Assembly (NCBI RefSeq): GCF_001509585.1
Contig: NZ_LNCI01000004.1
Location: forward strand, 62,001-126,000
Length of the DNA: 64,000 nt
Direction: 5' to 3'
DNA from: Tropicimonas marinistellae
GTDB taxonomy: Bacteria > Pseudomonadota > Alphaproteobacteria > Rhodobacterales > Rhodobacteraceae
The translations under genes and the position numbers were made by a program. This document shows, piece after piece, positions 1 to 64,000 of the stretch (the stretch's first letter is position 1; every line of letters begins with the position of its first letter). The notes under the pieces are model-generated. The model searched no databases and was not told the origin of the DNA. It saw only the letters and a program-made list of their open reading frames with translations.

Positions 1-187
1 TTTGCAGGACGACGGGCGCGATCTGGCCATCGCCGGGTCCGACGTGCTTTTGCAGCCAGGTCGGGATCTCCGAGGTTTGCGACGCCGCCTTCTGTGGAAC
101 TGTACTCACCAACGACGCACAGATCGCAATGACGACGAAAAGTCGGTGTGAATGCAACTGCAACTGGTGGTTCTCCTGCCCGATCAT
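1..187 (-). CDS. N-terminus of a secreted protein, cut by the left edge
   Basis: The minus-strand frame is open from 187 to the window edge, giving 62 residues. After a short polar start there is a hydrophobic run (LFVVIAICASLVSTV) and an AAS-Q cleavage-like site, so this is a probable signal peptide. The mature part begins SQTSEIPTWLQKHVG and continues GDGQIAPVVLQ. The only in-frame ATG is at 187 but has no spaced Shine-Dalgarno. A TTG at 163, nine bases after AGGAG, is a credible alternative start. The mature N-terminus resembles what I recall of proteins annotated as murein L,D-transpeptidase catalytic-domain family in Rhodobacterales, but the visible part contains no catalytic residue, so the function is a guess. 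Confidence 0.5.
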   Translation of the reverse strand, partial: MIGQENHQLQLHSHRLFVVIAICASLVSTVPQKAASQTSEIPTWLQKHVGPGDGQIAPVVLQ

Positions 188-525
188 CCTCGGCAAGAGC
201 ATACCACATCCCGCCAAAACGACCTGCACCCAAAGGATCGCGGTGAACCGATGTGGCAGAATAGCAAGACCGGATTCGGCGGGGTGCCGACCCGACCCTC
301 CTCTCGCCGTGAGTGAGAAAGCCCGTCCCTTGTGATCGCAACGAACCTGCAAATGGGGCATGAGGCGGGCGTTCGCCTCAGGTGCTACCTTGAACGTAGG
401 CGTCGCACGTGGAGCATTTTTGACGCGCCATTTGCCCGGTTTCGCTGCGCGATCAAGGTGCAGTCAGCCGGCCACGGCACGCGTCCGCTCTCCCGCCTTC
501 GATTTCGAAGGTCCCATGGTGCGCG
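188..525. other. Intergenic region without a recognisable gene
   Basis: No open frame here has a credible start site or protein-like composition. It lies upstream of the left-edge gene and downstream of the LysR gene. A perfect 7-bp inverted repeat, TGAGGCG-N6-CGCCTCA at 361-380, could form a hairpin and act as a terminator or a mRNA 3' end structure, but it has no T run. Confidence 0.5.
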
Positions 526-1428
526 CTACCGGGGCAGGAGTTCTCTGGCGCGAACATGCCGCCGGATGAAGTCGACAAGCAGGCGAATGCGAAGCGGCAC
601 GACGCTGCCGCCGGCATAGACGATATGCAATGGAATGGCCGGCGGAGACCATTCGGGCAGCAGGCGCACAAGGTCTCCTGTCGCGAGGTGATGGCCCATC
701 ACCCATTCCGGCATGAGAACGACACCGGCCCCCAAAGCCGCGAACTCGACGAGCGTGTCGCCCTGGTCAGCCGTCAGGTTTCCCGAGACCGGGATATCCA
801 GAACGGACCCGCGTCTGGAAAAACGCCACGTTTGGGACGCCTTCATCCGGCCGAAGGTCAGGCAGTTGTGCTGCGCCAGATCCTCCGGGCTGATGAGTTT
901 CGGCGCCTTTTCAAGGTATGCGGGCGCAGCGGCAAGGGTGAGGGGATTGGACGACAGTCGCGAAGCGATCAGGGTCGAATCTTGCAGATGGCTCGCTCGG
1001 ATGGCCACGTCGATGGCGTCTCCCACAATATCGAGATGCTGCTCGGTCAGGAAGGAGACCACCTCGATCCGGGGGTACTCCCTTAGGAACTCGACAAGCA
1101 GCGGCGCGATGACCATCCGTGACAACACGGGCGACATCGAGAGGCGGATATTGCCGGCTGGCGTTCCTGCATCCGCCTGAAGCTGCGCGTCACCAGCATC
1201 CAAGTCCCGCAACACGCGCTGGCAATTCTCCAGGTACGTCTCGCCAAGCGTCGTCAACGTGACCTGCCGGGCATTCCGGCGCAGAAGCTGCACGCCAAGG
1301 TGCTTTTCCAGCGCCGCAACGCGCTTGCTGATCGTTCCCTGCGCCAACCGCTCCAGTTTCGCAGCCTCCTGGAAGCTCCCGGATTGGGCAACCCGGACGA
1401 ACGAACGCATCGCAAGCAGTTGATCCAT
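526..1428 (-). CDS. LysR-family transcriptional regulator
   Basis: A 300-residue protein of normal LysR length. Residues about 3-62 form the winged helix-turn-helix (MDQLLAMRSFVRVAQSGSF, then KLERLAQGTISKRVAALE). About 90-290 is the two-lobed effector domain (IRLSMSPVLSRMVIAPLL; AALGAGVVLMPEWVM). It sits between the left-edge secreted-protein gene and a small unknown gene, with no enzyme gene placed divergently at close range, so its target is unclear apart from possible autoregulation through the box at 1436-1450. The start is the first ATG matching the LysR N-terminus. Its Shine-Dalgarno is poor and the leader is very AT-rich compared with the rest of the window. Confidence 0.9.
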   Translation of the reverse strand: MDQLLAMRSFVRVAQSGSFQEAAKLERLAQGTISKRVAALEKHLGVQLLRRNARQVTLTTLGETYLENCQRVLRDLDAGDAQLQADAGTPAGNIRLSMSPVLSRMVIAPLLVEFLREYPRIEVVSFLTEQHLDIVGDAIDVAIRASHLQDSTLIASRLSSNPLTLAAAPAYLEKAPKLISPEDLAQHNCLTFGRMKASQTWRFSRRGSVLDIPVSGNLTADQGDTLVEFAALGAGVVLMPEWVMGHHLATGDLVRLLPEWSPPAIPLHIVYAGGSVVPLRIRLLVDFIRRHVRARELLPR

Positions 1429-1435
1429 ATTATGA

Positions 1436-1450
1436 ATTCCATTTTAGAAT
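1436..1450. promoter_or_regulatory. Candidate LysR box before the first LysR gene
   Basis: ATTCCATTTTAGAAT is an inverted repeat (ATTC-N7-GAAT) that fits the T-N11-A pattern of LysR sites. It lies 8 bp upstream of the LysR start codon inside a 30-bp AT-rich stretch. Autoregulation is inferred from position only. Confidence 0.4.
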
Positions 1451-1633
1451 TTTCATTATTCTCTTGAGAGCATTGGCCAGTCATGAAGATTGTGCAAGGT
1501 TTCTCTCGACCGATCAGCGGTCCACACCCGAAACCGACCTCCGTAGCAACGCCTTTAGGACCGACCGTCCCGAGGTGCCGGGGCGGCTTTGCCCGTTACG
1601 GCTGCGAGGAACATTGCTTGAGAAAGGCACCAA

Positions 1634-2065
1634 ATGGCGGCGCTGTCCGACAAACTTGCCGATCTGTCTGTCCGTGTTGGCGACATCGAGGCCCGCACCG
1701 AGGCGTTCTGCTCCGAGAGCCAGGCCAAGCGCGCCGATAAACTCGACGAGATGAAGTCTGTCGCGGAGGGACAGGAATCAGACCTGCATGTGCTGGCGCA
1801 CTCGCCCAAAGACAAAGTCACGACGGCCTGGGCACAATCAAATCGGTCGATGCAGCTCCGCGCCCAGACGGTTCGGACGCTGATTGGCGAACGGAAGGAC
1901 GCTGTGGACGCAGAGCGCGCCGTCCTGCGTGCCAAACGATCGGAGCGCAATGCCGCACTGGCCCTCGACCACGCGCTTGCCGCGGTGGCGGAGGCGGAAC
2001 TTGCCGTTGCCGAGGCCCTGGATGCGCGCCTTCGAGCGGCTGATCTTGTTGCGGATGAAGGCTGA
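1634..2065 (+). CDS. Hypothetical helical, coiled-coil-like protein, 143 aa
   Basis: Starts at ATG 1634 with an AAAGG Shine-Dalgarno seven bases upstream. The protein is rich in Ala, Glu, Lys and Arg and has almost no Gly or Pro, as expected of a long helix or coiled coil. The N-terminal part (DKLADLSVRVGDIEARTEAF) shows leucine/valine heptad-like spacing and the C-terminal half is an Ala/Glu repeat (AVAEAELAVAEALDARL). It has no signal peptide, membrane segment or family that I recognise. It converges on the TetR gene 58 bp away. I rate it real because of the ribosome site and composition; the function is unknown. Confidence 0.6.
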   Translation: MAALSDKLADLSVRVGDIEARTEAFCSESQAKRADKLDEMKSVAEGQESDLHVLAHSPKDKVTTAWAQSNRSMQLRAQTVRTLIGERKDAVDAERAVLRAKRSERNAALALDHALAAVAEAELAVAEALDARLRAADLVADEG

Positions 2066-2123
2066 GGTCAGCGAGGCGATGATCATGTACCGAATTGCAC
2101 TCTCGCGCCATGCACCGAATGGG

Positions 2124-2699
2124 TCACTTGGACAGCAGAAGTTGCAAGCGCAATTCGCGCAGGCGCGCGCGGTCACCGTTGGAGAGTTCCGAGAAGATAT
2201 CGCGCTCACTGACCGTATAGGCCACGAACAGGCGCGTCCGGTTTTCGAGGTCGTCGCCTGCGTGGCCAAGCTGGGCGAACAACCCGCGGATAAGATCGAT
2301 CCGGTAGTTCATTTCCGCACGCCAGATGCGCCGGACGCGCGGGTCCTGGCGGGCCCATTGGCGAATGGCGGCGTCGTAGCGGCTCAGATCCTCGCGGTCG
2401 ACGATCTCGGCGATCAGGGCGAGACGCTCGACTGGAGACTTTCCAGCGATATCAGTCTCTTGCAGAGCCGGGAGTTCGTCGAGCGCGCGCCAGTGATCCA
2501 GCAGCGCGTTATGCAGATCGGCCCTGTCGCGGAAATGGTAGTAGAAGCCGCTCTTGGCAACCCCAAGCTCGGCCGAGAGCCGCTCGACACGCACGGCCTC
2601 GATCCCGCCGATCCTGAGAAGCTTCAACGCAGCGTCCAGCCAGCCTTGCTTGCTGACCCTCGACCGGGAGCGCGCGGGCACGGGTTTGATCTGCGTCAT
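2124..2699 (-). CDS. TetR-family regulator of the sulfatase locus
   Basis: A 191-residue TetR protein read from ATG 2699; the upstream in-frame extension has only a TTG start. The DNA-binding helices are near residues 20-55 (LSAELGVAKSGFYYHFRDR), followed by a ligand/dimer domain with the stretch RYDAAIRQWARQDPRVRR. It is transcribed away from the sulfatase genes, with 116 bp between start codons, so it most likely represses them and itself through the site at 2737-2754. It resembles the second TetR at 33227, which has FDAAFRSWAAQDPSVAD at the same place, so the two are paralogues. The inducer is unknown; a sulfated compound or its product is plausible. Confidence 0.9.
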   Translation of the reverse strand: MTQIKPVPARSRSRVSKQGWLDAALKLLRIGGIEAVRVERLSAELGVAKSGFYYHFRDRADLHNALLDHWRALDELPALQETDIAGKSPVERLALIAEIVDREDLSRYDAAIRQWARQDPRVRRIWRAEMNYRIDLIRGLFAQLGHAGDDLENRTRLFVAYTVSERDIFSELSNGDRARLRELRLQLLLSK

Positions 2700-2736
2700 G
2701 GCTGCTTTGATAGAGAACTCGCAATGTGAGAGCAAC

Positions 2737-2776
2737 TATACGCTACCGTACATAACGATGGACGCATGCGTATACT
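2737..2776 (+). promoter_or_regulatory. Sulfatase promoter with TetR operator
   Basis: TATACGCTACCGTACATA at 2737-2754 has TACG/CGTA half-sites around CTAC. It matches 13 of 18 positions with the site in front of the second TetR gene (33146-33163), and all differences are transitions. Downstream is a perfect -10 hexamer, TATACT (2771-2776), preceded by the 10-bp palindrome ACGCATGCGT (2762-2771). The site therefore covers the likely -35 region of the sulfatase promoter, as expected for repression. The ribosome site GGAGGGGAGG lies just before ATG 2816. Confidence 0.55.
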
Positions 2777-2815
2777 TTCGATCCCGGGAGGATCGAAGCG
2801 GAGGGGAGGAAAATC

Positions 2816-4510
2816 ATGAAGGATCACGTCGCCATTGCCGCGGTATTCCTGGCCTGCTCGGCCAGTCTGGCCGCGGCGCAGACCATTCAGCACGACACCG
2901 AGCATTACGTACTTCTGTCGCAACATAGCGAGGCCTGGTCGGCGGAGGATGCGGAGATCGACATCAGGCTGGCCGAGCTGCGCGACGCCAACGGCGGTAA
3001 GCCGCCCAACATCGTTTACGTGCTGATCGACGATATGGGCTTCGGCGAGTTCGGCATGCCGGAGCTCAACAAGATCCGTGGTGGCCGGACGCCCAATCTC
3101 GACGCCTTCGCCGAAGAGGCAATGGCGTTCACCCGCTTCTACGCCGAGAATATCTGCACGCCGACGCGGGTCTCCTTCATGACCGGCCGCTACGCGGTGC
3201 GCACCGGCATGGAGCTCACCAAAGTGACCCCGCCGGAGGGCGTGGGCCTAGCCGGGGACGAGGTCACGATTGCCGAGCTGCTGTCGGATGCGGGTTACAC
3301 AACCCACCATGTCGGCAAGTGGCATATGGGCGATATCAAGGAATCCTACCCGATCAGCCAGGGCTTCGACTGGGCCTCCTTCCCGATGCACAACCAGGTC
3401 TCCTACAGCTTCCTGACCCGCGATGCTGAGATCCAGAGCCGGACGACCTCGTTTACGCCCGAAGGGATCGACCCCGACTACGCGCTCGACAAGAGCTTCC
3501 GGCTCTATGACTGGGTGACCCAGGTCGAGGGGGAGAAAGGCGGCATGCTCACCGAATGGGGCATCGAGCCCGGCGAGCGCCCCGACATGAACATGTACAT
3601 GGAAGTGAACGAGCGCTTCCAGGAACAGGCATTGGACTCGCTGCGGTCGCTGGCCGCCGAGGAGAAACCCTTCTTCTTGAACTACTGGCCGCAGATCCCG
3701 GTCGCGATCCTGGCCGCCCTGCCGGAGAACCGCTGCCTCAACGCCAATTGCGGCCGCTGGGCCAATGGCATGACCATCGTCGACTCTTATATCGGCGAAC
3801 TTCTCGACGAGATCGATGCGCTTGGCATTGCCGACAACACCATCGTCATGGTGATGGGAGACAATGGCCCGATGAAGCAGGAGATCCCGGATTCCGGTTA
3901 CTCGGAATGGCTCTTCCGCGGCACCAAGGGCTCCGCGCTCGAAGGCGGCCACCGCGTCGGCGCCTTCCTGCGATGGCCGGGCGTGATCGAGGGCGGGTCG
4001 ATTGCAGGCGACATGGTCTTTGTCGGCGACCTATACACCACCTTTGCCCGCATCGCCGGAAACATGGAGGGCATCCCGACCGACCGCGTGGTGGATGGCG
4101 TCGATCAGACCGCCCTGCTGGTGAATGGCGATACCCACGGCCGTCGCGACTACATCCACCTCTACGAGGTCAACAAGCTCGCCGCCACGGTCAAGCAGAA
4201 CATGAAGATCCGCTGGCCCGGTCCCGGTGTGAACCCCTCGCTCGCCAAGGTCTACAACCTCTACTGGGACCCGCGCGAGGAGCACCCGCTCAAGCGCGAG
4301 GGCGTCTGGACCGGCACCCCCTTCTCCCGGATGCTCACCCAGCATCTGCGGCTGAAGGACAAGTATCCGGACCGCAAGCCAGCGACCGGCATGCCCTATG
4401 AGGATGTCGAGAATATCCGCCCGGAAACCGTCGAAATGCTGGAGCTCTGGCAGCAGACCTATGGCGACGCGCGCGACGTGATCCTTGGCATTGAATCCGC
4501 CGGAAACTGA
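2816..4510 (+). CDS. Secreted sulfatase, formylglycine type (first of tandem pair)
   Basis: A 564-residue type I sulfatase with a signal peptide (residues about 1-21, ending SLAAAQ). The metal-binding aspartates are D72-D73 (VLIDDMGFG). The formylglycine site is C114-T-P-T-R and fits the CxPxR core that formylglycine-generating enzyme oxidises. GKWHMG and MVMGDNGPM supply further active-site residues. It should hydrolyse an organic sulfate ester in the periplasm using Ca2+; the substrate cannot be read from the sequence. Between signal peptide and catalytic domain is EAWSAEDAEIDIRLAEL, shared almost unchanged with the next gene. The activating enzyme is not encoded in the window. First gene of a probable sulfatase-sulfatase-porin operon opposite the TetR gene. 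Confidence 0.93.
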   Translation: MKDHVAIAAVFLACSASLAAAQTIQHDTEHYVLLSQHSEAWSAEDAEIDIRLAELRDANGGKPPNIVYVLIDDMGFGEFGMPELNKIRGGRTPNLDAFAEEAMAFTRFYAENICTPTRVSFMTGRYAVRTGMELTKVTPPEGVGLAGDEVTIAELLSDAGYTTHHVGKWHMGDIKESYPISQGFDWASFPMHNQVSYSFLTRDAEIQSRTTSFTPEGIDPDYALDKSFRLYDWVTQVEGEKGGMLTEWGIEPGERPDMNMYMEVNERFQEQALDSLRSLAAEEKPFFLNYWPQIPVAILAALPENRCLNANCGRWANGMTIVDSYIGELLDEIDALGIADNTIVMVMGDNGPMKQEIPDSGYSEWLFRGTKGSALEGGHRVGAFLRWPGVIEGGSIAGDMVFVGDLYTTFARIAGNMEGIPTDRVVDGVDQTALLVNGDTHGRRDYIHLYEVNKLAATVKQNMKIRWPGPGVNPSLAKVYNLYWDPREEHPLKREGVWTGTPFSRMLTQHLRLKDKYPDRKPATGMPYEDVENIRPETVEMLELWQQTYGDARDVILGIESAGN

Positions 4511-4519
4511 GGCGCGCAC

Positions 4520-4546
4520 CGGCGGGGCGGCGAACCGGCCCCGCCG
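4520..4546 (+). terminator. Intercistronic hairpin between the two sulfatase genes
   Basis: CGGCGGGGC (4520-4528) pairs with GCCCCGCCG (4538-4546) over a 9-nt loop that can itself close with GG/CC pairs. There is no T run, so it is more likely an mRNA processing or stability hairpin, or a partial terminator, that sets the ratio of the two sulfatases. Confidence 0.5.
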
Positions 4547-4588
4547 AACGCGGCCTTCAAGACAATCAAATGAAATGGGGAGGAATAC

Positions 4589-6172
4589 ATGAAATATCCA
4601 TTTGGACCAATTTTGGCCGCGGCGGCTGCGGCCTCGCTATCGACCGCCGCCTTTGCCATCGAACCGGACGGACCACAGCTCGACCACGCGCAGCGCAATG
4701 CCGAGGCCTGGGCGGCCGAAGATGCCGAGATTGACGCAAGGCTCGCGGAGCTGGAGGCACGCTTCGGCAAGAAGCCGAACATCATCTACATCCTGACCGA
4801 CGATATCGGTTGGGGCGAGCTGGGCTGGCAGGGCGGCGGCAAGCATCGCGGCACGCCGTCGGACGTGCTCGACGCGATGGCCTTCGAGGGTATGCGCTTC
4901 TGGTCCTCCTATGCCGAGCCCTCTTGCACACCCACACGCATCGCCATCAACACCGGCCGCCACCCGGTGCGCACCGGTTTGCTGACCGTGCTCTGGCCGG
5001 GCCAGGTCGACGGCCTGTCGCCGGAAGAGGTGACGACGGCGGAAATCCTGTCAGAGGTTGGCTACAACACCGCGATGTGGGGCAAATGGCACTTGGGTGA
5101 CCTGCCCGAGCACGCCCCGGAAAACCAGGGCTATGACTACGCCTACTACGGTCTCTTCAACGGCGCGCCTGACTACTGGCAGGCGTCGTTCGAAGATCCC
5201 AGCGGAACCTTCCCCTTCGCCGATTTCCCCGGCTACGAAACATACGAGGCGAACACCGGGATTGACCTTTCCGTCGCCGGCTATGTCGGTCGCAAAGGCG
5301 AAGGGCGCACACCGATAGAGGGTGTTGCCGGTGAGTTGTCGCCAGAACGGCAAGAAGCCTTTGAAAACGAGTCCATCGCCCAGATCACACAATACGTGAA
5401 GGATCACGCCGAGGACGAGAACCCGTTCTTCATCTACTGGGCTTCCTACGCGTTACAGATCGCCGCGAGCCAGGAATTCCTCGACGCGCCGGGCGTGGAC
5501 AAGAACAACCGGCAGGCCTCTTTCATGGCACTGCACAACAAGCATGTCGGCCAACTCCTCGACACGCTGAAGGAGGCGGGAATCGCCGAGAACACGCTGG
5601 TCGTCTGGATCAGCGACAACGGCCCGATGTACGCCTTCTGGCCCACCGCCGGATACACGCTTCTGCAGGGCGCCAAGGGCGACGTGCTCGAAGGCGGCGT
5701 GCGGGTGCCGGCCATGGCCTGGTGGCCCGGCATGATCGAGCCGATGCAGGACCCGGCGGACCTACTCCATGTGACCGACCTCTTCACCACCGCCGCCCGC
5801 CTTGGCGGCGCGTTGGACAAGATCCCGAACGACCGGATCACCGATGGCGTGGACCAGACGGCGTTGCTCCTGAACGGCGAGGGCCACGGCCGGCGCAACT
5901 TCATGGCACATTACAGCGGCGATGTGCTGGGCGCCTTCCGCTATGGCGATTTCAAGATCCACATCACCGAAGGGCATGGCGGCCTGCCGGGCATGGATTT
6001 CTTCAATGTCATGCGCGACCCGGGCGAGAAATACGGTGCGCTCTATCCCGGCCTTTGGGTGGTCCAGCCGATGCAACAGCTCCTCGGCCAGCACTATGGC
6101 CGCTCCCAGCAATTCCCGCACCGTGCGCCGATGACGCCTGAAGAAGCGCGCCTGAAGGCACAGGGTCACTAG
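4589..6172 (+). CDS. Secreted sulfatase, formylglycine type (second of tandem pair)
   Basis: A 527-residue paralogue of the preceding sulfatase. The signal peptide ends near AAFA-I (residue 23). The metal ligands are D71-D72 (ILTDDIGWG), the formylglycine site is C113-T-P-T-R, and GKWHLGD and WISDNGPM follow. It starts at ATG 4589 after a GGGGAGGAAT ribosome site. It repeats the N-terminal AEDAEIDARLAEL element of the first enzyme, which points to tandem duplication. Sequence divergence around the active site suggests different sulfate esters or different steps on one polymer. Periplasmic or outer-surface location is inferred from the signal peptide. Confidence 0.93.
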   Translation: MKYPFGPILAAAAAASLSTAAFAIEPDGPQLDHAQRNAEAWAAEDAEIDARLAELEARFGKKPNIIYILTDDIGWGELGWQGGGKHRGTPSDVLDAMAFEGMRFWSSYAEPSCTPTRIAINTGRHPVRTGLLTVLWPGQVDGLSPEEVTTAEILSEVGYNTAMWGKWHLGDLPEHAPENQGYDYAYYGLFNGAPDYWQASFEDPSGTFPFADFPGYETYEANTGIDLSVAGYVGRKGEGRTPIEGVAGELSPERQEAFENESIAQITQYVKDHAEDENPFFIYWASYALQIAASQEFLDAPGVDKNNRQASFMALHNKHVGQLLDTLKEAGIAENTLVVWISDNGPMYAFWPTAGYTLLQGAKGDVLEGGVRVPAMAWWPGMIEPMQDPADLLHVTDLFTTAARLGGALDKIPNDRITDGVDQTALLLNGEGHGRRNFMAHYSGDVLGAFRYGDFKIHITEGHGGLPGMDFFNVMRDPGEKYGALYPGLWVVQPMQQLLGQHYGRSQQFPHRAPMTPEEARLKAQGH

Positions 6173-6190
6173 GCCAGGAACGGATCGCAC

Positions 6191-7009
6191 ATGACCACTC
6201 GATTTGCATCTGCAGCCTGCGCGATCGCCCTGATCGCGTGGGCAGGCACAGCCAGCGCCGAGCCCTTCGCGCTGACCGGCCATGACGACAGCCAGTGGCG
6301 CTTCGTCTTCACGCCCTATGCCTTCATCCCGGCCGGAACGCATGGCACCTCGACTGTCGACGGCAGTTCCGTGGATCTCGACCTTGGCCTTGAAGACGCG
6401 CTTGACGCGCTCAACCTGGCGCTGTCGGGGCGGTTCGAAGCTTGGCGCGGCGATTGGGGCCTGCTCTTCGACGGCAATTACGTCAGCCTTGGGGGGGAAG
6501 ACTCCGCCGGGCTCCCGGGGCCGGGCGGCGGGTCGCTCGATGTCGAGGTCGATATCGAACAATACTGGCTGACCTTCCTCGGCGCCTATCGCGCCGTGAA
6601 CACCACCTATGGCGATGCCGGGCGCCGCTTCGCCTTGGATCTGCAGGGCGGGCTTCGCTACAACTCTCTGAAGCAAGAAGTCGATATCGACACGCCCGGC
6701 CCCTCAACCAAACTGGGCGGCACGGAAACCTGGTGGGAACCGGTGATCGGCGCGCGTGGCGTCTGGGAACTCAACGACAACTGGGCCGCGGCCATTGTCG
6801 CCGATTTCGGCGGTTTCGGCGTGGGCGGCGACGATCTGCAGGTCATCGCGACAGCCGGCTTCGACTGGCGTCCCGAGCGATGGCAGAACACCTCGATCAA
6901 GTTCGGCTACCGCTACTACAGTCTCGACTATGAGACCGATGGTGGCGACTTCGCCTACGACGTCACGCAGCACGGCCCCTATCTCGGGGTGACGTTCCGC
7001 TGGCAATAG
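6191..7009 (+). CDS. Outer-membrane beta-barrel protein
   Basis: A 272-residue protein with a signal peptide (cleavage after TASA, about residue 23). It continues as alternating aromatic/polar beta strands (WRFVFTPYAFIPAG, FGYRYYSLDYET) and ends in VTFRWQ with the aromatic penultimate pattern of outer-membrane barrels. No family name is certain. It starts 18 bp after the second sulfatase, so it is probably co-transcribed and may be a pore or surface protein serving uptake of desulfated product. That role is inferred from position. Confidence 0.75.
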   Translation: MTTRFASAACAIALIAWAGTASAEPFALTGHDDSQWRFVFTPYAFIPAGTHGTSTVDGSSVDLDLGLEDALDALNLALSGRFEAWRGDWGLLFDGNYVSLGGEDSAGLPGPGGGSLDVEVDIEQYWLTFLGAYRAVNTTYGDAGRRFALDLQGGLRYNSLKQEVDIDTPGPSTKLGGTETWWEPVIGARGVWELNDNWAAAIVADFGGFGVGGDDLQVIATAGFDWRPERWQNTSIKFGYRYYSLDYETDGGDFAYDVTQHGPYLGVTFRWQ

Positions 7010-7021
7010 AGCGACCACGTA

Positions 7022-7048
7022 TCGCCCGGGCGTTCACCGCGCGGGCGA
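7022..7048 (+). terminator. Hairpin after the sulfatase operon
   Basis: TCGCCCG (7022-7028) and CGGGCGA (7042-7048) form a perfect 7-bp stem directly after the porin-like gene. No T run follows, so it is a weak or Rho-assisted terminator at best. Confidence 0.4.
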
Positions 7049-7339
7049 CATCTGTGACGGCTCTAGCCTGCGTGGCACGCTCCACCTGCCCGAAGTCAGG
7101 GACAGCGCGGCTTTGCCGCCGTCACGTCCGATTCCCGCCGCCGGAGAACGTGCGGTGACGCAAGAAGGCAGTGGCCCGAAGGTGTGAGCCTGTGCGGCTT
7201 CTACGACAACACGACAGACGGGCAGCGCGCCGCCGAAACCGGCCGCGCATCCAGCCACGTGGCACCCCTTGGAAGCGGCCCCCTGCCCTCCCCTATTCCG
7301 AGGCCCCGATGAAAACGCCTCTCACTTCCCTTAACCTTG

Positions 7340-7600
7340 GTGAGACTCGCCGCATGCGAATTTGCCTTTACAAGGAAACGTTCAAGCGCGGAGGCATGGC
7401 TCTTTTGGGTCCAGACCATCTCGCTGCCCCAATCGGACAGCTCAAGCGGCACCGGGTGAACGTCGCACCCTGCCTGTCGCGTGAACTCCGCGACGCTCAC
7501 CGGCGCCGTCGCCATCAGATCCGTCGCCGCGATGATCTGAGGCAACGGTACTGCCCGCGAAACTCTGCCATACCTGAACGAGGGCCGGACGCGCCCGGAC
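7340..7600 (-). pseudogene. Remnant of a LysR regulator (C-terminal piece)
   Basis: Minus-strand translation from about 7600 to 7340 reads like the last 80-90 residues of a LysR effector domain: GRVSRAVPLPQIIAATDLMA, then VPLELSDWGSEMVWTQKSH and ALERFLVKA. The pattern 'AATDLMAT ... W ... MVW ... HA..ERFL' is typical of NodD/LinR-like LysR C-termini. No N-terminal helix-turn-helix is present because the flavoprotein gene occupies the place where it should be. The frame then runs on without a natural stop into low-complexity sequence. It is probably the decayed former regulator of the neighbouring redox operon. The rest of the 7010-7605 interval holds nothing I can identify. Confidence 0.55.
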
Positions 7601-7605
7601 GCGCG

Positions 7606-8208
7606 TCAAGCGACGCTTGCGACCTGTTTCTCCTGTTCTTCGATCTCCCTGAGAATACGGGAATGCTTGACCTTCGGATCGAGCTCCGGGTCGGTCACAT
7701 GGGCGAGCATCGAACGGACGGACTCTGCCAATCCGGCGTCTTCTGCGACGGCCAGCCCATGCTGCACGAACGGCCGAAGATAGGTCATGCCGGTGAGGAT
7801 TGCCATCTGCTGGTAAGGCTTGAGCAACTCGTCCATCGAAAAACTGTTGTAGCCGCCGGCGTGGTAGCTGTCCGCCGGTCCGCCGGTCGAGACGAGAATC
7901 AGGAATTCGCGGCCCGCGAGACGGTCGCCGCCGGGACCATAGGCAAAGCCGAAGCTCAGCACCTGGTCCATCCACGCCTTCAGCACGGGCGGGGCGGAAT
8001 ACCAGTAGAACGGGAACTGGAAGACGATGCGGTCGTGGGCCAGCAGCAGCGCCTGTTCGGCCTCCACGTCAAAGCGCATGGTCTCGCCGCCGGTTGCGGT
8101 CAGGTCGCGGGTGGTGATCTCGCCGGTCTCCGACAGCGCGTCGAACCACAGCCGGTTGATGCGGGAATTGTCGAGGTCGGGATGAGCCGTCAGGACAAGG
8201 GTTTTCAT
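7606..8208 (-). CDS. NAD(P)H-dependent flavin oxidoreductase (quinone-reductase fold)
   Basis: A 200-residue flavodoxin-like protein read from ATG 8208 (MKTLVLTAHPDLDNSRINR). Motifs are those of the KefF/NQO1 family: the first-strand TAHPDL, FQFPFYWYSAPPVLKAWMDQ, and GFAYGPGGDRLAG, which bind FMN/FAD and the quinone. It should reduce quinones or other electrophiles with NAD(P)H in the cytoplasm. It is the last gene of a minus-strand operon and its start overlaps the end of the upstream NTF2-like gene by 4 bp. A protective role against reactive quinones is inference. Confidence 0.85.
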   Translation of the reverse strand: MKTLVLTAHPDLDNSRINRLWFDALSETGEITTRDLTATGGETMRFDVEAEQALLLAHDRIVFQFPFYWYSAPPVLKAWMDQVLSFGFAYGPGGDRLAGREFLILVSTGGPADSYHAGGYNSFSMDELLKPYQQMAILTGMTYLRPFVQHGLAVAEDAGLAESVRSMLAHVTDPELDPKVKHSRILREIEEQEKQVASVA

Positions 8209-8591
8209 ACGGTTTCGTCCTCTTGAATGGGTTCTGCCTTGTTGTGAGTGATGTTCGGGCTGCCGTCGGGCCGCATCTCGCAGGCCCATGTCTCGCGGAC
8301 GCGGGCGTCGATCTTGCCACCGACCTTCAGCTCGCCGCGAAAGCGCGCGGTGAAGCGGGCCGTGCCATCGGCCACCTCCCCTTCGGAGATGTCGTGAATA
8401 CAGCGCGGCGCGACGGTGCCGGCATACCGGGCTCGGAACCGGTCGTGGCCGGAAAGGCTGCGGACGGCATCCTCCATGTTCCACTCCACCTCGGGATCGA
8501 GGTTGGCGAGGAAGACCGCCGCCGGGACCAGCTGGTCGAGGTTGCGGAACCAGCCGTCGATAAACTCGTGCATGTCGGTGGCCGATGTCAT
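8205..8591 (-). CDS. NTF2-like (SnoaL-type) small protein
   Basis: About 128 residues from ATG 8591. The order of strands and helices (DMHEFIDGWFRNLDQLV, then EVEWNMEDAV, RFTARFRGELKVGG) fits the cone-shaped NTF2/SnoaL fold, often a small-molecule isomerase or binding protein. An alternative GTG start at 8621 has a stronger ribosome site (GGGAGG, eight bases upstream) and would add 10 residues inside the preceding SDR gene. Gene spacing is 4 bp or an overlap, so translation is coupled either way. The substrate is unknown. Confidence 0.75.
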   Translation of the reverse strand: MTSATDMHEFIDGWFRNLDQLVPAAVFLANLDPEVEWNMEDAVRSLSGHDRFRARYAGTVAPRCIHDISEGEVADGTARFTARFRGELKVGGKIDARVRETWACEMRPDGSPNITHNKAEPIQEDETV

Positions 8592-8595
8592 TGTC

Positions 8596-9252
8596 TCACC
8601 AGTCGATGGGTTCGCGGTCACGGAAGAATCCTCCCGTTGGCCCGTCGTCGGGAAGCGTCGCCAGCCAGAGCGCGGTGTCCGCGCCTTGCTCGGGCGAACG
8701 GGTCGCGCCCGCGCCGCCCATCGCGGTCCGAACCCAGCCGGGGCACATGGCGTTGACCTTCACGGAGCTCGGCAGGGAGCGCGCGGCGGAAACGGTGAGC
8801 GCATTGAGCGCCGCCTTGGCCACGCCATAGGCACCCGGCCCGCCCACACCCTCGGAAAATGCGCCCCACCCCGAGGAGACATTGACGATGCGGCCGAAGC
8901 CCTGCGCGACCATATGCGGCGTCAGGTGGTGCATCAGCAGGTAGGGTCCGTGGACCATGACGGCCATCGAGTCGGAGAAGTCCTGCTTGTCCTGCAGCAC
9001 GGACCCGGAGCCGAGGATGCCGGCATTATTGACGAGGATATCGACCTCACCAGCCACCTCGACGGCCCTGGCGATGCTGGCGGGGTCGGCGACATCCAGG
9101 TCCAGGGCGGTCGCACCGATCCGGTGCGCGGCATCCTTCCCGGCAGCGGGGTTCCGGCTGCCCAGCAGGACGTCATGCCCCCGGTCGGCAAGCCCCTTGG
9201 CAATGGCGAAGCCAATTCCACGATTGGCCCCGGTGACGAGTGCGCGTTTCAT
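8596..9252 (-). CDS. Short-chain dehydrogenase/reductase
   Basis: A 218-residue classical SDR. The cofactor-binding motif is TGANRGIGFAIA near residues 8-20, NNAG lies near residue 85, a conserved Ser is in VNVSSGWG, and the catalytic pair YGVAK is near residue 145. The Arg after the first strand (GSRNPAAG) favours NADP(H). It is slightly short for an SDR (usual 240-260). Middle gene of the minus-strand redox operon, 10 bp after the upstream NTF2-like gene. The substrate is not predictable. Confidence 0.9.
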   Translation of the reverse strand: MKRALVTGANRGIGFAIAKGLADRGHDVLLGSRNPAAGKDAAHRIGATALDLDVADPASIARAVEVAGEVDILVNNAGILGSGSVLQDKQDFSDSMAVMVHGPYLLMHHLTPHMVAQGFGRIVNVSSGWGAFSEGVGGPGAYGVAKAALNALTVSAARSLPSSVKVNAMCPGWVRTAMGGAGATRSPEQGADTALWLATLPDDGPTGGFFRDREPIDW

Positions 9253-9262
9253 GGCTACCCCC

Positions 9263-9709
9263 TCACGCTGCCGTGCGGCTCTGGGCCAAGGCCGGCAGAT
9301 CCGTGTTGCCGCTCTGGAACTTGAACAAGAGGGTCAGCGCGGTGAGCTTCCATCCGGACGCATCCCGCACCAGCCCGATCTCGTAGCTGCCCTGAACACG
9401 CCAGAGCGGGCCACCCTCGGCCCCATCGATGAAATGGCTGGCCGTGATGTAGGTACGGACGTCGGCCCTATCGCCCACGGCCTCGATATCGAGCGGTCCA
9501 AGTTGGTGATGGGTGGCATCGAACCCCGGCAGGAGGCCCCTCCAGCGGGCGAGAATGTCGGACGGTTTCAGGTCCGCGCCCGGCCCGGCGCCGATACTCG
9601 AGTAGTCGAGGTGAAACGGATCGGTCATCAGCGCCTCCGCGACGGACCAGTCGCGGCTGTCCACGGCTGCGAAGTAGCGCAGGACGACATTGGTGAGTGC
9701 TTGGATCAT
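9263..9709 (-). CDS. NTF2-like (SnoaL-type) protein
   Basis: A 148-residue protein starting MIQALTNVVLRYFAAVDSRD, then WSVAEALMTDPFHLDYSS and a C-terminal half ending KLTALTLLFKFQSGN. The pattern of an N-terminal helix pair followed by a curved sheet is that of SnoaL-like polyketide cyclase/NTF2 proteins. It is not a close copy of the other NTF2-like gene in the operon. It starts 8 bp after the hydrolase stop codon, so it is probably co-transcribed. The function is unknown. Confidence 0.8.
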   Translation of the reverse strand: MIQALTNVVLRYFAAVDSRDWSVAEALMTDPFHLDYSSIGAGPGADLKPSDILARWRGLLPGFDATHHQLGPLDIEAVGDRADVRTYITASHFIDGAEGGPLWRVQGSYEIGLVRDASGWKLTALTLLFKFQSGNTDLPALAQSRTAA

Positions 9710-9717
9710 TGCGAGCC

Positions 9718-10623
9718 TCAGGCGTTCAGGAAATCGGACACGGCATCAGCAGCGGCGGTGACGACATCGTTGCGGTCATAGAAATCGAACTGCGTGACGT
9801 CCTCGCCCAGCCACAGCTTCTCTAGGGGCGCCCGGGTACGGGCCTCGTAGGCGTCGGCCCCGGCAGGCAGCGCGATGGAGGGCGAGCCGACCATCAAGAG
9901 CGGCTTGGTGAGCCGGTCGGCAGAGGCCTGCGCGTCATAGGTCAGCCAGGGCTTCCAGCTCGCCACCGAAAACGTGTTGTCGTAGGCGGGGATCAGCCCC
10001 CGGTCTGCCTCGGTGTAGTAGGGCGCCTGGTACATCACGGAGGTCTCATCCGTGGCGCTTGCCCCAAGCATCACGCTATCGGCGGCGCCCTCGGCCTCGC
10101 TCGCGGCGATCAGGCTCGCGACCGTCTTCGGCCCACCATAGATGCTCTCGGCCATCGCGGCGTCGTGCAGCCAGGGCGCGACCAGAGCGACTTTCTGCAG
10201 GGCGTCGCTGTCTGCCACGGCGGCGGCCATGTAACCGGAGGAAGCGCAGACACCGAGCCCGGAGATGTGGGTCCCGTCCACCTCGTCCAACGACGCGAGG
10301 AAAACCGCGGCGGCCTCAATGTCGGCCGTCTTGACCGCGGGATCCTCGACGAAGCGCGGCGTGCCCTCGCTCTCGCCCCATCCGGTGAAGTCGAAGGCCA
10401 GCGCCGCCTGGCCTCGGGCCGCCAGTTCGCGAGCATAGGTGCCGGCCATCTGCTCCTTCACAGTGGTCCAGGCGCCGGTGACGATGACGGCCGGTAGCGG
10501 GCCGGCGGCATCGGCTGGCGTGTAGAGCGTACCTTTCAGGGTGTTGCCACTGCTGTCGAATTTGACAGCGCGGGAAGTGACGCGTTCGGGTGCAGGGGTG
10601 TTTTGCAGGTTGATGCGCTTCAT
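9718..10623 (-). CDS. Alpha/beta hydrolase (dienelactone-hydrolase-like)
   Basis: A 301-residue alpha/beta hydrolase. It has an oxyanion strand (PLPAVIVTGAWTTVKEQMAG), FDFTGWGESEG, and a nucleophile elbow GLGVCASSGYM that carries Cys followed by Ser rather than the usual GxSxG. A late Asp/His region is less clear (GEDVTQFDFYDRNDVV). It is the first gene of a five-gene minus-strand operon and lies divergent from a LysR gene 142 bp away, the usual arrangement for LysR control. The family hydrolyses esters or lactones. Whether Cys or Ser is the nucleophile should be checked. Confidence 0.85.
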   Translation of the reverse strand: MKRINLQNTPAPERVTSRAVKFDSSGNTLKGTLYTPADAAGPLPAVIVTGAWTTVKEQMAGTYARELAARGQAALAFDFTGWGESEGTPRFVEDPAVKTADIEAAAVFLASLDEVDGTHISGLGVCASSGYMAAAVADSDALQKVALVAPWLHDAAMAESIYGGPKTVASLIAASEAEGAADSVMLGASATDETSVMYQAPYYTEADRGLIPAYDNTFSVASWKPWLTYDAQASADRLTKPLLMVGSPSIALPAGADAYEARTRAPLEKLWLGEDVTQFDFYDRNDVVTAAADAVSDFLNA

Positions 10624-10765
10624 GTCTCGGTTCCTTTCTCGTCCAACGTTTCGTCACTGTTGCGAAGAACCTATGCCCCCTTGCCCCGTGCGATAATTGC
10701 CCCCGTTTCAAACTCTCTCATGCATGGTATCGAATAATCAAAGTAATCATCAGACCGAACCGCCC

Positions 10766-11662
10766 ATGCGCCTGCCACTCGCCACACTCGAAATCTTCAA
10801 CGCCATCGCAACGCAGGGCAGCATGCGAGCGGCGGCCGATGCGCTTGGCATCAAGCCTTCGACCGTTAGCCACCAGCTGAAATCGCTGGAAGATCAACTC
10901 GGCACGGCGCTCTTCATCCGGACCACCCGCTCTGTCAGCCTGACCGAGGCCGGGCGGGCGCTTCTGCGCGGCGCCAGTCCGGCCTTCGAGCAACTCACCG
11001 ACGCCGTGGAAAGCGCTCGCACCACCGGCCATGCCGCCCGCGGCTCGCTGAAACTCGCCATGCCGGAGTTTGCCTATCATCAACTCATCGGAAGGACGCT
11101 TCCATCCTTTCGGGATGCCTACCCGGAGATCGAGGTGGAGCTCTCCCTCACCGATGCGCTCTCCGACATCCTCGACGAAGGCCTCCACGCCGGCTTCCGC
11201 CTCGGCAACCTCGTGGCGCAGGACATGGTTGCCGTCCGCCTGACCGACCCACTGCCGATCGCCACATTCGCGGCTCCCGACTATCTTGTCCGCAAAGGCA
11301 CCCCAAAGCGTCCCGAAGACCTGCTTGACCACGAGTGCATCCGCTATCGCTTCGCCAGTTCCGGCCGTTTCGCGGCCTGGAACTTCGTCGGTCACGAAGG
11401 CGAGTTCCAGGTCGATGTCTCAGGCCACCTGATCGTCAACACCCTGCCGATCGCCGTTGACACCGCCGTCCAGGGAGGAGGGCTGATCCAGATCTTCCGA
11501 GACTACGCCGCGAGCGAGATCGCCACCGGGTCATTGGTTGAAGTCCTGACCGATCATCAGCCCACCACCCCCGGCCTCTACATCTACTTCCCCCGCGAAT
11601 ATCGCTCCATGATGCCTCTCCGGCTCTTCATCGAGCACCTCAAGGCCACGGCGCGCGGATAG
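10766..11662 (+). CDS. LysR-family regulator of the redox/hydrolase operon
   Basis: A 298-residue LysR protein taken from ATG 10766, where the standard N-terminus begins (MRLPLATLEIFNAIATQGSM). The helix-turn-helix is DALGIKPSTVSHQLKSLE near residues 29-46. The effector domain runs from about residue 90 (GSLKLAMPEFAYHQLI) to the end. An upstream in-frame extension has no LysR-like sequence and is rejected. It is divergent from the hydrolase gene, so it probably controls that operon from the 142-bp gap, which is moderately AT-rich and contains ATCGAATAATCAAAGTAATC. Confidence 0.92.
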   Translation: MRLPLATLEIFNAIATQGSMRAAADALGIKPSTVSHQLKSLEDQLGTALFIRTTRSVSLTEAGRALLRGASPAFEQLTDAVESARTTGHAARGSLKLAMPEFAYHQLIGRTLPSFRDAYPEIEVELSLTDALSDILDEGLHAGFRLGNLVAQDMVAVRLTDPLPIATFAAPDYLVRKGTPKRPEDLLDHECIRYRFASSGRFAAWNFVGHEGEFQVDVSGHLIVNTLPIAVDTAVQGGGLIQIFRDYAASEIATGSLVEVLTDHQPTTPGLYIYFPREYRSMMPLRLFIEHLKATARG

Positions 11663-12099
11663 CGTCCACCCCCTGCGGCTCTCCGTTTCCACCGCAATGG
11701 GGCATCGACCTATCCGGACCAATGCCCGCTCCGCCCCTGCGGATCTGTCCGACGCGCGAATGCAGCAAATGGTGAAGGCGCACGGGCAGCAACCGCTCGG
11801 CGCCGTTCAGGGTTCAATGCCGACGTTCCCGATTGCACCCCGAAAGCAAACGCACGCCCGCCAACGCTGGGCCAGCGCTGCGGGAGGGGCTGGCGGATGT
11901 GCGGCCGGCATCGCAAGAAGCTGGTTCGTGGATGTAAAACACGCCGCCATCCACCCATCGCCGGAGCGCCTCGCGGTCACGCCCCGGAACCGGTCGCTTT
12001 GGTCCTTCCGGCGGTCTGCGCGCGTTTCGTCGGCCAGCCGGTGCAGGCCGTGGACGTCGGCTGCTGTGCCCGCGTGGCACCTGTCCCGCCGCTTGGTGC
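11663..12099. other. Intergenic region between LysR and ggpS, no gene seen
   Basis: These 437 bp separate convergent genes. Open frames here translate to Arg/Pro/Ala-rich sequence without family signatures or ribosome sites. No clear terminator with a T run was found. Confidence 0.5.
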
Positions 12100-13728
12100 C
12101 TAGCGCCCGTCAACCACCGCCAATTCGGGGCGGGCGCCGTCCCTGGCGCCAGCGCCAATGTCGCCTTTTCTCCGGTGCGCCAATGTGCATTTCGGCGTGC
12201 CGTTGTCACCGTTCGCAGCGCCTTCGAAAAGCCTGCGCTGAGCGTCTCCCCAGAAGCGGATATCGCAAGCGTCGATCTTCGCACGGAGGCGGGACATCCG
12301 CGTTGTGCGTTCCTCGATGTTCATTTCCAGCGCCTGGGCAATCGCCATGTCCATGTTGCGGTGAGAGAACGGATTGGTGGGAATCGCGGCATCGAGTTCC
12401 ACCGCGGCACCGGCGAACTCCGACAACACGAGAACCCCATCGCCTTCCACCCGGGACGCAACGAATTCCTTGCACACGAGGTTCATACCGTCGGCGATGG
12501 GCGTGATCCAAGCCACGTCGGCGGCGCGGTAATACGCGATGAGTTCATCGAAAGGCACCGCGCGCGAGATCAACACGACCGGTTGCCAATCGAACCGTCC
12601 AAAGCGGCCATTGATGCGGCCAGCGACCTGTTCGATCTCGCTCTGAATCTCGGCATAGGCCTCCATGTTGCGATTGGCGCTCACGGACACATGCATCAGG
12701 CGCACCTTACCGCGCAGGTCGGGGCGGGATTCGAGCAGTCGCTCATAGCTTTCGAGCTGCTGGACCCCACCCTTTGTGTAGTCGGTTCGGCCGACGGAGA
12801 GCACGAGTTGCGCCTCGCCGAGTTCATCCCGGATCGCGGCCATCTGGTTGCGCGTCTCAATACTGTGGGCGCAGGTATCGATATAGGCGACGTCAACGCC
12901 AACGGGCGTGGCGGCAATCGTGACCTCGTGGCCGTCATGGATCAGCCCGGTCACCATCGAGCGCTCCGTCAGTGCGGTGCCCTCGTTGATCAGCGCCTCA
13001 TCCACGGTCACCCGGCCCGTTCTGCTCACATCGAACAGGCTGTGTGCGACCTGAACGAAATTCGAGGCATAGCGTGGAATATGGAAACCCACGATATCGC
13101 AGGCGAGCAGGCTCTCGACGATCTCGCGCCGCCAGGGAAGCACGTTGAACAGGTCCGCCGATGGGAACGGCGTATGGTGGAAGAAGGAGATCTTCACATC
13201 CGGGCGCAGCTTGCGGAGATAGCCCGGGACAAGCCAGAGATTGTAGTCATGGACCCAGACAACGGCACCCTCCGCAGCCTCGCTGGCCGCTGCCTCCGCG
13301 AAAGCCCGGTTCACCTCCTGGAAGTTTGGCCAGTCGACAGGGTCGTAGTTGTAGCGTTCGCGGAAGCTGTGCAGGATCGGCCAGAACGCCTCCTTTGACG
13401 TAACGTGGTAGAAGCCCCGCACCTGCTCGGGCGTCAACGGCAGGCGCGAGACCGTGTAGCAGCCGAAATCGTCGTCGATCTCGATCCGCCGGTCGAAGCC
13501 GGGGTTTGCCGCATCCTCCGCCTGTTTCCAGGCGATCCAGGCGCCGTGCTCAACCTCGCCGAAGAACGACCGCAACGTCGGAACGATCCCGTTGGGGCTG
13601 GAGTTCTCGCGCAGCCGGATGGTGCCGTCGTCGGCCTCGACCTCTTCGTAGGGTTGCCGGTGGTACACGATCACCAGATCGGATTTCCTGGACGTCGCCT
13701 CGGGGATTTCGAGTGTCTTGGGAGACAT
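12100..13728 (-). CDS. ggpS: Glucosylglycerol-phosphate synthase
   Basis: A 542-residue GT20 glycosyltransferase that should join ADP-glucose to sn-glycerol-3-phosphate. Near the start are [12 protein letters not shown] and [15 protein letters not shown]; then [31 protein letters not shown] and [10 protein letters not shown]. At these points trehalose-6-phosphate synthase (OtsA) normally has HDYHLMLLP and GVDRLDYSKG, whereas cyanobacterial GgpS has the versions seen here. The start is ATG 13728, with AAGGAA upstream. Upstream in the same operon are a HAD phosphatase and gpsA, the two other activities needed, which supports the assignment over trehalose synthesis. Salt induction is expected from the family. 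Confidence 0.88.
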
Positions 13729-13781
13729 GGTTTTCCTTGCAATTGGTAGTGATTTCAGAACGGTGCAGGCCACTTGACCTG

Positions 13782-14594
13782 TCAATGCAGGTCGAAGGCC
13801 GCGATGGCCTCCTGGATCCCGGCGGCCCCGACGCCAGCCGCGGCATGCACATGCGGCAGCTGCGCCACCCTGTCGAGCAGCGCGACCTCGGACCCGCCCA
13901 CCGCGACCGCGGGCAGCCCAAGCGTCAGCATCGAGAGGTCGTTGAGCGTGTCCCCGGCGGCAAGCACGCGTTCATCCGCCAGCCCGAGATGGTCGATCAA
14001 GCGCCGCAGCGACGGCCCCTTCGAGACACCGGGCGGCAGAACGTCGAAGTAGCGGTCATCAGAGACAAGCACCTCCAAGCCAAGGCCCTCGACCTTCGCA
14101 CGCGCGCTCGGCCGGATCGCTTGGGGATCCATGTCGTAGCTAACCCGGTGCCGGAACCCTGTGGGCTGCAATCTTAGGCCCGGCTCATCGGCCAGCATTT
14201 CCCGCACCATTGCGCCACTGTCGTTCCAGGCGCGGGTGATCTGCGCCTCCAGGGCACGGATCGGAGCGATCTCGCCCGCCGGTGTGATCTCCGCGATCGT
14301 GGTTCCCACGTCGCCAATCACGAAGTCCGGCCAAGGCACTTTCGCCGAGAAACAGAGGTCCCGGATGAACGCGGGATCGCGCCCCGTGACGAAGACGAGC
14401 CCGATGGTTTCCCTGCTGGACTCGATCCAGCGATAGAGCGACTGGCGGTCGCCGAACGTGCCGCCCAGGAAGGTCCCGTCGAGGTCGGTCGCAAGGACGA
14501 AGCGGCGGCTGGCGAGAGGCGCCGGATGCAGCCTCGGCAAAACGCGGGTGGTCGTCTTTATCGAGAAGGTCGTTTGTTCGGTCATTCGGTTCAT
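13782..14594 (-). CDS. ggpP: HAD-IIB phosphatase, probable glucosylglycerol-phosphate phosphatase
   Basis: A 270-residue HAD hydrolase of the sucrose-phosphatase/Cof type. The nucleophile motif is DLDGTFLGG near residue 33, motif II is VFVTGRD, the Lys lies in GVSKGPSLRRL, and motif III/IV is AAGDTLNDLSML. It starts at ATG 14594 after AAGGAC and ends 53 bp before ggpS. In Pseudomonas and Stenotrophomonas a related HAD domain is fused to the synthase; in cyanobacteria it is a separate protein, as here. Dephosphorylation of glucosylglycerol-phosphate is inferred from family and neighbours. Confidence 0.8.
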   Translation of the reverse strand: MNRMTEQTTFSIKTTTRVLPRLHPAPLASRRFVLATDLDGTFLGGTFGDRQSLYRWIESSRETIGLVFVTGRDPAFIRDLCFSAKVPWPDFVIGDVGTTIAEITPAGEIAPIRALEAQITRAWNDSGAMVREMLADEPGLRLQPTGFRHRVSYDMDPQAIRPSARAKVEGLGLEVLVSDDRYFDVLPPGVSKGPSLRRLIDHLGLADERVLAAGDTLNDLSMLTLGLPAVAVGGSEVALLDRVAQLPHVHAAAGVGAAGIQEAIAAFDLH

Positions 14595-14635
14595 GGTGTC
14601 CTTTGGAATGTGGTTTGAGCGTGACGGGTCAGGCG

Positions 14636-15778
14636 TCACGCAATACGGCGCGCGAGTCCGGTGACGGCATCGGCGTGGGCGGGGTGATCGAGCGCGATGG
14701 CGAGTGTCCGTGGCTCGCCCTCGATGGGCGAGGACCAAAGCCGCGCAAAGGCGAGACCGAGGTCGTCTCCTTCGTGCAGGATCGCGCGTACGGTCTCGCA
14801 AATCGGCATCCGGACACGCATGCGATGCGCGAGCTGGGTCACCGAGAGCGCATTCAGCTCGCCCTCGACGACAACCGCGCGGCCGTCGAAACACGCGGTC
14901 CGAGGTTTCCCCGCCCCAAGCTGCATGCCGAGCGCCATGTTGCGCGAGGTCGGCGAGGAGCAGGTGAGCGACAGATCACCGATACCGGCAAGCCCGGTGA
15001 CGGTCTCGCGCCGCCCGCCAAGCGCCTCGGCCAGCGCCTTCATTTCGTCCACCCCGCGGGTGATCAGCGCCGCGCGGGTGTTCTCGGCGAACCCCGCGCC
15101 CGTCATCATCCCGCAGGCGATGGCGATCACGTTCTTCACCGCGCCGCCAATCTCCACGCCAATCGGATCGTCGGAAAGATAGGCACGGAAACTCTCGGTG
15201 GAGACCGAGACCGCGAGGCGCGCAGCCGGCGACGCGGCAGGCGCCAGCCGGTCCTGATGGGTGAAGGGGAAGGCGACGGTCGCTGCCGTCGGATGCCCGA
15301 GCGCCGCTTCCCGCGCGAATGTCGGTCCGGAGAGGACGCCGCAGGGGCGGACGCCCAACTCCGCCTCGGCAACCTGGGTCATCATCAGACCGGTCTCTGC
15401 CTCCACGCCCTTGGCGCAGAGCGCGACCGGGGTTTCCGCGTCGAGGTGACGTGCAGCCTCGGCACAGACCTCGCGGATCGACCGCGACGGCGTGACCAGC
15501 AGCACCGCCTCCGCCCCGTCGAGCGCCTGTTGCATGCTGGTCGTCGCATCTATCCCGGCCGGAAGGGGAACGTCGGGCAGGTACGTGGCATTGCGCTGGC
15601 GGGTGGCCACGGCGGACATGGCCTCAACGTCGCGCCCCCAAAGGGAAACATGCGTGCCAGCCCGCTTGGCCAGCGCAGCGAGGGCGGTGCCCCAGCTGCC
15701 GGCGCCAAGCACGGCAAGCTTCTCATAGGGTTTGGCCCGCAGCGGAAGCCGCTCGGGCAACGGGATGAATTGGGTCAT
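14636..15778 (-). CDS. gpsA: NAD(P)-dependent glycerol-3-phosphate dehydrogenase
   Basis: A 380-residue GpsA. The dinucleotide-binding motif is GAGSWGTALAAL near residues 26-37, followed by LWGRD, LSGPTFAREAALGHPT, the catalytic-Lys region GAVKNVIAIACGMM and the C-terminal GLAGIGDLSLTCSS. It is longer than usual (about 330) because of an N-terminal arm and some 40 extra C-terminal residues. It makes sn-glycerol-3-phosphate from dihydroxyacetone phosphate. As the first gene of gpsA-ggpP-ggpS it probably supplies the acceptor for glucosylglycerol rather than acting mainly in lipid synthesis. Confidence 0.93.
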   Translation of the reverse strand: MTQFIPLPERLPLRAKPYEKLAVLGAGSWGTALAALAKRAGTHVSLWGRDVEAMSAVATRQRNATYLPDVPLPAGIDATTSMQQALDGAEAVLLVTPSRSIREVCAEAARHLDAETPVALCAKGVEAETGLMMTQVAEAELGVRPCGVLSGPTFAREAALGHPTAATVAFPFTHQDRLAPAASPAARLAVSVSTESFRAYLSDDPIGVEIGGAVKNVIAIACGMMTGAGFAENTRAALITRGVDEMKALAEALGGRRETVTGLAGIGDLSLTCSSPTSRNMALGMQLGAGKPRTACFDGRAVVVEGELNALSVTQLAHRMRVRMPICETVRAILHEGDDLGLAFARLWSSPIEGEPRTLAIALDHPAHADAVTGLARRIA

Positions 15779-16896
15779 GGGATACTAGTCTCTCGGTTGG
15801 GAGGGGTGTCCGGTCAGATCCTGGGGGGCACTACGTCGTGCCCGCACGACGGTGCCCGGGTCGGGGCACGCGCGGCAGTCGGGTGGCACTGGGTCGGCAA
15901 TGACCGGACCGGGAAACGACGTTGACCCCGCAACGGGCAGTCTTGAACGCGAAGGCATCAGCTCCTTTTCCGCACGCATCTGCGTGCCATTGGTGACGAG
16001 AACCCGACCGGCGCAACGATGCGAACGGTTCCGGCACCGGCGGCGGAAGCCCGCCGTGCGCGGAAACGTGGCCCCGGTTCGGGCATTCCCCCCGCCGACA
16101 ACGCGTCGTGCGAGGCAGATATGGGAAATGAGCCCCGAGCCAATCCCACGCGCTGGCGATGCCGGCGCCGGATTGGCCATGGTCGCCACCCTAAGGTGGC
16201 GCCTCCCCGCCAGGCGATGCTGGCATTGACATGGGGCCAGGCCCAACCACGTCCCCGCCGTGTGGCGCGGGGCGGTTGACAGGACGAGCTACATCCTGGC
16301 TCGTCCGAACGTGTGATCGGCACACCACCGTTTCAAACCGAACGGTGGCCGCGCCAGTCGCACAGGCCATTATTGAGCGGCGAACGCCCAGGCGGGTTCT
16401 GACACCACGTGCCTGGCTCTCTCGCCGTGGGTTTCGATCTGCGGAAACCGGCAATTCTCCCTCGCCAATCCCGCGGATTCCTCACAGGAAACCCGGCTGC
16501 ATGGCGGCCTTCATACACTGCAACCGCAGAAATTGCCAGTTCCGGTGCCAAATCCCTACGTTTCGACGGTTCACGTTTAAGCAAACAGGCCCATGGACGC
16601 GCTCGGATTTTTCTCTTCCCCGGGGTTGGGATGACGTCTCCACAAACGGCCCCAGGTGTCATCAACGCGCAAATCAGCCATCGGCCGCGGCGGGACTTGC
16701 CGCAGGTGTTTGGGCCAGCCCGCGGCACGCGTTTTGGCGGTGACGGTCAGGGCCGTTTCCCGAGAATTGGTCGCGGCGCGCGTGCTTGACTTGGAAGGAC
16801 AGGCTGTCACCATGGGGACGACGACGAAGTCGCTTTGCAGACGAAAGCCGCCACGAAACGCGTGCGGCGGACGTCTGAATCTGGGAGGGAGGCGAC
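15779..16896. other. 1.1-kb intergenic region before the hydrogenase operon
   Basis: This is the longest gene-free stretch of the window and lies between two divergent operons (gpsA to the left, hydrogenase to the right). Open frames on both strands read as Arg/Pro-rich nonsense. It contains a consensus -35 hexamer, TTGACA (16276-16281), next to an inverted repeat at 16282-16306, and a GGGAGGGAGG ribosome site at its right end. It may carry long-range regulatory sites or a decayed gene that I cannot name. Confidence 0.5.
16282..16306. repeat. Inverted repeat GGACGAGC-N9-GCTCGTCC
   Basis: Perfect 8-bp arms at 16282-16289 and 16299-16306 are separated by TACATCCTG. The TTGACA hexamer ends one base before the left arm. 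It could be an operator or a transcript hairpin. No matching copy was noticed elsewhere in the window. Confidence 0.4.
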
Positions 16897-18021
16897 ATGT
16901 CCGGATCCGGCGACCCGGCACGGGTGGTGATCGATGCCAACGGGATCGACACGCTTATCGCGATACTCGCCAAACGGGGCTACGAGGTACTTGGTCCCGT
17001 TCGTCGAGATGGTGCCATCGTTCACGAACCCATCGCCTCGACAGACGACCTGCCGCGCGGATGGATCGACGAGCAGCGCGGTGGCCACTACCGGCTTAAA
17101 CAGGAAGGCGATGCCTATTTCGCCTACACCGTCGGTCCGTCGTCGTGGAAGCGGGTCCTCCACCCACCTCGGCAACCCCTGTGGAGAAGCGAAATCCGGG
17201 ACGGCGAGGTCGCGATCGAGGCCGCATCCGTCGACACGCAGCGCCGCGCGCTGATCGGCGTGCGCGCGTGCGAGCTTGCGGCCATCGCCGTGCAGGACCG
17301 AGTCTTCCTCGAAGGCCCCTACCAGGACAGGCACTACGCCGCCCGCCGCGCGGGATTGTTCATCGTCGCCGTGAATTGCGGCCGGGCGGTCGAAACCTGT
17401 TTCTGCGTTTCGATGGACACCGGGCCGGAGGCCCGCGCGGGTTTCGATATCGCGTTGACGGAAATCGCCAATGGCCGGTTCGTCGCCACCGCCGGCAGCG
17501 ACGATGGCGCCGCGCGGCTTGCCGAGCTTCCAACCCGCCCCGCCGAACCGTCGGAGCTCGACGCCGCCGCAGCCGCCATCGAAACAGCCGCCGGCCAGAT
17601 GACGAGGACGCTGGAGACCGAGGGCCTGCCGGATCTGTTGACGTCGAACCCCGATCATCCCCGCTGGGACGACGTGGCGCAGCGCTGCCTCAACTGCGCG
17701 AATTGCACCATGGTCTGCCCGACCTGCTTCTGCACCGACGTGGAGGAGGTTAACGATCTCGACGGCGGCGGCGCGGCCCGGGTCCAGCAATGGGCCTCCT
17801 GCTTCACGACAGACTTCACCTATCTGCACGGCGGCGGAGCGGTGCGCGACAGCGTGCGGTCGCGGTACCGGCAGTGGATGACACACAAGCTCGCCACCTG
17901 GCACGACCAGTTCGGCACTTCCGGTTGCGTCGGTTGCGGCCGCTGCATCGCCTGGTGCCCGGTCGGGATCGACATAACCGAAGAGGCCGCGGCGATGCGC
18001 GGCGCGCGGGGGGGAGGATAG
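16897..18021 (+). CDS. Hydrogenase-associated 4Fe-4S protein (sulfhydrogenase beta-like)
   Basis: A 374-residue protein similar to the beta subunit of group 3b NAD(P)-linked [NiFe]-hydrogenases (sulfhydrogenase). An N-terminal domain ([29 protein letters not shown]) is followed by two C-terminal 4Fe-4S motifs, [14 protein letters not shown] and [14 protein letters not shown]. It should carry electrons between the NiFe subunits and the flavin subunit in the cytoplasm. It starts at ATG 16897 with a GGGAGGGAGG ribosome site. First gene of six tightly packed hydrogenase genes. Confidence 0.88.
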
Positions 18022-18022
18022 G

Positions 18023-18490
18023 ATGATCGTCGATGACCTGAAGGAAATCGTCGGTGGGCATTCGATGTTTGCCGGTCTCGGCACGGAGTTTCTCGAACTG
18101 GTCACCGGCTGCGCCAAGAACGTCCGGTTTCACGGCGGCGAGTACCTCTACCGCGAAGGCGAGGAAGCGAACGAGATATACCTCATCCGCGATGGCCATG
18201 TGGCACAGGAACTCGGCGCACCCGGCCAGGGGCGGATGACGTTCCAGACAATCGGTCCGGACGGCGTGGTGGGCCTCTCCTTCCTGGTCCCGCCCTACCG
18301 CTGGAGCTACGACGCCCGCGCGCAGGACGACGTACGGGCGATCTCTCTCGACGCGACCTGCCTGCGTGGCAAGTGCAACGCCGACCCGGCGCTCGGTTAC
18401 GAGGTGATGAAGCGCTTCATGCCGACCGTCGTGGATCGCCTGCACGATACTCGGCTACAACTTCTGGATGTCTACGGTGCTCGCTCCTGA
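18023..18490 (+). CDS. Cyclic-nucleotide-binding-domain protein in hydrogenase operon
   Basis: A 155-residue protein that is essentially one cNMP-binding beta roll ([38 protein letters not shown], then [20 protein letters not shown]). It has no DNA-binding helix-turn-helix at the C-terminus, so it is not a CRP-type transcription factor. It begins 2 bp after the preceding stop and its end overlaps the next gene by 23 bp. Translational coupling argues for a role with the enzyme, perhaps allosteric sensing, but that is inference. Confidence 0.85.
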
Positions 18491-19313
18491 CCCACAGCTC
18501 GACCCAATGGTCCCAACGCTCGCGCGGATCACGCGCAAGATCGACGAGATCCCCGACGTCGTGACCTTCGAAATGGAAGCAGACGGATGGTCCGGCTTCG
18601 CACCCGGCCAGTTCAACATGCTGGGTCCGTTCGGCGTCGGCGAGATCCCGATCTCGCTCTCTGGCCCGGCATCAAAACGCGAGCGCCTCGTCCACACGAT
18701 CCGCGCCGTGGGTCCGGTCTCCCGCGCGCTGGTCGAATTGCAGGAAGGCGCCGTCCTCGGCCTGCGTGGCCCCTACGGCGCGCCGTGGCCGGTGGAGCGG
18801 GCGCAGGGACGAGACGTGATGGTCGTCGCCGGCGGGCTGGGCCTCGCCCCGGTTCGACCGGTTCTCTACGACGTGCTCGAAAATCGCGACGACTACGAAA
18901 AGGTCATCGTGCTCTACGGCGCGCGACGGCCCGAAGAAATGCTCTTCGCCGATGAGCTTTCCACGTGGCGGGCGCGGTTCGATATCGAGGTCGCGGTCAC
19001 GGTCGACCATGCCTCGGTCGGCTGGCACGGGCATGTCGGCGTCGTCACCTCGCTTCTGAGAACCGTCGGCTACGACCCCGCCAACACGACCGCCTACGTC
19101 TGCGGTCCGGAGATCATGATGCGCTTCGCAGCCCGCGCGCTGACCGACGCCGGTGTCGCGCCGGGCGAGATCTGGCTTTCGATGGAACGCAACATGCATT
19201 GCGCGATCGGCCTCTGCGGCCATTGCCAGCTTGGCCCGGTCTTCATCTGCCGCGACGGCCCGGTCTTCGACTGGGCGCGGCTGCGACCACTGATGCAGCA
19301 GGAGGAATTGTGA
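18468..19313 (+). CDS. Hydrogenase FAD/NAD(P)-binding subunit (gamma)
   Basis: A 281-residue ferredoxin-reductase-type protein. The flavin-binding region is [10 protein letters not shown] ... ISLSGPAS, the NAD(P) site is [17 protein letters not shown], and the C-terminal 2Fe-2S cysteines are in [20 protein letters not shown]. This is the gamma subunit expected for group 3b hydrogenases, passing electrons to or from NADP(H). It overlaps the cNMP-domain gene upstream and is followed by the small subunit after one base. Confidence 0.9.
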
Positions 19314-19314
19314 G

Positions 19315-20085
19315 ATGGGCGCGAAACCCCGCCTCGGTGTGTTCAAGTTCTCGTCCTGCGACGGCTGCCAGCTCTCGCTTCTCGATTGCGAGGACGAACT
19401 CCTTGCAATCGTCGGGGCCATCGACATCGCGTATTTTCCCGAAGCGACGCGGGCCGATGACACGGGCCACTACGACATCGCGCTTGTCGAGGGGTCGGTA
19501 ACAACGCTGCACGAGGCGAAGATCATCCACTCGATCCGCGAGCGGTCCACCCGGCTCATCACCATCGGCGCCTGCGCCACGTCCGGCGGCATCCAGGCGC
19601 TGAAAAACGGCGCCGACGTGGCCGAGTTCATCTCCGCCGTCTATGCGCACCCCGACTACATCGCGACGCTGGACTCGGCGACGCCGATAAAGGACCACGT
19701 CCCGGTCGATTACGAACTGCGCGGCTGCCCGATTGCCAAGCACCAGTTGATCGAACTAATCGCCGCGACGCTCGCCGGCCGCTGGCCCCGAACGCCGCCG
19801 CACGCCACCTGCATGGAGTGCAAGCGTGCCGGGCATGTCTGCGTCATGGTCGCCCAGGGCACCCCCTGCCTCGGCCCGGTCACCCATGCCGGCTGCGGCG
19901 CGCTCTGCCCCGGCTACGCTCGCGGTTGCTACGGCTGCTTCGGCCCGAAGGAGAATGCCAACACCGCCGCGCTCGCCGCGCGGCTCGCCGAAGACGGGGC
20001 CACGGGGCGCGATATCCGGCGGCTCTTCTCCACCTACAATGCCAACGCGCCGGCCTTCCGCCAGGAGGCGCAGCGCCATGGCTGA
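19315..20085 (+). CDS. [NiFe]-hydrogenase small subunit (delta)
   Basis: A 256-residue small subunit. The proximal 4Fe-4S ligands are recognisable as [12 protein letters not shown] near residue 14, GACATSGG near residue 85 and [10 protein letters not shown] near residue 138. The C-terminal third is Cys-rich ([29 protein letters not shown]). It has no Tat signal, consistent with a cytoplasmic group 3 enzyme. It overlaps the large-subunit gene by 8 bp. Confidence 0.9.
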
Positions 20086-21370
20086 AAGGACGATCAAGGT
20101 CGACATGCTCGCGCGCGTCGAGGGCGAGGGCGCGTTCAAGGTGGTGGTGCGCGACGGCCGGGTCACCGGCACCGAGTTCCGTATCTTCGAACCGCCCCGT
20201 TTCTTCGAGGCGTTCTTGCGCGGCCGCGACCTGAGCGAGGTCCCCGACATTACCGCCCGGATCTGCGGCATCTGTCCGGTCGCCTACCAGATGAGCTCAG
20301 TGCAGGCGATGGAGATGGCCCTCGGCGTCACCATCCCTGCCCCGATCCGGGACCTCCGGCGCTTGCTCTACTGCGGCGAATGGATCGAGAGCCACATCCT
20401 GCACGCGGCCATGCTGCATGCCCCCGATTTCCTCGGCTACGATGGCGCCGTCGATATGGCGAACGACGGGCACGCCGACAAGGTAAGGCTCGCGCTCGAG
20501 TTGAAGAAAGCCGGCAACGCGCTCGTCGCCTTCCTCGGCGGCCGCGAGATCCACCCGATCAACGTGCGCGTGGGCGGCTTCTACAAGGTGCCCCGCAAGC
20601 GCGATTTCGCGCCCCTCCGCGAGCAACTCCTGCGCGCGGGCGAGCTCTGCGAGGCCTTCATCGACTGGACCGCCACCTTCAACTTTCCGGACAAGGAACG
20701 CGACTACACATTCGTCTCGCTCCGCCATCCCGAGGATTACCCGATGTACGATGGCCGGATCGTCTCCAACCGCGGTCTCGACATCCCGGTGGCGGAATAC
20801 AATGACCATTTCCGCGAGGAACATGTGGCGCATTCCAACGCCCTGCAGTGCTTCATGGTCGACGGCGCGAGTTATCTCTGCGGCCCGCTCGCCCGCTACA
20901 CCCTCGCCTACGACCACCTCGCCCCTCGCGCAAAGGCGGCCGCCCTGCGCGCGGGTCTCGGGCGGACCTGCCGAAATCCCTACCGCTCCGTCATCGTCCG
21001 CGGGGTGGAGACGCTTCACGCCATCGACCTCGCGCTCGAACTGATCGACGCGTACACGGAACCCGACGCTCCCGCCGTGCCATTCACGCCTCAGGCCGGG
21101 ACCGGCATGGGCGCCTCGGAGGCGCCGCGCGGGCTGCTCTTCCACCAGTATTCGATTGCCAGCGACGGAGCGATCCTGACGGCACAGATCGTGCCGCCAA
21201 CCTCGCAGAACCAGCCGTCGATCGAAGAGGATCTCGCGAGCTTCATCGACGACATCCTCGACCGGCCGGAACAGGAGATCCGCTACCTCTGCGAGCAGAC
21301 GATCCGCAACTACGACCCCTGCATCTCCTGTGCGACGCATTTCCTGAAGCTGCAGATCGACCGTGGCTGA
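20078..21370 (+). CDS. [NiFe]-hydrogenase large subunit, group 3b type
   Basis: A 430-residue catalytic subunit from ATG 20078, with AGGAGG upstream. The N-terminal nickel ligands are C63 and C66 in [11 protein letters not shown]; the position often held by His in other hydrogenases is Tyr here, as I recall for group 3b. The C-terminal ligands are C415 and C418 in DPCISCATH. Nine residues follow His421 and form the tail that the protease removes. It should interconvert H2 with protons and NADP(H) in the cytoplasm. The hyp genes needed to build the NiFe site are not in the window. The end overlaps the protease gene. Confidence 0.92.
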
Positions 21371-21842
21371 CGGAATGCGCCGTCCGCTGCTGATCGGTGT
21401 CGGGATGGACATGGCCGGAGACGATACCGTGGGCCGCGAAATCGCACAGCGGCTACGCGGACATGCGGGCTTCGACGTCGCCGAAACGCACGGCATGGCG
21501 GCGGACCTTGTAACCCTGATGGAGGGGCGCGACCGGGTGCTGATCGTTGATGCCTGCCGCTCCGGCGCGCCTCCGGGCACGATCCACCGCCTCAACGCGA
21601 CGTCCGGCGCCTTGCCGCCCTTTCTCAACACGGTTTCGAGCCACGGCATGGGCGTCGCGGAGGCTGTGCGTCTCGGCCAGTCGCTCGGCATGCTGCCGCC
21701 CCATTGCGACATCTGGGCCATCGAGGGTGCCGTCTTCCGTCCCGGCGCACCGCTGAGCCCGCCCGTGGCGGAGGCGGCAGACAGCTCTGTCGCAACGATT
21801 CCCGGCGTCCTGACCGGCGCGGAGCCGCCGCCCAGGCCCTGA
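21363..21842 (+). CDS. Hydrogenase maturation protease
   Basis: A 159-residue HyaD/HycI-type endopeptidase that removes the C-terminal tail of the large subunit after nickel insertion. It has the N-terminal [13 protein letters not shown], the acidic nickel-sensing residue in VDACRSG and His in NTVSSHGMG. It starts at GTG 21363, within the last codons of the large subunit (8-bp overlap), so the two are translationally coupled. Last gene of the operon. Confidence 0.85.
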
Positions 21843-21886
21843 CCCGAATGCCCGCCCCTGCCGTGAACGCCAAGGGCGTTCGGTAT

Positions 21887-21909
21887 CGGCGGAAAGCGCA
21901 CTTCCGCCG
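21887..21909. terminator. Hairpin between hydrogenase operon and mocE
   Basis: CGGCGGAA (21887-21894) and TTCCGCCG (21902-21909) form a perfect 8-bp stem with a 7-nt loop between convergent genes. No T run is seen. A shared bidirectional terminator is plausible. Confidence 0.5.
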
Positions 21910-21940
21910 CTGGCGCTGACCAATTGACCGCGCCGGGGCG

Positions 21941-22252
21941 CTACAGCTCCACCAGAACGCGGTCGCCCTGCACTTTCACAGGATAGGTTCGCAGGTTTTC
22001 GCAGGCCGGCGCACGTAGCGCTTCGCCGGTCCGGTAGTCGAAAGTCGCGTTGTGCTTCGGGCATTCGATCTCGTAGTCCTGCACGAGCCCATCTTCGAGA
22101 TGCACCTGTTCATGCGTGCAAAGCCCGTCGGTGCAGAAGTATTCGTCGCTGGGCGAACGGTATATGGCAAATGTCCGATCACCGTGATCGAAGCGGATGA
22201 GATCCTCTTCCTCGATGTCGTCTGTCGCGCAGGCGTCGATCCAATCGGCCAT
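21941..22252 (-). CDS. mocE: Rieske-type ferredoxin, MocE-like
   Basis: A 103-residue Rieske ferredoxin. The 2Fe-2S ligands are CTHEQVHL and ECPKHNATFD (CxH ... CxxH). It is soluble, without a signal peptide. In Sinorhizobium meliloti MocE works with MocD and the reductase MocF to remove the O-methyl group of the rhizopine 3-O-methyl-scyllo-inosamine. Here it is immediately downstream of a mocD homologue (34 bp gap), which supports the same pair. No ferredoxin reductase (MocF) is next to it, so electrons must come from another reductase. Confidence 0.85.
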   Translation of the reverse strand: MADWIDACATDDIEEEDLIRFDHGDRTFAIYRSPSDEYFCTDGLCTHEQVHLEDGLVQDYEIECPKHNATFDYRTGEALRAPACENLRTYPVKVQGDRVLVEL

Positions 22253-22286
22253 GGCAGGGTCTCCTCGTTCTGAATGCTGAACCGGC

Positions 22287-23348
22287 CTAGACGGCGACGG
22301 CGTGGAAATCGTCCCGATACGGCCGTGCCGAACCCGGCAATTCCCGCTTCAGGAAGTAATCCTCGTAGCGCAGCTGCCGCTTCAGTGCCGGCCAGACCTC
22401 GCTGTAGGCCTGCCACATGGAGGCATTGGGCGCCGGCAGGTCGTGTTTGATCCGGGCGTGCAGGTCCGGCAACCGGTGATACGGCACCATCGGGAACATG
22501 TGGTGCTCCACGTGGTAGTTCATGTTCCAGTAGATGAAGCGGGACACCGGGTTCATGTAGACGGTCCGGCTGTTGAGGCGATGGTCCAGTACATTGTCGG
22601 CCAACCCGGCATGCTGAAGGACCCCGGTCAGCACGTGGTGCCAGGCGCCATAGAGCCGTGGCAGGCCAATGACCATGAGCGGCAGGATCGACCCCGTGGC
22701 AAGCGCAAGAGCGATGGTCGCGGCGTAGATCGCAACCCAGATCCGCGCGACGCGGATGACCTTCGGCCGCTCCTGTTCCGGGATGTAGCTGGCCTCTTCC
22801 GGATGGACCTTGCCACTCGCGTTCAGCAGCATCCGGCCCCAGCCGTTCCAGCTGTCCACGATACCTAAGAAGTTGAGGAGAATCCGCCGGAGCGCCGGCG
22901 GACGCATCGCGACGATCTCGGGATCGCGCCCGACGATGATCGTATCGGTGTGGTGGCGCGCATGGCTCCAGCGCCAGGTCACCGGGTTGCGCACCATGCA
23001 GAAGCTCGCGACCTGGTAGAGGGCGTCGTTCATCCAGCGCGTCTTGAACGCGGTGCCGTGCGAGCATTCATGCCAGCGGCTGTCCATCGCCGAGCCATAG
23101 AGCACGCCGTAGGCGAGCCAGAAAGGTGCGGACCACCACGATGGCCAGAGTGCGATGCCTATGCCGGCCAACAGGATCATTGCCCCGAACAGGAGGATCG
23201 TGTCCCGGATCGCGGGCTGGTCGGCACGCTGCATCAGTGCCTTCATCTCCTTGCGCGGCACGTCGGTGTGATACCACTCCGCCGCTGCGAGGCCCGTCTC
23301 GACCGCACGCCGGGCGTCGGGGCCCAACATCGAATAGTCTCGCGCCAT
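22287..23348 (-). CDS. mocD: Membrane non-haem di-iron hydroxylase, MocD-like
   Basis: A 353-residue protein of the fatty-acid-desaturase fold, read from ATG 23348 (MARDYSMLGPDARRAVETGL). The histidine boxes are HECSHGT, WSHARHHTDT and YHVEHHMFP. There are several membrane segments (AIRDTILLFGAMILLAGIGI, IYAATIALALATGSILPLMV). Despite the fold, this subfamily is known from rhizopine catabolism (MocD) as an oxidative demethylase component. The neighbours MocE, MocC and a sugar importer agree. It is divergent from the LacI regulator, with 129 bp between. Confidence 0.88.
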   Translation of the reverse strand: MARDYSMLGPDARRAVETGLAAAEWYHTDVPRKEMKALMQRADQPAIRDTILLFGAMILLAGIGIALWPSWWSAPFWLAYGVLYGSAMDSRWHECSHGTAFKTRWMNDALYQVASFCMVRNPVTWRWSHARHHTDTIIVGRDPEIVAMRPPALRRILLNFLGIVDSWNGWGRMLLNASGKVHPEEASYIPEQERPKVIRVARIWVAIYAATIALALATGSILPLMVIGLPRLYGAWHHVLTGVLQHAGLADNVLDHRLNSRTVYMNPVSRFIYWNMNYHVEHHMFPMVPYHRLPDLHARIKHDLPAPNASMWQAYSEVWPALKRQLRYEDYFLKRELPGSARPYRDDFHAVAV

Positions 23349-23477
23349 AGTGTCCTCCCCAAAAAGAAGCCCCGGCACCCTCAGCCGGATCCATATGTCC
23401 TATTGCACGGCCGGGCATCGCCAAAGACCGCGGCTTGCAAAATCTATCAAAAACATCATCATTACCTATCATTCACG

Positions 23478-24536
23478 ATGGAAAAATCGCAGAAAGGGAT
23501 CGTCTTGGCCAAGCGGGCAACCATCACGGACCTTGCCGAAGCGGCCGGCGTCAGCGTCGCGACGGTCGACCGGGTTCTCAACGGGCGGGCCAAGGTCCGG
23601 GAGGAGACCGCGCGGCGTGTCCTGGAGGCGGCGCGCGAGATCGGATTTCATGCCGCCGGTCTGATTGGCCATCGGTTGATGGCAGGGCAGCCGGAACTGA
23701 CGATTGGCTACGTCCTGCACAAGGAGAGCCAGGCATTCTACCAGGCATTCCGGGACGAGGCGATCCATCAGGCCGAGGTCGCAAGCGGGCGTCGGGTCAG
23801 GGCGCTGGTCGATTTCGCACCGTCGCAGGCACCCACCGATTTCGTCGACCGCATGGAAGCGATGGCCGACCGTGTCGATGCGGTCGCGGCCACCTCCGTC
23901 ACAGACCTCGAAGTCACCGATTGCGTTGAGCGGATTCAGGCACAAGGCGTTCCCTGCTTCGCGTTGCTCAACGATTTCGCGCAGGGCGTTCGGCGCAGCT
24001 ATGTTGGCCTTAACAACATGAAAATAGGTCGTATTGCGGCCCATATGACCACCACGGCAGCACGGCGCCCCGGGAAGCTTGCCGTCTTTGTCGGCGGCTA
24101 CCGCTGGCATGGTCACGACCTGCGGGAGACCGGCTTTCGCAGCTACGCACGCGAGTACGCGCCGGGCTTCCAGGTGCTCGACACGCTGGTGAATCTCGAA
24201 ACCCGGCAGCTGACCTATGAAGCTACGCTCGACCTGCTCGAACGGCATCCGACACTCACGGGGATCTACTGCGCAGGCGGCGGCATGGAAGGTTGCATCG
24301 CCGCGCTGCGTGAGAAACGCGCCCCCGGGGAAGTCGCGCTGGTGGTCAATGAAGTGACACCCGAAAGCCGCCAGGCCCTCGTTGACCGCTACATTGCCCT
24401 CGTGATCGCGACGCCGTTGCCTCGGCTCTGCGCGGATCTGATCGACCTCTCGGCACAGGCCCTGAAGGATGGAAGCGGAACGCTTCCGGGCCAGCATTTC
24501 CTGCGACCGGATCTCTATTTGCCTGAGTCGCTCTGA
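23478..24536 (+). CDS. LacI-family regulator of the moc-like island
   Basis: A 352-residue LacI protein from ATG 23478. An alternative TTG at 23505, after AAAGGGATC, would start MAKRATITDLAEAAG, which is the usual LacI N-terminus. The helix-turn-helix is TITDLAEAAGVSVATVDRVL, followed by a hinge and a periplasmic-binding-protein-like effector domain (ELTIGYVLHKESQAFYQAF ... EVALVVNEVTPESR). It stands between mocDE (divergent) and mocC plus transporter (downstream), so it probably represses both arms in response to the imported inositol-like compound. Confidence 0.9.
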   Translation: MEKSQKGIVLAKRATITDLAEAAGVSVATVDRVLNGRAKVREETARRVLEAAREIGFHAAGLIGHRLMAGQPELTIGYVLHKESQAFYQAFRDEAIHQAEVASGRRVRALVDFAPSQAPTDFVDRMEAMADRVDAVAATSVTDLEVTDCVERIQAQGVPCFALLNDFAQGVRRSYVGLNNMKIGRIAAHMTTTAARRPGKLAVFVGGYRWHGHDLRETGFRSYAREYAPGFQVLDTLVNLETRQLTYEATLDLLERHPTLTGIYCAGGGMEGCIAALREKRAPGEVALVVNEVTPESRQALVDRYIALVIATPLPRLCADLIDLSAQALKDGSGTLPGQHFLRPDLYLPESL

Positions 24537-24537
24537 C

Positions 24538-24553
24538 TGAGAGAATTCTCTCA
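24538..24553. promoter_or_regulatory. Perfect 16-bp palindrome before mocC
   Basis: TGAGAGAATTCTCTCA begins 2 bp after the LacI-family gene stop codon and lies 122 bp before mocC. It is the right size for a LacI-type operator, though those usually have CG at the centre. It could instead be a small transcript hairpin. Confidence 0.45.
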
Positions 24554-24674
24554 CCAAGACACAGGACTCTGTCACGAATGATGGAATCATCACCGGACAG
24601 ATTGACCCGCGACGCTACGTCACCGCAGGCTGTCCGGACCGGATGCGTCCAGCGTCCGGTCTGGGAGGACACCA

Positions 24675-25493
24675 ATGCTGACATTTGCGCTGAACCACAT
24701 GACGGTTCCGCGGCTCGGATATGACGACCTGCTTGAGCTCGCATCCGGGCTTGGCTGCGTCGGGGTCGAAGTACGCAATGACCTTGCCCGCCCCCTCTTC
24801 GACGGCCGCCCCGCGGCCGAGGCCGGCGCGAAGGCGCGGGATGTGGGGCTGCGGATCGTGGGGCTCAGCCAGGTCTATCCCTTCAATTCCTGGTCCGACG
24901 AGATCCGCGCCGAGGTAGGCGCCCTGATCGAAACGGCGCTTGCGTGCGGTGCCGAGACGATCAGCCTTATTCCCCGCAATGACGGGCGTGGAACCGGAAA
25001 TGGCGAACGCCAGGGAAATCTCAGGCTCGCGCTGCGCCAGATCAAGCCGATGCTCGCGGAGGCGGGTCTGGTCGCGCTCGTGGAGCCGCTCGGGTTTGCC
25101 CGGTCGTCGCTGCGCAGCAAGACGGAACTGGTCGAAGCGATCGACGCATTGGAAGCGGCCGAACAGTTCAGGCTGGTGCATGATACCTTCCACCATACGC
25201 TGGCCGGAGGCGGCGAGTTCTACCCCGACCGGACCGGCATCGTTCACATCTCCGGCGTCGTCGACCCGACCCTCGGGACCGGCCAGATGGAGGACGAGCA
25301 TCGCGTTCTCGTCGATGCGCAGGACCGGTTGGGAAATATCGCCCAGCTCAAGGCTCTGCGCGACGCGGGCTATGCGGGGCCGGTCTCCTACGAATGCTTC
25401 TCGCCCGACATACACGCCCTGCCAAATCCGGCAGAGGCGATCGGCGCATCGCTCGACTTCATCCGGACCCAGCTTCAGGAGGTGCCGGTCTGA
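24675..25493 (+). CDS. mocC: TIM-barrel sugar isomerase/epimerase, MocC/IolI-like
   Basis: A 272-residue xylose-isomerase-like TIM barrel. The metal ligands can be placed as Glu in VEPLGFARSS, Asp/His in LVHDTFHHT, His in GIVHISGVVD and Glu in SYECFSPD. The family interconverts keto-inositols or related sugars; MocC of the rhizopine pathway is the closest named relative that I recall. It starts at ATG 24675, 109 bp before the substrate-binding-protein gene. Confidence 0.82.
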   Translation: MLTFALNHMTVPRLGYDDLLELASGLGCVGVEVRNDLARPLFDGRPAAEAGAKARDVGLRIVGLSQVYPFNSWSDEIRAEVGALIETALACGAETISLIPRNDGRGTGNGERQGNLRLALRQIKPMLAEAGLVALVEPLGFARSSLRSKTELVEAIDALEAAEQFRLVHDTFHHTLAGGGEFYPDRTGIVHISGVVDPTLGTGQMEDEHRVLVDAQDRLGNIAQLKALRDAGYAGPVSYECFSPDIHALPNPAEAIGASLDFIRTQLQEVPV

Positions 25494-25601
25494 AGAGTTC
25501 ATGCGGAAGCCGGGGCACAACCGGCCCGCACAAACGGCCTTACGGCCTTCCGGCAAGACAAGGATGGTGCGCCGGACACCGTGACCCAGGGAGGACCCCA
25601 C

Positions 25602-26546
25602 ATGAGAAAGACCGTATTTGCCGCGGGTATCGCCGCGTTTATGTCCACCTCGGCGATGGCCGAGAACATCGGCGTGTCCATGGCATTGTTCGACGATAAT
25701 TTCCTGACCGTGCTGCGCAACGGCATCCAGGAGCTCGCCGACGGCATGGAAGGTGTCGATGTCCAGATCGAGGACGCCGAGAACGACGTGGCCAAGCAGC
25801 TCGACCAGATCAACAACTTCGTCGCTTCCGGCGTGGATGCCATCATCGTCAACCCGGTCGACACCTCGGCCACCGAGGCGATGACCGCTGCGGCATCGAG
25901 CGCCGGCGTGCCGCTGGTCTACGTGAACCGCGAGCCGATCAACGTGGACTCGCTGCCCGACAACCAGGCCTTCGTTGCCTCGAACGAAATCGAATCCGGC
26001 ACGCTGGAGACCTTCGAGATCTGCAAGATGCTCCGCGCGCAAGGTCTCGCCGGCGGCGCCCGCGCCTATCTCATGATGGGGGAACTCTCCAACCAGGCCG
26101 CGGTGCAGCGCACAAAGGATGTCGATGACGTCATCGGCATGGATATGTGCAACTTCATCGAGATCGTCGACCGCCAGACCGCCAACTGGTCGCGTGACCA
26201 GGCGCAGGACCTCATGACCAACTGGCTCTCGGCCGGCGAGGAATTCCACGCGGTCATCGCCAACAACGACGAGATGGCGATCGGCGCGATCCAGGCGATG
26301 AAGGCCGCGGGCATCTCGATGGAGGATGTCGTTGTCGGTGGCGTCGACGCCACCCAGGACGCGCTGGCCGCGATGGCCGCGGGCGACCTGGACGTGACCG
26401 TCTTCCAGAATGCCGCCGGTCAGGGTTCGGGGGCGCTGGACGCCGCGTTGCGCCTCGCACGCGGCGAAGAGGTCGACCAAAAGGTCTACATCCCGTTCGA
26501 GCTGGTGACGCCAGACAATATGGACGCGTACACCTCCAAGAACTAA
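25602..26546 (+). CDS. mocB: Sugar ABC transporter substrate-binding protein (MocB-like)
   Basis: A 314-residue periplasmic binding protein of the ribose/inositol type, read from ATG 25602 after CAGGGAGGA. The signal peptide ends SAMA-E (residue 21). It has typical motifs: FDDNFLTVLRNGIQEL, NNFVASGVDAIIVNPVDT, NNDEMAIGAIQAMKAAG and GGVDATQDALAAM. It captures the substrate for the following permease and ATPase; a rhizopine/inosamine-type ligand is inferred from the island. A hairpin after the gene may keep its mRNA abundant. Confidence 0.88.
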   Translation: MRKTVFAAGIAAFMSTSAMAENIGVSMALFDDNFLTVLRNGIQELADGMEGVDVQIEDAENDVAKQLDQINNFVASGVDAIIVNPVDTSATEAMTAAASSAGVPLVYVNREPINVDSLPDNQAFVASNEIESGTLETFEICKMLRAQGLAGGARAYLMMGELSNQAAVQRTKDVDDVIGMDMCNFIEIVDRQTANWSRDQAQDLMTNWLSAGEEFHAVIANNDEMAIGAIQAMKAAGISMEDVVVGGVDATQDALAAMAAGDLDVTVFQNAAGQGSGALDAALRLARGEEVDQKVYIPFELVTPDNMDAYTSKN

Positions 26547-26565
26547 CCTAAGGTAAGCGAAACGG

Positions 26566-26589
26566 CGGAGCGGTCGTTTTCCCGCTCCG
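26566..26589 (+). terminator. Attenuating hairpin between mocB and the permease gene
   Basis: CGGAGCGG (26566-26573) pairs with CCGCTCCG (26582-26589), with TTTT in the loop. Such hairpins after binding-protein genes often cause partial termination or protect the upstream message, giving more binding protein than permease. Confidence 0.55.
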
Positions 26590-26639
26590 TCCGAACAGGA
26601 CAAACCGGTCGCGCATGGGACCGGTTCGGGAGGATGGCA

Positions 26640-27722
26640 ATGGCCGAAACGACCCACGGTACCGGGGGGCTGGCTTTCGACAAGTCGAAGCGCTCCTGGC
26701 CGAACGAGATCAACATCTTCTTCGCGCTGCTTCTGATCATCGGGATCTTCGAAGCCGCCGGTCAGCTTCTGCCCTACATGAACGGCCAGAGCTTCCTCTT
26801 CGATTCGCAGGGCCGGTTCGACTCGATCTTCAACGAGCAGCGGCTTCGCATCATCATCCTTCAGGTTGCGATCATCGGCATCATCGCCCTGGGCTCGACG
26901 CAGGTCATCATTTCAGGCGGGATCGATCTGTCCGCCGGGCCGCTCGTGGGCGCCACGGCAATGATCGTGATGTCCTTTGCACAAACCGAACTGGTCAATG
27001 GCAACCCCAACCCCAAGGCGGTGTTCGGGGTTTGGGCGATGGACCTGCCGGTGATCGTTCCCATTCTCGTGGGCCTCGCCTTCGGCGCCCTGATCGGCTG
27101 CGTCAACGGGTCCTTGATTGCCTACACCGGCATCCCGCCCTTCATCGCGACGCTCGGCATGTTCCTCTTTGCCCGTGGCGTCTCCCGCTGGTGGACGGAA
27201 GGCCAGCCCGTCTCCTTCCCGACCGAGCAATTCGCGGCGCTCGGGTCCGGCATGATGCCGGTGTTCTGGTTCCTGTCGCTCGCGGTGCTGTTCCACCTGA
27301 TCCTGCGCTACACGCTCTATGGCAAGCGAACCTATGCCATCGGGTCGAACGAGGACGCGGCCCGGATGTCCGGCATCAACGTGCGGCGCCACAAGATCCT
27401 CGTCTACATGATCGCAAGTATGCTCGCGGCCTTCGCAGCCGTCATCCTCAGTTCCAAGAACCTGACCGCACAGGCCGGCATGGGCCAGTTCTACGAACTC
27501 TACGCCATCGCGATGGCGGTGATCGGCGGCGTCAGCCTGTCCGGCGGCCGGGGATCGGTGCCGGGGACCGTGCTTGGGGCAATGGTCTTCGGCGTCATCC
27601 AGTCCGGCTTCACCTATGTGAAGCTCGACGCCTACTACCAGTTGATGGCGATGGGCATCATCATCGTCGCCGCCGTCGTGCTGGACAAGTGGCGGCAGCA
27701 ACGCGCTGCGGCACGGGCTTGA
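26640..27722 (+). CDS. Sugar ABC transporter permease (moc-like island)
   Basis: A 360-residue RbsC-type permease with about ten membrane segments. Recognisable family stretches are IISGGIDLSAGPLVGATA, GFVNGSLIAYTGIPPFIATL-like sequence around residue 155, and GGVSLSGGRGSVPGT near residue 300. ATG 26640 is preferred because the GGGAGG ribosome site ends six bases upstream; the ATG at 26634 is too close to it. It forms the membrane channel of the importer and is followed by the ATPase gene after 10 bp. Confidence 0.92.
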   Translation: MAETTHGTGGLAFDKSKRSWPNEINIFFALLLIIGIFEAAGQLLPYMNGQSFLFDSQGRFDSIFNEQRLRIIILQVAIIGIIALGSTQVIISGGIDLSAGPLVGATAMIVMSFAQTELVNGNPNPKAVFGVWAMDLPVIVPILVGLAFGALIGCVNGSLIAYTGIPPFIATLGMFLFARGVSRWWTEGQPVSFPTEQFAALGSGMMPVFWFLSLAVLFHLILRYTLYGKRTYAIGSNEDAARMSGINVRRHKILVYMIASMLAAFAAVILSSKNLTAQAGMGQFYELYAIAMAVIGGVSLSGGRGSVPGTVLGAMVFGVIQSGFTYVKLDAYYQLMAMGIIIVAAVVLDKWRQQRAAARA

Positions 27723-27732
27723 GGAGGGCACC

Positions 27733-28560
27733 ATGAGCGACATCGACACACATCTTTCCGGCACCGCCTTCCCGCATTCCGAGGCCCCGCTCGGCGACGT
27801 GATCCTGGAGACGCGCGACCTCACCAAGCACTATGGCGGCGTGCACGCCCTGGAGGGCGCGAATTTCACGCTGCGCAGGGGCGAGCATGTCGCCATCATG
27901 GGTGACAACGGCGCCGGGAAGTCCACCTTCGTGCGCCAGATCACCGGCGTGGAACAGCGCACCCGGGGCGACATTATCTTCGACGGCAAGCCGATCCATT
28001 TCGAGAATCCGATGGATGCGCGCAACGCCGGTATCGAGACGGTGTTCCAAACGCTTGCTCTGGCGGACCAGCTGGACGTCCCCGACAACCTGTTCCTTGG
28101 CCGCGAGCTGGTGAAGTTCCGGTTCGGCCCGTTCTCGATCCTCGATTACAAGGCGATGCGCCAGCGCACGCTCGACGCGCTGGAAAAAACAGGGGTCAAG
28201 ATCCCCAATATCCGCGGCACCATCGAACGGATGTCCGGCGGCCAGCGGCAATGCGTGGCCATCGCCCGCACCGCGACCTTCCACTCGAAACTGACGATCA
28301 TGGACGAGCCCACCGCCGCCCTGGGCGTGCAGGAGACAGCGCAGGTCGAGAGCATCATCCGCACGCTCAAGGAGGCGGGCGAGCCGCTGATCCTCATCAG
28401 CCACAACATGCGCCAGGTGATGGACCTTTGCGACCGGATCGTGGTGTTCCGCCGGGGACGGATCTGCGCCAATCTCCTGAAGGAAGAGACCGACGGGCAG
28501 GATGTCGTCGCCTACATCACCGGTGCGAAGACCCAACCGGAGTACGCCGACGCCGCCTAG
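27733..28560 (+). CDS. Sugar ABC transporter ATPase, single-domain
   Basis: A 275-residue ATPase with one nucleotide-binding domain. Walker A is GDNGAGKST, the signature is MSGGQRQ, Walker B is LTIMDEPTAAL, and the switch His is in ILISHNMRQVM. Most ribose-type importers use a double-domain RbsA protein; this one resembles the single-domain FrcA/XylG-short type and must dimerise. Last gene of the moc-like transport operon, read with GAGGAGGG before ATG 27733. Confidence 0.92.
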   Translation: MSDIDTHLSGTAFPHSEAPLGDVILETRDLTKHYGGVHALEGANFTLRRGEHVAIMGDNGAGKSTFVRQITGVEQRTRGDIIFDGKPIHFENPMDARNAGIETVFQTLALADQLDVPDNLFLGRELVKFRFGPFSILDYKAMRQRTLDALEKTGVKIPNIRGTIERMSGGQRQCVAIARTATFHSKLTIMDEPTAALGVQETAQVESIIRTLKEAGEPLILISHNMRQVMDLCDRIVVFRRGRICANLLKEETDGQDVVAYITGAKTQPEYADAA

Positions 28561-28719
28561 CGGTACGGAACGGGGCCGGTTCCCGGCGCGGCCCGCCACG
28601 GGGCCGCGACGAGAGACGTTGGGAACTCGCACACCGGCTGTGACTGATCCCGCGAAATCCATGCCACCGGACCGATGCGCGCAAGGCCTCATTCCCCCCG
28701 GGCACCGTGGCCCTCCCGC

Positions 28720-29982
28720 CTACCCAAGCACCGCGGAAGCACGTTCAAACGCCCAGATCGCCGCGATGAGCGATACCGACACCGCAACGGCACCACGCGT
28801 GCCGATCCAGACCCGCTCCGGCATACGGCGGATCGCGATCACAATGGGCCAGATCAGCGCGACGATGGCGAGCTGGCCGAGTTCCACGCCGAAGTTGAAC
28901 GCCAGGAGACTTTGCCAGACATTGTCGGCATCGACCTGAAGGATGTTTCTCAGCATGAAGGAGAAACCGAAACCGTGAAGCAGTCCGATGGCAGCCGTGA
29001 CGGCAACGGCGTTGCCATTGCTGCGCGATTGGCCGGGGCGCTGGAGCACGGCATCGGCGGCGGCCCAGATGATGCTGAGCGCGATGGCTGTCTCTACGGC
29101 CGGAATGAACCAGGGCGCTGACGGGGCAATGCCGAAAAAACCCAGACCCAACGTGACCGTGTGCCCGATCGTGAAGCCCGTGACCCGTGCCAGCAGGGCG
29201 CCGAGCGTCTGGGCGCCGATCACCATGCACAGCACGAAGAGCACATGGTCGATGCCGACCAGGATATGACGAATGCCCTCCGTGGTGAACGTCAGGGCCG
29301 CCGCGGCGGGAGAGCCGGCAACCGTGACCGGCTCCAACATCAGGCCCGTTTTCCGGTACGTGCGGGTCGTGTCGCCCCGATAGTCGAGGACGAGGTTCGC
29401 GGTTTCCTGCTGACCGGGCAAGCCGGGATCGACCAGTGTCGACAGCCGGTAGACCGACACCGGTTGCGCTGTCGGGTATCTCAGGTGGATGTCCACCACC
29501 GCGTCGCCGACGTAGGTTTCCCCCAGATTGCTCCAACCGGGAGTGCGTGCGGCAAGTGCCGCCTCGGCTTCGCCGCGCGTGGCGAAGTCCGGCTCGCCGC
29601 CCACCGTATGAACGCGGACGGAAACGACCTCGGCTCCGAGCGCTCCGCTCTCGGTCGCGACCCGGAGGCTGTCTGCGGCGATCTGGCCAAGGCCGCGCGG
29701 GTCCGAGCGCAACGCATCCGGATCGACCAGATGCATCGCCACCCCGTTTTCGAGCCGGTTCGTGGTGAAGGGCGCCGGCGTTGGCAGGCCATCGCCGCCG
29801 ATCGGGCCGAGCTTGTCGGCCACGAGGTAGGCCATCGGTGTCCGCAGGTAGATATCGAGCCGGTCAGGTCCATGCGCGACATGGAATATCCGGACGTTCA
29901 GGTTCAGGTTGAAATGCGCCCAGGCCGCGCCGCCCAGCATCGTCGCCAAAAGGGCAGCCATCAGGATCAAGAAACGTCTCAT
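28720..29982 (-). CDS. HupE/UreJ-family membrane protein
   Basis: A 420-residue protein from ATG 29982 (SD GAGGTG). Residues 1-22 are a signal peptide (ending AAWA-H), and about 23-220 is an extracytoplasmic domain. The C-terminal half is a multi-span HupE/UreJ domain with GIRHILVGIDHVLFVLCMVI and TGFTIGHTVTLGLG. HupE-type proteins are metal permeases (nickel or cobalt) in some species; this long form with a large periplasmic domain is mostly uncharacterised. It is the third gene after a secreted MBL-fold hydrolase and an unknown anchored protein, 8 bp from the latter. Confidence 0.8.
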   Translation of the reverse strand: MRRFLILMAALLATMLGGAAWAHFNLNLNVRIFHVAHGPDRLDIYLRTPMAYLVADKLGPIGGDGLPTPAPFTTNRLENGVAMHLVDPDALRSDPRGLGQIAADSLRVATESGALGAEVVSVRVHTVGGEPDFATRGEAEAALAARTPGWSNLGETYVGDAVVDIHLRYPTAQPVSVYRLSTLVDPGLPGQQETANLVLDYRGDTTRTYRKTGLMLEPVTVAGSPAAAALTFTTEGIRHILVGIDHVLFVLCMVIGAQTLGALLARVTGFTIGHTVTLGLGFFGIAPSAPWFIPAVETAIALSIIWAAADAVLQRPGQSRSNGNAVAVTAAIGLLHGFGFSFMLRNILQVDADNVWQSLLAFNFGVELGQLAIVALIWPIVIAIRRMPERVWIGTRGAVAVSVSLIAAIWAFERASAVLG

Positions 29983-29990
29983 CCTGCACC

Positions 29991-31706
29991 TCACGTTCGG
30001 CTTTGTGCGCTGAGGATCGTCAGGCCACTCAGGAACCACCGGTCCGCCTCGCGGGTCACGTCCACGAGCCCGCGATAGGTAACCTGCCGCCGGTGCAAGT
30101 GCCCCCAATGGCCGCCGCTCACGGACGCCGTCCACTGGGCAACGATCTGGTTGCCGGTGGCATCCGGCACCGGCGAGATCCGTTCGACCTCGATCTCCAC
30201 GATCTCGTCGGTGCGCGCCAGCGCGCCGGACGGCAGGGAAACCGACAGGCCACGGCGCAGCTCCGCACCAACGTCGCCTGTCCGGCCTGACAGGACGAAC
30301 GGCGCAAGTGCCTGCGCAAAGCCGTCGGGCCGGGTTTCCAGCATGGCGGCACCCATGTTGTCCAGAAGCCCCGCCATGAGAAGATGCGCCGCGTCCGCGT
30401 CCGGTGCCGGTCGGCCCGGGAGGGGGATCCGGGTCGAAAGGGGGGCGGTCAAGGCGGCCGCGCCCACGCAGGCCACCGCCCCGGCAATGGCAAGGACACG
30501 CCGGGGGCCACGGCCACGCACCGCGACCCAGGCAGCAGCCGCTGCACCGAGCCCGAGCACCATCGCCACCAGCGGGAGATCAACCACCCGCGCGGTCGAA
30601 ACCGTCACCGGTCGCGACTGCGGCTCCTCCCACGTGGTGAGGTGGTTGGTCCAGCGTACAACGGGGTCGCCCGCGCGCACCTGCGCCGGCACGCCGCCCG
30701 CAGGGTCGGTCAGGGTCACGGGCACCGTCTCCACGCCATCCGGGAATAGCTCCCAGGTCATCTCCACGTCTCGCGCCAGCGCCGGACGGGGGTAAGACAT
30801 CACCACGCCCAGAAGCGCCGTGGCGCGGTCGACGTCCTGCGCGTCGTCCAGCACCCGCAGCCCCTCGACGCCGACGGCGATGCGCGAAATCCGGATGTCG
30901 CTCGGCGCCACGCGCTGCCCGTCCACCGTCACCGGGTTCCGGTCGGCAAAGAACGCCTCGGCCCCCGATGCGACCACACCCATCTGCGCGCCGCCGACGG
31001 TTTCGCTCTCGCCGAGGCCAAGATCGACCCAGGTCTCCAGATCCCGCAGGCGGACGATGATCTCGTGCCGCACCTCGCGCGGTTCCATCGAAAGAAAGGA
31101 CATCAACGGGGACTTGTGGTGGCGGGTCAGATTGGGGTTCTCGAACCGGCTGAACCACGGGTCGTTCCAGTCTGGCACCAGAACCTCCGCTTGGGAGAGA
31201 TAGCGATAATCGGTCACCGGCACGCCGAGATGCTCCACCAGCACGCCCAGCGAGGCGGTGGGCATCCCGGTCTCGTCGAGGGGCGGCGTAAAGGTCATGC
31301 GCGACGGCTGGCCGGCGAAGGGAAACTCCAGTTCGGCATAGATCACCTCGTCGCTGCGCGGACGCGGCTGCACAACCGACGTCGCGGCCGTGATACGCGC
31401 CTTGCGCGGGCGCAGGTCGACACTGCGGATCACCGCCGCAAGCGGTTGCCCGTCCGCCGCGACCCGCATGGTGCCCCCGGTGCGCGCAGCGAGCGATTGC
31501 CCGGTGCCGTCATCGGGGGCGACGAAGTGCGGATAATCGGCCGGGTCGATTTCGAGTGCAACCCGAACCCGATCCTCCAGTACGGAGATTTCCACGAAAT
31601 TCGGTGCCGTTTCGCCGCCATAGGGCGACACGAGATCGGCCTGAGCGGCAAGCGTCCACGCGGAAATCACCGCAGCGCCAAAAAGCAGGCGTAGAATCAA
31701 CGACAT
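29991..31706 (-). CDS. Unknown exported, membrane-anchored protein, 571 aa
   Basis: I do not recognise the family. The start is ATG 31706; the longer frame begins with TTG and is rejected. It has a signal peptide (LILRLLFGAAVISAWTLAAQ-A), then about 380 residues of beta-rich periplasmic sequence (VLEDRVRVALEIDPADYPHF). Two membrane helices lie near residues 400 and 425 (LPLVAMVLGLGAAAAAWVAV; VLAIAGAVACVGAAALTAPL). A C-terminal domain of about 120 residues ends HLHRRQVTYRGLVDVTREAD. It is 8 bp from the HupE-like gene, so the two probably form one membrane system. Confidence 0.75.
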   Translation of the reverse strand: MSLILRLLFGAAVISAWTLAAQADLVSPYGGETAPNFVEISVLEDRVRVALEIDPADYPHFVAPDDGTGQSLAARTGGTMRVAADGQPLAAVIRSVDLRPRKARITAATSVVQPRPRSDEVIYAELEFPFAGQPSRMTFTPPLDETGMPTASLGVLVEHLGVPVTDYRYLSQAEVLVPDWNDPWFSRFENPNLTRHHKSPLMSFLSMEPREVRHEIIVRLRDLETWVDLGLGESETVGGAQMGVVASGAEAFFADRNPVTVDGQRVAPSDIRISRIAVGVEGLRVLDDAQDVDRATALLGVVMSYPRPALARDVEMTWELFPDGVETVPVTLTDPAGGVPAQVRAGDPVVRWTNHLTTWEEPQSRPVTVSTARVVDLPLVAMVLGLGAAAAAWVAVRGRGPRRVLAIAGAVACVGAAALTAPLSTRIPLPGRPAPDADAAHLLMAGLLDNMGAAMLETRPDGFAQALAPFVLSGRTGDVGAELRRGLSVSLPSGALARTDEIVEIEVERISPVPDATGNQIVAQWTASVSGGHWGHLHRRQVTYRGLVDVTREADRWFLSGLTILSAQSRT

Positions 31707-31772
31707 GACAGCAGCCTTGGGTGGAGAGATCAAACCCCGGCGTCATGCGGCGCCGGGGTGGTTGCCGCAGGC

Positions 31773-33101
31773 TCATTCATCGCCTGGATAGGGGAAGTCC
31801 CGACCAAGCGCTTCGGAGGCTTCCTCGTAGATCGGGCGCAACACGTCGTCGACGTCCCAATATCCGGACTTGGTGAAGTCTGAATACTGCATGGCGTCAA
31901 TCGGCACTCCGGACTCCTCAGAATACGCAGTTCGATCTTCGTTTTTCGGAGCCTCAGCAGGCGCGGCTGCTGGCGGGGCCCACGTACGCTCCTCGGTGAC
32001 TGCCATGCGAACCGTGATCTCATCCTTCGTGACATTCCAGACCATGAAATCGTCCGCCATACTCAGCGGTCCGTCATAGGTTGACCGAATGCGCTCGTAA
32101 ACGTTGGAGCTCGTGTCGAAGTCATTGAAGAAGTGATAGGCAACCGCGAGCCGTGGCTTCACTTCGCTCATGATCTTGCCGAACGCTTCCGGAGCCGTGT
32201 GAACCTGTGTCCCGACGAGCAATGCCGACTCCGGCGTGAACTTCATTTTTGCGACCAGGTCGGGAACTGCCACGAAGCACTCGTGGATCGCGATATCGGC
32301 GTCCTTGGCGTACTCGACGAACCACTTGTTCGGGTAGGAATCCGAGCTGAAGACGAACTTCAAACCGTTCCATTCCAGAGAGTAGCTAACCGGCCCGTCA
32401 AGCGAGTGGATTGCCGGAAACGAGCGAATGACGACCCCGTTGTCCTCGTATACGACTTGGTTTTCGCCGCGGTAATCGAACTCGTTGATTTCCATCTTGA
32501 AGCCACGAAAATCGATAAGTCCGGCACGGCCGGAAAGATCCCACGTCAGCATTTCCTGCATGCGCTCGAGTGCATAAGCGGTCCCCAGTTCTTCGACCGG
32601 ACCGCTAGGGCCCCAGACACGCAGCGGCACGTTACGGCCCATCAAGCCGCCGCCAATGAAAAGATCATGTAGTGCGCCGAAATGGTCGGTATGCAGGTGC
32701 CCGATGAATACCTTGTCGAGATAATTGTAAGGGATCTGGAGCGAGGAGATCCGCTCGGCCGAGCCAGAGCCAATGTCGAACAGGAACTTGTCGCCATTGC
32801 CGAGCTCCACAAGGAAGCAGGCCGCGGCCTGCGCGGCCCGAGTCGTCGGCATACCTGTCCCGCAGGCAATCACCCGCATCTCGTCGGCGGCGAGGTCTTC
32901 GGTGTTCGGGAAGTAGGCATCGCGCGGCCGGTCCCGGACCATCGTCGGCGAGACCTCGGCCTCCTGGGCCCAGGCCGCCCCCGCCAGGACCGCACCGTCA
33001 CCGTCGCTTGTACCCGACCCCCAAATGACCGCCCACGTACAGAGCGATACCCCAGCCAGGCAACCTGCCGTGAGCCGTGCGGCCGTTTTCCGTCGAAACA
33101 T
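31773..33101 (-). CDS. Secreted metallo-beta-lactamase-fold hydrolase
   Basis: A 442-residue protein from ATG 33101 after GGGAGGGG. The signal peptide ends AAWA-Q. The metal motif is HLHTDHFGAL, the first strand is MRVIACGTGMPTTRAAQAAA, later ligands are likely in FSSDSYP and CFVAVPD, and there is an acidic C-terminal extension. It resembles MBL-fold proteins annotated as GntH-like or as MBL arylsulfatases (AtsA type). Either way it is a periplasmic zinc hydrolase of unknown substrate. It is divergent from a TetR gene and leads a three-gene operon. Sharing an operator type with the sulfatase locus makes an ester/sulfate substrate attractive but unproven. Confidence 0.82.
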   Translation of the reverse strand: MFRRKTAARLTAGCLAGVSLCTWAVIWGSGTSDGDGAVLAGAAWAQEAEVSPTMVRDRPRDAYFPNTEDLAADEMRVIACGTGMPTTRAAQAAACFLVELGNGDKFLFDIGSGSAERISSLQIPYNYLDKVFIGHLHTDHFGALHDLFIGGGLMGRNVPLRVWGPSGPVEELGTAYALERMQEMLTWDLSGRAGLIDFRGFKMEINEFDYRGENQVVYEDNGVVIRSFPAIHSLDGPVSYSLEWNGLKFVFSSDSYPNKWFVEYAKDADIAIHECFVAVPDLVAKMKFTPESALLVGTQVHTAPEAFGKIMSEVKPRLAVAYHFFNDFDTSSNVYERIRSTYDGPLSMADDFMVWNVTKDEITVRMAVTEERTWAPPAAAPAEAPKNEDRTAYSEESGVPIDAMQYSDFTKSGYWDVDDVLRPIYEEASEALGRDFPYPGDE

Positions 33102-33144
33102 CTTGTCCCCTCCCTGAACGGATTCCATGAACCTCACACCGGCA

Positions 33145-33170
33145 ACATACGTTATCGTATGTAGCATACT
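33145..33170 (+). promoter_or_regulatory. TetR operator and promoter in the MBL/TetR intergenic region
   Basis: ACATACGTTATCGTATGT (33145-33162) is a perfect inverted repeat with 7-bp arms and a TTAT spacer. CATACT at 33165-33170 fits a -10 for the TetR gene. The core ATACGTTATCGTA corresponds to ATACGCTACCGTA before the sulfatases. It is the likely binding site of the adjacent TetR protein for both divergent promoters. Confidence 0.65.
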
Positions 33171-33226
33171 TTTTGGTATTGATCTACCGTGTCCATGCAC
33201 GACCGAAGGCGCAGGGAGGTTTGTTC

Positions 33227-33829
33227 ATGGAATCGTCGCATGGACCGAGGTTCGATCGCGACGCCTGGCTGCGCGCCGCCCTGGCGGTGCTCACCCGGGA
33301 CGGACAGGCGAAACTGAACATCGAGAAAATCGCCGCCGACCTCGGCGTGACGAAGGGCAGCTTCTACCACCATTTCCGGAACCGCGGGGATTTCGTCCGC
33401 AGCATCGTCGACTTCTGGGCCGAAGAGTTCACGTATCAACCGTTAAGGATACTCCGGGCCAGTCCCCGCTCGGCAGCAGGAAAGCTCCTGCAGATCATGG
33501 AAGCGATCAACGAAAGCAACCTGAACCGGTTCGATGCCGCTTTTCGCAGCTGGGCCGCTCAGGATCCGTCGGTGGCCGATGTGGTCCGTCAGGTCGATAC
33601 CGCGCGGCACCGCGCCATCGGTGAGCTGTTTGCCGACATGGGCTTCACGGACGACGAATTACGCGAACGAACGCGAATCTTTCTGGTGTTTCACAGCGCG
33701 CAGAGCACCGTCCACATCCCGGAAGACACCGCTTTGACGAACGAGACGATATCGCGGAGGTTCCGCTTCTTCACCGGCCTCGATGCAGACGTCATCGGTA
33801 GGAGCGCGGACACCCCGCCTGCCGCCTGA
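33227..33829 (+). CDS. TetR-family regulator of the MBL-fold/HupE locus
   Basis: A 200-residue TetR protein from ATG 33227 (SD GCAGGGAGG). The DNA-binding region is IAADLGVTKGSFYHHFRNRG near residues 36-55. It is similar to the TetR at 2124-2699 in the recognition helix (LGVxKxxFYxHFRxR) and in the core (RFDAAFRSWAAQDPSVAD versus RYDAAIRQWARQDPRVRR). It is divergent from the MBL-fold gene and most likely represses that operon and itself through the palindrome at 33145. Confidence 0.9.
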   Translation: MESSHGPRFDRDAWLRAALAVLTRDGQAKLNIEKIAADLGVTKGSFYHHFRNRGDFVRSIVDFWAEEFTYQPLRILRASPRSAAGKLLQIMEAINESNLNRFDAAFRSWAAQDPSVADVVRQVDTARHRAIGELFADMGFTDDELRERTRIFLVFHSAQSTVHIPEDTALTNETISRRFRFFTGLDADVIGRSADTPPAA

Positions 33830-34026
33830 CGGTTGGCAATCGGTAGTGCGGCATGGATGCCGGGCCGCTGCGCGGACCATCCGGTCACCCGCGAGGGCGG
33901 ATAACAGACCAGCCGACGCTGTGCGCCCCGCCCCTGCCCCCGTTCTTTCCGTGCAAGCCCAGCCGCGCGCCCAAGACCGCGCGCGGCAGTCTCGGGCGTA
34001 ACCGGACCGGCACAATCGGACCGGCT

Positions 34027-34815
34027 CTACCAGCAGCAGAACCCGCCATCGACCAGGAGGTCGACACCCGTGCAATAGGAGGAGGCATCGCTTGCCAGGA
34101 AGACCGCGGGCCCGACCATCTCGTCGACGCTCGCCATCCGCTGCATCGGTGTCTGGCTCTCAAATTCCTTGGTCTGGTGCACCATCTCGGGCCGCGTGTT
34201 CATCGGCGTCGCCGTGTAGCCCGGGCTGATCGAGTTCACCCGGATGCCCCGCTCCACCCATTCCATCGCCATGCTCTTGGACATGTGGATGACCCCGGCC
34301 TTGGACGCGTTGTAATGGACCTGCATCAACCCGCGGTTCACGATCACCCCCGACATCGAGGCGATATTGATGATCGACCCCTTGCCGTGCCGGAGCATCG
34401 CTTCGGCCTCGGCCTGACACGAGAAGAAGACACCCTTCATGTTGATGTCCATAAGGGTCTGGTACTGCGCCTCTTCCATCTCCTCGGCGGGGTTGGCATT
34501 CGCGATGCCAGCCGAATTCACGGCAATCCCCAGCGCGCCCAGTTCGGCTTCGGTCTTCGCAACCGCATCCACCAGCGCGGCCTTGTCGGTGACATCGGCG
34601 GTCAGGGTCAGGGCCTTGCGCCCGGCGGCCTCGATGAAGCCGGCGGTATCGGCAAGGCCGCCATCCTCGCGGCGGTCGAGGCAGGCAATGTCGGCGCCGC
34701 ATTGCGCCAGCCCGACGGCAATGCGCTGCCCGATGCCGCTCCCTGCCCCGGTAACAAGCGCCACCCGCCCGGAAAGATCAAAGAGCGCCGGTGCATTCAG
34801 AGTGAGTTCCGCCAT
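34027..34815 (-). CDS. Short-chain dehydrogenase of the sugar/polyol island
   Basis: A 262-residue SDR from ATG 34815 (SD AGAGGA). The cofactor motif is TGAGSGIGQRIA. An Asp after the second strand (CLDRRED) favours NAD. Then come NSAGIANANPAEE and a catalytic Tyr-Lys in YNASKAGVIHM. It is the last gene of the minus-strand transporter operon (permease, binding protein, ATPase fusion, SDR), 61 bp after the ATPase fusion. It probably oxidises the imported polyol or sugar to a ketose; the substrate is unknown. Confidence 0.9.
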   Translation of the reverse strand: MAELTLNAPALFDLSGRVALVTGAGSGIGQRIAVGLAQCGADIACLDRREDGGLADTAGFIEAAGRKALTLTADVTDKAALVDAVAKTEAELGALGIAVNSAGIANANPAEEMEEAQYQTLMDINMKGVFFSCQAEAEAMLRHGKGSIINIASMSGVIVNRGLMQVHYNASKAGVIHMSKSMAMEWVERGIRVNSISPGYTATPMNTRPEMVHQTKEFESQTPMQRMASVDEMVGPAVFLASDASSYCTGVDLLVDGGFCCW

Positions 34816-34876
34816 TTTCTTGTCCTCTTGCGTTGCTTGCAATCTTGCGCGTCGTCGGTTCGGCCCGCTTTCGGCG

Positions 34877-37339
34877 TCACGCCGACGCCGCCCGCTCCCG
34901 CGTCTCGGGCGACGGGCGCCCCGGTTGGCGATCGCCGCGTTTCGTCTCCCACCAGTCGGCGAGCCGCTCGCGGGTGAGTAGCTGCGATCCGGTCAGGTGC
35001 TCCTTCGGAATGGTGTGGTTCTGCTTCATCGCGACGAGGTTCTTCACCGCCCAGTAGCCGATCTCCCACTGACGCTGCGCCTTGACGCCGGCAATGACAC
35101 CGGTCTCGATGAATTTCAGCGTCTCCTGCAGGTCATCCATGCCAACGATGGCAACCGCCCCCGACTTGCCCGCATCGACGACCGCGCGTGCCGCGCCAAT
35201 CGGGTTGGAGGCGTTGCAGGCGAAGATCCCCGCGAGATCGGGATGTGCCGCGAGCGCAGACTCGGTCAGGCGAACGGCGGTTTCGAGATTGTCGTTGTCG
35301 GGCTCCTCGAACACGATCTCCATCTCCGGGTAGGTTGCCACCGCGTCCTTGAACCCGGCGATGCGCGCCCTGTGGTTCGTGGCCGTCGGACTGCCCGCAA
35401 GGATGGCAACCTTGCCGGACCGGCCGAGCCTGTCGGCAAGGAAATGGCCGAGATCCGCGCCGTCCTGGTGATCGGCCTTGTTGCCCACGAAGGTGAAGTC
35501 CTCCGAACAGAAGGTGTCGAAGGTAATGACGTTGATACCGGCCTCCACCGCCTGCGCGATGAGCGGCGTCTCCGTGGCAGGATCGAGACAGGCCACGGCG
35601 AGCCCGTCCGGCTTGCGCTCGATGCTGGCCGCGATCCGGCGGCTGTGGTCGCCGACCTCGGCCTTCGGCGGCGCGTCCCACGTCACCCGGATGTCGATAC
35701 CATCGTCCTTCAGTTCGTCGACGGCCTTCTGCGCGCCCGCCGCCACGACGTCGTACCAGGGATGCACCACCTTTGGGATGAAGACGAGATCGAGCTTCTG
35801 CGCCACCGGGGTCAGCAGGTCCTCCTGGTCGAAGGACCGGGCATGTCCGGCCGTCGCCAGTTCCATGACATAGACGTCATTCGCCTCGCTCCGGTCGAGG
35901 ATGCCGGTCTGCCGGCCGCTCGACATGACCATGATGCGGTTGGAAACGCCAAGCACCTCGTCGAGGTCGGAACTTACGACGATGACCGCGACACCGGTTT
36001 CCGCGAGGCCGACGATGATGTCGTAGATCGAGGAGCGGGCGCCGACGTCGATACCGCGCGTCGGTTCGTCCAGCAGCACGACCTTCGGGTTCCGCGTCAA
36101 CCACTTGGCAATCACGACCTTCTGCTGGTTGCCGCCCGACATCTCGCTGGCACGCTGGTGGCCCTGGCCTTTGACACCGAATTTGCGGATGCTCTGGTCC
36201 GAGAATTCCGCCAGCTTGCTGCGGTTTATCCAGCCGGCCTTGCCGATGGACTCGAAATTCGCGTAGGCGATGTTTTCGCTGATGGTATGGTCGAGGATCA
36301 CGCCCTGAAGCTTGCGGTCCTCCGGCACCAGCACGATGCCCCGGTCTATCGCATCTCGCGGGCTGCGCGGGGTGATATCCTCGTCATTCAGCAGGACCTG
36401 CCCTTCCGCGATCGGGTCCGCCCCTGCGATCGCCCGCACGAGTTCGGTCCGGCCGGCGCCCACAAGGCCCGCGATACCGAAAATCTCGCCCTTCCGGACA
36501 CCGAAGTTGACGTCTGCGAAGGTCCCGTTGGGCGACGAGAGACCCCGCACCTCCAGAACGGTTTCCTCCTGTGGCGTGGGGACATCGGGGAACATGCGCC
36601 CGAGGCTGCGGCCCACCATCGCCTCCACGATGGTCCGGACGGGGATGTCGGCGGTGTCGAATTCCTTGACCTTCGCGCCGTCCCGGAAAACCACGATACG
36701 GTCGGCGATCTGTTTGATCTCCTCGAGCCGGTGCGAAATGTAGATGATCCCGACGCCCTCGGACTTGAGCTTTTCGATCTGCTTGAACAGGAGCTTGGTC
36801 TCCGCGCCGCCGAGCGCGGCGGTCGGCTCGTCCAGGATCAGCAGCTTTGCATTCAGCGTCAGCGCCTTTGCGATCTCGATCAGCTGTTGATTTGCGGTCG
36901 ACAGGCCTTTCACGAGGCGGCGCGGCGAGATGTCGAGACCAAGGCGCTCCAGCCCCTGGTAGGCACGCCGGTCCATTTCCTTCCGGTTGAGCCTGCCGCC
37001 GGTCATCGGGTACCTGCCGACGAAAATGTTCTCCGCCACGGTCAGGTGCGGCAACAGCATGAGTTCCTGATGGATCATCGCGACGCCGGAATCGATCGAC
37101 TCGCGGGGGTTGGCGGGCGCGTAGTCCGCGCCCTGCCATGTCATCTCTCCGGCGGTCGGGAGGATGGTGCCGGAGATGATGTTCGAAACGGTCGACTTGC
37201 CGGCACCGTTCTCGCCAAGGAGCGCCACGACTTCTCCGGCATAGATATCCAGGTCGATGTCGTGCAGCACTTCAATCGGCCCGTAGGACTTCTTGATGTT
37301 CCGCAGTGACAGGATCGGAGATTTGCCTTCGGTCGTCAT
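34877..37339 (-). CDS. Double ABC ATPase fused to a sugar-binding-protein domain
   Basis: 820 residues. Residues 1-498 are a complete RbsA-like ATPase: Walker A GENGAGKST (42-50), Walker B LLILDEPTAAL, then a second cassette with the degenerate GLVGAGRTE, signature MSGGNQQ and LLDEPTRGID. Residues about 515-790 are a type I periplasmic-binding-protein domain (VFIPKVVHPWYDVVAAGAQK; GINVITFDTFC; GIFACNASNPIGAARA; VAIVGMDDLQETLKF; GVKAQRQWEIGYWAVKN). The usual RbsA length is about 500. No signal peptide or membrane helix separates the parts, so the sugar-binding domain should face the cytoplasm. A separate secreted binding protein is encoded next door. Start ATG 37339 has AAGGGAA upstream. Confidence 0.9.
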   Translation of the reverse strand: MTTEGKSPILSLRNIKKSYGPIEVLHDIDLDIYAGEVVALLGENGAGKSTVSNIISGTILPTAGEMTWQGADYAPANPRESIDSGVAMIHQELMLLPHLTVAENIFVGRYPMTGGRLNRKEMDRRAYQGLERLGLDISPRRLVKGLSTANQQLIEIAKALTLNAKLLILDEPTAALGGAETKLLFKQIEKLKSEGVGIIYISHRLEEIKQIADRIVVFRDGAKVKEFDTADIPVRTIVEAMVGRSLGRMFPDVPTPQEETVLEVRGLSSPNGTFADVNFGVRKGEIFGIAGLVGAGRTELVRAIAGADPIAEGQVLLNDEDITPRSPRDAIDRGIVLVPEDRKLQGVILDHTISENIAYANFESIGKAGWINRSKLAEFSDQSIRKFGVKGQGHQRASEMSGGNQQKVVIAKWLTRNPKVVLLDEPTRGIDVGARSSIYDIIVGLAETGVAVIVVSSDLDEVLGVSNRIMVMSSGRQTGILDRSEANDVYVMELATAGHARSFDQEDLLTPVAQKLDLVFIPKVVHPWYDVVAAGAQKAVDELKDDGIDIRVTWDAPPKAEVGDHSRRIAASIERKPDGLAVACLDPATETPLIAQAVEAGINVITFDTFCSEDFTFVGNKADHQDGADLGHFLADRLGRSGKVAILAGSPTATNHRARIAGFKDAVATYPEMEIVFEEPDNDNLETAVRLTESALAAHPDLAGIFACNASNPIGAARAVVDAGKSGAVAIVGMDDLQETLKFIETGVIAGVKAQRQWEIGYWAVKNLVAMKQNHTIPKEHLTGSQLLTRERLADWWETKRGDRQPGRPSPETRERAASA

Positions 37340-37378
37340 GACATTCCCTTTCGATCTACGGTACCGGAGTTGCGCCGC

Positions 37379-38314
37379 TTACGGGTGCTGCTCGACGTAT
37401 TGCGGTGCGTCTTCGCAGGTGGTGAGAACCGCGTTCGGGGTCTGACGCTCCGGCACGCTTTCGCCAGCGGCAACCTTGATCGCGGAATCCACGGCAAGGC
37501 GGCCCATCAGCTGGGTGCTCTGGGTCGCTGTCACGACGAAGGGACCCTCGCATTCCGCCAGGTACTCGAGCGCCGCGACGTCGCCGTCATAGCCGCCGAT
37601 GATGACCTGATCGGAAAGACCGGCAACGTCGGTCGCCTTGGCCGCCCCCATGGCAAGCCCGTCGGCCTGGCCGAAGATGATCTTCAGGTCGGGATGCGCC
37701 TGCAGCATGTTCTGGGCAATCGAGAAACCCTCGTCCGGCGACCACATCTGGCTCCATTGCTGGGTGACCAGCTCCACGCCGGGATTCTCGTTGATGGCGC
37801 GTTCGCAGCCCTGGAAGCGAAGAACCTCGGGGGTGGTGCCCTTCTGGCCGTGGATGATGGCCATCTTGCCCTCGCCACCGGCCAGCTTGATGATGTGGTC
37901 GCAGACCTGGTAGGCGGATTCGATGCTCTCACCGGCGATGAACGTATCGCCCGGCTCGCCTTCGGGGAAGCGGTCCACGTTGATGACCGGGATCCCTTCG
38001 GCGCGCGCCAGGCGCGTCGGGACCGCGGCCGCCGCGGCACCGGCAGGGATGTAGATGAACGCGTCGATGCCCTGGGTCATGAAGTCCTGAACCTGACTCA
38101 CTTGGGTCGCGGTGTCGTTCTTGGCATCTGCCACGATGACCTCGATCCCCAGCTCCTTGCCGTAGTTTTCGACACCCAGCTTGATCTGGTTGAAAAAGTC
38201 CGCCTGCAGGTTCGGAACGGCGAGACCGATCTTCTTCACCTCGTCGGCGCCGGCAACTCCGGCAATCGAGGCAACCGCTGTCGCAGCGATCAGGGCCTTG
38301 AACGTCGTTTTCAT
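37379..38314 (-). CDS. Sugar ABC transporter substrate-binding protein
   Basis: A 311-residue periplasmic sugar-binding protein from ATG 38314 (SD GGAGGAG). The signal peptide ends GVAGA-D. Family stretches are NLQADFFNQIKLGVENYG, DFMTQGIDAFIYIPAGAAAA, VINVDRFPEG, FGQADGLAMGAAKA and GGYDGDVAALEYL. It delivers ligand to the permease encoded upstream and the ATPase fusion downstream. It is only loosely similar to the domain fused to the ATPase, so that domain does not look like a recent copy of this gene. Confidence 0.92.
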   Translation of the reverse strand: MKTTFKALIAATAVASIAGVAGADEVKKIGLAVPNLQADFFNQIKLGVENYGKELGIEVIVADAKNDTATQVSQVQDFMTQGIDAFIYIPAGAAAAAVPTRLARAEGIPVINVDRFPEGEPGDTFIAGESIESAYQVCDHIIKLAGGEGKMAIIHGQKGTTPEVLRFQGCERAINENPGVELVTQQWSQMWSPDEGFSIAQNMLQAHPDLKIIFGQADGLAMGAAKATDVAGLSDQVIIGGYDGDVAALEYLAECEGPFVVTATQSTQLMGRLAVDSAIKVAAGESVPERQTPNAVLTTCEDAPQYVEQHP

Positions 38315-38431
38315 GAGTAACTCCTCCACATTGGAATGGTCCGCTCTCTCAGCTTGGACCCGTTGAAGCCCGACAGTGCGGACCGGTCAGCGGGAGAAGC
38401 GGACCTCGGCCGCTCCCCCGAATTCGTCTCC

Positions 38432-39406
38432 CTATCTGCGCTTGAAGGTCTCGGCGGCGACGGCCAGCACGATAACCAGACCGATGATGACGGCCTGCAG
38501 GAAGGGAGAGACGCTCAGCAGGTTCAGGCCGTTGCGCAACACGCCGATGATCAGAACCCCGATGATCGTGCCGACAACGCCGCCGGTACCGCCCGACAAG
38601 CTCGTGCCGCCGATGACGACCGCGGCGATGGCATCGAGCTCATAGGCCACACCGGAACTGGGCTGGACCGAGTCGAGGCGCGCCGCGAGCAGGATGCCGG
38701 CAAGGCCGGACAGGAACGCCGAGGCCACGTAGACCAGAACTGTCGTGCGATTCACGTTGATCCCCGCGAGCCGCGCCACTTCCGGGTTTCCGCCGATGGC
38801 GTAGAGCGACCGGCCGCCCTCCCGGTAGCGCAGGAACACGAAGGCGAGCACGAACACGACCAGCATGACGGCCACGGTCATCGTCAGGACACCGCCGTAG
38901 CGAATGATGGCCGACATGTTGAACCAGGCCGGAAAGCCGATGATCTGCGAGCCGTTGGTGATCATGTTGGCAAGGCCACGCGCGATCGACATCATCGCGA
39001 GCGTCGCGATGAATGGGGGCACACCGAATGTCGTGATCATCATGCCGGAGGCCCCGCCGCAGATGGCGGCCGCTGCCAGCGCGCCGGTAATCGCGATGCT
39101 CATCGGCATTCCGGCTTCGACGTTCAGATAGCCGAGCACCATCATCGCCAGCGCAAGCACGGAGCCGACCGACAGGTCGATGCCCGCAATCAGGATCACG
39201 AAGGTCATCCCGACCGCCATGATCCCGAGCACGGTGATCTGATCCATGATGTTCAGGAAGTTCCGGAACGACATGAACGAGTCGGACGCGAATGTCAGAA
39301 ACGCGCAGAGGAGCAGCAGACCGATCAACGGCCCCGTCGCTCCGCTCAAGGAAAACAAGCTCGCGACAGAAGGTTTCACCGAGCCGTCTTTGGCGATCGA
39401 AGTCAT
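38432..39406 (-). CDS. Sugar ABC transporter permease
   Basis: A 324-residue RbsC-type permease from ATG 39406 (SD GGGAGGA). It has eight to ten membrane helices with the conserved LIAGIDLSVGSVLALAMM, TFGVPPFIATLAMMSIARG and GGTSLSGGTGGVVGT. It is the first gene of the minus-strand transport operon, an unusual order since the binding protein normally comes first. Divergent from the transketolase operon, with 211 bp of AT-rich control region between. Confidence 0.92.
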   Translation of the reverse strand: MTSIAKDGSVKPSVASLFSLSGATGPLIGLLLLCAFLTFASDSFMSFRNFLNIMDQITVLGIMAVGMTFVILIAGIDLSVGSVLALAMMVLGYLNVEAGMPMSIAITGALAAAAICGGASGMMITTFGVPPFIATLAMMSIARGLANMITNGSQIIGFPAWFNMSAIIRYGGVLTMTVAVMLVVFVLAFVFLRYREGGRSLYAIGGNPEVARLAGINVNRTTVLVYVASAFLSGLAGILLAARLDSVQPSSGVAYELDAIAAVVIGGTSLSGGTGGVVGTIIGVLIIGVLRNGLNLLSVSPFLQAVIIGLVIVLAVAAETFKRR

Positions 39407-39421
39407 GATTCCTCCCAAACC

Positions 39422-39448
39422 TTGCATATATATACAGAGCTGATGCAA
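39422..39448. promoter_or_regulatory. Inverted repeat TTGCAT-N15-ATGCAA before the permease gene
   Basis: Perfect 6-bp arms (39422-39427 and 39443-39448) flank an alternating TATATATA stretch, 16 bp upstream of the permease start codon. Position and symmetry suggest a repressor site over the transporter promoter. The regulator is unknown, but the SorC-type protein at 42927 is the only regulator in the island. Confidence 0.4.
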
Positions 39449-39536
39449 CATTCGTATCCGGAGGCGACCGGGCAGTCAAACCCTTTCTACTTCGTTTCAT
39501 CTTTTTTACATGCTCTCTATATCTGACGCGCGCACA

Positions 39537-39586
39537 GCCCTTACTGCATATCGCGCTTGACATAAGGGCCGTTTTGAAATTTTACT
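39537..39586 (+). promoter_or_regulatory. Promoter and operator of the transketolase operon
   Basis: A perfect -35 hexamer TTGACA (39557-39562) is followed after 18 bp by TTTACT (39581-39586) as -10, 32 bp before the ATG at 39618. GCCCTTA (39537-39543) and TAAGGGC (39563-39569) form a 7-bp inverted repeat with 19 bp between, straddling the -35. This is a likely operator for the SorC-type regulator encoded downstream. Confidence 0.6.
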
Positions 39587-39617
39587 GTAGCAAGAATTTT
39601 TATGCAGGGAGAGCCAC

Positions 39618-40439
39618 ATGACTACCGAAGACCTTCGGCGTATGGCGAACAGGATTCGCCGCCGCGATCTCCAGGCCGTCTTCGAAGCAGGCGCAGGCCA
39701 TATCGGTGGCGAAATGTCTGTAACCGATATCCTTACGGCGCTGTATTTCCGAATCCTCAACGTCGATCCCGCAAATCCGCTCGATCCCGAGCGCGACCGT
39801 TTCGTCCTCAGCAAGGGCCATACGGCCTGTGCGCTCTACGTCACGCTGGCCGAGAAGGGCTTCATCCCGAAGGAGGAGGTCGCCACGTTTCTCAAGCCCC
39901 ATTCGCGCCTGAACGGCCACCCGAATCGCACCAAGGTCCCCGGGGTGGAGACGAATACGGGTCCGCTCGGCCACGGGCTCCCGGTGGCGGTGGGCATGGC
40001 GATATCGGCGAAATTGAGCGGCGCCGCCTGGCGCACCTTCGTCGTGACCGGCGATGGGGAAATGCAGGAGGGGAGCAACTGGGAGGCGTTGTCATCCGCC
40101 GCCCAATACAAGCTCGACAACCTGACGCTGATCATCGACCACAATCGCCTGCAGCAGGGCGCGCGGCTGGCCGACACGAACAACCTCGCCCCCTTCGCGC
40201 CAAAGCTCGAAGCCTTCGGTTGGGCCGTCCGGGAGATCGACGGTCACGACATGGACCAGATCGTCGCCGCCCTCTCACCCGACAGCGTGACGCCCGGAAA
40301 GCCCAACGCGATCGTGGCGCATACCAACAAGGGCCACGGGATTTCATTCATGTCCGACAACGTCGCCTGGCACCACAAGGTGCCGAACGCCGAGCAATAC
40401 AAACAGGCCATGGCCGAGCTTGAGGAGGCTGTCCAATGA
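39618..40439 (+). CDS. Transketolase-like enzyme, N-terminal (ThDP-binding) subunit
   Basis: 273 residues covering the pyrophosphate half of transketolase. It has AGAGHIGGEMSVTDILTALY, SKGHTACALY, GPLGHGLPVAVGMA and the ThDP motif that starts GDGEMQEG and ends about 30 residues later in DHN. In such split enzymes this subunit binds Mg-ThDP and pairs with the C-terminal subunit encoded by the next gene, which overlaps by 4 bp (ATGA). It should cleave or transfer a two-carbon ketol unit from a ketose phosphate. Comparable split transketolases act on apulose-4-phosphate or sulfofructose in known pathways. Confidence 0.9.
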   Translation: MTTEDLRRMANRIRRRDLQAVFEAGAGHIGGEMSVTDILTALYFRILNVDPANPLDPERDRFVLSKGHTACALYVTLAEKGFIPKEEVATFLKPHSRLNGHPNRTKVPGVETNTGPLGHGLPVAVGMAISAKLSGAAWRTFVVTGDGEMQEGSNWEALSSAAQYKLDNLTLIIDHNRLQQGARLADTNNLAPFAPKLEAFGWAVREIDGHDMDQIVAALSPDSVTPGKPNAIVAHTNKGHGISFMSDNVAWHHKVPNAEQYKQAMAELEEAVQ

Positions 40440-41395
40440 ACGCCGTGACCAAAGAGCCGAAACTCTACGATTGCCGCGACGCCTTCACCGCAACGCTTGA
40501 GGCGATGGCCGCGGAGAACGGCGATATCGTCGCCGTCTGCAACGATTCCGTCGGCTCTTCCAAGCTCGCCGGTTTCCGCGACCGGTTCCCGGAGCGCCTG
40601 ATCAACGTCGGCATCGCCGAGCAGACGCTCGTCGGGGTTGGCGCGGGCCTCGCAAATGGCGGCAAGCTCCCCTTTGTCTGCGGCGCGGCCTGCTTCCTGA
40701 CCGGCCGGGCGCTGGAGCAGATCAAGGCCGATGTCGCCTATTCCGACACCAATGTGAAGCTCGTCGGAATCAGCTCCGGAATGGCCTATGGCGAGCTTGG
40801 CCCGACACACCATTCGACCGAGGATTTCGCCTGGGTCCGGGCGATTCCCAACGTCGCCGTCGTGGCGCCCTGCGACAATGTCGAGACCGCCGCCGCCGTC
40901 GCCTTCGCCGCCGAGTACACGGGGCCGATCTTCCTGCGGCTGAGCCGCGTCGGCGTGCCGCAACTGCTGCCCGACGACCACAGGTTCGAGCTCGGCAAGG
41001 CCGTGACCCTACGCGACGGGACCGATGTCACGATCATTGCCAACGGCGTGCTGACCCATCGCGCGATGCTCGCGGCCGACAAACTTGCCGCGGCCGGTAT
41101 CGAAGCGCGCGTTCTCAACATGGCGACCGTCCGCCCGATCGACGAAGACGCGATCGTGAAGGCCGCCGAGGAAACCGGCGCCATCGTCACCTGCGAGGAA
41201 CACACGATCTTCGGCGGGCTCGGCAGCGCCGTGGCCGAAGTCGTGGTGGAAACGCGGCCGGCTCTGATGAAGCGCCTCGGCGTGCCCGGCATCTTCCCTC
41301 CGACCGGCAGCGCGAACTTCCTGCTGGACGAGTTCGGGATGTCCCCCGACGGCATCGCCGCGGCCGCCAGCGACCTGATCGAACGGAAAGCGTAG
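40436..41395 (+). CDS. Transketolase-like enzyme, C-terminal subunit
   Basis: A 319-residue pyrimidine-binding plus C-terminal transketolase part. It has RLINVGIAEQTLVGVGAGLA carrying the catalytic Glu, PFVCGAACFLTGRALEQIK, GPTHHSTEDFAWVRAIPN and a C-terminal regulatory fold (VTIIANGVLTHRAMLAADKL; HTIFGGLGSAVAEVV). Translation is coupled to the N-terminal subunit. Together they form one heteromeric transketolase. The donor is probably the product of the FGGY kinase that follows. Confidence 0.9.
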   Translation: MNAVTKEPKLYDCRDAFTATLEAMAAENGDIVAVCNDSVGSSKLAGFRDRFPERLINVGIAEQTLVGVGAGLANGGKLPFVCGAACFLTGRALEQIKADVAYSDTNVKLVGISSGMAYGELGPTHHSTEDFAWVRAIPNVAVVAPCDNVETAAAVAFAAEYTGPIFLRLSRVGVPQLLPDDHRFELGKAVTLRDGTDVTIIANGVLTHRAMLAADKLAAAGIEARVLNMATVRPIDEDAIVKAAEETGAIVTCEEHTIFGGLGSAVAEVVVETRPALMKRLGVPGIFPPTGSANFLLDEFGMSPDGIAAAASDLIERKA

Positions 41396-41404
41396 GAGCG
41401 CATC

Positions 41405-42877
41405 ATGAAACGGGCAGTTCTGGCCATCGACGAAGGCACGACGAACAGCAAGGCCATTCTGGTGCTCGAGTCGGGGGAAATCGTTGCGCGGGGGTCCTGC
41501 CCGGTCGAGACGAAACATCCGCAATCGGGCTGGGTGGAACAGGATGCCACGCAGGTCTGGACCAGCACCGTCACGGCGATCCGGGAATGCCTGGCCGCCG
41601 GACCGGAGGTCGAGATCGTCGCGATCGGCATTTCCAACCAGCGCGAATCGATCATGACCTGGGACAAGGCCACCGGCGCACCGCTCGGACCGCTCGTAAC
41701 CTGGCAATGCCGGCGGACCGCCGCCGCCTGCGAAGCGCTCAGAGCGGCCGGCAAGGAAGAGGACGTCATCGCCCGCACCGGCCTGCCGATCGATCCGCTG
41801 TTCCCCGCCACGAAGGTGGGATGGCTGCTCGAGAATCACTGTGCCGGCAAGGCACCGTCCGACATTTGCATCGGGACGGTCGATTCCTGGCTGATCTGGA
41901 ACTTCTCCGGCGGCACGGTTCATGCCTGCGACGCCTCCAACGCCGCGCGCACGCAACTCTACAACATCTCTGAGGGCCACTGGGACGAGACGCTCTGCGC
42001 GATCTTCGACGTTCCCATGGACGCGCTTGCCGAGGTGCACGATTCCTCCCACGTCTTCGCCCGCACATCGGGCGTGGACGGCCTCCCTGACGGGTTGCCG
42101 GTCGCCTCGGCGATCGGCGACTCGCACGGGGCGCTCTTCGGGCATGGCGCCTACGGGCTCGGCGACGGCAAGGTCACCTTCGGCACGGGGTCGTCCGTCA
42201 TGACGACACTGCCGGAGTTCATCATCCCCCCCAAGGGGGTCACCACGACAATCGCATGGCGGCTCGACGGCAAGCCGACCTACGCGTTCGAAGGCAATAT
42301 CCTCGTCAGCGCCTCGATCCTGCCGTGGACGGCCGACCTCCTCGGGCAGGCGGATGTCACGACGTTGCTCGACCTGGCGCAGACCGTGGACAGCACACTC
42401 GGCGTCATGCTGGTTCCGGCCCATGTCGGCCTCGGCTCGCCGCATTGGAACGCCGAGGCGCGCGGCCTGATCTGCGGGCTCTCCTTCAACACCGGCAGGG
42501 CGCATGTCGCCCGCGCCGCGGCGGAGAGCATGGCCTTCCAGGTCGCCGATGTCTTCGAGATCGTCGAGCAGAATACCGGCATGGGAATCGGCCGCCTCTT
42601 CGTCGATGGCGGCCCCAGCCGGAACCCGTTCCTGATGGGCATGGTCGCCGACTACATCGACCATCCGGTGATCGGCGGCGAGAGCACCGAAGCATCGGCG
42701 CTCGGTGCGGCCTACCTGGCGGGGCTGGCCACCGGCTTCTGGCCGGATCTGGAGACCATCGGATCGCTGCCCGAGCACAGCGCGGAAATCGCCCCGACGC
42801 TCGCGGCCACAGAGCGGCAGTCGGCGCGGGCCACATGGCGCGCGGCGGTGGACCGGGCGACTCTTGGCACCGAATAA
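41405..42877 (+). CDS. FGGY-family carbohydrate kinase (glycerol-kinase-like)
   Basis: A 490-residue FGGY kinase. The phosphate-1 loop is AIDEGTTNSKAILVL at residue 6 onward. Then come GISNQRESIMTWDKATG, VDSWLIWNFSGG, GDSHGALFGHGAYG, FGTGSSVMTTL and the C-terminal FVDGGPSRNPFLMGMVADYI. It is closest in look to glycerol kinase, but the island contains no glycerol facilitator or GlpD. A ketose or tetritol/pentitol-derived sugar is therefore more likely as substrate, with the phosphorylated product passed to the split transketolase. It starts 9 bp after the transketolase C subunit with TAGGAG. Confidence 0.88.
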   Translation: MKRAVLAIDEGTTNSKAILVLESGEIVARGSCPVETKHPQSGWVEQDATQVWTSTVTAIRECLAAGPEVEIVAIGISNQRESIMTWDKATGAPLGPLVTWQCRRTAAACEALRAAGKEEDVIARTGLPIDPLFPATKVGWLLENHCAGKAPSDICIGTVDSWLIWNFSGGTVHACDASNAARTQLYNISEGHWDETLCAIFDVPMDALAEVHDSSHVFARTSGVDGLPDGLPVASAIGDSHGALFGHGAYGLGDGKVTFGTGSSVMTTLPEFIIPPKGVTTTIAWRLDGKPTYAFEGNILVSASILPWTADLLGQADVTTLLDLAQTVDSTLGVMLVPAHVGLGSPHWNAEARGLICGLSFNTGRAHVARAAAESMAFQVADVFEIVEQNTGMGIGRLFVDGGPSRNPFLMGMVADYIDHPVIGGESTEASALGAAYLAGLATGFWPDLETIGSLPEHSAEIAPTLAATERQSARATWRAAVDRATLGTE

Positions 42878-42909
42878 TTATTCGGGGTAGGACGATTGCG
42901 TCCTATCCC
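42870..42909 (+). repeat. Two adjoining hairpins between kinase and SorC genes
   Basis: CCGAATAATTATTCGG (42870-42885) is a perfect 16-bp palindrome that contains the kinase stop codon. It overlaps by two bases a second stem, GGGGTAGGAC (42884-42893) with GTCCTATCCC (42900-42909), which has one G-T pair and the loop GATTGC. The two stems compete, so this may be an attenuator, a processing site or an operator for the SorC-type gene that starts at GTG 42927. Confidence 0.5.
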
Positions 42910-42926
42910 GATCAAGGAGTGTCCAG

Positions 42927-43895
42927 GTGGCACGAGTCAACGAACTCAGACTGATCACGCGCGTGGCCCAGATGTATTACACGGAGGGGCGCAGGCAGGC
43001 GGAGATTGCCCGGCATCTCCGCATTTCCCAGGCCACGGTCTCGCGCATGCTCAAGAAGGCCCAGCAAGAAGAGATCGTGCGCACGACCATCGTCGCACCC
43101 ACAGGCACATTCCCGGAGCTGGAAACGGGGCTGCGCGAAACCTATGGCCTGCCGGAAGCGATCGTCGTGGAATGCGCCGAGGACAGCCCCGGCTCGATCA
43201 TGGCGCGGATCGGCGAGGCGGCCGCGCATTTCCTCGAAGCGACCCTGCAATCGGGCGAGATCATCGGCGTGTCGAGCTGGAGCGAGACCATCCTGAAGAT
43301 GGTCGACAACATCCACCCGATGCCCGCGGGCAAGGCGAAATACGTCGTCCAGACGCTTGGCGGCATGGGCGACCCGACCGTCCAGACGCACGCCACGCAG
43401 CTCACCACGCGGCTCGCGCGGCTGACCGGCGCCGAGCCGCGCCTGCTCTCCGCCCCCGGTGTCGCGCAATCGCGCGAGGCGAAGCTCGTGCTCCTCGGTG
43501 ACACTTATGTGCGCGAAACCATGGAGCTTTTCAGCAAGATCACGCTCTCCATCGTCGGCATCGGCGCGATCGAGCCATCCTCGATGCTGGCCCGCAGCGG
43601 CAACGTCTTCACGCCCAACGAGCTATCCGACCTCACCGATGCCGGGGCCATCGGCGACATGTGCCTGCGGTTCTTCGATCTGGACGGCAACATCGTGAAA
43701 ACCCCGCTCGACGACCGCGTGATCGGCATGCCGATGGAAGACCTGACCAACGTCGACCGGGTGATCGCGCTGGCCGGAGGCAAGGCCAAGACCGAATCCA
43801 TCCGCGGCGCCCTCCGGACCGGCACCGTGGACGTGCTGGTCACCGACGAATTCACCGCACGCCGACTATTGGAAGCGCGGACGACGATACCCTGA
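42927..43895 (+). CDS. SorC/DeoR-type sugar-binding transcriptional regulator
   Basis: A 322-residue protein. The helix-turn-helix near residues 22-45 is RRQAEIARHLRISQATVSRM, followed by the SorC effector domain. That domain is related to glucosamine-6-phosphate deaminase and has IIGVSSWSETILKMVD, YVVQTLGGMGDPTVQTHA, ALAGGKAKTESIRGALR and a C-terminal VDVLVTDEFTARRLLEA. The start is GTG with AAGGAG seven bases upstream. SorC proteins bind a sugar phosphate and usually act as tetramers on distant half-sites, in keeping with the inverted repeats at 39422 and 39537. It is embedded in the operon it probably controls. Confidence 0.92.
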   Translation: MARVNELRLITRVAQMYYTEGRRQAEIARHLRISQATVSRMLKKAQQEEIVRTTIVAPTGTFPELETGLRETYGLPEAIVVECAEDSPGSIMARIGEAAAHFLEATLQSGEIIGVSSWSETILKMVDNIHPMPAGKAKYVVQTLGGMGDPTVQTHATQLTTRLARLTGAEPRLLSAPGVAQSREAKLVLLGDTYVRETMELFSKITLSIVGIGAIEPSSMLARSGNVFTPNELSDLTDAGAIGDMCLRFFDLDGNIVKTPLDDRVIGMPMEDLTNVDRVIALAGGKAKTESIRGALRTGTVDVLVTDEFTARRLLEARTTIP

Positions 43896-43913
43896 GAAAG
43901 AGGAGTTTGGGGA

Positions 43914-44696
43914 ATGACAAGGTTCGAAGGCAAGACGGTTGTCGTAACGGGTGGCAACAAGGGCATCGGCTACGCGATCGCCGAACGTTTCGCGAGCGAA
44001 GGTGCGAATGTCGTCATTGCCTCCTACGAGGAGCAGGTCAACGAAGCCGCCGCCGACCTCGCCAAGGGCGGCGCCGCAACCCTCCCCGTGCTCTGCGACG
44101 TGACCGACCCCGCCCAGGTGGTCAGGCTCTACGACGCCGCCGAAGAGGCATTCGGAAGCATCGACATCTCGATCCAGAATGCCGGCGTGATCTACATCTC
44201 CAAACTCGAAGACGTGTCGCTCGAAGAATGGAACAAGACGCTCGCGGTCAATACGACGGGCTGTTTCCTGTGCTGCCAGGAAGCGATCAAGCGCATCCGC
44301 AAACACGACCGCGGCGGAAAGCTCGTCAACACCGCCTCGGGCCAGGCCCGCGAGGGCTTCATCTACACCCCGCATTACGCCGCCTCGAAATTCGGCGTGA
44401 TGGGACTGACGCAGAGTCTCGCCAAGGAAGTCGCGCTGGAGAAGATCACCGTCAACGCGATCTGCCCCGGCATCATCTACAGCGAGATGTGGGACTACAA
44501 CGACCGCGTCTGGGGCCAGATGCTGGGCGAGTACGGCCCTGGCGAACTGATGGCCGAATGGGTCCAGAACATCCCGATGAAACGCGCCGGCGTGGGCAAG
44601 GACGTGGCCGGGCTCGTCGCGTTCCTCGCCAGCGAGGACGCCGACTACATCACCGGCCAGACAGTGAATGTGGATGGTGGCCTGATCATGTCGTGA
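43914..44696 (+). CDS. Short-chain dehydrogenase (polyol/sugar dehydrogenase type)
   Basis: A 260-residue SDR. It has TGGNKGIGYAIAERF, the acidic turn replaced by YEEQVNEAA, NAGVIYISKLEDV, NTASGQAREGF, the catalytic YAASKFG, and PGIIYSEMWDYN with the long C-terminal loop common in sorbitol- and diacetyl-type reductases. It starts 18 bp after the SorC gene. With the other SDR of the island it gives two oxidation/reduction steps before or after the kinase-transketolase core. The substrate is not predictable. Confidence 0.9.
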   Translation: MTRFEGKTVVVTGGNKGIGYAIAERFASEGANVVIASYEEQVNEAAADLAKGGAATLPVLCDVTDPAQVVRLYDAAEEAFGSIDISIQNAGVIYISKLEDVSLEEWNKTLAVNTTGCFLCCQEAIKRIRKHDRGGKLVNTASGQAREGFIYTPHYAASKFGVMGLTQSLAKEVALEKITVNAICPGIIYSEMWDYNDRVWGQMLGEYGPGELMAEWVQNIPMKRAGVGKDVAGLVAFLASEDADYITGQTVNVDGGLIMS

Positions 44697-44768
44697 TCGC
44701 CGCCGCCGCGCCCCCCGGTCCCTGTGCCGTGGGGGCGCAAGGCGTCCATGCCGGATACGGAGTTTCCC

Positions 44769-45560
44769 ATGCTCACGCACATTGACCGGCTGTTGCGCCG
44801 CCGGACGGCGGAATCCGTGCTGCGCGAAGCGGGCCAGCATGCGCTGGAACGGTTCCGGTCGCATGCCTTCACCGTCCAGGAAAAGGGCATGCAGGATTTC
44901 GTGTCCGAGGTGGACCGCGAAACGGAGGCCTTCATTCGCGCGCGCCTCGCCGAGAGCTTCCCGTCAGACGGTTTCTTCGGCGAGGAACACGGCGGCGCCC
45001 CAACCGCCGCGACCTGGGTCGTGGACCCGATCGACGGAACCACGAACTTCGTCCGCAACATCCCCTTCTGGTGCCTCTCGGCCGGGTTCGTGGTCAACGG
45101 CCAGCCGGAAATCGGCGTCGTCTACGACCCCAATCTCGACGAGATGTTCGCCGCACACCGCGGTGGCGGCTGCTGGCTGAACGGAACGCCCATCTCGGTC
45201 TCGGACACCGACACGCCGGAAACCGCCGTCCTTGCCTTCGGTTTCAGCTTTCGCGCCCCCGCCGATCGCAATCCCCGGATCGTCTCGCATCTGCTGTCTG
45301 CTGGGGCGGTCTACCGGATGCAGGGCGCCGGCGCGCTTTCCATGGCGCATTGCGCCGCGGGCCGCGTGGACGGGTTCTTCGAAGCCCACATGATGCCCTG
45401 GGACGCCGCTGCCGGGCTCGCGCTCATCGTCGAGGCGGGCGGCCTGGTGTCCAGCTTCGGCGACAACGACGGATTCCGGACCGGCAATGTCGTTCTGGCC
45501 AGCACTCCCCCGATGGCCGGGTTCTTCTCCGCCGCGACCGGCGTCGCGCTGCCGCACTGA
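44769..45560 (+). CDS. Inositol-monophosphatase-family phosphatase
   Basis: A 263-residue IMPase-fold phosphatase. The metal sites are GFFGEEHGG, DPIDGTTNFV and the C-terminal WDAAAGLALIVEAGG. ATG 44769 is chosen for its GGAG six bases upstream; ATG 44748 (CAAGG) and GTG 44724 are possible longer starts. The family removes phosphate from inositol phosphates, fructose-1,6-bisphosphate or related sugar phosphates. In this island it may dephosphorylate a pathway intermediate or dead-end product. Last gene of the plus-strand operon. Confidence 0.85.
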   Translation: MLTHIDRLLRRRTAESVLREAGQHALERFRSHAFTVQEKGMQDFVSEVDRETEAFIRARLAESFPSDGFFGEEHGGAPTAATWVVDPIDGTTNFVRNIPFWCLSAGFVVNGQPEIGVVYDPNLDEMFAAHRGGGCWLNGTPISVSDTDTPETAVLAFGFSFRAPADRNPRIVSHLLSAGAVYRMQGAGALSMAHCAAGRVDGFFEAHMMPWDAAAGLALIVEAGGLVSSFGDNDGFRTGNVVLASTPPMAGFFSAATGVALPH

Positions 45561-45573
45561 GGGGTCGTTCCTG

Positions 45574-45611
45574 CCGCCACGCGGGGGCCGGCGCCGGCCA
45601 TGCCGTGGCGG
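45574..45611. terminator. Large hairpin between convergent IMPase and AraC genes
   Basis: CCGCCACG (45574-45581) pairs with CGTGGCGG (45604-45611), and the loop contains the 14-bp palindrome GGCCGGCGCCGGCC (45586-45599). Placement between convergent genes suggests a bidirectional terminator. It has no T run. Confidence 0.55.
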
Positions 45612-45649
45612 TGCCCGTCACGGGCGTGAACCGGGCGCCCGCCGGACGG

Positions 45650-46555
45650 CTACCCGGCGACCTGCCGGAACCGTCCCGGCGTCATGTTCGTCACCTTCAG
45701 GAACTCGCGCTGAAAATGCGCCTGATCGGCGTAGCCGCAGCAATAGCCGACTTCGGCCAGTGGCGCGCGGGACCCGGCCAGCATCCGTCCGGCCTCCGCC
45801 ACGCGCACCCGGCGCAACTCGGCCGAGAACCGCGTGCCTTCCGCCGACAGCCGCCGCTGCAGGCTGCGTTGCGACATCGCCAGCGCGCGCGCCGCCTCGC
45901 CAATCCGCCAGCCGCGCCCGGCATCCCGCGCCAGTACATGTCCAAGCCGCGCGGCCACCGCCGCCGCCTCCGTGGCATCGGGACGGCGCGGCTCCGCCTC
46001 CGCCTCCCAGGTCAGCGCGAACCGCGCGCAGTCTCCAACCGGCAGGCCCTCTGGCCAGTCCGGTGGCGCACCGCGCCAGCCGCCCACCTCCAGCGCCACC
46101 CCGGTCACCGGCAAAAGCCCCACCAGCCCTACCAACACCCCCGCGATGAACACGTTCTCCGCCGGCCGTGGCGGGGGGCCGTGGGTCGCAAACCGCCGAA
46201 CCTCCGCGCGCTGCCCGCGTACCGAAACCTCGGCCCGGTTGCGCGCATGGTGATAGCGGGCAAGCCGGTTCCACTTCTCGGCCAGCACCGCCACGCTCTC
46301 GGACTTCGCCAGAACCTCCATCGTCGGCGCGCCGCGCAACCGGTCGAGCCCCTGCCCCACCGCCAGCAGCGGCACCGGCCCGCCGACGGCGAGCGCATGG
46401 TCCAGCAAACCGGCCTTCTGCCCCTCGGGCGCGCGCGCTCCCGCCATCGGGTCGGGCGCCACGAACTCGGCGGGAACGAGTGCGGCGTCCCGCGCGGCCA
46501 GCACCGCCGCCGCCAGCGCCAGCAAACCCGCCGAGGAGAAGGACATCTCCGCCAT
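45650..46555 (-). CDS. AraC-family transcriptional regulator
   Basis: A 301-residue protein with a C-terminal AraC double helix-turn-helix, near residues 215-300. The first is WRIGEAARALAMSQRSLQRR and the second is LAEVGYCCGYADQAHFQREF, followed by NMTPGRFRQ. The N-terminal 200 residues are Ala-rich and resemble the AraC-type arabinose-binding-like domain of OruR/ArgR-type regulators. The start codon ATG 46555 overlaps the stop of the upstream SDR by one base (TGATG), so the two are coupled. It may act on the repeat cluster upstream of the SDR gene. Confidence 0.88.
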   Translation of the reverse strand: MAEMSFSSAGLLALAAAVLAARDAALVPAEFVAPDPMAGARAPEGQKAGLLDHALAVGGPVPLLAVGQGLDRLRGAPTMEVLAKSESVAVLAEKWNRLARYHHARNRAEVSVRGQRAEVRRFATHGPPPRPAENVFIAGVLVGLVGLLPVTGVALEVGGWRGAPPDWPEGLPVGDCARFALTWEAEAEPRRPDATEAAAVAARLGHVLARDAGRGWRIGEAARALAMSQRSLQRRLSAEGTRFSAELRRVRVAEAGRMLAGSRAPLAEVGYCCGYADQAHFQREFLKVTNMTPGRFRQVAG

Positions 46556-47295
46556 CACATCGCCGCCATCTTCCGCGCCACCAGCCACGGCGCGACCCGG
46601 TCGAGCCGCAGCACCAGCGCCGCCTTGCCCGGTGCGATGGTCCGCCGTCCGGCTGCCAGCCCGGCCAGCACCTCCGCCGCCATCGCGCCAGCCCCCAGCG
46701 CTCCCGCGTCGCGCCCAGCGGTCATGTCGGTCGCCACCAGCGGCGGCACCACCTCCACAACCCGCAGCCCCAGCGGCGCCAGTTGCCGCCGCATGGAGCG
46801 GGTGAAGGAGGCGAGCCCGGCCTTGGTCGCCGAATAGACCGGCGCGGAGGGTTTCGGGTGCCGCGCCACCAGCGACGTCACGTTGACAATCGTGCCCCCC
46901 GGCCGCGCCATCAGCGGCACCATCCCGGCGGTCAGCGCCACCGGGGCGGTGAGGTTCAACGCCACCTCCATCGCGGCCCGGTCGCCAATCGCCGGGGCCG
47001 CCTCGGGCGTGGCGGCGGCGAAATCGAGCGCTTCCTGTAGCCCGGCGTTGTTTACCAGCAGGTGAACAGGCCGCCCGGCGCTCCGGGCCGCCTCCACCAG
47101 CGCCGCGCGCCCCGCCCCGGTCGCCAGGTCGCAGGCCACGCCCTGCGCGCCCTCCGGCGCCGCACCGCTGCGCGACGCCGCCAGTACCTGCCAGCCCTCC
47201 GCCACCAGCGCGGCACTCAGCGCCCGCCCAATGCCCCGGCTGGCCCCCGTTACCACCGCGAGCCCTGTCGCTTTCCGTTCCGTCGTCCGGTCCAT
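46555..47295 (-). CDS. Short-chain dehydrogenase coupled to AraC regulator
   Basis: A 246-residue SDR from ATG 47295, preceded by a full AAGGAGGTG ribosome site. It has TGASRGIGRALSAAL, NNAGLQEAL, NVTSLVARHPKPSAP and YSATKAGLASF. It looks like DltE-type or fatty-acyl SDRs with a C-terminal region rich in Ala and Leu. It shares an operon with the AraC regulator behind a 300-bp leader full of short repeats. The substrate is unknown. Confidence 0.88.
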   Translation of the reverse strand: MDRTTERKATGLAVVTGASRGIGRALSAALVAEGWQVLAASRSGAAPEGAQGVACDLATGAGRAALVEAARSAGRPVHLLVNNAGLQEALDFAAATPEAAPAIGDRAAMEVALNLTAPVALTAGMVPLMARPGGTIVNVTSLVARHPKPSAPVYSATKAGLASFTRSMRRQLAPLGLRVVEVVPPLVATDMTAGRDAGALGAGAMAAEVLAGLAAGRRTIAPGKAALVLRLDRVAPWLVARKMAAM

Positions 47296-47392
47296 CCGAC
47301 ACCTCCTTTCGATGGTTGTCAGACTGACGGTTTCAGCCTCGCCGATATTGAACAATCGCGCCAGATAGCCCGTGCGGGCCAACGCGCGCCCG

Positions 47393-47549
47393 TTCCGGTC
47401 GTTTCCCCCGGTCGTTTCGGTCATTTCCGGCGTCATTGCCCCGGCACGCGCCCAAACGCAGCCCAGATCCCCCAAAACGACCGGAATGGGAGGGGTTTCG
47501 GTCGCCCTTTCGGTCGTTTTCCGCCCGGAAACGCCCAAAGCGACCGGAA
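47393..47549. repeat. Seven-copy 13-bp repeat cluster (TTYCGGTCGTTTY)
   Basis: Five copies are on the plus strand, at 47393-47405 (TTCCGGTCGTTTC), 47406-47418, 47415-47427 (TTTCGGTCATTTC), 47496-47508 and 47508-47520 (TTTCGGTCGTTTT). Two are on the minus strand, at 47474-47486 (AAAACGACCGGAA) and 47537-47549. The core CGGTC is invariant. They occupy the gap between the SDR/AraC operon and the SRP RNA gene, and probably bind a regulator. Confidence 0.65.
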
Positions 47550-47601
47550 AGGCGCCGAGCCTGCGGCTTGAAACTCCCGCGCCGATGGATTACCTGATCG
47601 G

Positions 47602-47700
47602 TCGAGAGGTTGGCGCGGGCAGGCGCCTCGCCAACCCGGTCAGGTCCGGAAGGAAGCAGCCGTAACGAGCCCCGCTTGGGTCGTTGTCCAGCCTCTCACC
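47602..47700 (+). ncRNA. ffs: Signal recognition particle RNA (4.5S, small bacterial type)
   Basis: The conserved SRP domain IV core GGTCAGGTCCGGAAGGAAGC lies at 47638-47657, with its GGAA tetraloop and asymmetric loop. Outer arms GAGAGGTTGG (47604-47613) and CCAGCCTCTC (47688-47697) close the hairpin, giving about 95-100 nt. The RNA scaffolds Ffh to target membrane proteins co-translationally. End points are estimated from the stem. A terminator-like hairpin follows at 47796. Confidence 0.93.
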
Positions 47701-47723
47701 TACCAACCCTGAACGGAGGTTTC

Positions 47724-47765
47724 ATGGCAGAGCTTGTGTCGATCCTCCGGGTGCGGGCTCACTGA
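47724..47765 (+). other. Possible 13-codon leader ORF
   Basis: ATG at 47724, four bases after GGAGG, opens a 13-codon frame (MAELVSILRVRAH) that stops at 47765. It lies between the SRP RNA and rsgA. The ribosome site is good, but the frame is too short to judge. It may be chance, or a leader peptide upstream of the terminator hairpin at 47796. Confidence 0.25.
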
Positions 47766-47795
47766 CCGAGGCCTGACGCCCGACCGTCCGTTTTC

Positions 47796-47820
47796 GCGGC
47801 TTGTTCCAAGCCGCTCCTTT
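47796..47820 (+). terminator. Rho-independent-like terminator upstream of rsgA
   Basis: GCGGCTTG (47796-47803) and CAAGCCGC (47807-47814) form a perfect 8-bp stem with a TTC loop, followed by TCCTTT. It is suited to ending SRP RNA transcription before rsgA. Confidence 0.6.
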
Positions 47821-47843
47821 CGACGTGTTCAGGGATCAAACCA

Positions 47844-48878
47844 TTGACAGACCTCACTCTTTCCGACCTCGGATGGTCGGCTTTCTTTGCGTCACGTGCG
47901 GCCGGCGAGGCCGGAGCGCCGGCCCGTGTATCGGCCGTCGCGCGTGACCGTCTCGGGGTGTTCACACCGGACGGGCCGGTGACACTCACGCTGCCCGGCA
48001 AGCAGCGCACGGGCGACTTCGCCGTCGGCGACTGGCTGCTCTACGACGACGAAAATCATCGCGTTATCAATATATTGGAGCGTAAGACTCTGCTCCAACG
48101 CCGGGCCGCCGGTACCGGCGCCGCGACCCAGCTCATCGCTGCAAACGTGGATACGCTCGGGATCGTCACCTCTTGCAACGACGACTTCAACCTGCCGCGT
48201 CTGGAACGATACCTCGCGGTCGCGTCGAGCGCCGGATGCCTGCCGCTGGTGATCGTCACCAAGTCCGACATGGCCGACGACCCCGACGACTATCGCCACC
48301 GCGCCGAATCCCTCTCGCCGCTGGTGACGGCCGTGACGCTCGACGCTCGCGACCCGCAGGAGATCGAACGCCTGGAACCTTGGTGCAACCGGGGTCAGAC
48401 GCTGGCGCTCCTCGGCTCCTCCGGCGTCGGAAAAACTACGCTTTCCAATGGATTGACAGGTCGCACCGACGGCACGCAAGGCATTCGTGAGGATGATGCA
48501 AAGGGCCGCCACACCACCACCTCGCGGGCGCTTTGGCGCACTGCGGCGGGCGGCTGGCTGATCGACACGCCGGGGATGCGGGAGCTGCAACTCACCGACG
48601 CCGCCGAGGGGATCGATACCGTTTTCGCAGACCTCGCGGACCTCGCGACCCAATGCCGTTTCGCGGATTGCCACCACGAGAGCGAGCCCGGATGCGCCAT
48701 CCGCGCCGAGATCGAGGCTGGCCGGCTGGACCCGGCGCGGCTCAAGCGCTGGCGCAAGTTGCAGCGTGAGGATGCCCGCAATTCCGAGACGCTGGCCGAG
48801 GCGCGGGCGCGGGACCGCAGCTTTGCCAAACTGGTGCGGCAAGGCAAGGCGCGTGGCCGAAGCAAGCGGGGCGCGTGA
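47844..48878 (+). CDS. rsgA: Small-ribosomal-subunit GTPase A
   Basis: A 344-residue circularly permuted GTPase that checks late 30S assembly. It has an N-terminal OB domain, then G4 (VTKSDM) before G1 (GSSGVGKTT), G3 (DTPGMREL), and the C-terminal zinc knuckle CRFADCHHESEPGC. The G4-before-G1 order is the hallmark of RsgA/YjeQ. The likely start is TTG 47844, as no ATG fits before the conserved OB domain. Transcribed alone after the SRP RNA terminator. Confidence 0.95.
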   Translation: MTDLTLSDLGWSAFFASRAAGEAGAPARVSAVARDRLGVFTPDGPVTLTLPGKQRTGDFAVGDWLLYDDENHRVINILERKTLLQRRAAGTGAATQLIAANVDTLGIVTSCNDDFNLPRLERYLAVASSAGCLPLVIVTKSDMADDPDDYRHRAESLSPLVTAVTLDARDPQEIERLEPWCNRGQTLALLGSSGVGKTTLSNGLTGRTDGTQGIREDDAKGRHTTTSRALWRTAAGGWLIDTPGMRELQLTDAAEGIDTVFADLADLATQCRFADCHHESEPGCAIRAEIEAGRLDPARLKRWRKLQREDARNSETLAEARARDRSFAKLVRQGKARGRSKRGA

Positions 48879-48965
48879 CAACGCCGCGCCTGTCTCCGGA
48901 CCGCGCGAAGCGATCTTCGGAGCGCCCAAAACGTCGAAAAATCAGGAGCTTGACCACCCCGGACA

Positions 48966-50495
48966 TCAGTCGGGGTGGGTCTGCATCCAGCGTTCCAACA
49001 CCGCCGCCATCTCCGGTACGCCAGCGCCACGCACCATATCAGGTCGGAGCGGCGCCCCGGCCTGAAGAGCCAGTTCCGCGCATCGAACGTGGTCGCGCTC
49101 CGCCCGCGCGGGGCAGTTTTCGGAGCCGTGAATGATCGTGTCGATCAACCCGCCACCGTAAGCGTTGACGTGCAGGAGATCCGGACCGAGGCCCAGGAAG
49201 TACCCAAACACGTCGGGCAACCCCTCCCAACCGGCAACCTGTACCGGCGTCAGGCCTTCCGGATCGGCAAGGTCGGGGTCGAGCCCGAGCGCCACAAGGC
49301 GTTTCACCTGCGGCAGCTTTTCGGGCAAGTGCAAGATATTACGGAGAATATCCCGGTAGGCTTCCGGCAGGTCCACGCCGGAAAGTGGGTGTCCGGCAAC
49401 GTCCCTGCCCTCTGCCGAAGCGGCGAGCGCCGCTTCCACCGGTGTCAACGCTGGGACCGGACCGCGCGCCTCCAGCGCCTCCACCAGCGCGCGATTGCCG
49501 AAGACGCGGCCATAACCGTAGGGCGTCGCGCCTTGGTAGCTGCGAGCCGGGTCCGCACCGCCCTCCAGCAGCAATTCGATCATCTCCCGGTCGCACATCC
49601 GTCGCGCCGCCTGATGCAACGCCGGCATGACCCAGGGCCGCTCGCCGCCGACGGGCGTATCGTCGAAATCGTCGGCACGCGCACCGGCATCGAGCAACAG
49701 CCTGACTGCCGTGTGGTCGTTGAAGTCCATCGCACGCAGAAGTGCGTTTGTTCCCGCCGGATCGGCCCCGAACTCCAAGAGCATCCGAAGCCCGTCATGA
49801 TGGCCGAGTTCCGTTGCGTGGTAGAGCGACTCCCCGTCGTCCGGATTGGCCCCCTGCTCCAAGAGCCAGCGCGCGAGAACCATGTTATCTGCATGACCAA
49901 TCGCTCCATAGAGCGCCGAGAGCCGATGCGGAGAGCCTTCCGCTGCGGGACAGGAATCGTTCACGTTTGCCCCGTGATCGACCAGCAGCTGCGCAATAGC
50001 CAGCATGTCACCGGCAAGCTCCGGCCGGGAATGGACCCAGCGTGAGAACGCAAGGTGCAGCATCGGCCGACGTGGTCCAAATGTGCGGGTAGCGCGCCCG
50101 GGGTCTTCCCGCAGCATCCGTTCGACTTCGCTTCGGTTGAGAAGCGACACTTGCAACGCGAAGAGCCCGTCTGGGAGGCTCGGCGTTTCAGAAAGCAGTT
50201 TCTCCACGCGCCACGTCTGCCCGTGATGAAGCGCGATTTTCAGGCTTTGAACCTTTTGCGCATGATCGAGACCGGTCGCCTCCGCGGCGCTCTTGAGGGA
50301 CGGCCAGCTTGCGAAGCCCTGTTCGCGGGCAATCACATGCAGGTAGTCGGCGTGTTTCAATTCACCGGCGGAAGGAGCCTCTTGCCCGGTACGGGGCGCG
50401 TGCGCGGCCACCCGTGCTTGTGCGGAAGCTTCTCCTGCCGAATGCGCACGCTTCAGCGCCTTGGCATCGCGGCGCAATTGTTCAATGGATTTCAT
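48966..50495 (-). CDS. Ankyrin-repeat protein, 509 aa
   Basis: Starts at ATG 50495 after GGGAGAAA. The first 70 residues (MKSIEQLRRDAKALKRAH ... YLHVIAREQGFASWPSLK) are a helical leader found in many bacterial ankyrin proteins. From about residue 90 there are some ten ankyrin repeats (LLVDHGANVND, WLLEQGANPDDGESLYHA, MLLEFGADPAGTNALLRA, LLLEGGADPARS). No signal peptide is present, so it is a cytoplasmic protein-binding scaffold of unknown partner. It converges on rsgA and is divergent from dnaX. Confidence 0.88.
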   Translation of the reverse strand: MKSIEQLRRDAKALKRAHSAGEASAQARVAAHAPRTGQEAPSAGELKHADYLHVIAREQGFASWPSLKSAAEATGLDHAQKVQSLKIALHHGQTWRVEKLLSETPSLPDGLFALQVSLLNRSEVERMLREDPGRATRTFGPRRPMLHLAFSRWVHSRPELAGDMLAIAQLLVDHGANVNDSCPAAEGSPHRLSALYGAIGHADNMVLARWLLEQGANPDDGESLYHATELGHHDGLRMLLEFGADPAGTNALLRAMDFNDHTAVRLLLDAGARADDFDDTPVGGERPWVMPALHQAARRMCDREMIELLLEGGADPARSYQGATPYGYGRVFGNRALVEALEARGPVPALTPVEAALAASAEGRDVAGHPLSGVDLPEAYRDILRNILHLPEKLPQVKRLVALGLDPDLADPEGLTPVQVAGWEGLPDVFGYFLGLGPDLLHVNAYGGGLIDTIIHGSENCPARAERDHVRCAELALQAGAPLRPDMVRGAGVPEMAAVLERWMQTHPD

Positions 50496-50715
50496 GTCGG
50501 TTTCTCCCGCATGCGCCCGCCGGTCCGCCAATTCGGGCTACGTGAAAAACCGCAGTTGGATTCTTCGCAAACGAGGTGCCGATGACGGCTCTCCGCGGAC
50601 CGGGGTGCCGCCTCGCACGCGGCCACATCAGTTAACAACACAAGGTCGGCAAGGCAATGGTGGACCTCCCGCGCCGGCACCACTAGGTTGGCTTGGGTCA
50701 GCGAAGCGAGGCGAC

Positions 50716-52482
50716 ATGAGCGAGACGGGCGAGAGCGGATACCAGGTTCTGGCGCGGAAGTACCGCCCACAGACCTTTGCCGACCTTGTGGGCCAAGCGG
50801 CAATGGTCCGGACGCTGAAGAACGCCTTCGCGGCCGACCGGATCGCGCAGGCTTTCATCATGACGGGGATCCGCGGGACGGGGAAGACGACCACCGCACG
50901 GATCATCGCCAAGGGAATGAACTGCATCGGCGCCGATGGCGCAGGCGGGCCGACCACGGAGCCGTGTGGGCAATGCGAGCATTGCCGGGCGATCGCCGAG
51001 GGTCGGCATGTGGACGTGCTGGAGATGGACGCGGCCTCCAACACGGGCATCGACGATATCCGCAATCAGGTTCTGGATTCAGTGGCCTATGCACCCAGTT
51101 CCGCGCGCTTCAAAGTCTATATCGTCGACGAGGTTCACATGCTGTCGAAGAGCGCCTTCAACGCGCTTCTGAAGACGCTGGAGGAACCGCCGGCGCATGT
51201 GAAGTTCATCTTCGCCACCACCGAGATCCGCAAGGTTCCGGTGACAGTGCTGAGCCGTTGCCAGCGTTTCGATCTGCGGCGGATCGAGCCAGAGGACATG
51301 CTGGCGATGCTGCGGCGGATCGCCGATGCCGAGGGCGGGCAGATCACCGACGAGGCGATCGCACTGTTGGTAAGGGCCTCCGAAGGTTCGGCGCGTGATG
51401 CTCAATCGCTGCTCGATCAGGCACTGAGCCAGGGCGTCGGTGAGACCGGCGCCGATGCCGTGCGCGCCATGCTCGGACTGGCGGATCGCGGGCGGGTGCT
51501 CGACCTTTTCGACATGGTGATGAGAGGGGATGCTGCCGGAGCCTTGACTGAGCTTTCGGCACAATACGCAGACGGTGCGGACCCTGTGGCGGTGCTGCGG
51601 GATCTGGCCGAAGTCTGCCACTGGGTATCGGTGACGAAGATTACCCCGGAAGCCGCCGACGATCCCACGGTGCCGCCCAACGAACGCGACCGCGGCAGGA
51701 CAATGGCCGAGGCGCTTGCCATGCCGATCCTTGCCCGCATGTGGCAAATGCTGCTGAAGGCGCTTGAGGAGGTTGCGCAGGCCCCGAACGCCATGATGGC
51801 GGCCGAGATGGCGATCATCCGGCTGACCCATGTTGCCGACCTGCCGAGTCCCGGAGAGCTGGTCCGCAAGTTGAAAGATGCGCCCGCCCCTCCCGGCGGA
51901 CCCGGTACATCTGCTGGCGCACCTGCTGGACAAATGGCCGCCACCCGCCCGTCCGGCTATGCAGCGCCGCCACCTTCCGCACCACGCGGCACCCCGCCGG
52001 GTGCCGGCCCGGTGGCGGCAGTGCAGGTATCGCCGGAGGAGGCGCTGGCCCGTTACGTGAGCTTCGACCACGTGATCGAGTTGATCCGCTCGAACCGCGA
52101 CGTGACGTTGCTGATCGAGATCGAGAACACGCTGAAACTCGCCCGGTACAGCCCCGGCCGGATCGAGTTCGAACCGACCTCTGATGCGGCGCCGGATCTG
52201 GCGCAGCGGCTCGGGCAGCGGCTTCAGAGCTGGACTGGAAATCGCTGGGCCGTTTCGGTGGTGAACGAGGGCGGCGGGCCAACGATTGCGGAAGCGCGCG
52301 ACAGCGAGAAACAGGCGCTGGAGGAAGCCGCGATGGCGCATCCACTGGTCAAGGCGGTGCTGGAAACCTTCCCGCAGGCCCGGATCGCAGAGATCCGTAC
52401 GCCAGACCAGATCGCGGCGGAGGCTGCGGTGGAGGCCCTGCCCGAAGTCGAGGACGAGTGGGACCCGTTCGAAGATGACTAG
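50716..52482 (+). CDS. dnaX: DNA polymerase III subunit gamma/tau
   Basis: A 588-residue clamp-loader ATPase from ATG 50716. Walker A is GIRGTGKTTTAR, the zinc module is CIG ... CGQCEHC, Walker B is VYIVDEVHMLS, sensor 1 is FIFATTEIRKVP and SRC is LSRCQRFDLR. A Pro/Ala-rich linker near residue 400 leads to a C-terminal tau-type domain ending in an acidic tail. It begins the dnaX-ybaB-recR set conserved across proteobacteria. Confidence 0.96.
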   Translation: MSETGESGYQVLARKYRPQTFADLVGQAAMVRTLKNAFAADRIAQAFIMTGIRGTGKTTTARIIAKGMNCIGADGAGGPTTEPCGQCEHCRAIAEGRHVDVLEMDAASNTGIDDIRNQVLDSVAYAPSSARFKVYIVDEVHMLSKSAFNALLKTLEEPPAHVKFIFATTEIRKVPVTVLSRCQRFDLRRIEPEDMLAMLRRIADAEGGQITDEAIALLVRASEGSARDAQSLLDQALSQGVGETGADAVRAMLGLADRGRVLDLFDMVMRGDAAGALTELSAQYADGADPVAVLRDLAEVCHWVSVTKITPEAADDPTVPPNERDRGRTMAEALAMPILARMWQMLLKALEEVAQAPNAMMAAEMAIIRLTHVADLPSPGELVRKLKDAPAPPGGPGTSAGAPAGQMAATRPSGYAAPPPSAPRGTPPGAGPVAAVQVSPEEALARYVSFDHVIELIRSNRDVTLLIEIENTLKLARYSPGRIEFEPTSDAAPDLAQRLGQRLQSWTGNRWAVSVVNEGGGPTIAEARDSEKQALEEAAMAHPLVKAVLETFPQARIAEIRTPDQIAAEAAVEALPEVEDEWDPFEDD

Positions 52483-52601
52483 GCACACGCCCTACAAGCG
52501 ATTTTCCGCAATAAGCCGCTGTCCGGCGTTGTGGCCGCGTGCGGCATGGCACATATGAACCGCCAGACACAGAACGGAATACCGAACCGAAAGGAACGCA
52601 C

Positions 52602-52949
52602 ATGCTGAAAGGACTCGGCGGTCTTGGCGACATGGCCAAGATGATGAAGGCCGCGCAGGAGATGCAAACCAAGATGGCCACGCTCCAGTCGGAGCTGGAG
52701 AACACCGTGGTGGTCGGCGAGAGCGGCGCCGGGCTGGTCAAGGCGCGCTGCACCGCCAAGGGCGAGTTGACCGGGCTGGACATCGACCCATCGATCTTCA
52801 ACCCTGACGAGAAGGAAGTGGTGGAGGACCTGATCCTGGCCGCGATCAAGGACGCCCAGGGCAAGGCGCAGCAGAAGTCACAGCAGGAGATGGAGAAGCT
52901 CACCTCCGAGATGGGCCTGCCCGCCGGCATGAACATCCCCGGCCTGTAA
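52602..52949 (+). CDS. ybaB: YbaB/EbfC nucleoid-associated protein
   Basis: 115 residues from ATG 52602 (SD AAAGGAA). It starts [20 protein letters not shown] and continues with the family core [20 protein letters not shown] and a helical C-terminus. The small dimeric DNA-binding protein is encoded between dnaX and recR, as in most proteobacteria. It stops 1 base before the recR start, so translation is coupled. Confidence 0.95.
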
Positions 52950-52950
52950 C

Positions 52951-53550
52951 GTGAGCCAGGCGCCGCGCGACATCGAGGACCTGATCGACCTCATGGCCCG
53001 CCTGCCCGGCCTCGGGCCGCGGTCGGCGCGGCGCGCGGTGCTCCAACTCATCAAGAAGCGGTCGCTGCTGCTTATACCGCTTGCGGATGCGATGCAGCGC
53101 GTCGCGGCAACTGCGCGCGAATGCGTGAACTGCGGCAACGTCGGCACGACAGAGCTATGCGAGATCTGCACCGCGGAGAAACGCGCCACGGGCGAGATCT
53201 GCGTGGTGGAGGATGTGGCCGATCTCTGGGCGATGGAACGCGCGGGCGTCTTCAAGGGCCGCTACCACGTGCTGGGCGGCACGTTGTCGGCACTGGATGC
53301 CGTAGGTCCAGAGGAACTGCGCATCCCGCGGCTTCTGACCCGCGTGAGCGAGGAGGGGATTGGCGAGGTGATCCTGGCTCTGAACGCCACGGTCGACGGC
53401 CAGACCACTGCACATTACATCGCAGAACAACTTGAACCGATGGGCGTGGCCGTCACGTCGCTTGCGCAGGGCGTTCCCATCGGTGGCGAGCTCGACTATC
53501 TGGACGATGGCACGATCTCTGCCGCGCTCCGCGCGCGCAAAGCACTGTAG
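52951..53550 (+). CDS. recR: Recombination mediator RecR
   Basis: A 199-residue RecR from GTG 52951, one base after the ybaB stop. It has an N-terminal helix-hairpin-helix ([20 protein letters not shown]), the zinc finger [16 protein letters not shown] and a Toprim domain ([53 protein letters not shown]). It works with RecF/RecO to load RecA at gaps. Confidence 0.96.
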
Positions 53551-53672
53551 CCGAACGCGCTCGTGAAAGCGGAGCGGGCGGGCGGCATCTGGCGCACAAA
53601 CCGACGGGCCGCTTCCGACTTGCCCCCCGGGTCGACGCGGCTATGTTGGCGCGAATGTTTCGGGAGATACCG

Positions 53673-54848
53673 ATGAAACGACTATTCCCACTCGCGCCGC
53701 TGCTGGTCGTGGCCGCGCCAGCGCTTGCCGAGATCCCTTGCGGCGGCGATTTCGGTGCGTTCAAGGACGCGATGGCAGCCGAGGCTGTGGCGGCCGGGCA
53801 TGACCCCGCGACGACCGCTCGGTTCTTTTCCGGCATCCGGCAAAGCGACGCCGTGCTGAAAGCGGACCGGCGACAGGGGATCTTCCAGCTTCCGTTCATC
53901 GACTTCTCTCGCCGGATCATCAGCCAGAACCGCATCGACAACGGGAAGGCCAATCTGGCGCGCTATGGCGAGGTATTCGACCGGGTTGAGGAGACCTACG
54001 GCGTCAGCCCCGGCGTGCTGCTGGCGTTCTGGGCGCTTGAGACGGACTACGGGGCGATCCAGGGTGACTACAATACCGCCAACGCATTGGTGACGCTCAG
54101 CCACGATTGCCGCCGGCCGGAGCTCTTCCAGCCACAGGTCTTCGCCGCGCTGACGCTCTACGAACAGGGTGATTTCGACCCGGCGACCACCACCGGCGCC
54201 TGGGCGGGCGAGATCGGCATGGTGCAGATGCTGCCCAAGGACATCCTCGAAAACGGCGTGGATGGCGACGGCGACGGACATGTGACGTTGAAGACCTCGG
54301 TACCCGATGCGCTGATGTCGGGCGGCGCGATGCTACAGGCACTCGGGTGGCGGCCGAACGAGCCCTGGTTGCAGGAGATCACGGTACCCGCAGAGCTGAA
54401 CTGGGCCGAAACCGGACTGGCTCACCGAAGGAGCGTCGCGGAATGGGAGGCGCTCGGCATACGCGCCCGCAACGGCGATCTCGGACCGGCGGACCTGCCC
54501 GCCGCCGTGGTGCTACCGCAGGGTCACGGCGGGCCGGCGTTTCTCGCTTACCCGAACTTCGATGTCTATTTCGAGTGGAACCAGAGCTTCGTCTACGTCC
54601 TTTCTGCGGCTTATTTCGCCACACGGTTGGAAGGCGCGCAGATATATGACGCAGGCAATCCCTCACCCGCCTTGAGCGGGGAACAGATCCTTGCCCTGCA
54701 AGGAAAACTCGAGGCACGCGGGTATGATGTGGGCGGGGTCGACGGTATCCTCGGCGAGAAGACCCGGGCGGCGATCCAGTCGGAACAGGTTCGGCTTGGC
54801 CTGCCCGCCGACGCTTGGCCGACGCGGGCGCTCCTCGACGCGATCTAG
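53673..54848 (+). CDS. Lytic murein transglycosylase with peptidoglycan-binding domain
   Basis: A 391-residue MltB-type protein from ATG 53673. The signal peptide ends PALA-E (no lipobox Cys), so it is periplasmic and soluble. The SLT_2 catalytic domain has Glu in FWALETDYGAIQGDYNT and further GEIGMVQMLPKDIL and DGDGHVTL. C-terminal residues about 325-390 are a PG_binding_1 domain (EQILALQGKLEARGYDVGGV, LGEKTRAAIQ). It cleaves glycan strands to anhydro-muropeptides. Confidence 0.92.
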   Translation: MKRLFPLAPLLVVAAPALAEIPCGGDFGAFKDAMAAEAVAAGHDPATTARFFSGIRQSDAVLKADRRQGIFQLPFIDFSRRIISQNRIDNGKANLARYGEVFDRVEETYGVSPGVLLAFWALETDYGAIQGDYNTANALVTLSHDCRRPELFQPQVFAALTLYEQGDFDPATTTGAWAGEIGMVQMLPKDILENGVDGDGDGHVTLKTSVPDALMSGGAMLQALGWRPNEPWLQEITVPAELNWAETGLAHRRSVAEWEALGIRARNGDLGPADLPAAVVLPQGHGGPAFLAYPNFDVYFEWNQSFVYVLSAAYFATRLEGAQIYDAGNPSPALSGEQILALQGKLEARGYDVGGVDGILGEKTRAAIQSEQVRLGLPADAWPTRALLDAI

Positions 54849-54885
54849 GATTTCCGCCCAACGCAAAGCCGCGCCGGTTGCCGCG

Positions 54886-57800
54886 TCAGGCGACCAGCGC
54901 CTCGGCTTTCTTGAGGTCCACGGAGACGAGCTGGCTCACGCCCTGCTCCTGCATCGTCACGCCAAAAAGACGGTCCATGCGGCTCATGGTGACGGCGTGG
55001 TGGGTGATGATGAGGAAACGCGTATCGGCGCGTTGCACCATCTCGTCCAGCAGGTCGCAGAAGCGGGTCACGTTGGCATCGTCGAGCGGCGCGTCCACCT
55101 CGTCGAGCACGCAGATCGGCGCCGGGTTCGCGAGGAAGACGGCGAAGATCAGCGCCAGCGCGGTCAGCGTCTGCTCCCCGCCCGACAGAAGCGACAGCGT
55201 CGAGAGCTTCTTGCCCGGCGGCATGCACATGATCTCCAGCCCTGCCTCGAGCGGGTCGTCACTCTCAACCAATTCCAGTTTGGCGTGACCGCCACCGAAG
55301 AGATGGGTGAAGAGCATGGTGAAGTTGCCGTTGACCTCCTCGAAGGCCGTTAGCAGGCGCTCGCGCCCCTCGCGGTTGAGGCTGGCGATGCCGGTACGCA
55401 GGGTACGGATGGCTTCCTCAAGATCCTGCTTTTCCTCCACCAAAGCGACATGTTCGGCGGAGACCTCCTTGGCGTCCTCCTCCGCGCGCAGGTTCACCGC
55501 ACCGAGCGCATCGCGGGAACGGCGCAGGCGGGCGATATCCGCCTCGATCACGGAAGTCGACGGCATCTCTTCGGGATCGGTGTCGAGTTGTTCGAGCAGG
55601 GCCTCGGGCGTGGTTTCGAGTTCGTCGCGAATCCAGCCGGCGGCTGAATCCAACGTCTCCTCGGCGGCCTCGGCACGTGCCTCTGTCGCGGCGCGGTGCT
55701 CGCGGGCTTGACCGGCCGACTTTTCCGCCTCCCGCTCGGCGCGTTCGGCCTCGCGAAACCGTGTCTCGCCGCTGACCAGCGCATCGGCGGCGGCGCGTCT
55801 CCGGGCTTCTGCCGCCTCCAGGCCATCGGCAAGCTTCTCGCGCCGCGCCGAGATTTCGCCCGGCACGCTCCGGGCGGTCTCAAGCTCCGCTTCGGCGGAT
55901 GCACGGCGGGCGTTCAGATCCTGTGTCCGGGTTTCGGCATTTTCCAGTCGCCTGCGCCACCCGTCGATGTCCTTGCCGATTTCCTTCACACGGCGGTCGC
56001 GAGCCTCGCCCACCCGGCGCAATTCGTCCTGGGCGGCGCGGGCCGCCATCATGTCCCGCCGGGAGCCGTCGACCTGCGTCTTGGCGGATTCTACTCCCTC
56101 ACGTGCTGCGGCAAGATCCGGCAGATCGGCCCGTGCGGCGCGTGCCTCTTCCAGCCGGGCGCGCGCGGCCGCGGCCTCTTCCTCGTGACGCGCAACCGCC
56201 AGTTCCGCCGCTTCAAGGCGCGTTTCGGCCATGGCACGGTCATTCTCCGCCCGCGACAGGGCGCGGGAGGCGGTGGCAACAGCGGCGTCCGCCTCCTTGC
56301 GGGCGTCTCGCGCGCGACGATCGGCCTCCGTCAGATCGCGCAACCGCTGATGGAGCAATTCATGCGCCTGACCCGCGCCGGCCGCGCGGGCGGCGACCTC
56401 TTCCAGGTCGCGCTTGAGTTCCACCAGACGGTTGAGTTGTTGCAATCGAAGCGCGGCAGCAGAGGGCGCATCTTCAGAACCTGCGCGGAACCCATCCCAT
56501 CGCCAGAGGTCACCGACAAGGCTCACGAGGCGTTGCCCCGGTTTCAGCGCCGTTTGCAGGCGCGGACCTTCGGCCGGATCAACCACGCCCACCTGCGCCA
56601 TGCGACGACCCAGTACGCCGGGCACGTCCATGCGTCCTGCCAGCGGCTCCGCGCCTTCGGGCAAGGCTTGTTGCGCCTCATAGGGTGGCAGCATCGTCCA
56701 GCCCGACGCGGCCTCCGCGCCCACTTCCGGCGCCCGCAGGTCATCGGCCAGCGCCGCACCCAGTGCCTTTTCATAACCTGCGTCCACGCGAAGGTGGTCG
56801 AGCACCTGGTCTCCCTCGCTTGCATCGCGTTCCACCAGCCGCGCAAGCGCAGCAACCTCGGCGCGCAGCGCCTGGGCTTCGCCCTCGGCTGACGACCTTT
56901 CGGCGCGTGCTTCCGCCTCTCGGGCGGCGCAATCGGCACGGGCGTTATCAGCCTCGGCCAGTGCTGCCTCCGCGGCCTCGGCGGCGTTCGTGGCTGTCCC
57001 CTGTTCAGCTTCCGCCTTTGCCGCCGCATCGGCCGATGCGGCCAGCACGCCACGAGCGTGCTCGGCGGTCGCCTTAGCCTTGCGCGCCTCGTCTTCGTGG
57101 CGGGACAACGCCTTCGCGGCGTCGCTTTCCAACCGTTCGGAAGATTGGTGACGCGCAGAAAGACGCGCCACATCCTCGGTCAACTGGGCCAGTTCGGTCT
57201 CCCGGCCCTGCAGGTTGGATGCAGCAATTCGGGCAGCTTCGACAGCGGCGGCAAGCTTCTCGGCGTGGCCGTCATTGGCCGTGGCCAGCTCGTCGCGTTC
57301 GGCCTCCAGGCGAGAGATCGTCTCGCCCGCATCGCGATTGAGACCGGCCTCCCGCTCCATGTCCTTGCTCATCTGGCCGATCTGGCGCTCCAAGGTGGCA
57401 ATAGCCTCGCGGGCTCGGGCTTCCTCTTCTCCCACGGCGCCAAGCTCCACCTGCAACCTCTGCAGGACAGCGGCGGCAATCGTCTCTTCCTCGCGCAGCG
57501 GTGGCAGCGCCTCATCGGCGGCCTCGCGTGCCTTTGCCGCTTCCAACGCTCCACGTTCTGCCTGCGCCGCAGCCGTGGTACGCTCGCGCAGTTCACGCCG
57601 CGCGGCTTCCAGCGCGTCCATTGCTTCGCGCCAGCGGCGATACAGCAGCAGCCCCTCGGCATGGCGCAGATCGGCACCTATCGTCCGGTAGCGGGCCGCC
57701 TGCTTGGCTTGCCGCGCCAGCTGCGCCAATTGGCCCGCGAGTTGCTCGATCACATCGTCGACACGTGCCAGGTTCTGCTCGGCGCCGTTCAGCTTCAGCT

Positions 57801-58341
57801 CCGCCTCGTGGCGGCGCTGATAGAGGCCGGATATCCCGGCAGCCTCCTCAAGGATCCGGCGGCGGTTTTTCGGCTTGGCGTTGATCAACTCGCTGATCTG
57901 CCCCTGCCGCACAAGCGCCGGAGACTGGCTTCCGGTGGAGGCATCGGCAAAAAGCATCTGTACATCGCGGGCGCGCACGTCGCGCGTGTTGACCTTGTAG
58001 GCCGAGCCCGCGTCGCGGGTAATGCGGCGCACGATCTCCAGCAGGTCCTGATCGTTGAACCCAGAGGGCGCAAGCCGCTCGCTGTTGTCTATGGCAAGGC
58101 TGACTTCGGCGAAATTGCGCGCCGGGCGTGTCGAGGCGCCTGCGAAGATCACGTCTTCCATGCCGCCACCACGCATTGCGGTCGGGCGGTTCTCCCCCAT
58201 GACCCAGCGAAGCGCTTCCAACAGGTTCGACTTACCGCAACCGTTCGGACCGACCACGCCGGTCAATCCGTCCGCGATCACCAGATCGGTCGGGTCGACG
58301 AAGCTCTTGAAGCCATTGAGGCGCAGGCGTGTGAAGCGCAC
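54886..58341 (-). CDS. smc: Chromosome segregation ATPase SMC
   Basis: A 1151-residue SMC. Walker A is GPNGCGKSN at residue 31. Coiled coil runs from about 165 to 500, with the hinge around residues 515-640 (EKALGAALADDLRAP; RLVSLVGDLWRWDG). A second coiled coil is followed by the signature LSGGEQTLTALALI and Walker B VLDEVDAPLDDANV. It organises the chromosome with ScpA/ScpB, which are not in the window. It converges on the transglycosylase gene. Confidence 0.96.
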   Translation of the reverse strand: MRFTRLRLNGFKSFVDPTDLVIADGLTGVVGPNGCGKSNLLEALRWVMGENRPTAMRGGGMEDVIFAGASTRPARNFAEVSLAIDNSERLAPSGFNDQDLLEIVRRITRDAGSAYKVNTRDVRARDVQMLFADASTGSQSPALVRQGQISELINAKPKNRRRILEEAAGISGLYQRRHEAELKLNGAEQNLARVDDVIEQLAGQLAQLARQAKQAARYRTIGADLRHAEGLLLYRRWREAMDALEAARRELRERTTAAAQAERGALEAAKAREAADEALPPLREEETIAAAVLQRLQVELGAVGEEEARAREAIATLERQIGQMSKDMEREAGLNRDAGETISRLEAERDELATANDGHAEKLAAAVEAARIAASNLQGRETELAQLTEDVARLSARHQSSERLESDAAKALSRHEDEARKAKATAEHARGVLAASADAAAKAEAEQGTATNAAEAAEAALAEADNARADCAAREAEARAERSSAEGEAQALRAEVAALARLVERDASEGDQVLDHLRVDAGYEKALGAALADDLRAPEVGAEAASGWTMLPPYEAQQALPEGAEPLAGRMDVPGVLGRRMAQVGVVDPAEGPRLQTALKPGQRLVSLVGDLWRWDGFRAGSEDAPSAAALRLQQLNRLVELKRDLEEVAARAAGAGQAHELLHQRLRDLTEADRRARDARKEADAAVATASRALSRAENDRAMAETRLEAAELAVARHEEEAAAARARLEEARAARADLPDLAAAREGVESAKTQVDGSRRDMMAARAAQDELRRVGEARDRRVKEIGKDIDGWRRRLENAETRTQDLNARRASAEAELETARSVPGEISARREKLADGLEAAEARRRAAADALVSGETRFREAERAEREAEKSAGQAREHRAATEARAEAAEETLDSAAGWIRDELETTPEALLEQLDTDPEEMPSTSVIEADIARLRRSRDALGAVNLRAEEDAKEVSAEHVALVEEKQDLEEAIRTLRTGIASLNREGRERLLTAFEEVNGNFTMLFTHLFGGGHAKLELVESDDPLEAGLEIMCMPPGKKLSTLSLLSGGEQTLTALALIFAVFLANPAPICVLDEVDAPLDDANVTRFCDLLDEMVQRADTRFLIITHHAVTMSRMDRLFGVTMQEQGVSQLVSVDLKKAEALVA

Positions 58342-58656
58342 GTGACGGGTTCCTGTTCGAGTCGCACGGTGGGCCAGAGTCTTGCAATCTGCGCACCAAA
58401 GTCAAGCACAGGCCCATCATATGGCGCCTATCTGACAGTTTTCTACAAGATATGCCAGCGCGTCAGCTTCTTTGAGCTCTATGCAGTTCCTGGCCGATCA
58501 TGGAAACGCCCAACCGAAGCGCCGCGAAATCAACACCTTGGACAAGATGCGACGACATGGCCATAGTAAACTGAACCGATCAGTTCAAAAATGCTTGCAA
58601 TATAGCTTTTCCTCAGGCAATCATATTCGCAAATATGAATTTAATGGAGGGAATCG
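58342..58656. other. Divergent control region of smc and the TsoY-like gene
   Basis: 315 bp without a gene and clearly richer in A+T than its surroundings. Besides the ATTC-N8-GAAT site it holds the near-palindrome TGAACCGATCAGTTCA, about 40 bp further upstream. The ribosome site AATGGAGGGAA precedes ATG 58657. Confidence 0.55.
58621..58640 (+). promoter_or_regulatory. ATTC-N8-GAAT operator before the TsoY-like gene
   Basis: TCATATT-CGCA-AATATGA (58621-58638) is a perfect 7-bp inverted repeat. Within and just past it, ATTC (58625-58628), eight bases and GAAT (58637-58640) match the ATTC-N8-GAAT consensus I recall for SqrR, the persulfide-sensing ArsR-type repressor of Rhodobacter. It ends 16 bp before the start codon, where a bound repressor would block transcription or elongation. 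Confidence 0.5.
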
Positions 58657-59868
58657 ATGTCCACCCCCACTCGCGCAGCAGACACCTACTCACCACTCTA
58701 CTTCCTCGCCTCGCTCGGCGCCGGCGGCCTCTCGGTATCGTTCTTCATGTACCTGTTCTTCTGGGTGCCCCATCCAGGTGTTCCGGTACCGACCTTCGAG
58801 CACATCTGGGCCGCGTTCACGACGGGCAGCACGCTGCAACAGGCGGCCATCGTCATTGCCTGGATCGGGATCGCCTTCTTCGTTGTGCTTAACCTCAAAT
58901 ACCTGATTTGGAACCTCCGCGCTTTCTCCGCCTTCAGCAAGACCGAGACGTTTGAGAAGCTGCGGAACTCCAACGCCGAAACCACGATCCTCGCGATGCC
59001 GTTGGCGCTTGCGATGGCCGTGAACGGGATGTTCGTCGCGGGACTTGCCTTCGTACCGCAGCTCTGGTCCATCGTGGAGTACCTCTTCCCGCTCGCCATG
59101 ATTGCCTTCCTCCTGATCGGCATTCAGGCGCTGCGTTACATCGGGGACTTCCTCGGCCGGGTTCTGACCAAGGGCGGTGTCTTCGACGTGACCGCGCACA
59201 ATTCATTCGCCCAGCTGTTGCCGGCCTTCGCACTCTCGATGGTCGCCGTTGGCTTCGCCGCGCCTGCAGCGATGAGCCACAACGTCGTCACCGCCGGTAT
59301 CGCCTTGATCGTTTCGACCTTCTTCGGTTTCGCTGCGATCCTCTATACGGTCGTCGCGGCGATCACCGCATTCAACTCCATGTTGCACCACGGCACCGCG
59401 AAGGAATCCGGGCCGACTCTGATGATCGTCGTGCCGATCATGACGGTGCTGGGCATCATGTTCCTGCGCCAATCGCACGGCATGCACGTGACGTTCGACG
59501 CCCATGGCGCGCCGGTTGAGACGCTGGTCTTCCTCTCCCGTCTGCTGACCGTGCAGCTCGTGTTCCTCGGCCTCGGTCTGCTGGTGCTGCGCCGCCAGGG
59601 CTACTGGGACGACTTCGTTTTCGGGTCCAAGACCTCTCCGGGCTCCTATGCCTTGGTCTGCCCCGGTGTCGCGCTTTCGGTGATGCTGCATTTCTGGCTG
59701 AACAAGGGCCTTGTCGCCTCCGGCATCGTCGACAAGTACTCGCTGGCCTACATCTTGGTATCCGCAATCGCTGTCGGTCTCCAGTTCGCGATGATCGCCC
59801 TGGTGCTGCGGCTGAACAAGCAGCACTTCGGCAGAACGCCGACGGCAGTGGCCGTACCCGCCGAGTGA
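58657..59868 (+). CDS. Ten-helix membrane protein, TsoY-like
   Basis: A 403-residue integral membrane protein with about ten predicted helices, for example FLASLGAGGLSVSFFMYLFF, IVIAWIGIAFFVVLNLKYLI and ILVSAIAVGLQFAMIALVL. The layout resembles the tellurite/dicarboxylate (SLAC1-like) transporter fold. The stretch SYALVCPGVALSVMLHFWLN near residue 330 has a Cys-Pro-Gly-Val which I recall as a Cys-or-selenocysteine position in proteins NCBI names TsoY family; this link is from memory. A role in transport of a sulfur compound would fit the SqrR-like operator. It is followed by a strong terminator, so it is a single-gene transcript. Confidence 0.65.
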   Translation: MSTPTRAADTYSPLYFLASLGAGGLSVSFFMYLFFWVPHPGVPVPTFEHIWAAFTTGSTLQQAAIVIAWIGIAFFVVLNLKYLIWNLRAFSAFSKTETFEKLRNSNAETTILAMPLALAMAVNGMFVAGLAFVPQLWSIVEYLFPLAMIAFLLIGIQALRYIGDFLGRVLTKGGVFDVTAHNSFAQLLPAFALSMVAVGFAAPAAMSHNVVTAGIALIVSTFFGFAAILYTVVAAITAFNSMLHHGTAKESGPTLMIVVPIMTVLGIMFLRQSHGMHVTFDAHGAPVETLVFLSRLLTVQLVFLGLGLLVLRRQGYWDDFVFGSKTSPGSYALVCPGVALSVMLHFWLNKGLVASGIVDKYSLAYILVSAIAVGLQFAMIALVLRLNKQHFGRTPTAVAVPAE

Positions 59869-59890
59869 TCCCCCCTGAAACCCAATGCAG

Positions 59891-59916
59891 ACGGGCGGCC
59901 AAGAGCCGCCCGTTTT
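59891..59916 (+). terminator. Rho-independent terminator after the TsoY-like gene
   Basis: ACGGGCGGC (59891-59899), loop CAAGA, GCCGCCCGT (59905-59913), then TTTT. This is the clearest intrinsic terminator in the window: a 9-bp GC-rich stem with a T run. Confidence 0.85.
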
Positions 59917-60027
59917 GCGACTCGGCACGTGGTGCCCATGCCCGCAGGACGCGACGTAAAGAAAGACTGTCGCGGCGCGCCCGCCCCTCCGCTAACGTGG
60001 TCGGACACGAGAAACGGGAAGCGCGAA

Positions 60028-61086
60028 ATGGATATCATTCCGAAGGAAATGCGAGCGGTGGTTCTCACCGGGCTCGGCGGGCCTGAAATGCTGTCCTACC
60101 GCGAGAACGTTCCTGTTCCGCGCCCGGGCCCGGGAGAGGTTCTGATCCGGGTCCATGCCGCTGGAATCAACAACACGGACATCAACACGCGCACCGGCTG
60201 GTATTCGAAGGGAGATCGGAACGCACAGGATGCGAGCTGGTCCGGCAATGCGCTCAGGTTCCCGCGGATACAGGGGGCCGATGTTTGCGGAGAGATCGCC
60301 GCTGTCGGTCCCGGCGTTCCGCACAGCCGCATTGGTGAGCGCATCCTGATCGAACCCAGCCTGCGCGAGGCCGGCGGGCGTGACCTGGCCGCGCCTTGGT
60401 ATTTCGGCTCCGAATGCGACGGCGGATTTGCCGAGTACACCGTCGTCGCCTCCCGCCACGCCCACGCGGTTCGAAGCCCGCTGAGCAGCGTCGAATTGGG
60501 CTCCTTTCCCTGTTCCTATTCTACAGCCGAAAACATGCTTGCGCGCAGTGGCGTTGAGGAGGGGGACCGGGTTCTCATCACCGGCGCGTCTGGGGGTGTC
60601 GGGTCTGCGGCAATTCAGCTAGCCAAGGCGCGTGGCGCGCATGTCGTCGCCGCGACAAGCCCAGCCAAATCGGATGCTTTGCGGAGCCTTGGCGCCGATG
60701 AGACCATCGGCCGGGACGTGGACAGCATAGCGGCGCTCGGACGGCACAGTATCGACGCCGTCGTCGACCTCGTCGCGGGTCCTGCATGGCCGGTGCTTCT
60801 GGATGTTCTGCGGCCCGGAGGGCGCTATGCCGTCTCGGGCGCGATCGCCGGTCCATTGGTCGAACTCGATGTTCGAACGCTCTACCTGAAGGACCTGAGT
60901 CTCTTCGGATGCACGGTCCTGGATCCCGAGATCTTTGGCAATCTCGTGAGTTATATCGAGGCACGGCGCATCGCCCCGCTGGTCGCGCGGGTCTTTCCGC
61001 TTGAGGAAATCGCGGCGGCGCAAGCAACCTTCGAGACCAAAGAACACGTCGGCAAGATCGTTCTCGCCATCGCGGATTCGACGTGA
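60028..61086 (+). CDS. MDR-superfamily alcohol dehydrogenase / quinone oxidoreductase
   Basis: A 352-residue medium-chain reductase from ATG 60028. It has a GroES-like N-terminal domain (PGEVLIRVHAAGINNTDINT; IQGADVCGEIAAVG), the cofactor motif GASGGVGSAAIQLAK near residue 190, and C-terminal EARRIAPLVARVFPLEEIAA and HVGKIVL. The four structural-zinc cysteines of true alcohol dehydrogenases are missing, so it is nearer to zeta-crystallin-type NADPH quinone or enoyl reductases. Monocistronic by position; the substrate is unknown. Confidence 0.9.
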   Translation: MDIIPKEMRAVVLTGLGGPEMLSYRENVPVPRPGPGEVLIRVHAAGINNTDINTRTGWYSKGDRNAQDASWSGNALRFPRIQGADVCGEIAAVGPGVPHSRIGERILIEPSLREAGGRDLAAPWYFGSECDGGFAEYTVVASRHAHAVRSPLSSVELGSFPCSYSTAENMLARSGVEEGDRVLITGASGGVGSAAIQLAKARGAHVVAATSPAKSDALRSLGADETIGRDVDSIAALGRHSIDAVVDLVAGPAWPVLLDVLRPGGRYAVSGAIAGPLVELDVRTLYLKDLSLFGCTVLDPEIFGNLVSYIEARRIAPLVARVFPLEEIAAAQATFETKEHVGKIVLAIADST

Positions 61087-61144
61087 ACCAATCCACAAGC
61101 CGCGGACCGGCGTCAATTGTGCCGACGATTCGTGGAATCGACCG

Positions 61145-61336
61145 TCAGAGGTACAGGCCCGGGTTTTGCTGCCGCCGCTTCGCCTTTTCGGCGTTGAGCC
61201 GACGGAGCGTGTGTTCGATGTTCTCTGCGCCCTCCGGAACCTTTTCGTGGTGCACGGTCCCGGCGTCCGCAGTAGTTTCTGCACTCTGTGACAGATCCCT
61301 GTCCTTGCCCGTGGGCGATGTCGACTTGCTCGTCAT
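61145..61336 (-). CDS. Small hydrophilic hypothetical protein, 63 aa
   Basis: Starts at ATG 61336 directly after the strong ribosome site GGAGAGGAGGCC. The protein has a charged N-terminus (MTSKSTSPTGKDRDLSQ) and an amphipathic helix (GAENIEHTLRRLNAEKAKRR) ending NPGLYL. It has no Cys, no signal and no membrane segment. It lies between the convergent MDR gene and dnaE2. It is real on ribosome-site and composition grounds; the function is unknown. Confidence 0.6.
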   Translation of the reverse strand: MTSKSTSPTGKDRDLSQSAETTADAGTVHHEKVPEGAENIEHTLRRLNAEKAKRRQQNPGLYL

Positions 61337-61494
61337 GGCCTCCTCTCCATAGCGTGACTATCGAACTGGGGTGCATCTCCCGCAATGCGCCCCCTTAAAG
61401 CTGCCGCGCGCATCCGGGATTCCAAATGATCTGGATCAAGCGCCGACCACTCCGGCATGCGAGAGGAGGACTCCTCGTCAGCAAAGCGGCGAAG

Positions 61495-64000
61495 TCAGCC
61501 GCCCGGAATCGCTTCCGCATCCACGACCGGGCTGGATCGCCCCGGCGTGAGCCGCGTCCGCAAGAGCGCCAGGGGATGCGCCCGGAGCGTCAGCCGCATC
61601 GAGACATAATCCTCCACCACCTGTTCGCCCAGAGTCATCTCCGGCAGATGCGCCGCTGGCTCGTCGATCCCCTCTCCCTCCAGGTCGGGTTCGAAAAGCG
61701 GCAACGGCCGCGTGGCCCGCAGCGCCCGCGCCTCCCACAGCGCCTCGCGGCGGCTCAGCCCGATATCGGCAAAGGCATCGGCCTCGGCCAGCACCTCCAG
61801 CAGGTTCGGTGGCGTGCCGGCGCGGCGCCAGACCTCATCGACGGCGAGATAGCCGTTGCCACGGGCGGCGGCGATCCAGCCCGCCTCCTCCTCCCGCATC
61901 GCCCTGACCTGCCGAAAGCCGAGGCGCAGCGCCAGCCCGCCACGCCCGTCAGGCTCCATCACGTTGTCCCAGTAGGACGCATTGATGGAGATCGGGCGCA
62001 CTTCCACCCCGTGCTCGCGGGCGTCGCGCACGATCTGTGCGGGCGCGTAGAAACCCATGGGCTGCGAGTTCAGAAGCGCGCAAGCGAAGATGCCCGGATG
62101 GTGCCGCTTGATCCAGGCGGAGGCATAGACCAGCAGGGCGAAGCTGGCAGCGTGGCTTTCAGGGAAGCCGTAGGAACCGAAGCCCTCGATCTGGCTGAAG
62201 CAACGGGCGGAAAACTCGTCATCATAGCCGTTTGCGCGCATCCCGGCCATGAACCGGTCGTGGAACTCGCTGACATTGCCGTGTTTCTTGAAAGTGGCGA
62301 GCGAGCGGCGCAGGCGGTCGGCCTCTTCCGGCGTGAACCCGGCCCCGACGATGGCGATCTGCATCGCCTGCTCCTGGAAGAGCGGCACGCCGAGGGTCTT
62401 GCGCAGGACGGCGCCCAGGGCATCGGAGGGGAAGGTGACGGGCTCCTCGCCATTTCGCCGCCGGATATAGGGATGCACCATGTCGCCCTGGATCGGGCCG
62501 GGGCGGATGATCGCCACCTCGATCACGAGGTCGTAGAAGCAGCGCGGCCGCATCCGCGGCAGGAAGTTGAGTTGCGCCCGGCTCTCCACCTGGAAGACCC
62601 CGATCGCATCGGCCGCCGACAGCATTTCGTAGACGGCCGGGTCCTCCGGCGGCAGCGTGGCGAGGCTGTAGTCCAGCCGGTGATGCTGGGCGAGAAGATC
62701 GAAGGACTTGCGGATGCAGCTCAGCATGCCGAGCGCGAGGATATCCACCTTCAGGATGGCGAGCGCATCGATATCGTCCTTGTCCCAGGGGATGACCGTG
62801 CGGTCCTCCATCGTGGCGTTCTCCACCGGGCACAACTCGTCCAGCCGGCCCTCGGTGACGATGAAGCCGCCAACGTGCTGCGAGAGGTGCCGCGGAAAAC
62901 CCTGGATCTCTCCGATGAGCTTCATGGTCTGCCGCAGGCGCCGGTCGGTTGGGTCGAGCCCCACCTCACGCATCCGCGTCTCCTCCATCCCCGTCATAGA
63001 GCCCCAGCCCCAGATCTGGCTGGAGAGCGCGGCGACAGTGTCCTGGCTGAGCCCCATGGCCGCGCCCACCTCCCGCACCGCCCGCTTGCCGCGGTAGTGG
63101 ATGACCGTGGCGCAGAGCCCGGCGCGGTGGCGACCGTAGCGTTCGTAGATATGCTGGATCACCTCCTCGCGGCGCTCGTGCTCGAAGTCCACGTCGATAT
63201 CGGGCGGCTCGCCGCGCGCCTCGGAGACGAAACGCTCGAATACCATCGTTCCGATCTCGGGACTGACCGAGGTGACCCCAAGGGCATAGCAAACCACCGA
63301 ATTGGCCGCCGAACCGCGCCCCTGGCAGAGGATGTTGCGGGCGCGGGCGAAGGCGACGATGTCGTGGACGGTGAGGAAGTAGGGCGCATAGGCGAGCTTG
63401 GCGATCAGCCGCAGCTCGTGTTCCAACTGCGCGCGGACACTCGAAGACGCCCCGGAGGGGTAGCGCCAGCGCAGCCCTTCGCGTGCCAGCCGCTCCAGCC
63501 GCGCATCCGCACTTTCGCCGCCGGTGACTTCGGAAGGGTATTCGTACCGCAACTCGTCGAGGCTGAAGGTGCAGCGCGCGGCCACCTCCGCCGCGCGGTC
63601 CACCGCCTCCGCATGCGGCCCGAAGATCTGCCGCAGCTCCGCCTCAGACCGTAGCCGCCGCTCGCCATTGGCCATCGCTGCCCGGCCCAGTTCCTCGACC
63701 CGGAGACCGGTGCGAATCGCGGTCAGAACATCGGCCAACTGACGCCGGCGCGCGTGATGCATCCGGGGCTCCGCAGAGGCGAGGACCGCAATCCCGAGCC
63801 CCCCGGCCAGCCGCGCCAGCCGGTCAAAACGGCGGGAATCCCGCCCATCGTAGCGTGGCGCCATGACCAGGTGAACGGCAGCGCCAAAGCGGCGCGTCAA
63901 CCGCTGCGCCTGTGACATCCAATCGCCCGCGCCGCCCTTCCCCGGTATCTCCCGTGGCACGGCCTCCGGGTGGAGAAGGAGTTCCATCCCCTCTCCCCAG
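61495..64000 (-). CDS. dnaE2: Error-prone DNA polymerase DnaE2 (ImuC), partial and lacking the C-terminal OB domain
   Basis: The frame is open to the right edge, so the N-terminal PHP part lies outside; about 835 residues are inside. Catalytic aspartates are in EPPDIDVDFEHER and KVDILALGML. Other signatures are CQGRGSAANSVVCYALGVT, QHVGGFIVTEGR and FPESHAASFALLVYASAWIK, the last two typical of DnaE2. The protein stops at RTRLTPGRSSPVVDAEAIPG-G, soon after VVEDYVSMRLTLRAHPLALL. Family members normally continue some 150 residues with an OB-fold domain, and no such sequence follows in any frame. DnaE2 does mutagenic lesion bypass with ImuA/ImuB, whose genes would lie beyond the right edge. Confidence 0.92.
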   Translation of the reverse strand, partial: WGEGMELLLHPEAVPREIPGKGGAGDWMSQAQRLTRRFGAAVHLVMAPRYDGRDSRRFDRLARLAGGLGIAVLASAEPRMHHARRRQLADVLTAIRTGLRVEELGRAAMANGERRLRSEAELRQIFGPHAEAVDRAAEVAARCTFSLDELRYEYPSEVTGGESADARLERLAREGLRWRYPSGASSSVRAQLEHELRLIAKLAYAPYFLTVHDIVAFARARNILCQGRGSAANSVVCYALGVTSVSPEIGTMVFERFVSEARGEPPDIDVDFEHERREEVIQHIYERYGRHRAGLCATVIHYRGKRAVREVGAAMGLSQDTVAALSSQIWGWGSMTGMEETRMREVGLDPTDRRLRQTMKLIGEIQGFPRHLSQHVGGFIVTEGRLDELCPVENATMEDRTVIPWDKDDIDALAILKVDILALGMLSCIRKSFDLLAQHHRLDYSLATLPPEDPAVYEMLSAADAIGVFQVESRAQLNFLPRMRPRCFYDLVIEVAIIRPGPIQGDMVHPYIRRRNGEEPVTFPSDALGAVLRKTLGVPLFQEQAMQIAIVGAGFTPEEADRLRRSLATFKKHGNVSEFHDRFMAGMRANGYDDEFSARCFSQIEGFGSYGFPESHAASFALLVYASAWIKRHHPGIFACALLNSQPMGFYAPAQIVRDAREHGVEVRPISINASYWDNVMEPDGRGGLALRLGFRQVRAMREEEAGWIAAARGNGYLAVDEVWRRAGTPPNLLEVLAEADAFADIGLSRREALWEARALRATRPLPLFEPDLEGEGIDEPAAHLPEMTLGEQVVEDYVSMRLTLRAHPLALLRTRLTPGRSSPVVDAEAIPGG

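Follow-up and report, generated by a model that had tools for sequence, protein, structure and literature searches.

Importers of the ABC type with known feedback from inside the cell carry special tails on their ATPases, as described in the portion of the source used here (PMC10710835). According to the same portion, the C-terminal ATPase domains of MetN and ModC bind the internal substrate and stop transport, and in MetNI and ModABC the ligand lies between two paired domains, at their interface; these domains have folds other than the one considered below (PMC10710835).

The importer analyzed in this study is encoded in a stretch of 64,000 nucleotides (hereafter the window) of contig NZ_LNCI01000004.1 of Tropicimonas marinistellae. 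It resembles the CUT2 importers (RbsABC/AraFGH type) in its one-chain double ATPase, its BPD_transp_2 permease and its secreted Peripla_BP_4 protein. It differs from them in a second, signal-less binding-protein domain, which is located on the C-terminus of the ATPase.

The fused gene, its operon and its relatives

The initial annotation had described a double RbsA-type ATPase continuing in frame into a sugar-binding domain, and the present analysis bore this out. A single ORF with an ATG start codon encodes two ABC_tran stretches, that is, tandem nucleotide-binding domains in one chain, followed by a nearly full-length Peripla_BP_4 domain (profile positions 3-254 of 258, 172 bits; Pfam) (Table 1). 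The chain ends at residue 820, against the usual end at about 500 for ATPases of the CUT2/RbsA type. Residues 6-497 align to almost the whole of the AraG/RbsA-type models, under the equivalog cut-offs (NCBIfam). The extension past the ATPase was matched by binding-protein models only, with no match of the C2 or ModC type.

Table 1. Features of the fused gene and its neighbours, in window coordinates
Feature	Position	Strand	Description
Fused gene	34877..37339	(-)	double RbsA-type ATPase + sugar-binding-protein domain, 820 aa
ATPase part, residues 1-497	35849..37339	(-)	two nucleotide-binding domains; Walker A, signature, Walker B in both halves
Five joining residues 498-502 (GHARS)	35834..35848	(-)	link the ATPase end to the point that corresponds to the mature binding-protein start
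Binding-protein domain, residues 503-820	34880..35833	(-)	Pfam Peripla_BP_4 at 519-772; tail variable from about 800
Secreted sugar-binding protein of the importer	37379..38329	(-)	Peripla_BP_4, 171 bits; signal peptide by simple rule
Importer permease	38432..39451	(-)	BPD_transp_2, 144 bits
SDR1, short-chain dehydrogenase gene following the fused gene	34027..34842	(-)	family matches
Split transketolase, N- and C-terminal genes, divergent operon	39618..41395	(+)	Pfam
FGGY sugar kinase	41405..42877	(+)	family matches
SorC/DeoR-type sugar-binding regulator	42927..43895	(+)	family matches
SDR2, second short-chain dehydrogenase	43914..44696	(+)	Pfam

The same architecture was found in other genomes. 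In a domain-alignment scan of named genomes, the best 80 of 196 relatives were kept, resulting in 79 loci, and in five of these the domain and the ATPase lie in one open frame. These five, which have the best E-values of the 79, are from Tropicimonas sp. IMCC6043 (L012), T. isoalkanivorans (L013), a Paracoccaceae MAG (L014), T. sediminicola (L015) and Aliiruegeria lutimaris (L016), and their proteins are 90 to 71% identical to the window protein. Both ABC_tran and Peripla_BP_4 were matched in all six fused proteins. The joint ELAT[AS]G[HR][AS]R[AS][FY]DQ is present in every one of them, and the frame stays open through all six diverged sequences. The fusion is real. A stop or frameshift near residue 500, or an artefact of assembly, had been named at the outset as what might undo the observation; it is excluded by the five further records with the same in-frame joint and by the matches within the genus given below.

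The stretches that we take to be Walker A, the signature and Walker B are found in both ATPase halves, with small substitutions in some fused members. In L014 the first half has LDEAT after Walker B instead of the usual LDEPT.

The absence of a signal peptide and of a membrane helix between the two parts, also claimed initially, was confirmed. The highest 19-residue hydropathy window starting at residues 470-530 of the window protein is 1.11, and hydropathy showed no membrane-spanning stretch at the joint in any of the six fused proteins. By a simple rule, no signal peptide precedes the binding domain in the window protein. Five of the six fused proteins fail this rule; L014 passes it on conserved ATPase-end residues, and this pass is taken as a false call. 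No HTH model, as would be expected at the N-terminus of a LacI-type sensor, was matched at E<=0.001 in the six proteins. Since a normal secreted binding protein is also encoded in the operon, the fused domain has been added to it and does not replace it, as had been proposed.

The gene order permease, binding protein, ATPase-domain fusion, SDR is common to the window and the five fused relatives, the SDR gene being directly after the fused gene in each case. The neighbouring genes (two SDRs, an FGGY kinase, a split transketolase and a SorC regulator) suggest a polyol or an unusual pentose as the substrate. The literature on apiose or transketolase gave no usable lead on the substrate among the matches listed. 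Two further features of the window were recorded. A tRNA-Thr (anticodon CGT) was called by ARAGORN at 44982-45077 (-), antisense within an inositol-monophosphatase-like ORF (44724-45560), and is probably a false call. A metallo-beta-lactamase-fold protein at 31773-33200 (-) matches the anti-Pycsar model Apyc1 below the cut-off (24 versus 50 bits).

The spread of the fusion was examined at several levels. Within the genus, the ATPase was matched at E<=1e-180 in six of nine genomes, and five of the nine, the window's own included, match the fused protein over nearly its whole length. In one genome of the genus (G482) the match covers positions 1-501 only; the ATPase stops and an SDR follows. When 390 genomes of the order were searched with the domain alone, 12 had matches at E<=1e-40, and the best-scoring three of these are fused by open frame or by locus. 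A search for independent fusions in 398 genomes of the phylum, with two candidates scored per genome, gave matches in 54 at E<=1e-135, among which the window's own gene was the sole one to extend beyond position 518. Among 72,556 plasmid records, 1833 were matched at E<=1e-60, and in five a single place covers 80% of the query; 40 of the matched records were listed, and near records may be left out. All five places are given as two joined pieces, one of them (H17) being two genes with the binding protein before the ATPase. A second lineage with the fused architecture was not found in these searches of phylum, order and plasmid records. As far as the searches made can tell, the fusion is confined to a small group of bacteria. 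The view that the architecture had no earlier description stood as well: no account was found in the sequence records or, among the matches listed, in the titles and abstract starts of openly licensed PubMed Central papers.

Origin of the domain and history of the fused genes

Beyond the fused group, the domain is nearest to stand-alone binding proteins, with identities of 51-68%. A signal peptide was predicted by the simple rule in 54 of 55 stand-alone ORFs, three of which (L010, L011 and L093) appear to be duplicates of genes fetched twice; the remaining one, L066, is truncated at the end of its contig. In the five closest relatives (L017, L018, L019, L020 and L061) the mature chain starts with FDQG right behind the predicted signal peptide, and the fused domain starts with FDQ or YDQ immediately behind the joint. 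The position of the joint at the mature-chain start indicates that the mature domain was kept and the signal peptide dropped. By these comparisons, the domain derives from the secreted binding protein of a different importer.

The recipient side was analyzed in the same way. All five unfused ATPases examined (L017, L108, L112, L103 and L123) end at the residue equivalent to 497, and in close pairs with and without the domain the ATPases are 78% identical. In L123 and L108, SDR2 and SDR1 follow the ATPase in this order, and the same order follows the domain in L014-L016. The domain therefore looks inserted between the ATPase and the SDR.

The two parts of the fused gene gave different trees. 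The fused binding domains form one clade (100/99) inside a supported group with the five closest stand-alone relatives. For the ATPase parts, a tree grouping all six fused sequences was rejected (p-AU 0.006); the rejection was strongest for the N-terminal half (0.0035) and weak for the C-terminal half (0.045). An earlier ATPase tree, which included more distant rows, was for the most part unresolved. In a post hoc look at the last hundred columns, every fused row was nearest to another fused row. Because the two trees conflict, a single line of vertical descent for the gene as a whole is not supported. The results would fit a single fusion event after which the 3' end recombined or the domain was lost repeatedly, and it is unlikely that fusions arose independently at the same residue. 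The conflict, which sets L012-L016 against L123, L108 and L112, also suggests that the ATPase genes are mosaic.

The gene context of the stand-alone relatives bears on the importer from which the domain came. An ATPase and a permease of the same general kind were found in the fetched stretch of 49 of the 52 stand-alone loci. Homologues of the window's transketolase (TKN/TKC), FGGY, SorC or SDR1 genes are present in the flanks of 15 of these 52 loci against none of 22 controls, where the counts depend on author-set identity thresholds and coverage of at least 50%, the loci are related and not independent, and the controls are more distant binding proteins that are not taxonomy-matched. By this context, the ligand of the domain is probably a compound of the same pathway. 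A PfkB kinase is found instead in 27 of the 52 loci. In one locus (L017, 1420-9434) a permease, a binding protein, an ATPase and an SDR are followed by a binding protein, an ATPase and a permease, so that importers of the recipient and donor kinds adjoin. This is possibly the pre-fusion arrangement. Together with the link to the catabolic genes, the side-by-side layout suggests a single pathway supplied by the two importers.

Threshold-cut searches of the window's own genome gave no match of the donor ATPase at E<=1e-120, an empty result that alone proves nothing in a single genome, and 11 matches of the donor permease, all at 43% identity or less. With no close orthologues of either seen, the domain is probably present there without its old partner.

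Two observations on the wider loci may be mentioned here. Six loci from MAGs of Spirochaetes and Planctomycetes (L054, L057, L059, L062, L064 and L066) have a stand-alone relative near at least one transketolase half, and this deep link may reveal the substrate. On the plasmids L103, L104 and L105, ribB (3,4-dihydroxy-2-butanone-4-phosphate synthase) adjoins the unfused operon, which is a hint to the chemistry of the pathway. The hosts of these plasmids are Rhizobium sp. TH2, Agrobacterium and a record labelled Roseateles sp. XES5. The label of L104 (NZ_CP084754.1; Roseateles, UNVERIFIED_ORG) may be wrong, since the operon is of the rhizobial type.

Selection on the domain and its ligand pocket

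In the two closest pairs of fused genes, dN/dS of the domain (Nei-Gojobori) was 0.086 (window versus L012) and 0.073 (L015 versus L016), and that of the ATPase part was 0.061 and 0.070, respectively. In the fused pairs beyond these two, synonymous distances were near or above 1. Since the values are 0.06-0.09 in the closest pairs, it is unlikely that the domain is a pseudogene or a passenger in decay. As judged from these substitution rates, the fused domain is kept by strong purifying selection. In all 15 fused pairs the domain had a higher dN than the ATPase part, which counts against a role of the domain as a sensor.

Conservation of single positions was also compared. In 44 stand-alone proteins, conservation reaches at least 95% in 91 columns. 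Of these, 71 are kept in all six fused proteins, 19 are altered in some fused proteins and one (P738Q) in all. With 39 stand-alone proteins as the reference, 73 of 78 columns are kept in five sister stand-alone proteins and 62 of 78 in the six fused ones. The fused set is therefore freer than its sisters, and this fact, too, counts against a sensor.

At the 13 positions that we take to be equivalent to the pocket of E. coli RbsB, ten are invariant in the fused set, compared with 141 of 288 positions overall (p 0.036, a weak statistic). H526, W528, Y529, D608, R659, D683, D735 and Q755 are identical in the six fused proteins. Position 583 is A or S in the fused and stand-alone sets alike. Pocket position 709 is N in 43 of the 44 stand-alone proteins; among the six fused proteins it is N in two, D in three and T in one. 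Position 734 is M or W, with W in two of the six fused proteins and M in 37 of the 44 stand-alone ones. Columns 651, 680 and 685 vary within the fused set. The changes at 709, 734, 651, 680 and 685 suggest that the ligand may have changed or that its binding may have weakened. Overall, the ligand-pocket positions are mostly intact in the fused domain.

Possible functions and comparison with known systems

Of the interpretations considered, we favor the one in which the fused domain works as a sensor on the cytoplasmic side of the importer ATPase, probably for trans-inhibition, and we give it about an even chance. The mature part of the secreted binding protein of a second importer, probably one of the same catabolic pathway, was joined in frame to the C-terminus of the double ATPase. 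Since ATPases of the RbsA type are cytoplasmic, the joined domain should be so too; the initial annotation had expected it inside the cell, and the loss of the signal peptide agrees with this. The domain would retain its ligand pocket in the cytoplasm and serve as a sensor on the motor. On accumulation in the cell of the imported sugar, or of a compound formed early from it, the domain would close on its ligand, and the closure would alter the ATPase cycle, most simply resulting in slower import. We infer that the domain is located in the cytoplasm, that it binds a ligand, that this ligand is the imported compound or its product, and that the effect is inhibitory. Trans-inhibition and channelling, both raised in the initial annotation, are possibilities suggested by the position of the domain, the selection on it and the genome context. 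One chain here contains both ATPase halves and a single domain, unlike the paired domains of the described cases, and close unfused ATPase relatives manage without the domain; both facts count against the sensor. That the importer uses a recycled external binding protein on its motor to sense its cargo within the cell, and so represents a new class of trans-regulated importer, is proposed more tentatively, with somewhat less than an even chance.

It is worth noting that other interpretations are possible. The domain might be a cytoplasmic acceptor, which takes the sugar from the permease, holds or buffers it and passes it to the neighbouring SDR with no regulation of the ATPase; uptake would thereby be made less reversible. 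The SDR gene directly after the fused gene in all six loci, the largely kept pocket positions and the link between the donor family and similar catabolic genes would agree with this. Binding proteins usually bind their ligands tightly. The domain is, however, attached to the motor and to neither the permease nor the enzyme, a single site per transporter would give little buffering, and a tight hold on the ligand would slow its release. We regard this interpretation as unlikely. To a possible activating effect of the domain, or to sensing of a pathway product (a keto-sugar or a sugar phosphate) rather than the imported compound, we give no greater weight. The positions 651, 680, 685 and 709, which lie at the pocket or close to it and are altered in some of the fused proteins, are as expected for a changed ligand, whereas both importer cases described in the portion of the source used here are inhibitory (PMC10710835).

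It would also be conceivable that the domain has no ligand-dependent function and is a stabilizing element or a neutral passenger. The higher dN of the domain in all 15 pairs, the variable C-terminal tail and the existence of close unfused relatives are in favor of this interpretation. The strong purifying selection, the eight residues shared by the six proteins and the frame that is open in six diverged sequences are against it, and its probability seems low. Finally, the gene might give two products, by an internal start or by cleavage, and so a free cytoplasmic binding protein. An in-frame ATG, GTG or TTG lies between residues 471 and 540 in all six genes, but a Shine-Dalgarno-like stretch precedes just one such codon, in L015. 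A separate product from an internal start was rejected, since no ribosome-binding site is common to the fused genes, and we regard two products as highly improbable.

Should the sensor reading be correct, the same kind of domain would catch the sugar outside the cell and report on the sugar inside it. If a single in-frame joint can make a secreted binding protein sense ligand inside the cell, transporters would have a simple way to acquire regulation, and a natural design for sugar-responsive transporters would be at hand. The close pairs with and without the domain, already noted, allow direct tests.

The fused domain may be compared with several known systems. In regulators of the LacI family, the sugar-binding fold serves as a sensor inside the cell, as proposed here. 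The fused protein differs from them in that no DNA-binding domain was found, and the domain scores 172 bits with Peripla_BP_4 but 37 bits with Peripla_BP_1, which includes the LacI domain. OpuA and GlnPQ resemble the present importer in having a binding domain that is covalently part of the transporter. In importers of that type the fused binding domain sits on the permease and faces outward, whereas here it is located on the ATPase. The best-scoring solved relative of the domain is CbpD of Clostridium thermocellum (PDB ID: 7x0p), which, unlike the fused domain, is a stand-alone external protein. CbpD was solved without a ligand and, in the part of the report used here, showed no binding of the tested carbohydrates, contrary to an earlier study (PMC9601137). 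A likeness in arrangement is also seen with MetNI, which has a C2 domain, and ModABC; in both, an extra C-terminal domain of the ATPase is expected to face the cytoplasm and to see the internal substrate, as far as the source portion describes them (PMC10710835). The present importer, which is known from sequence, differs from both in that the extra domain has the fold of a binding protein and not that of C2 or ModC, and in that one domain, not a pair, is present per double ATPase.
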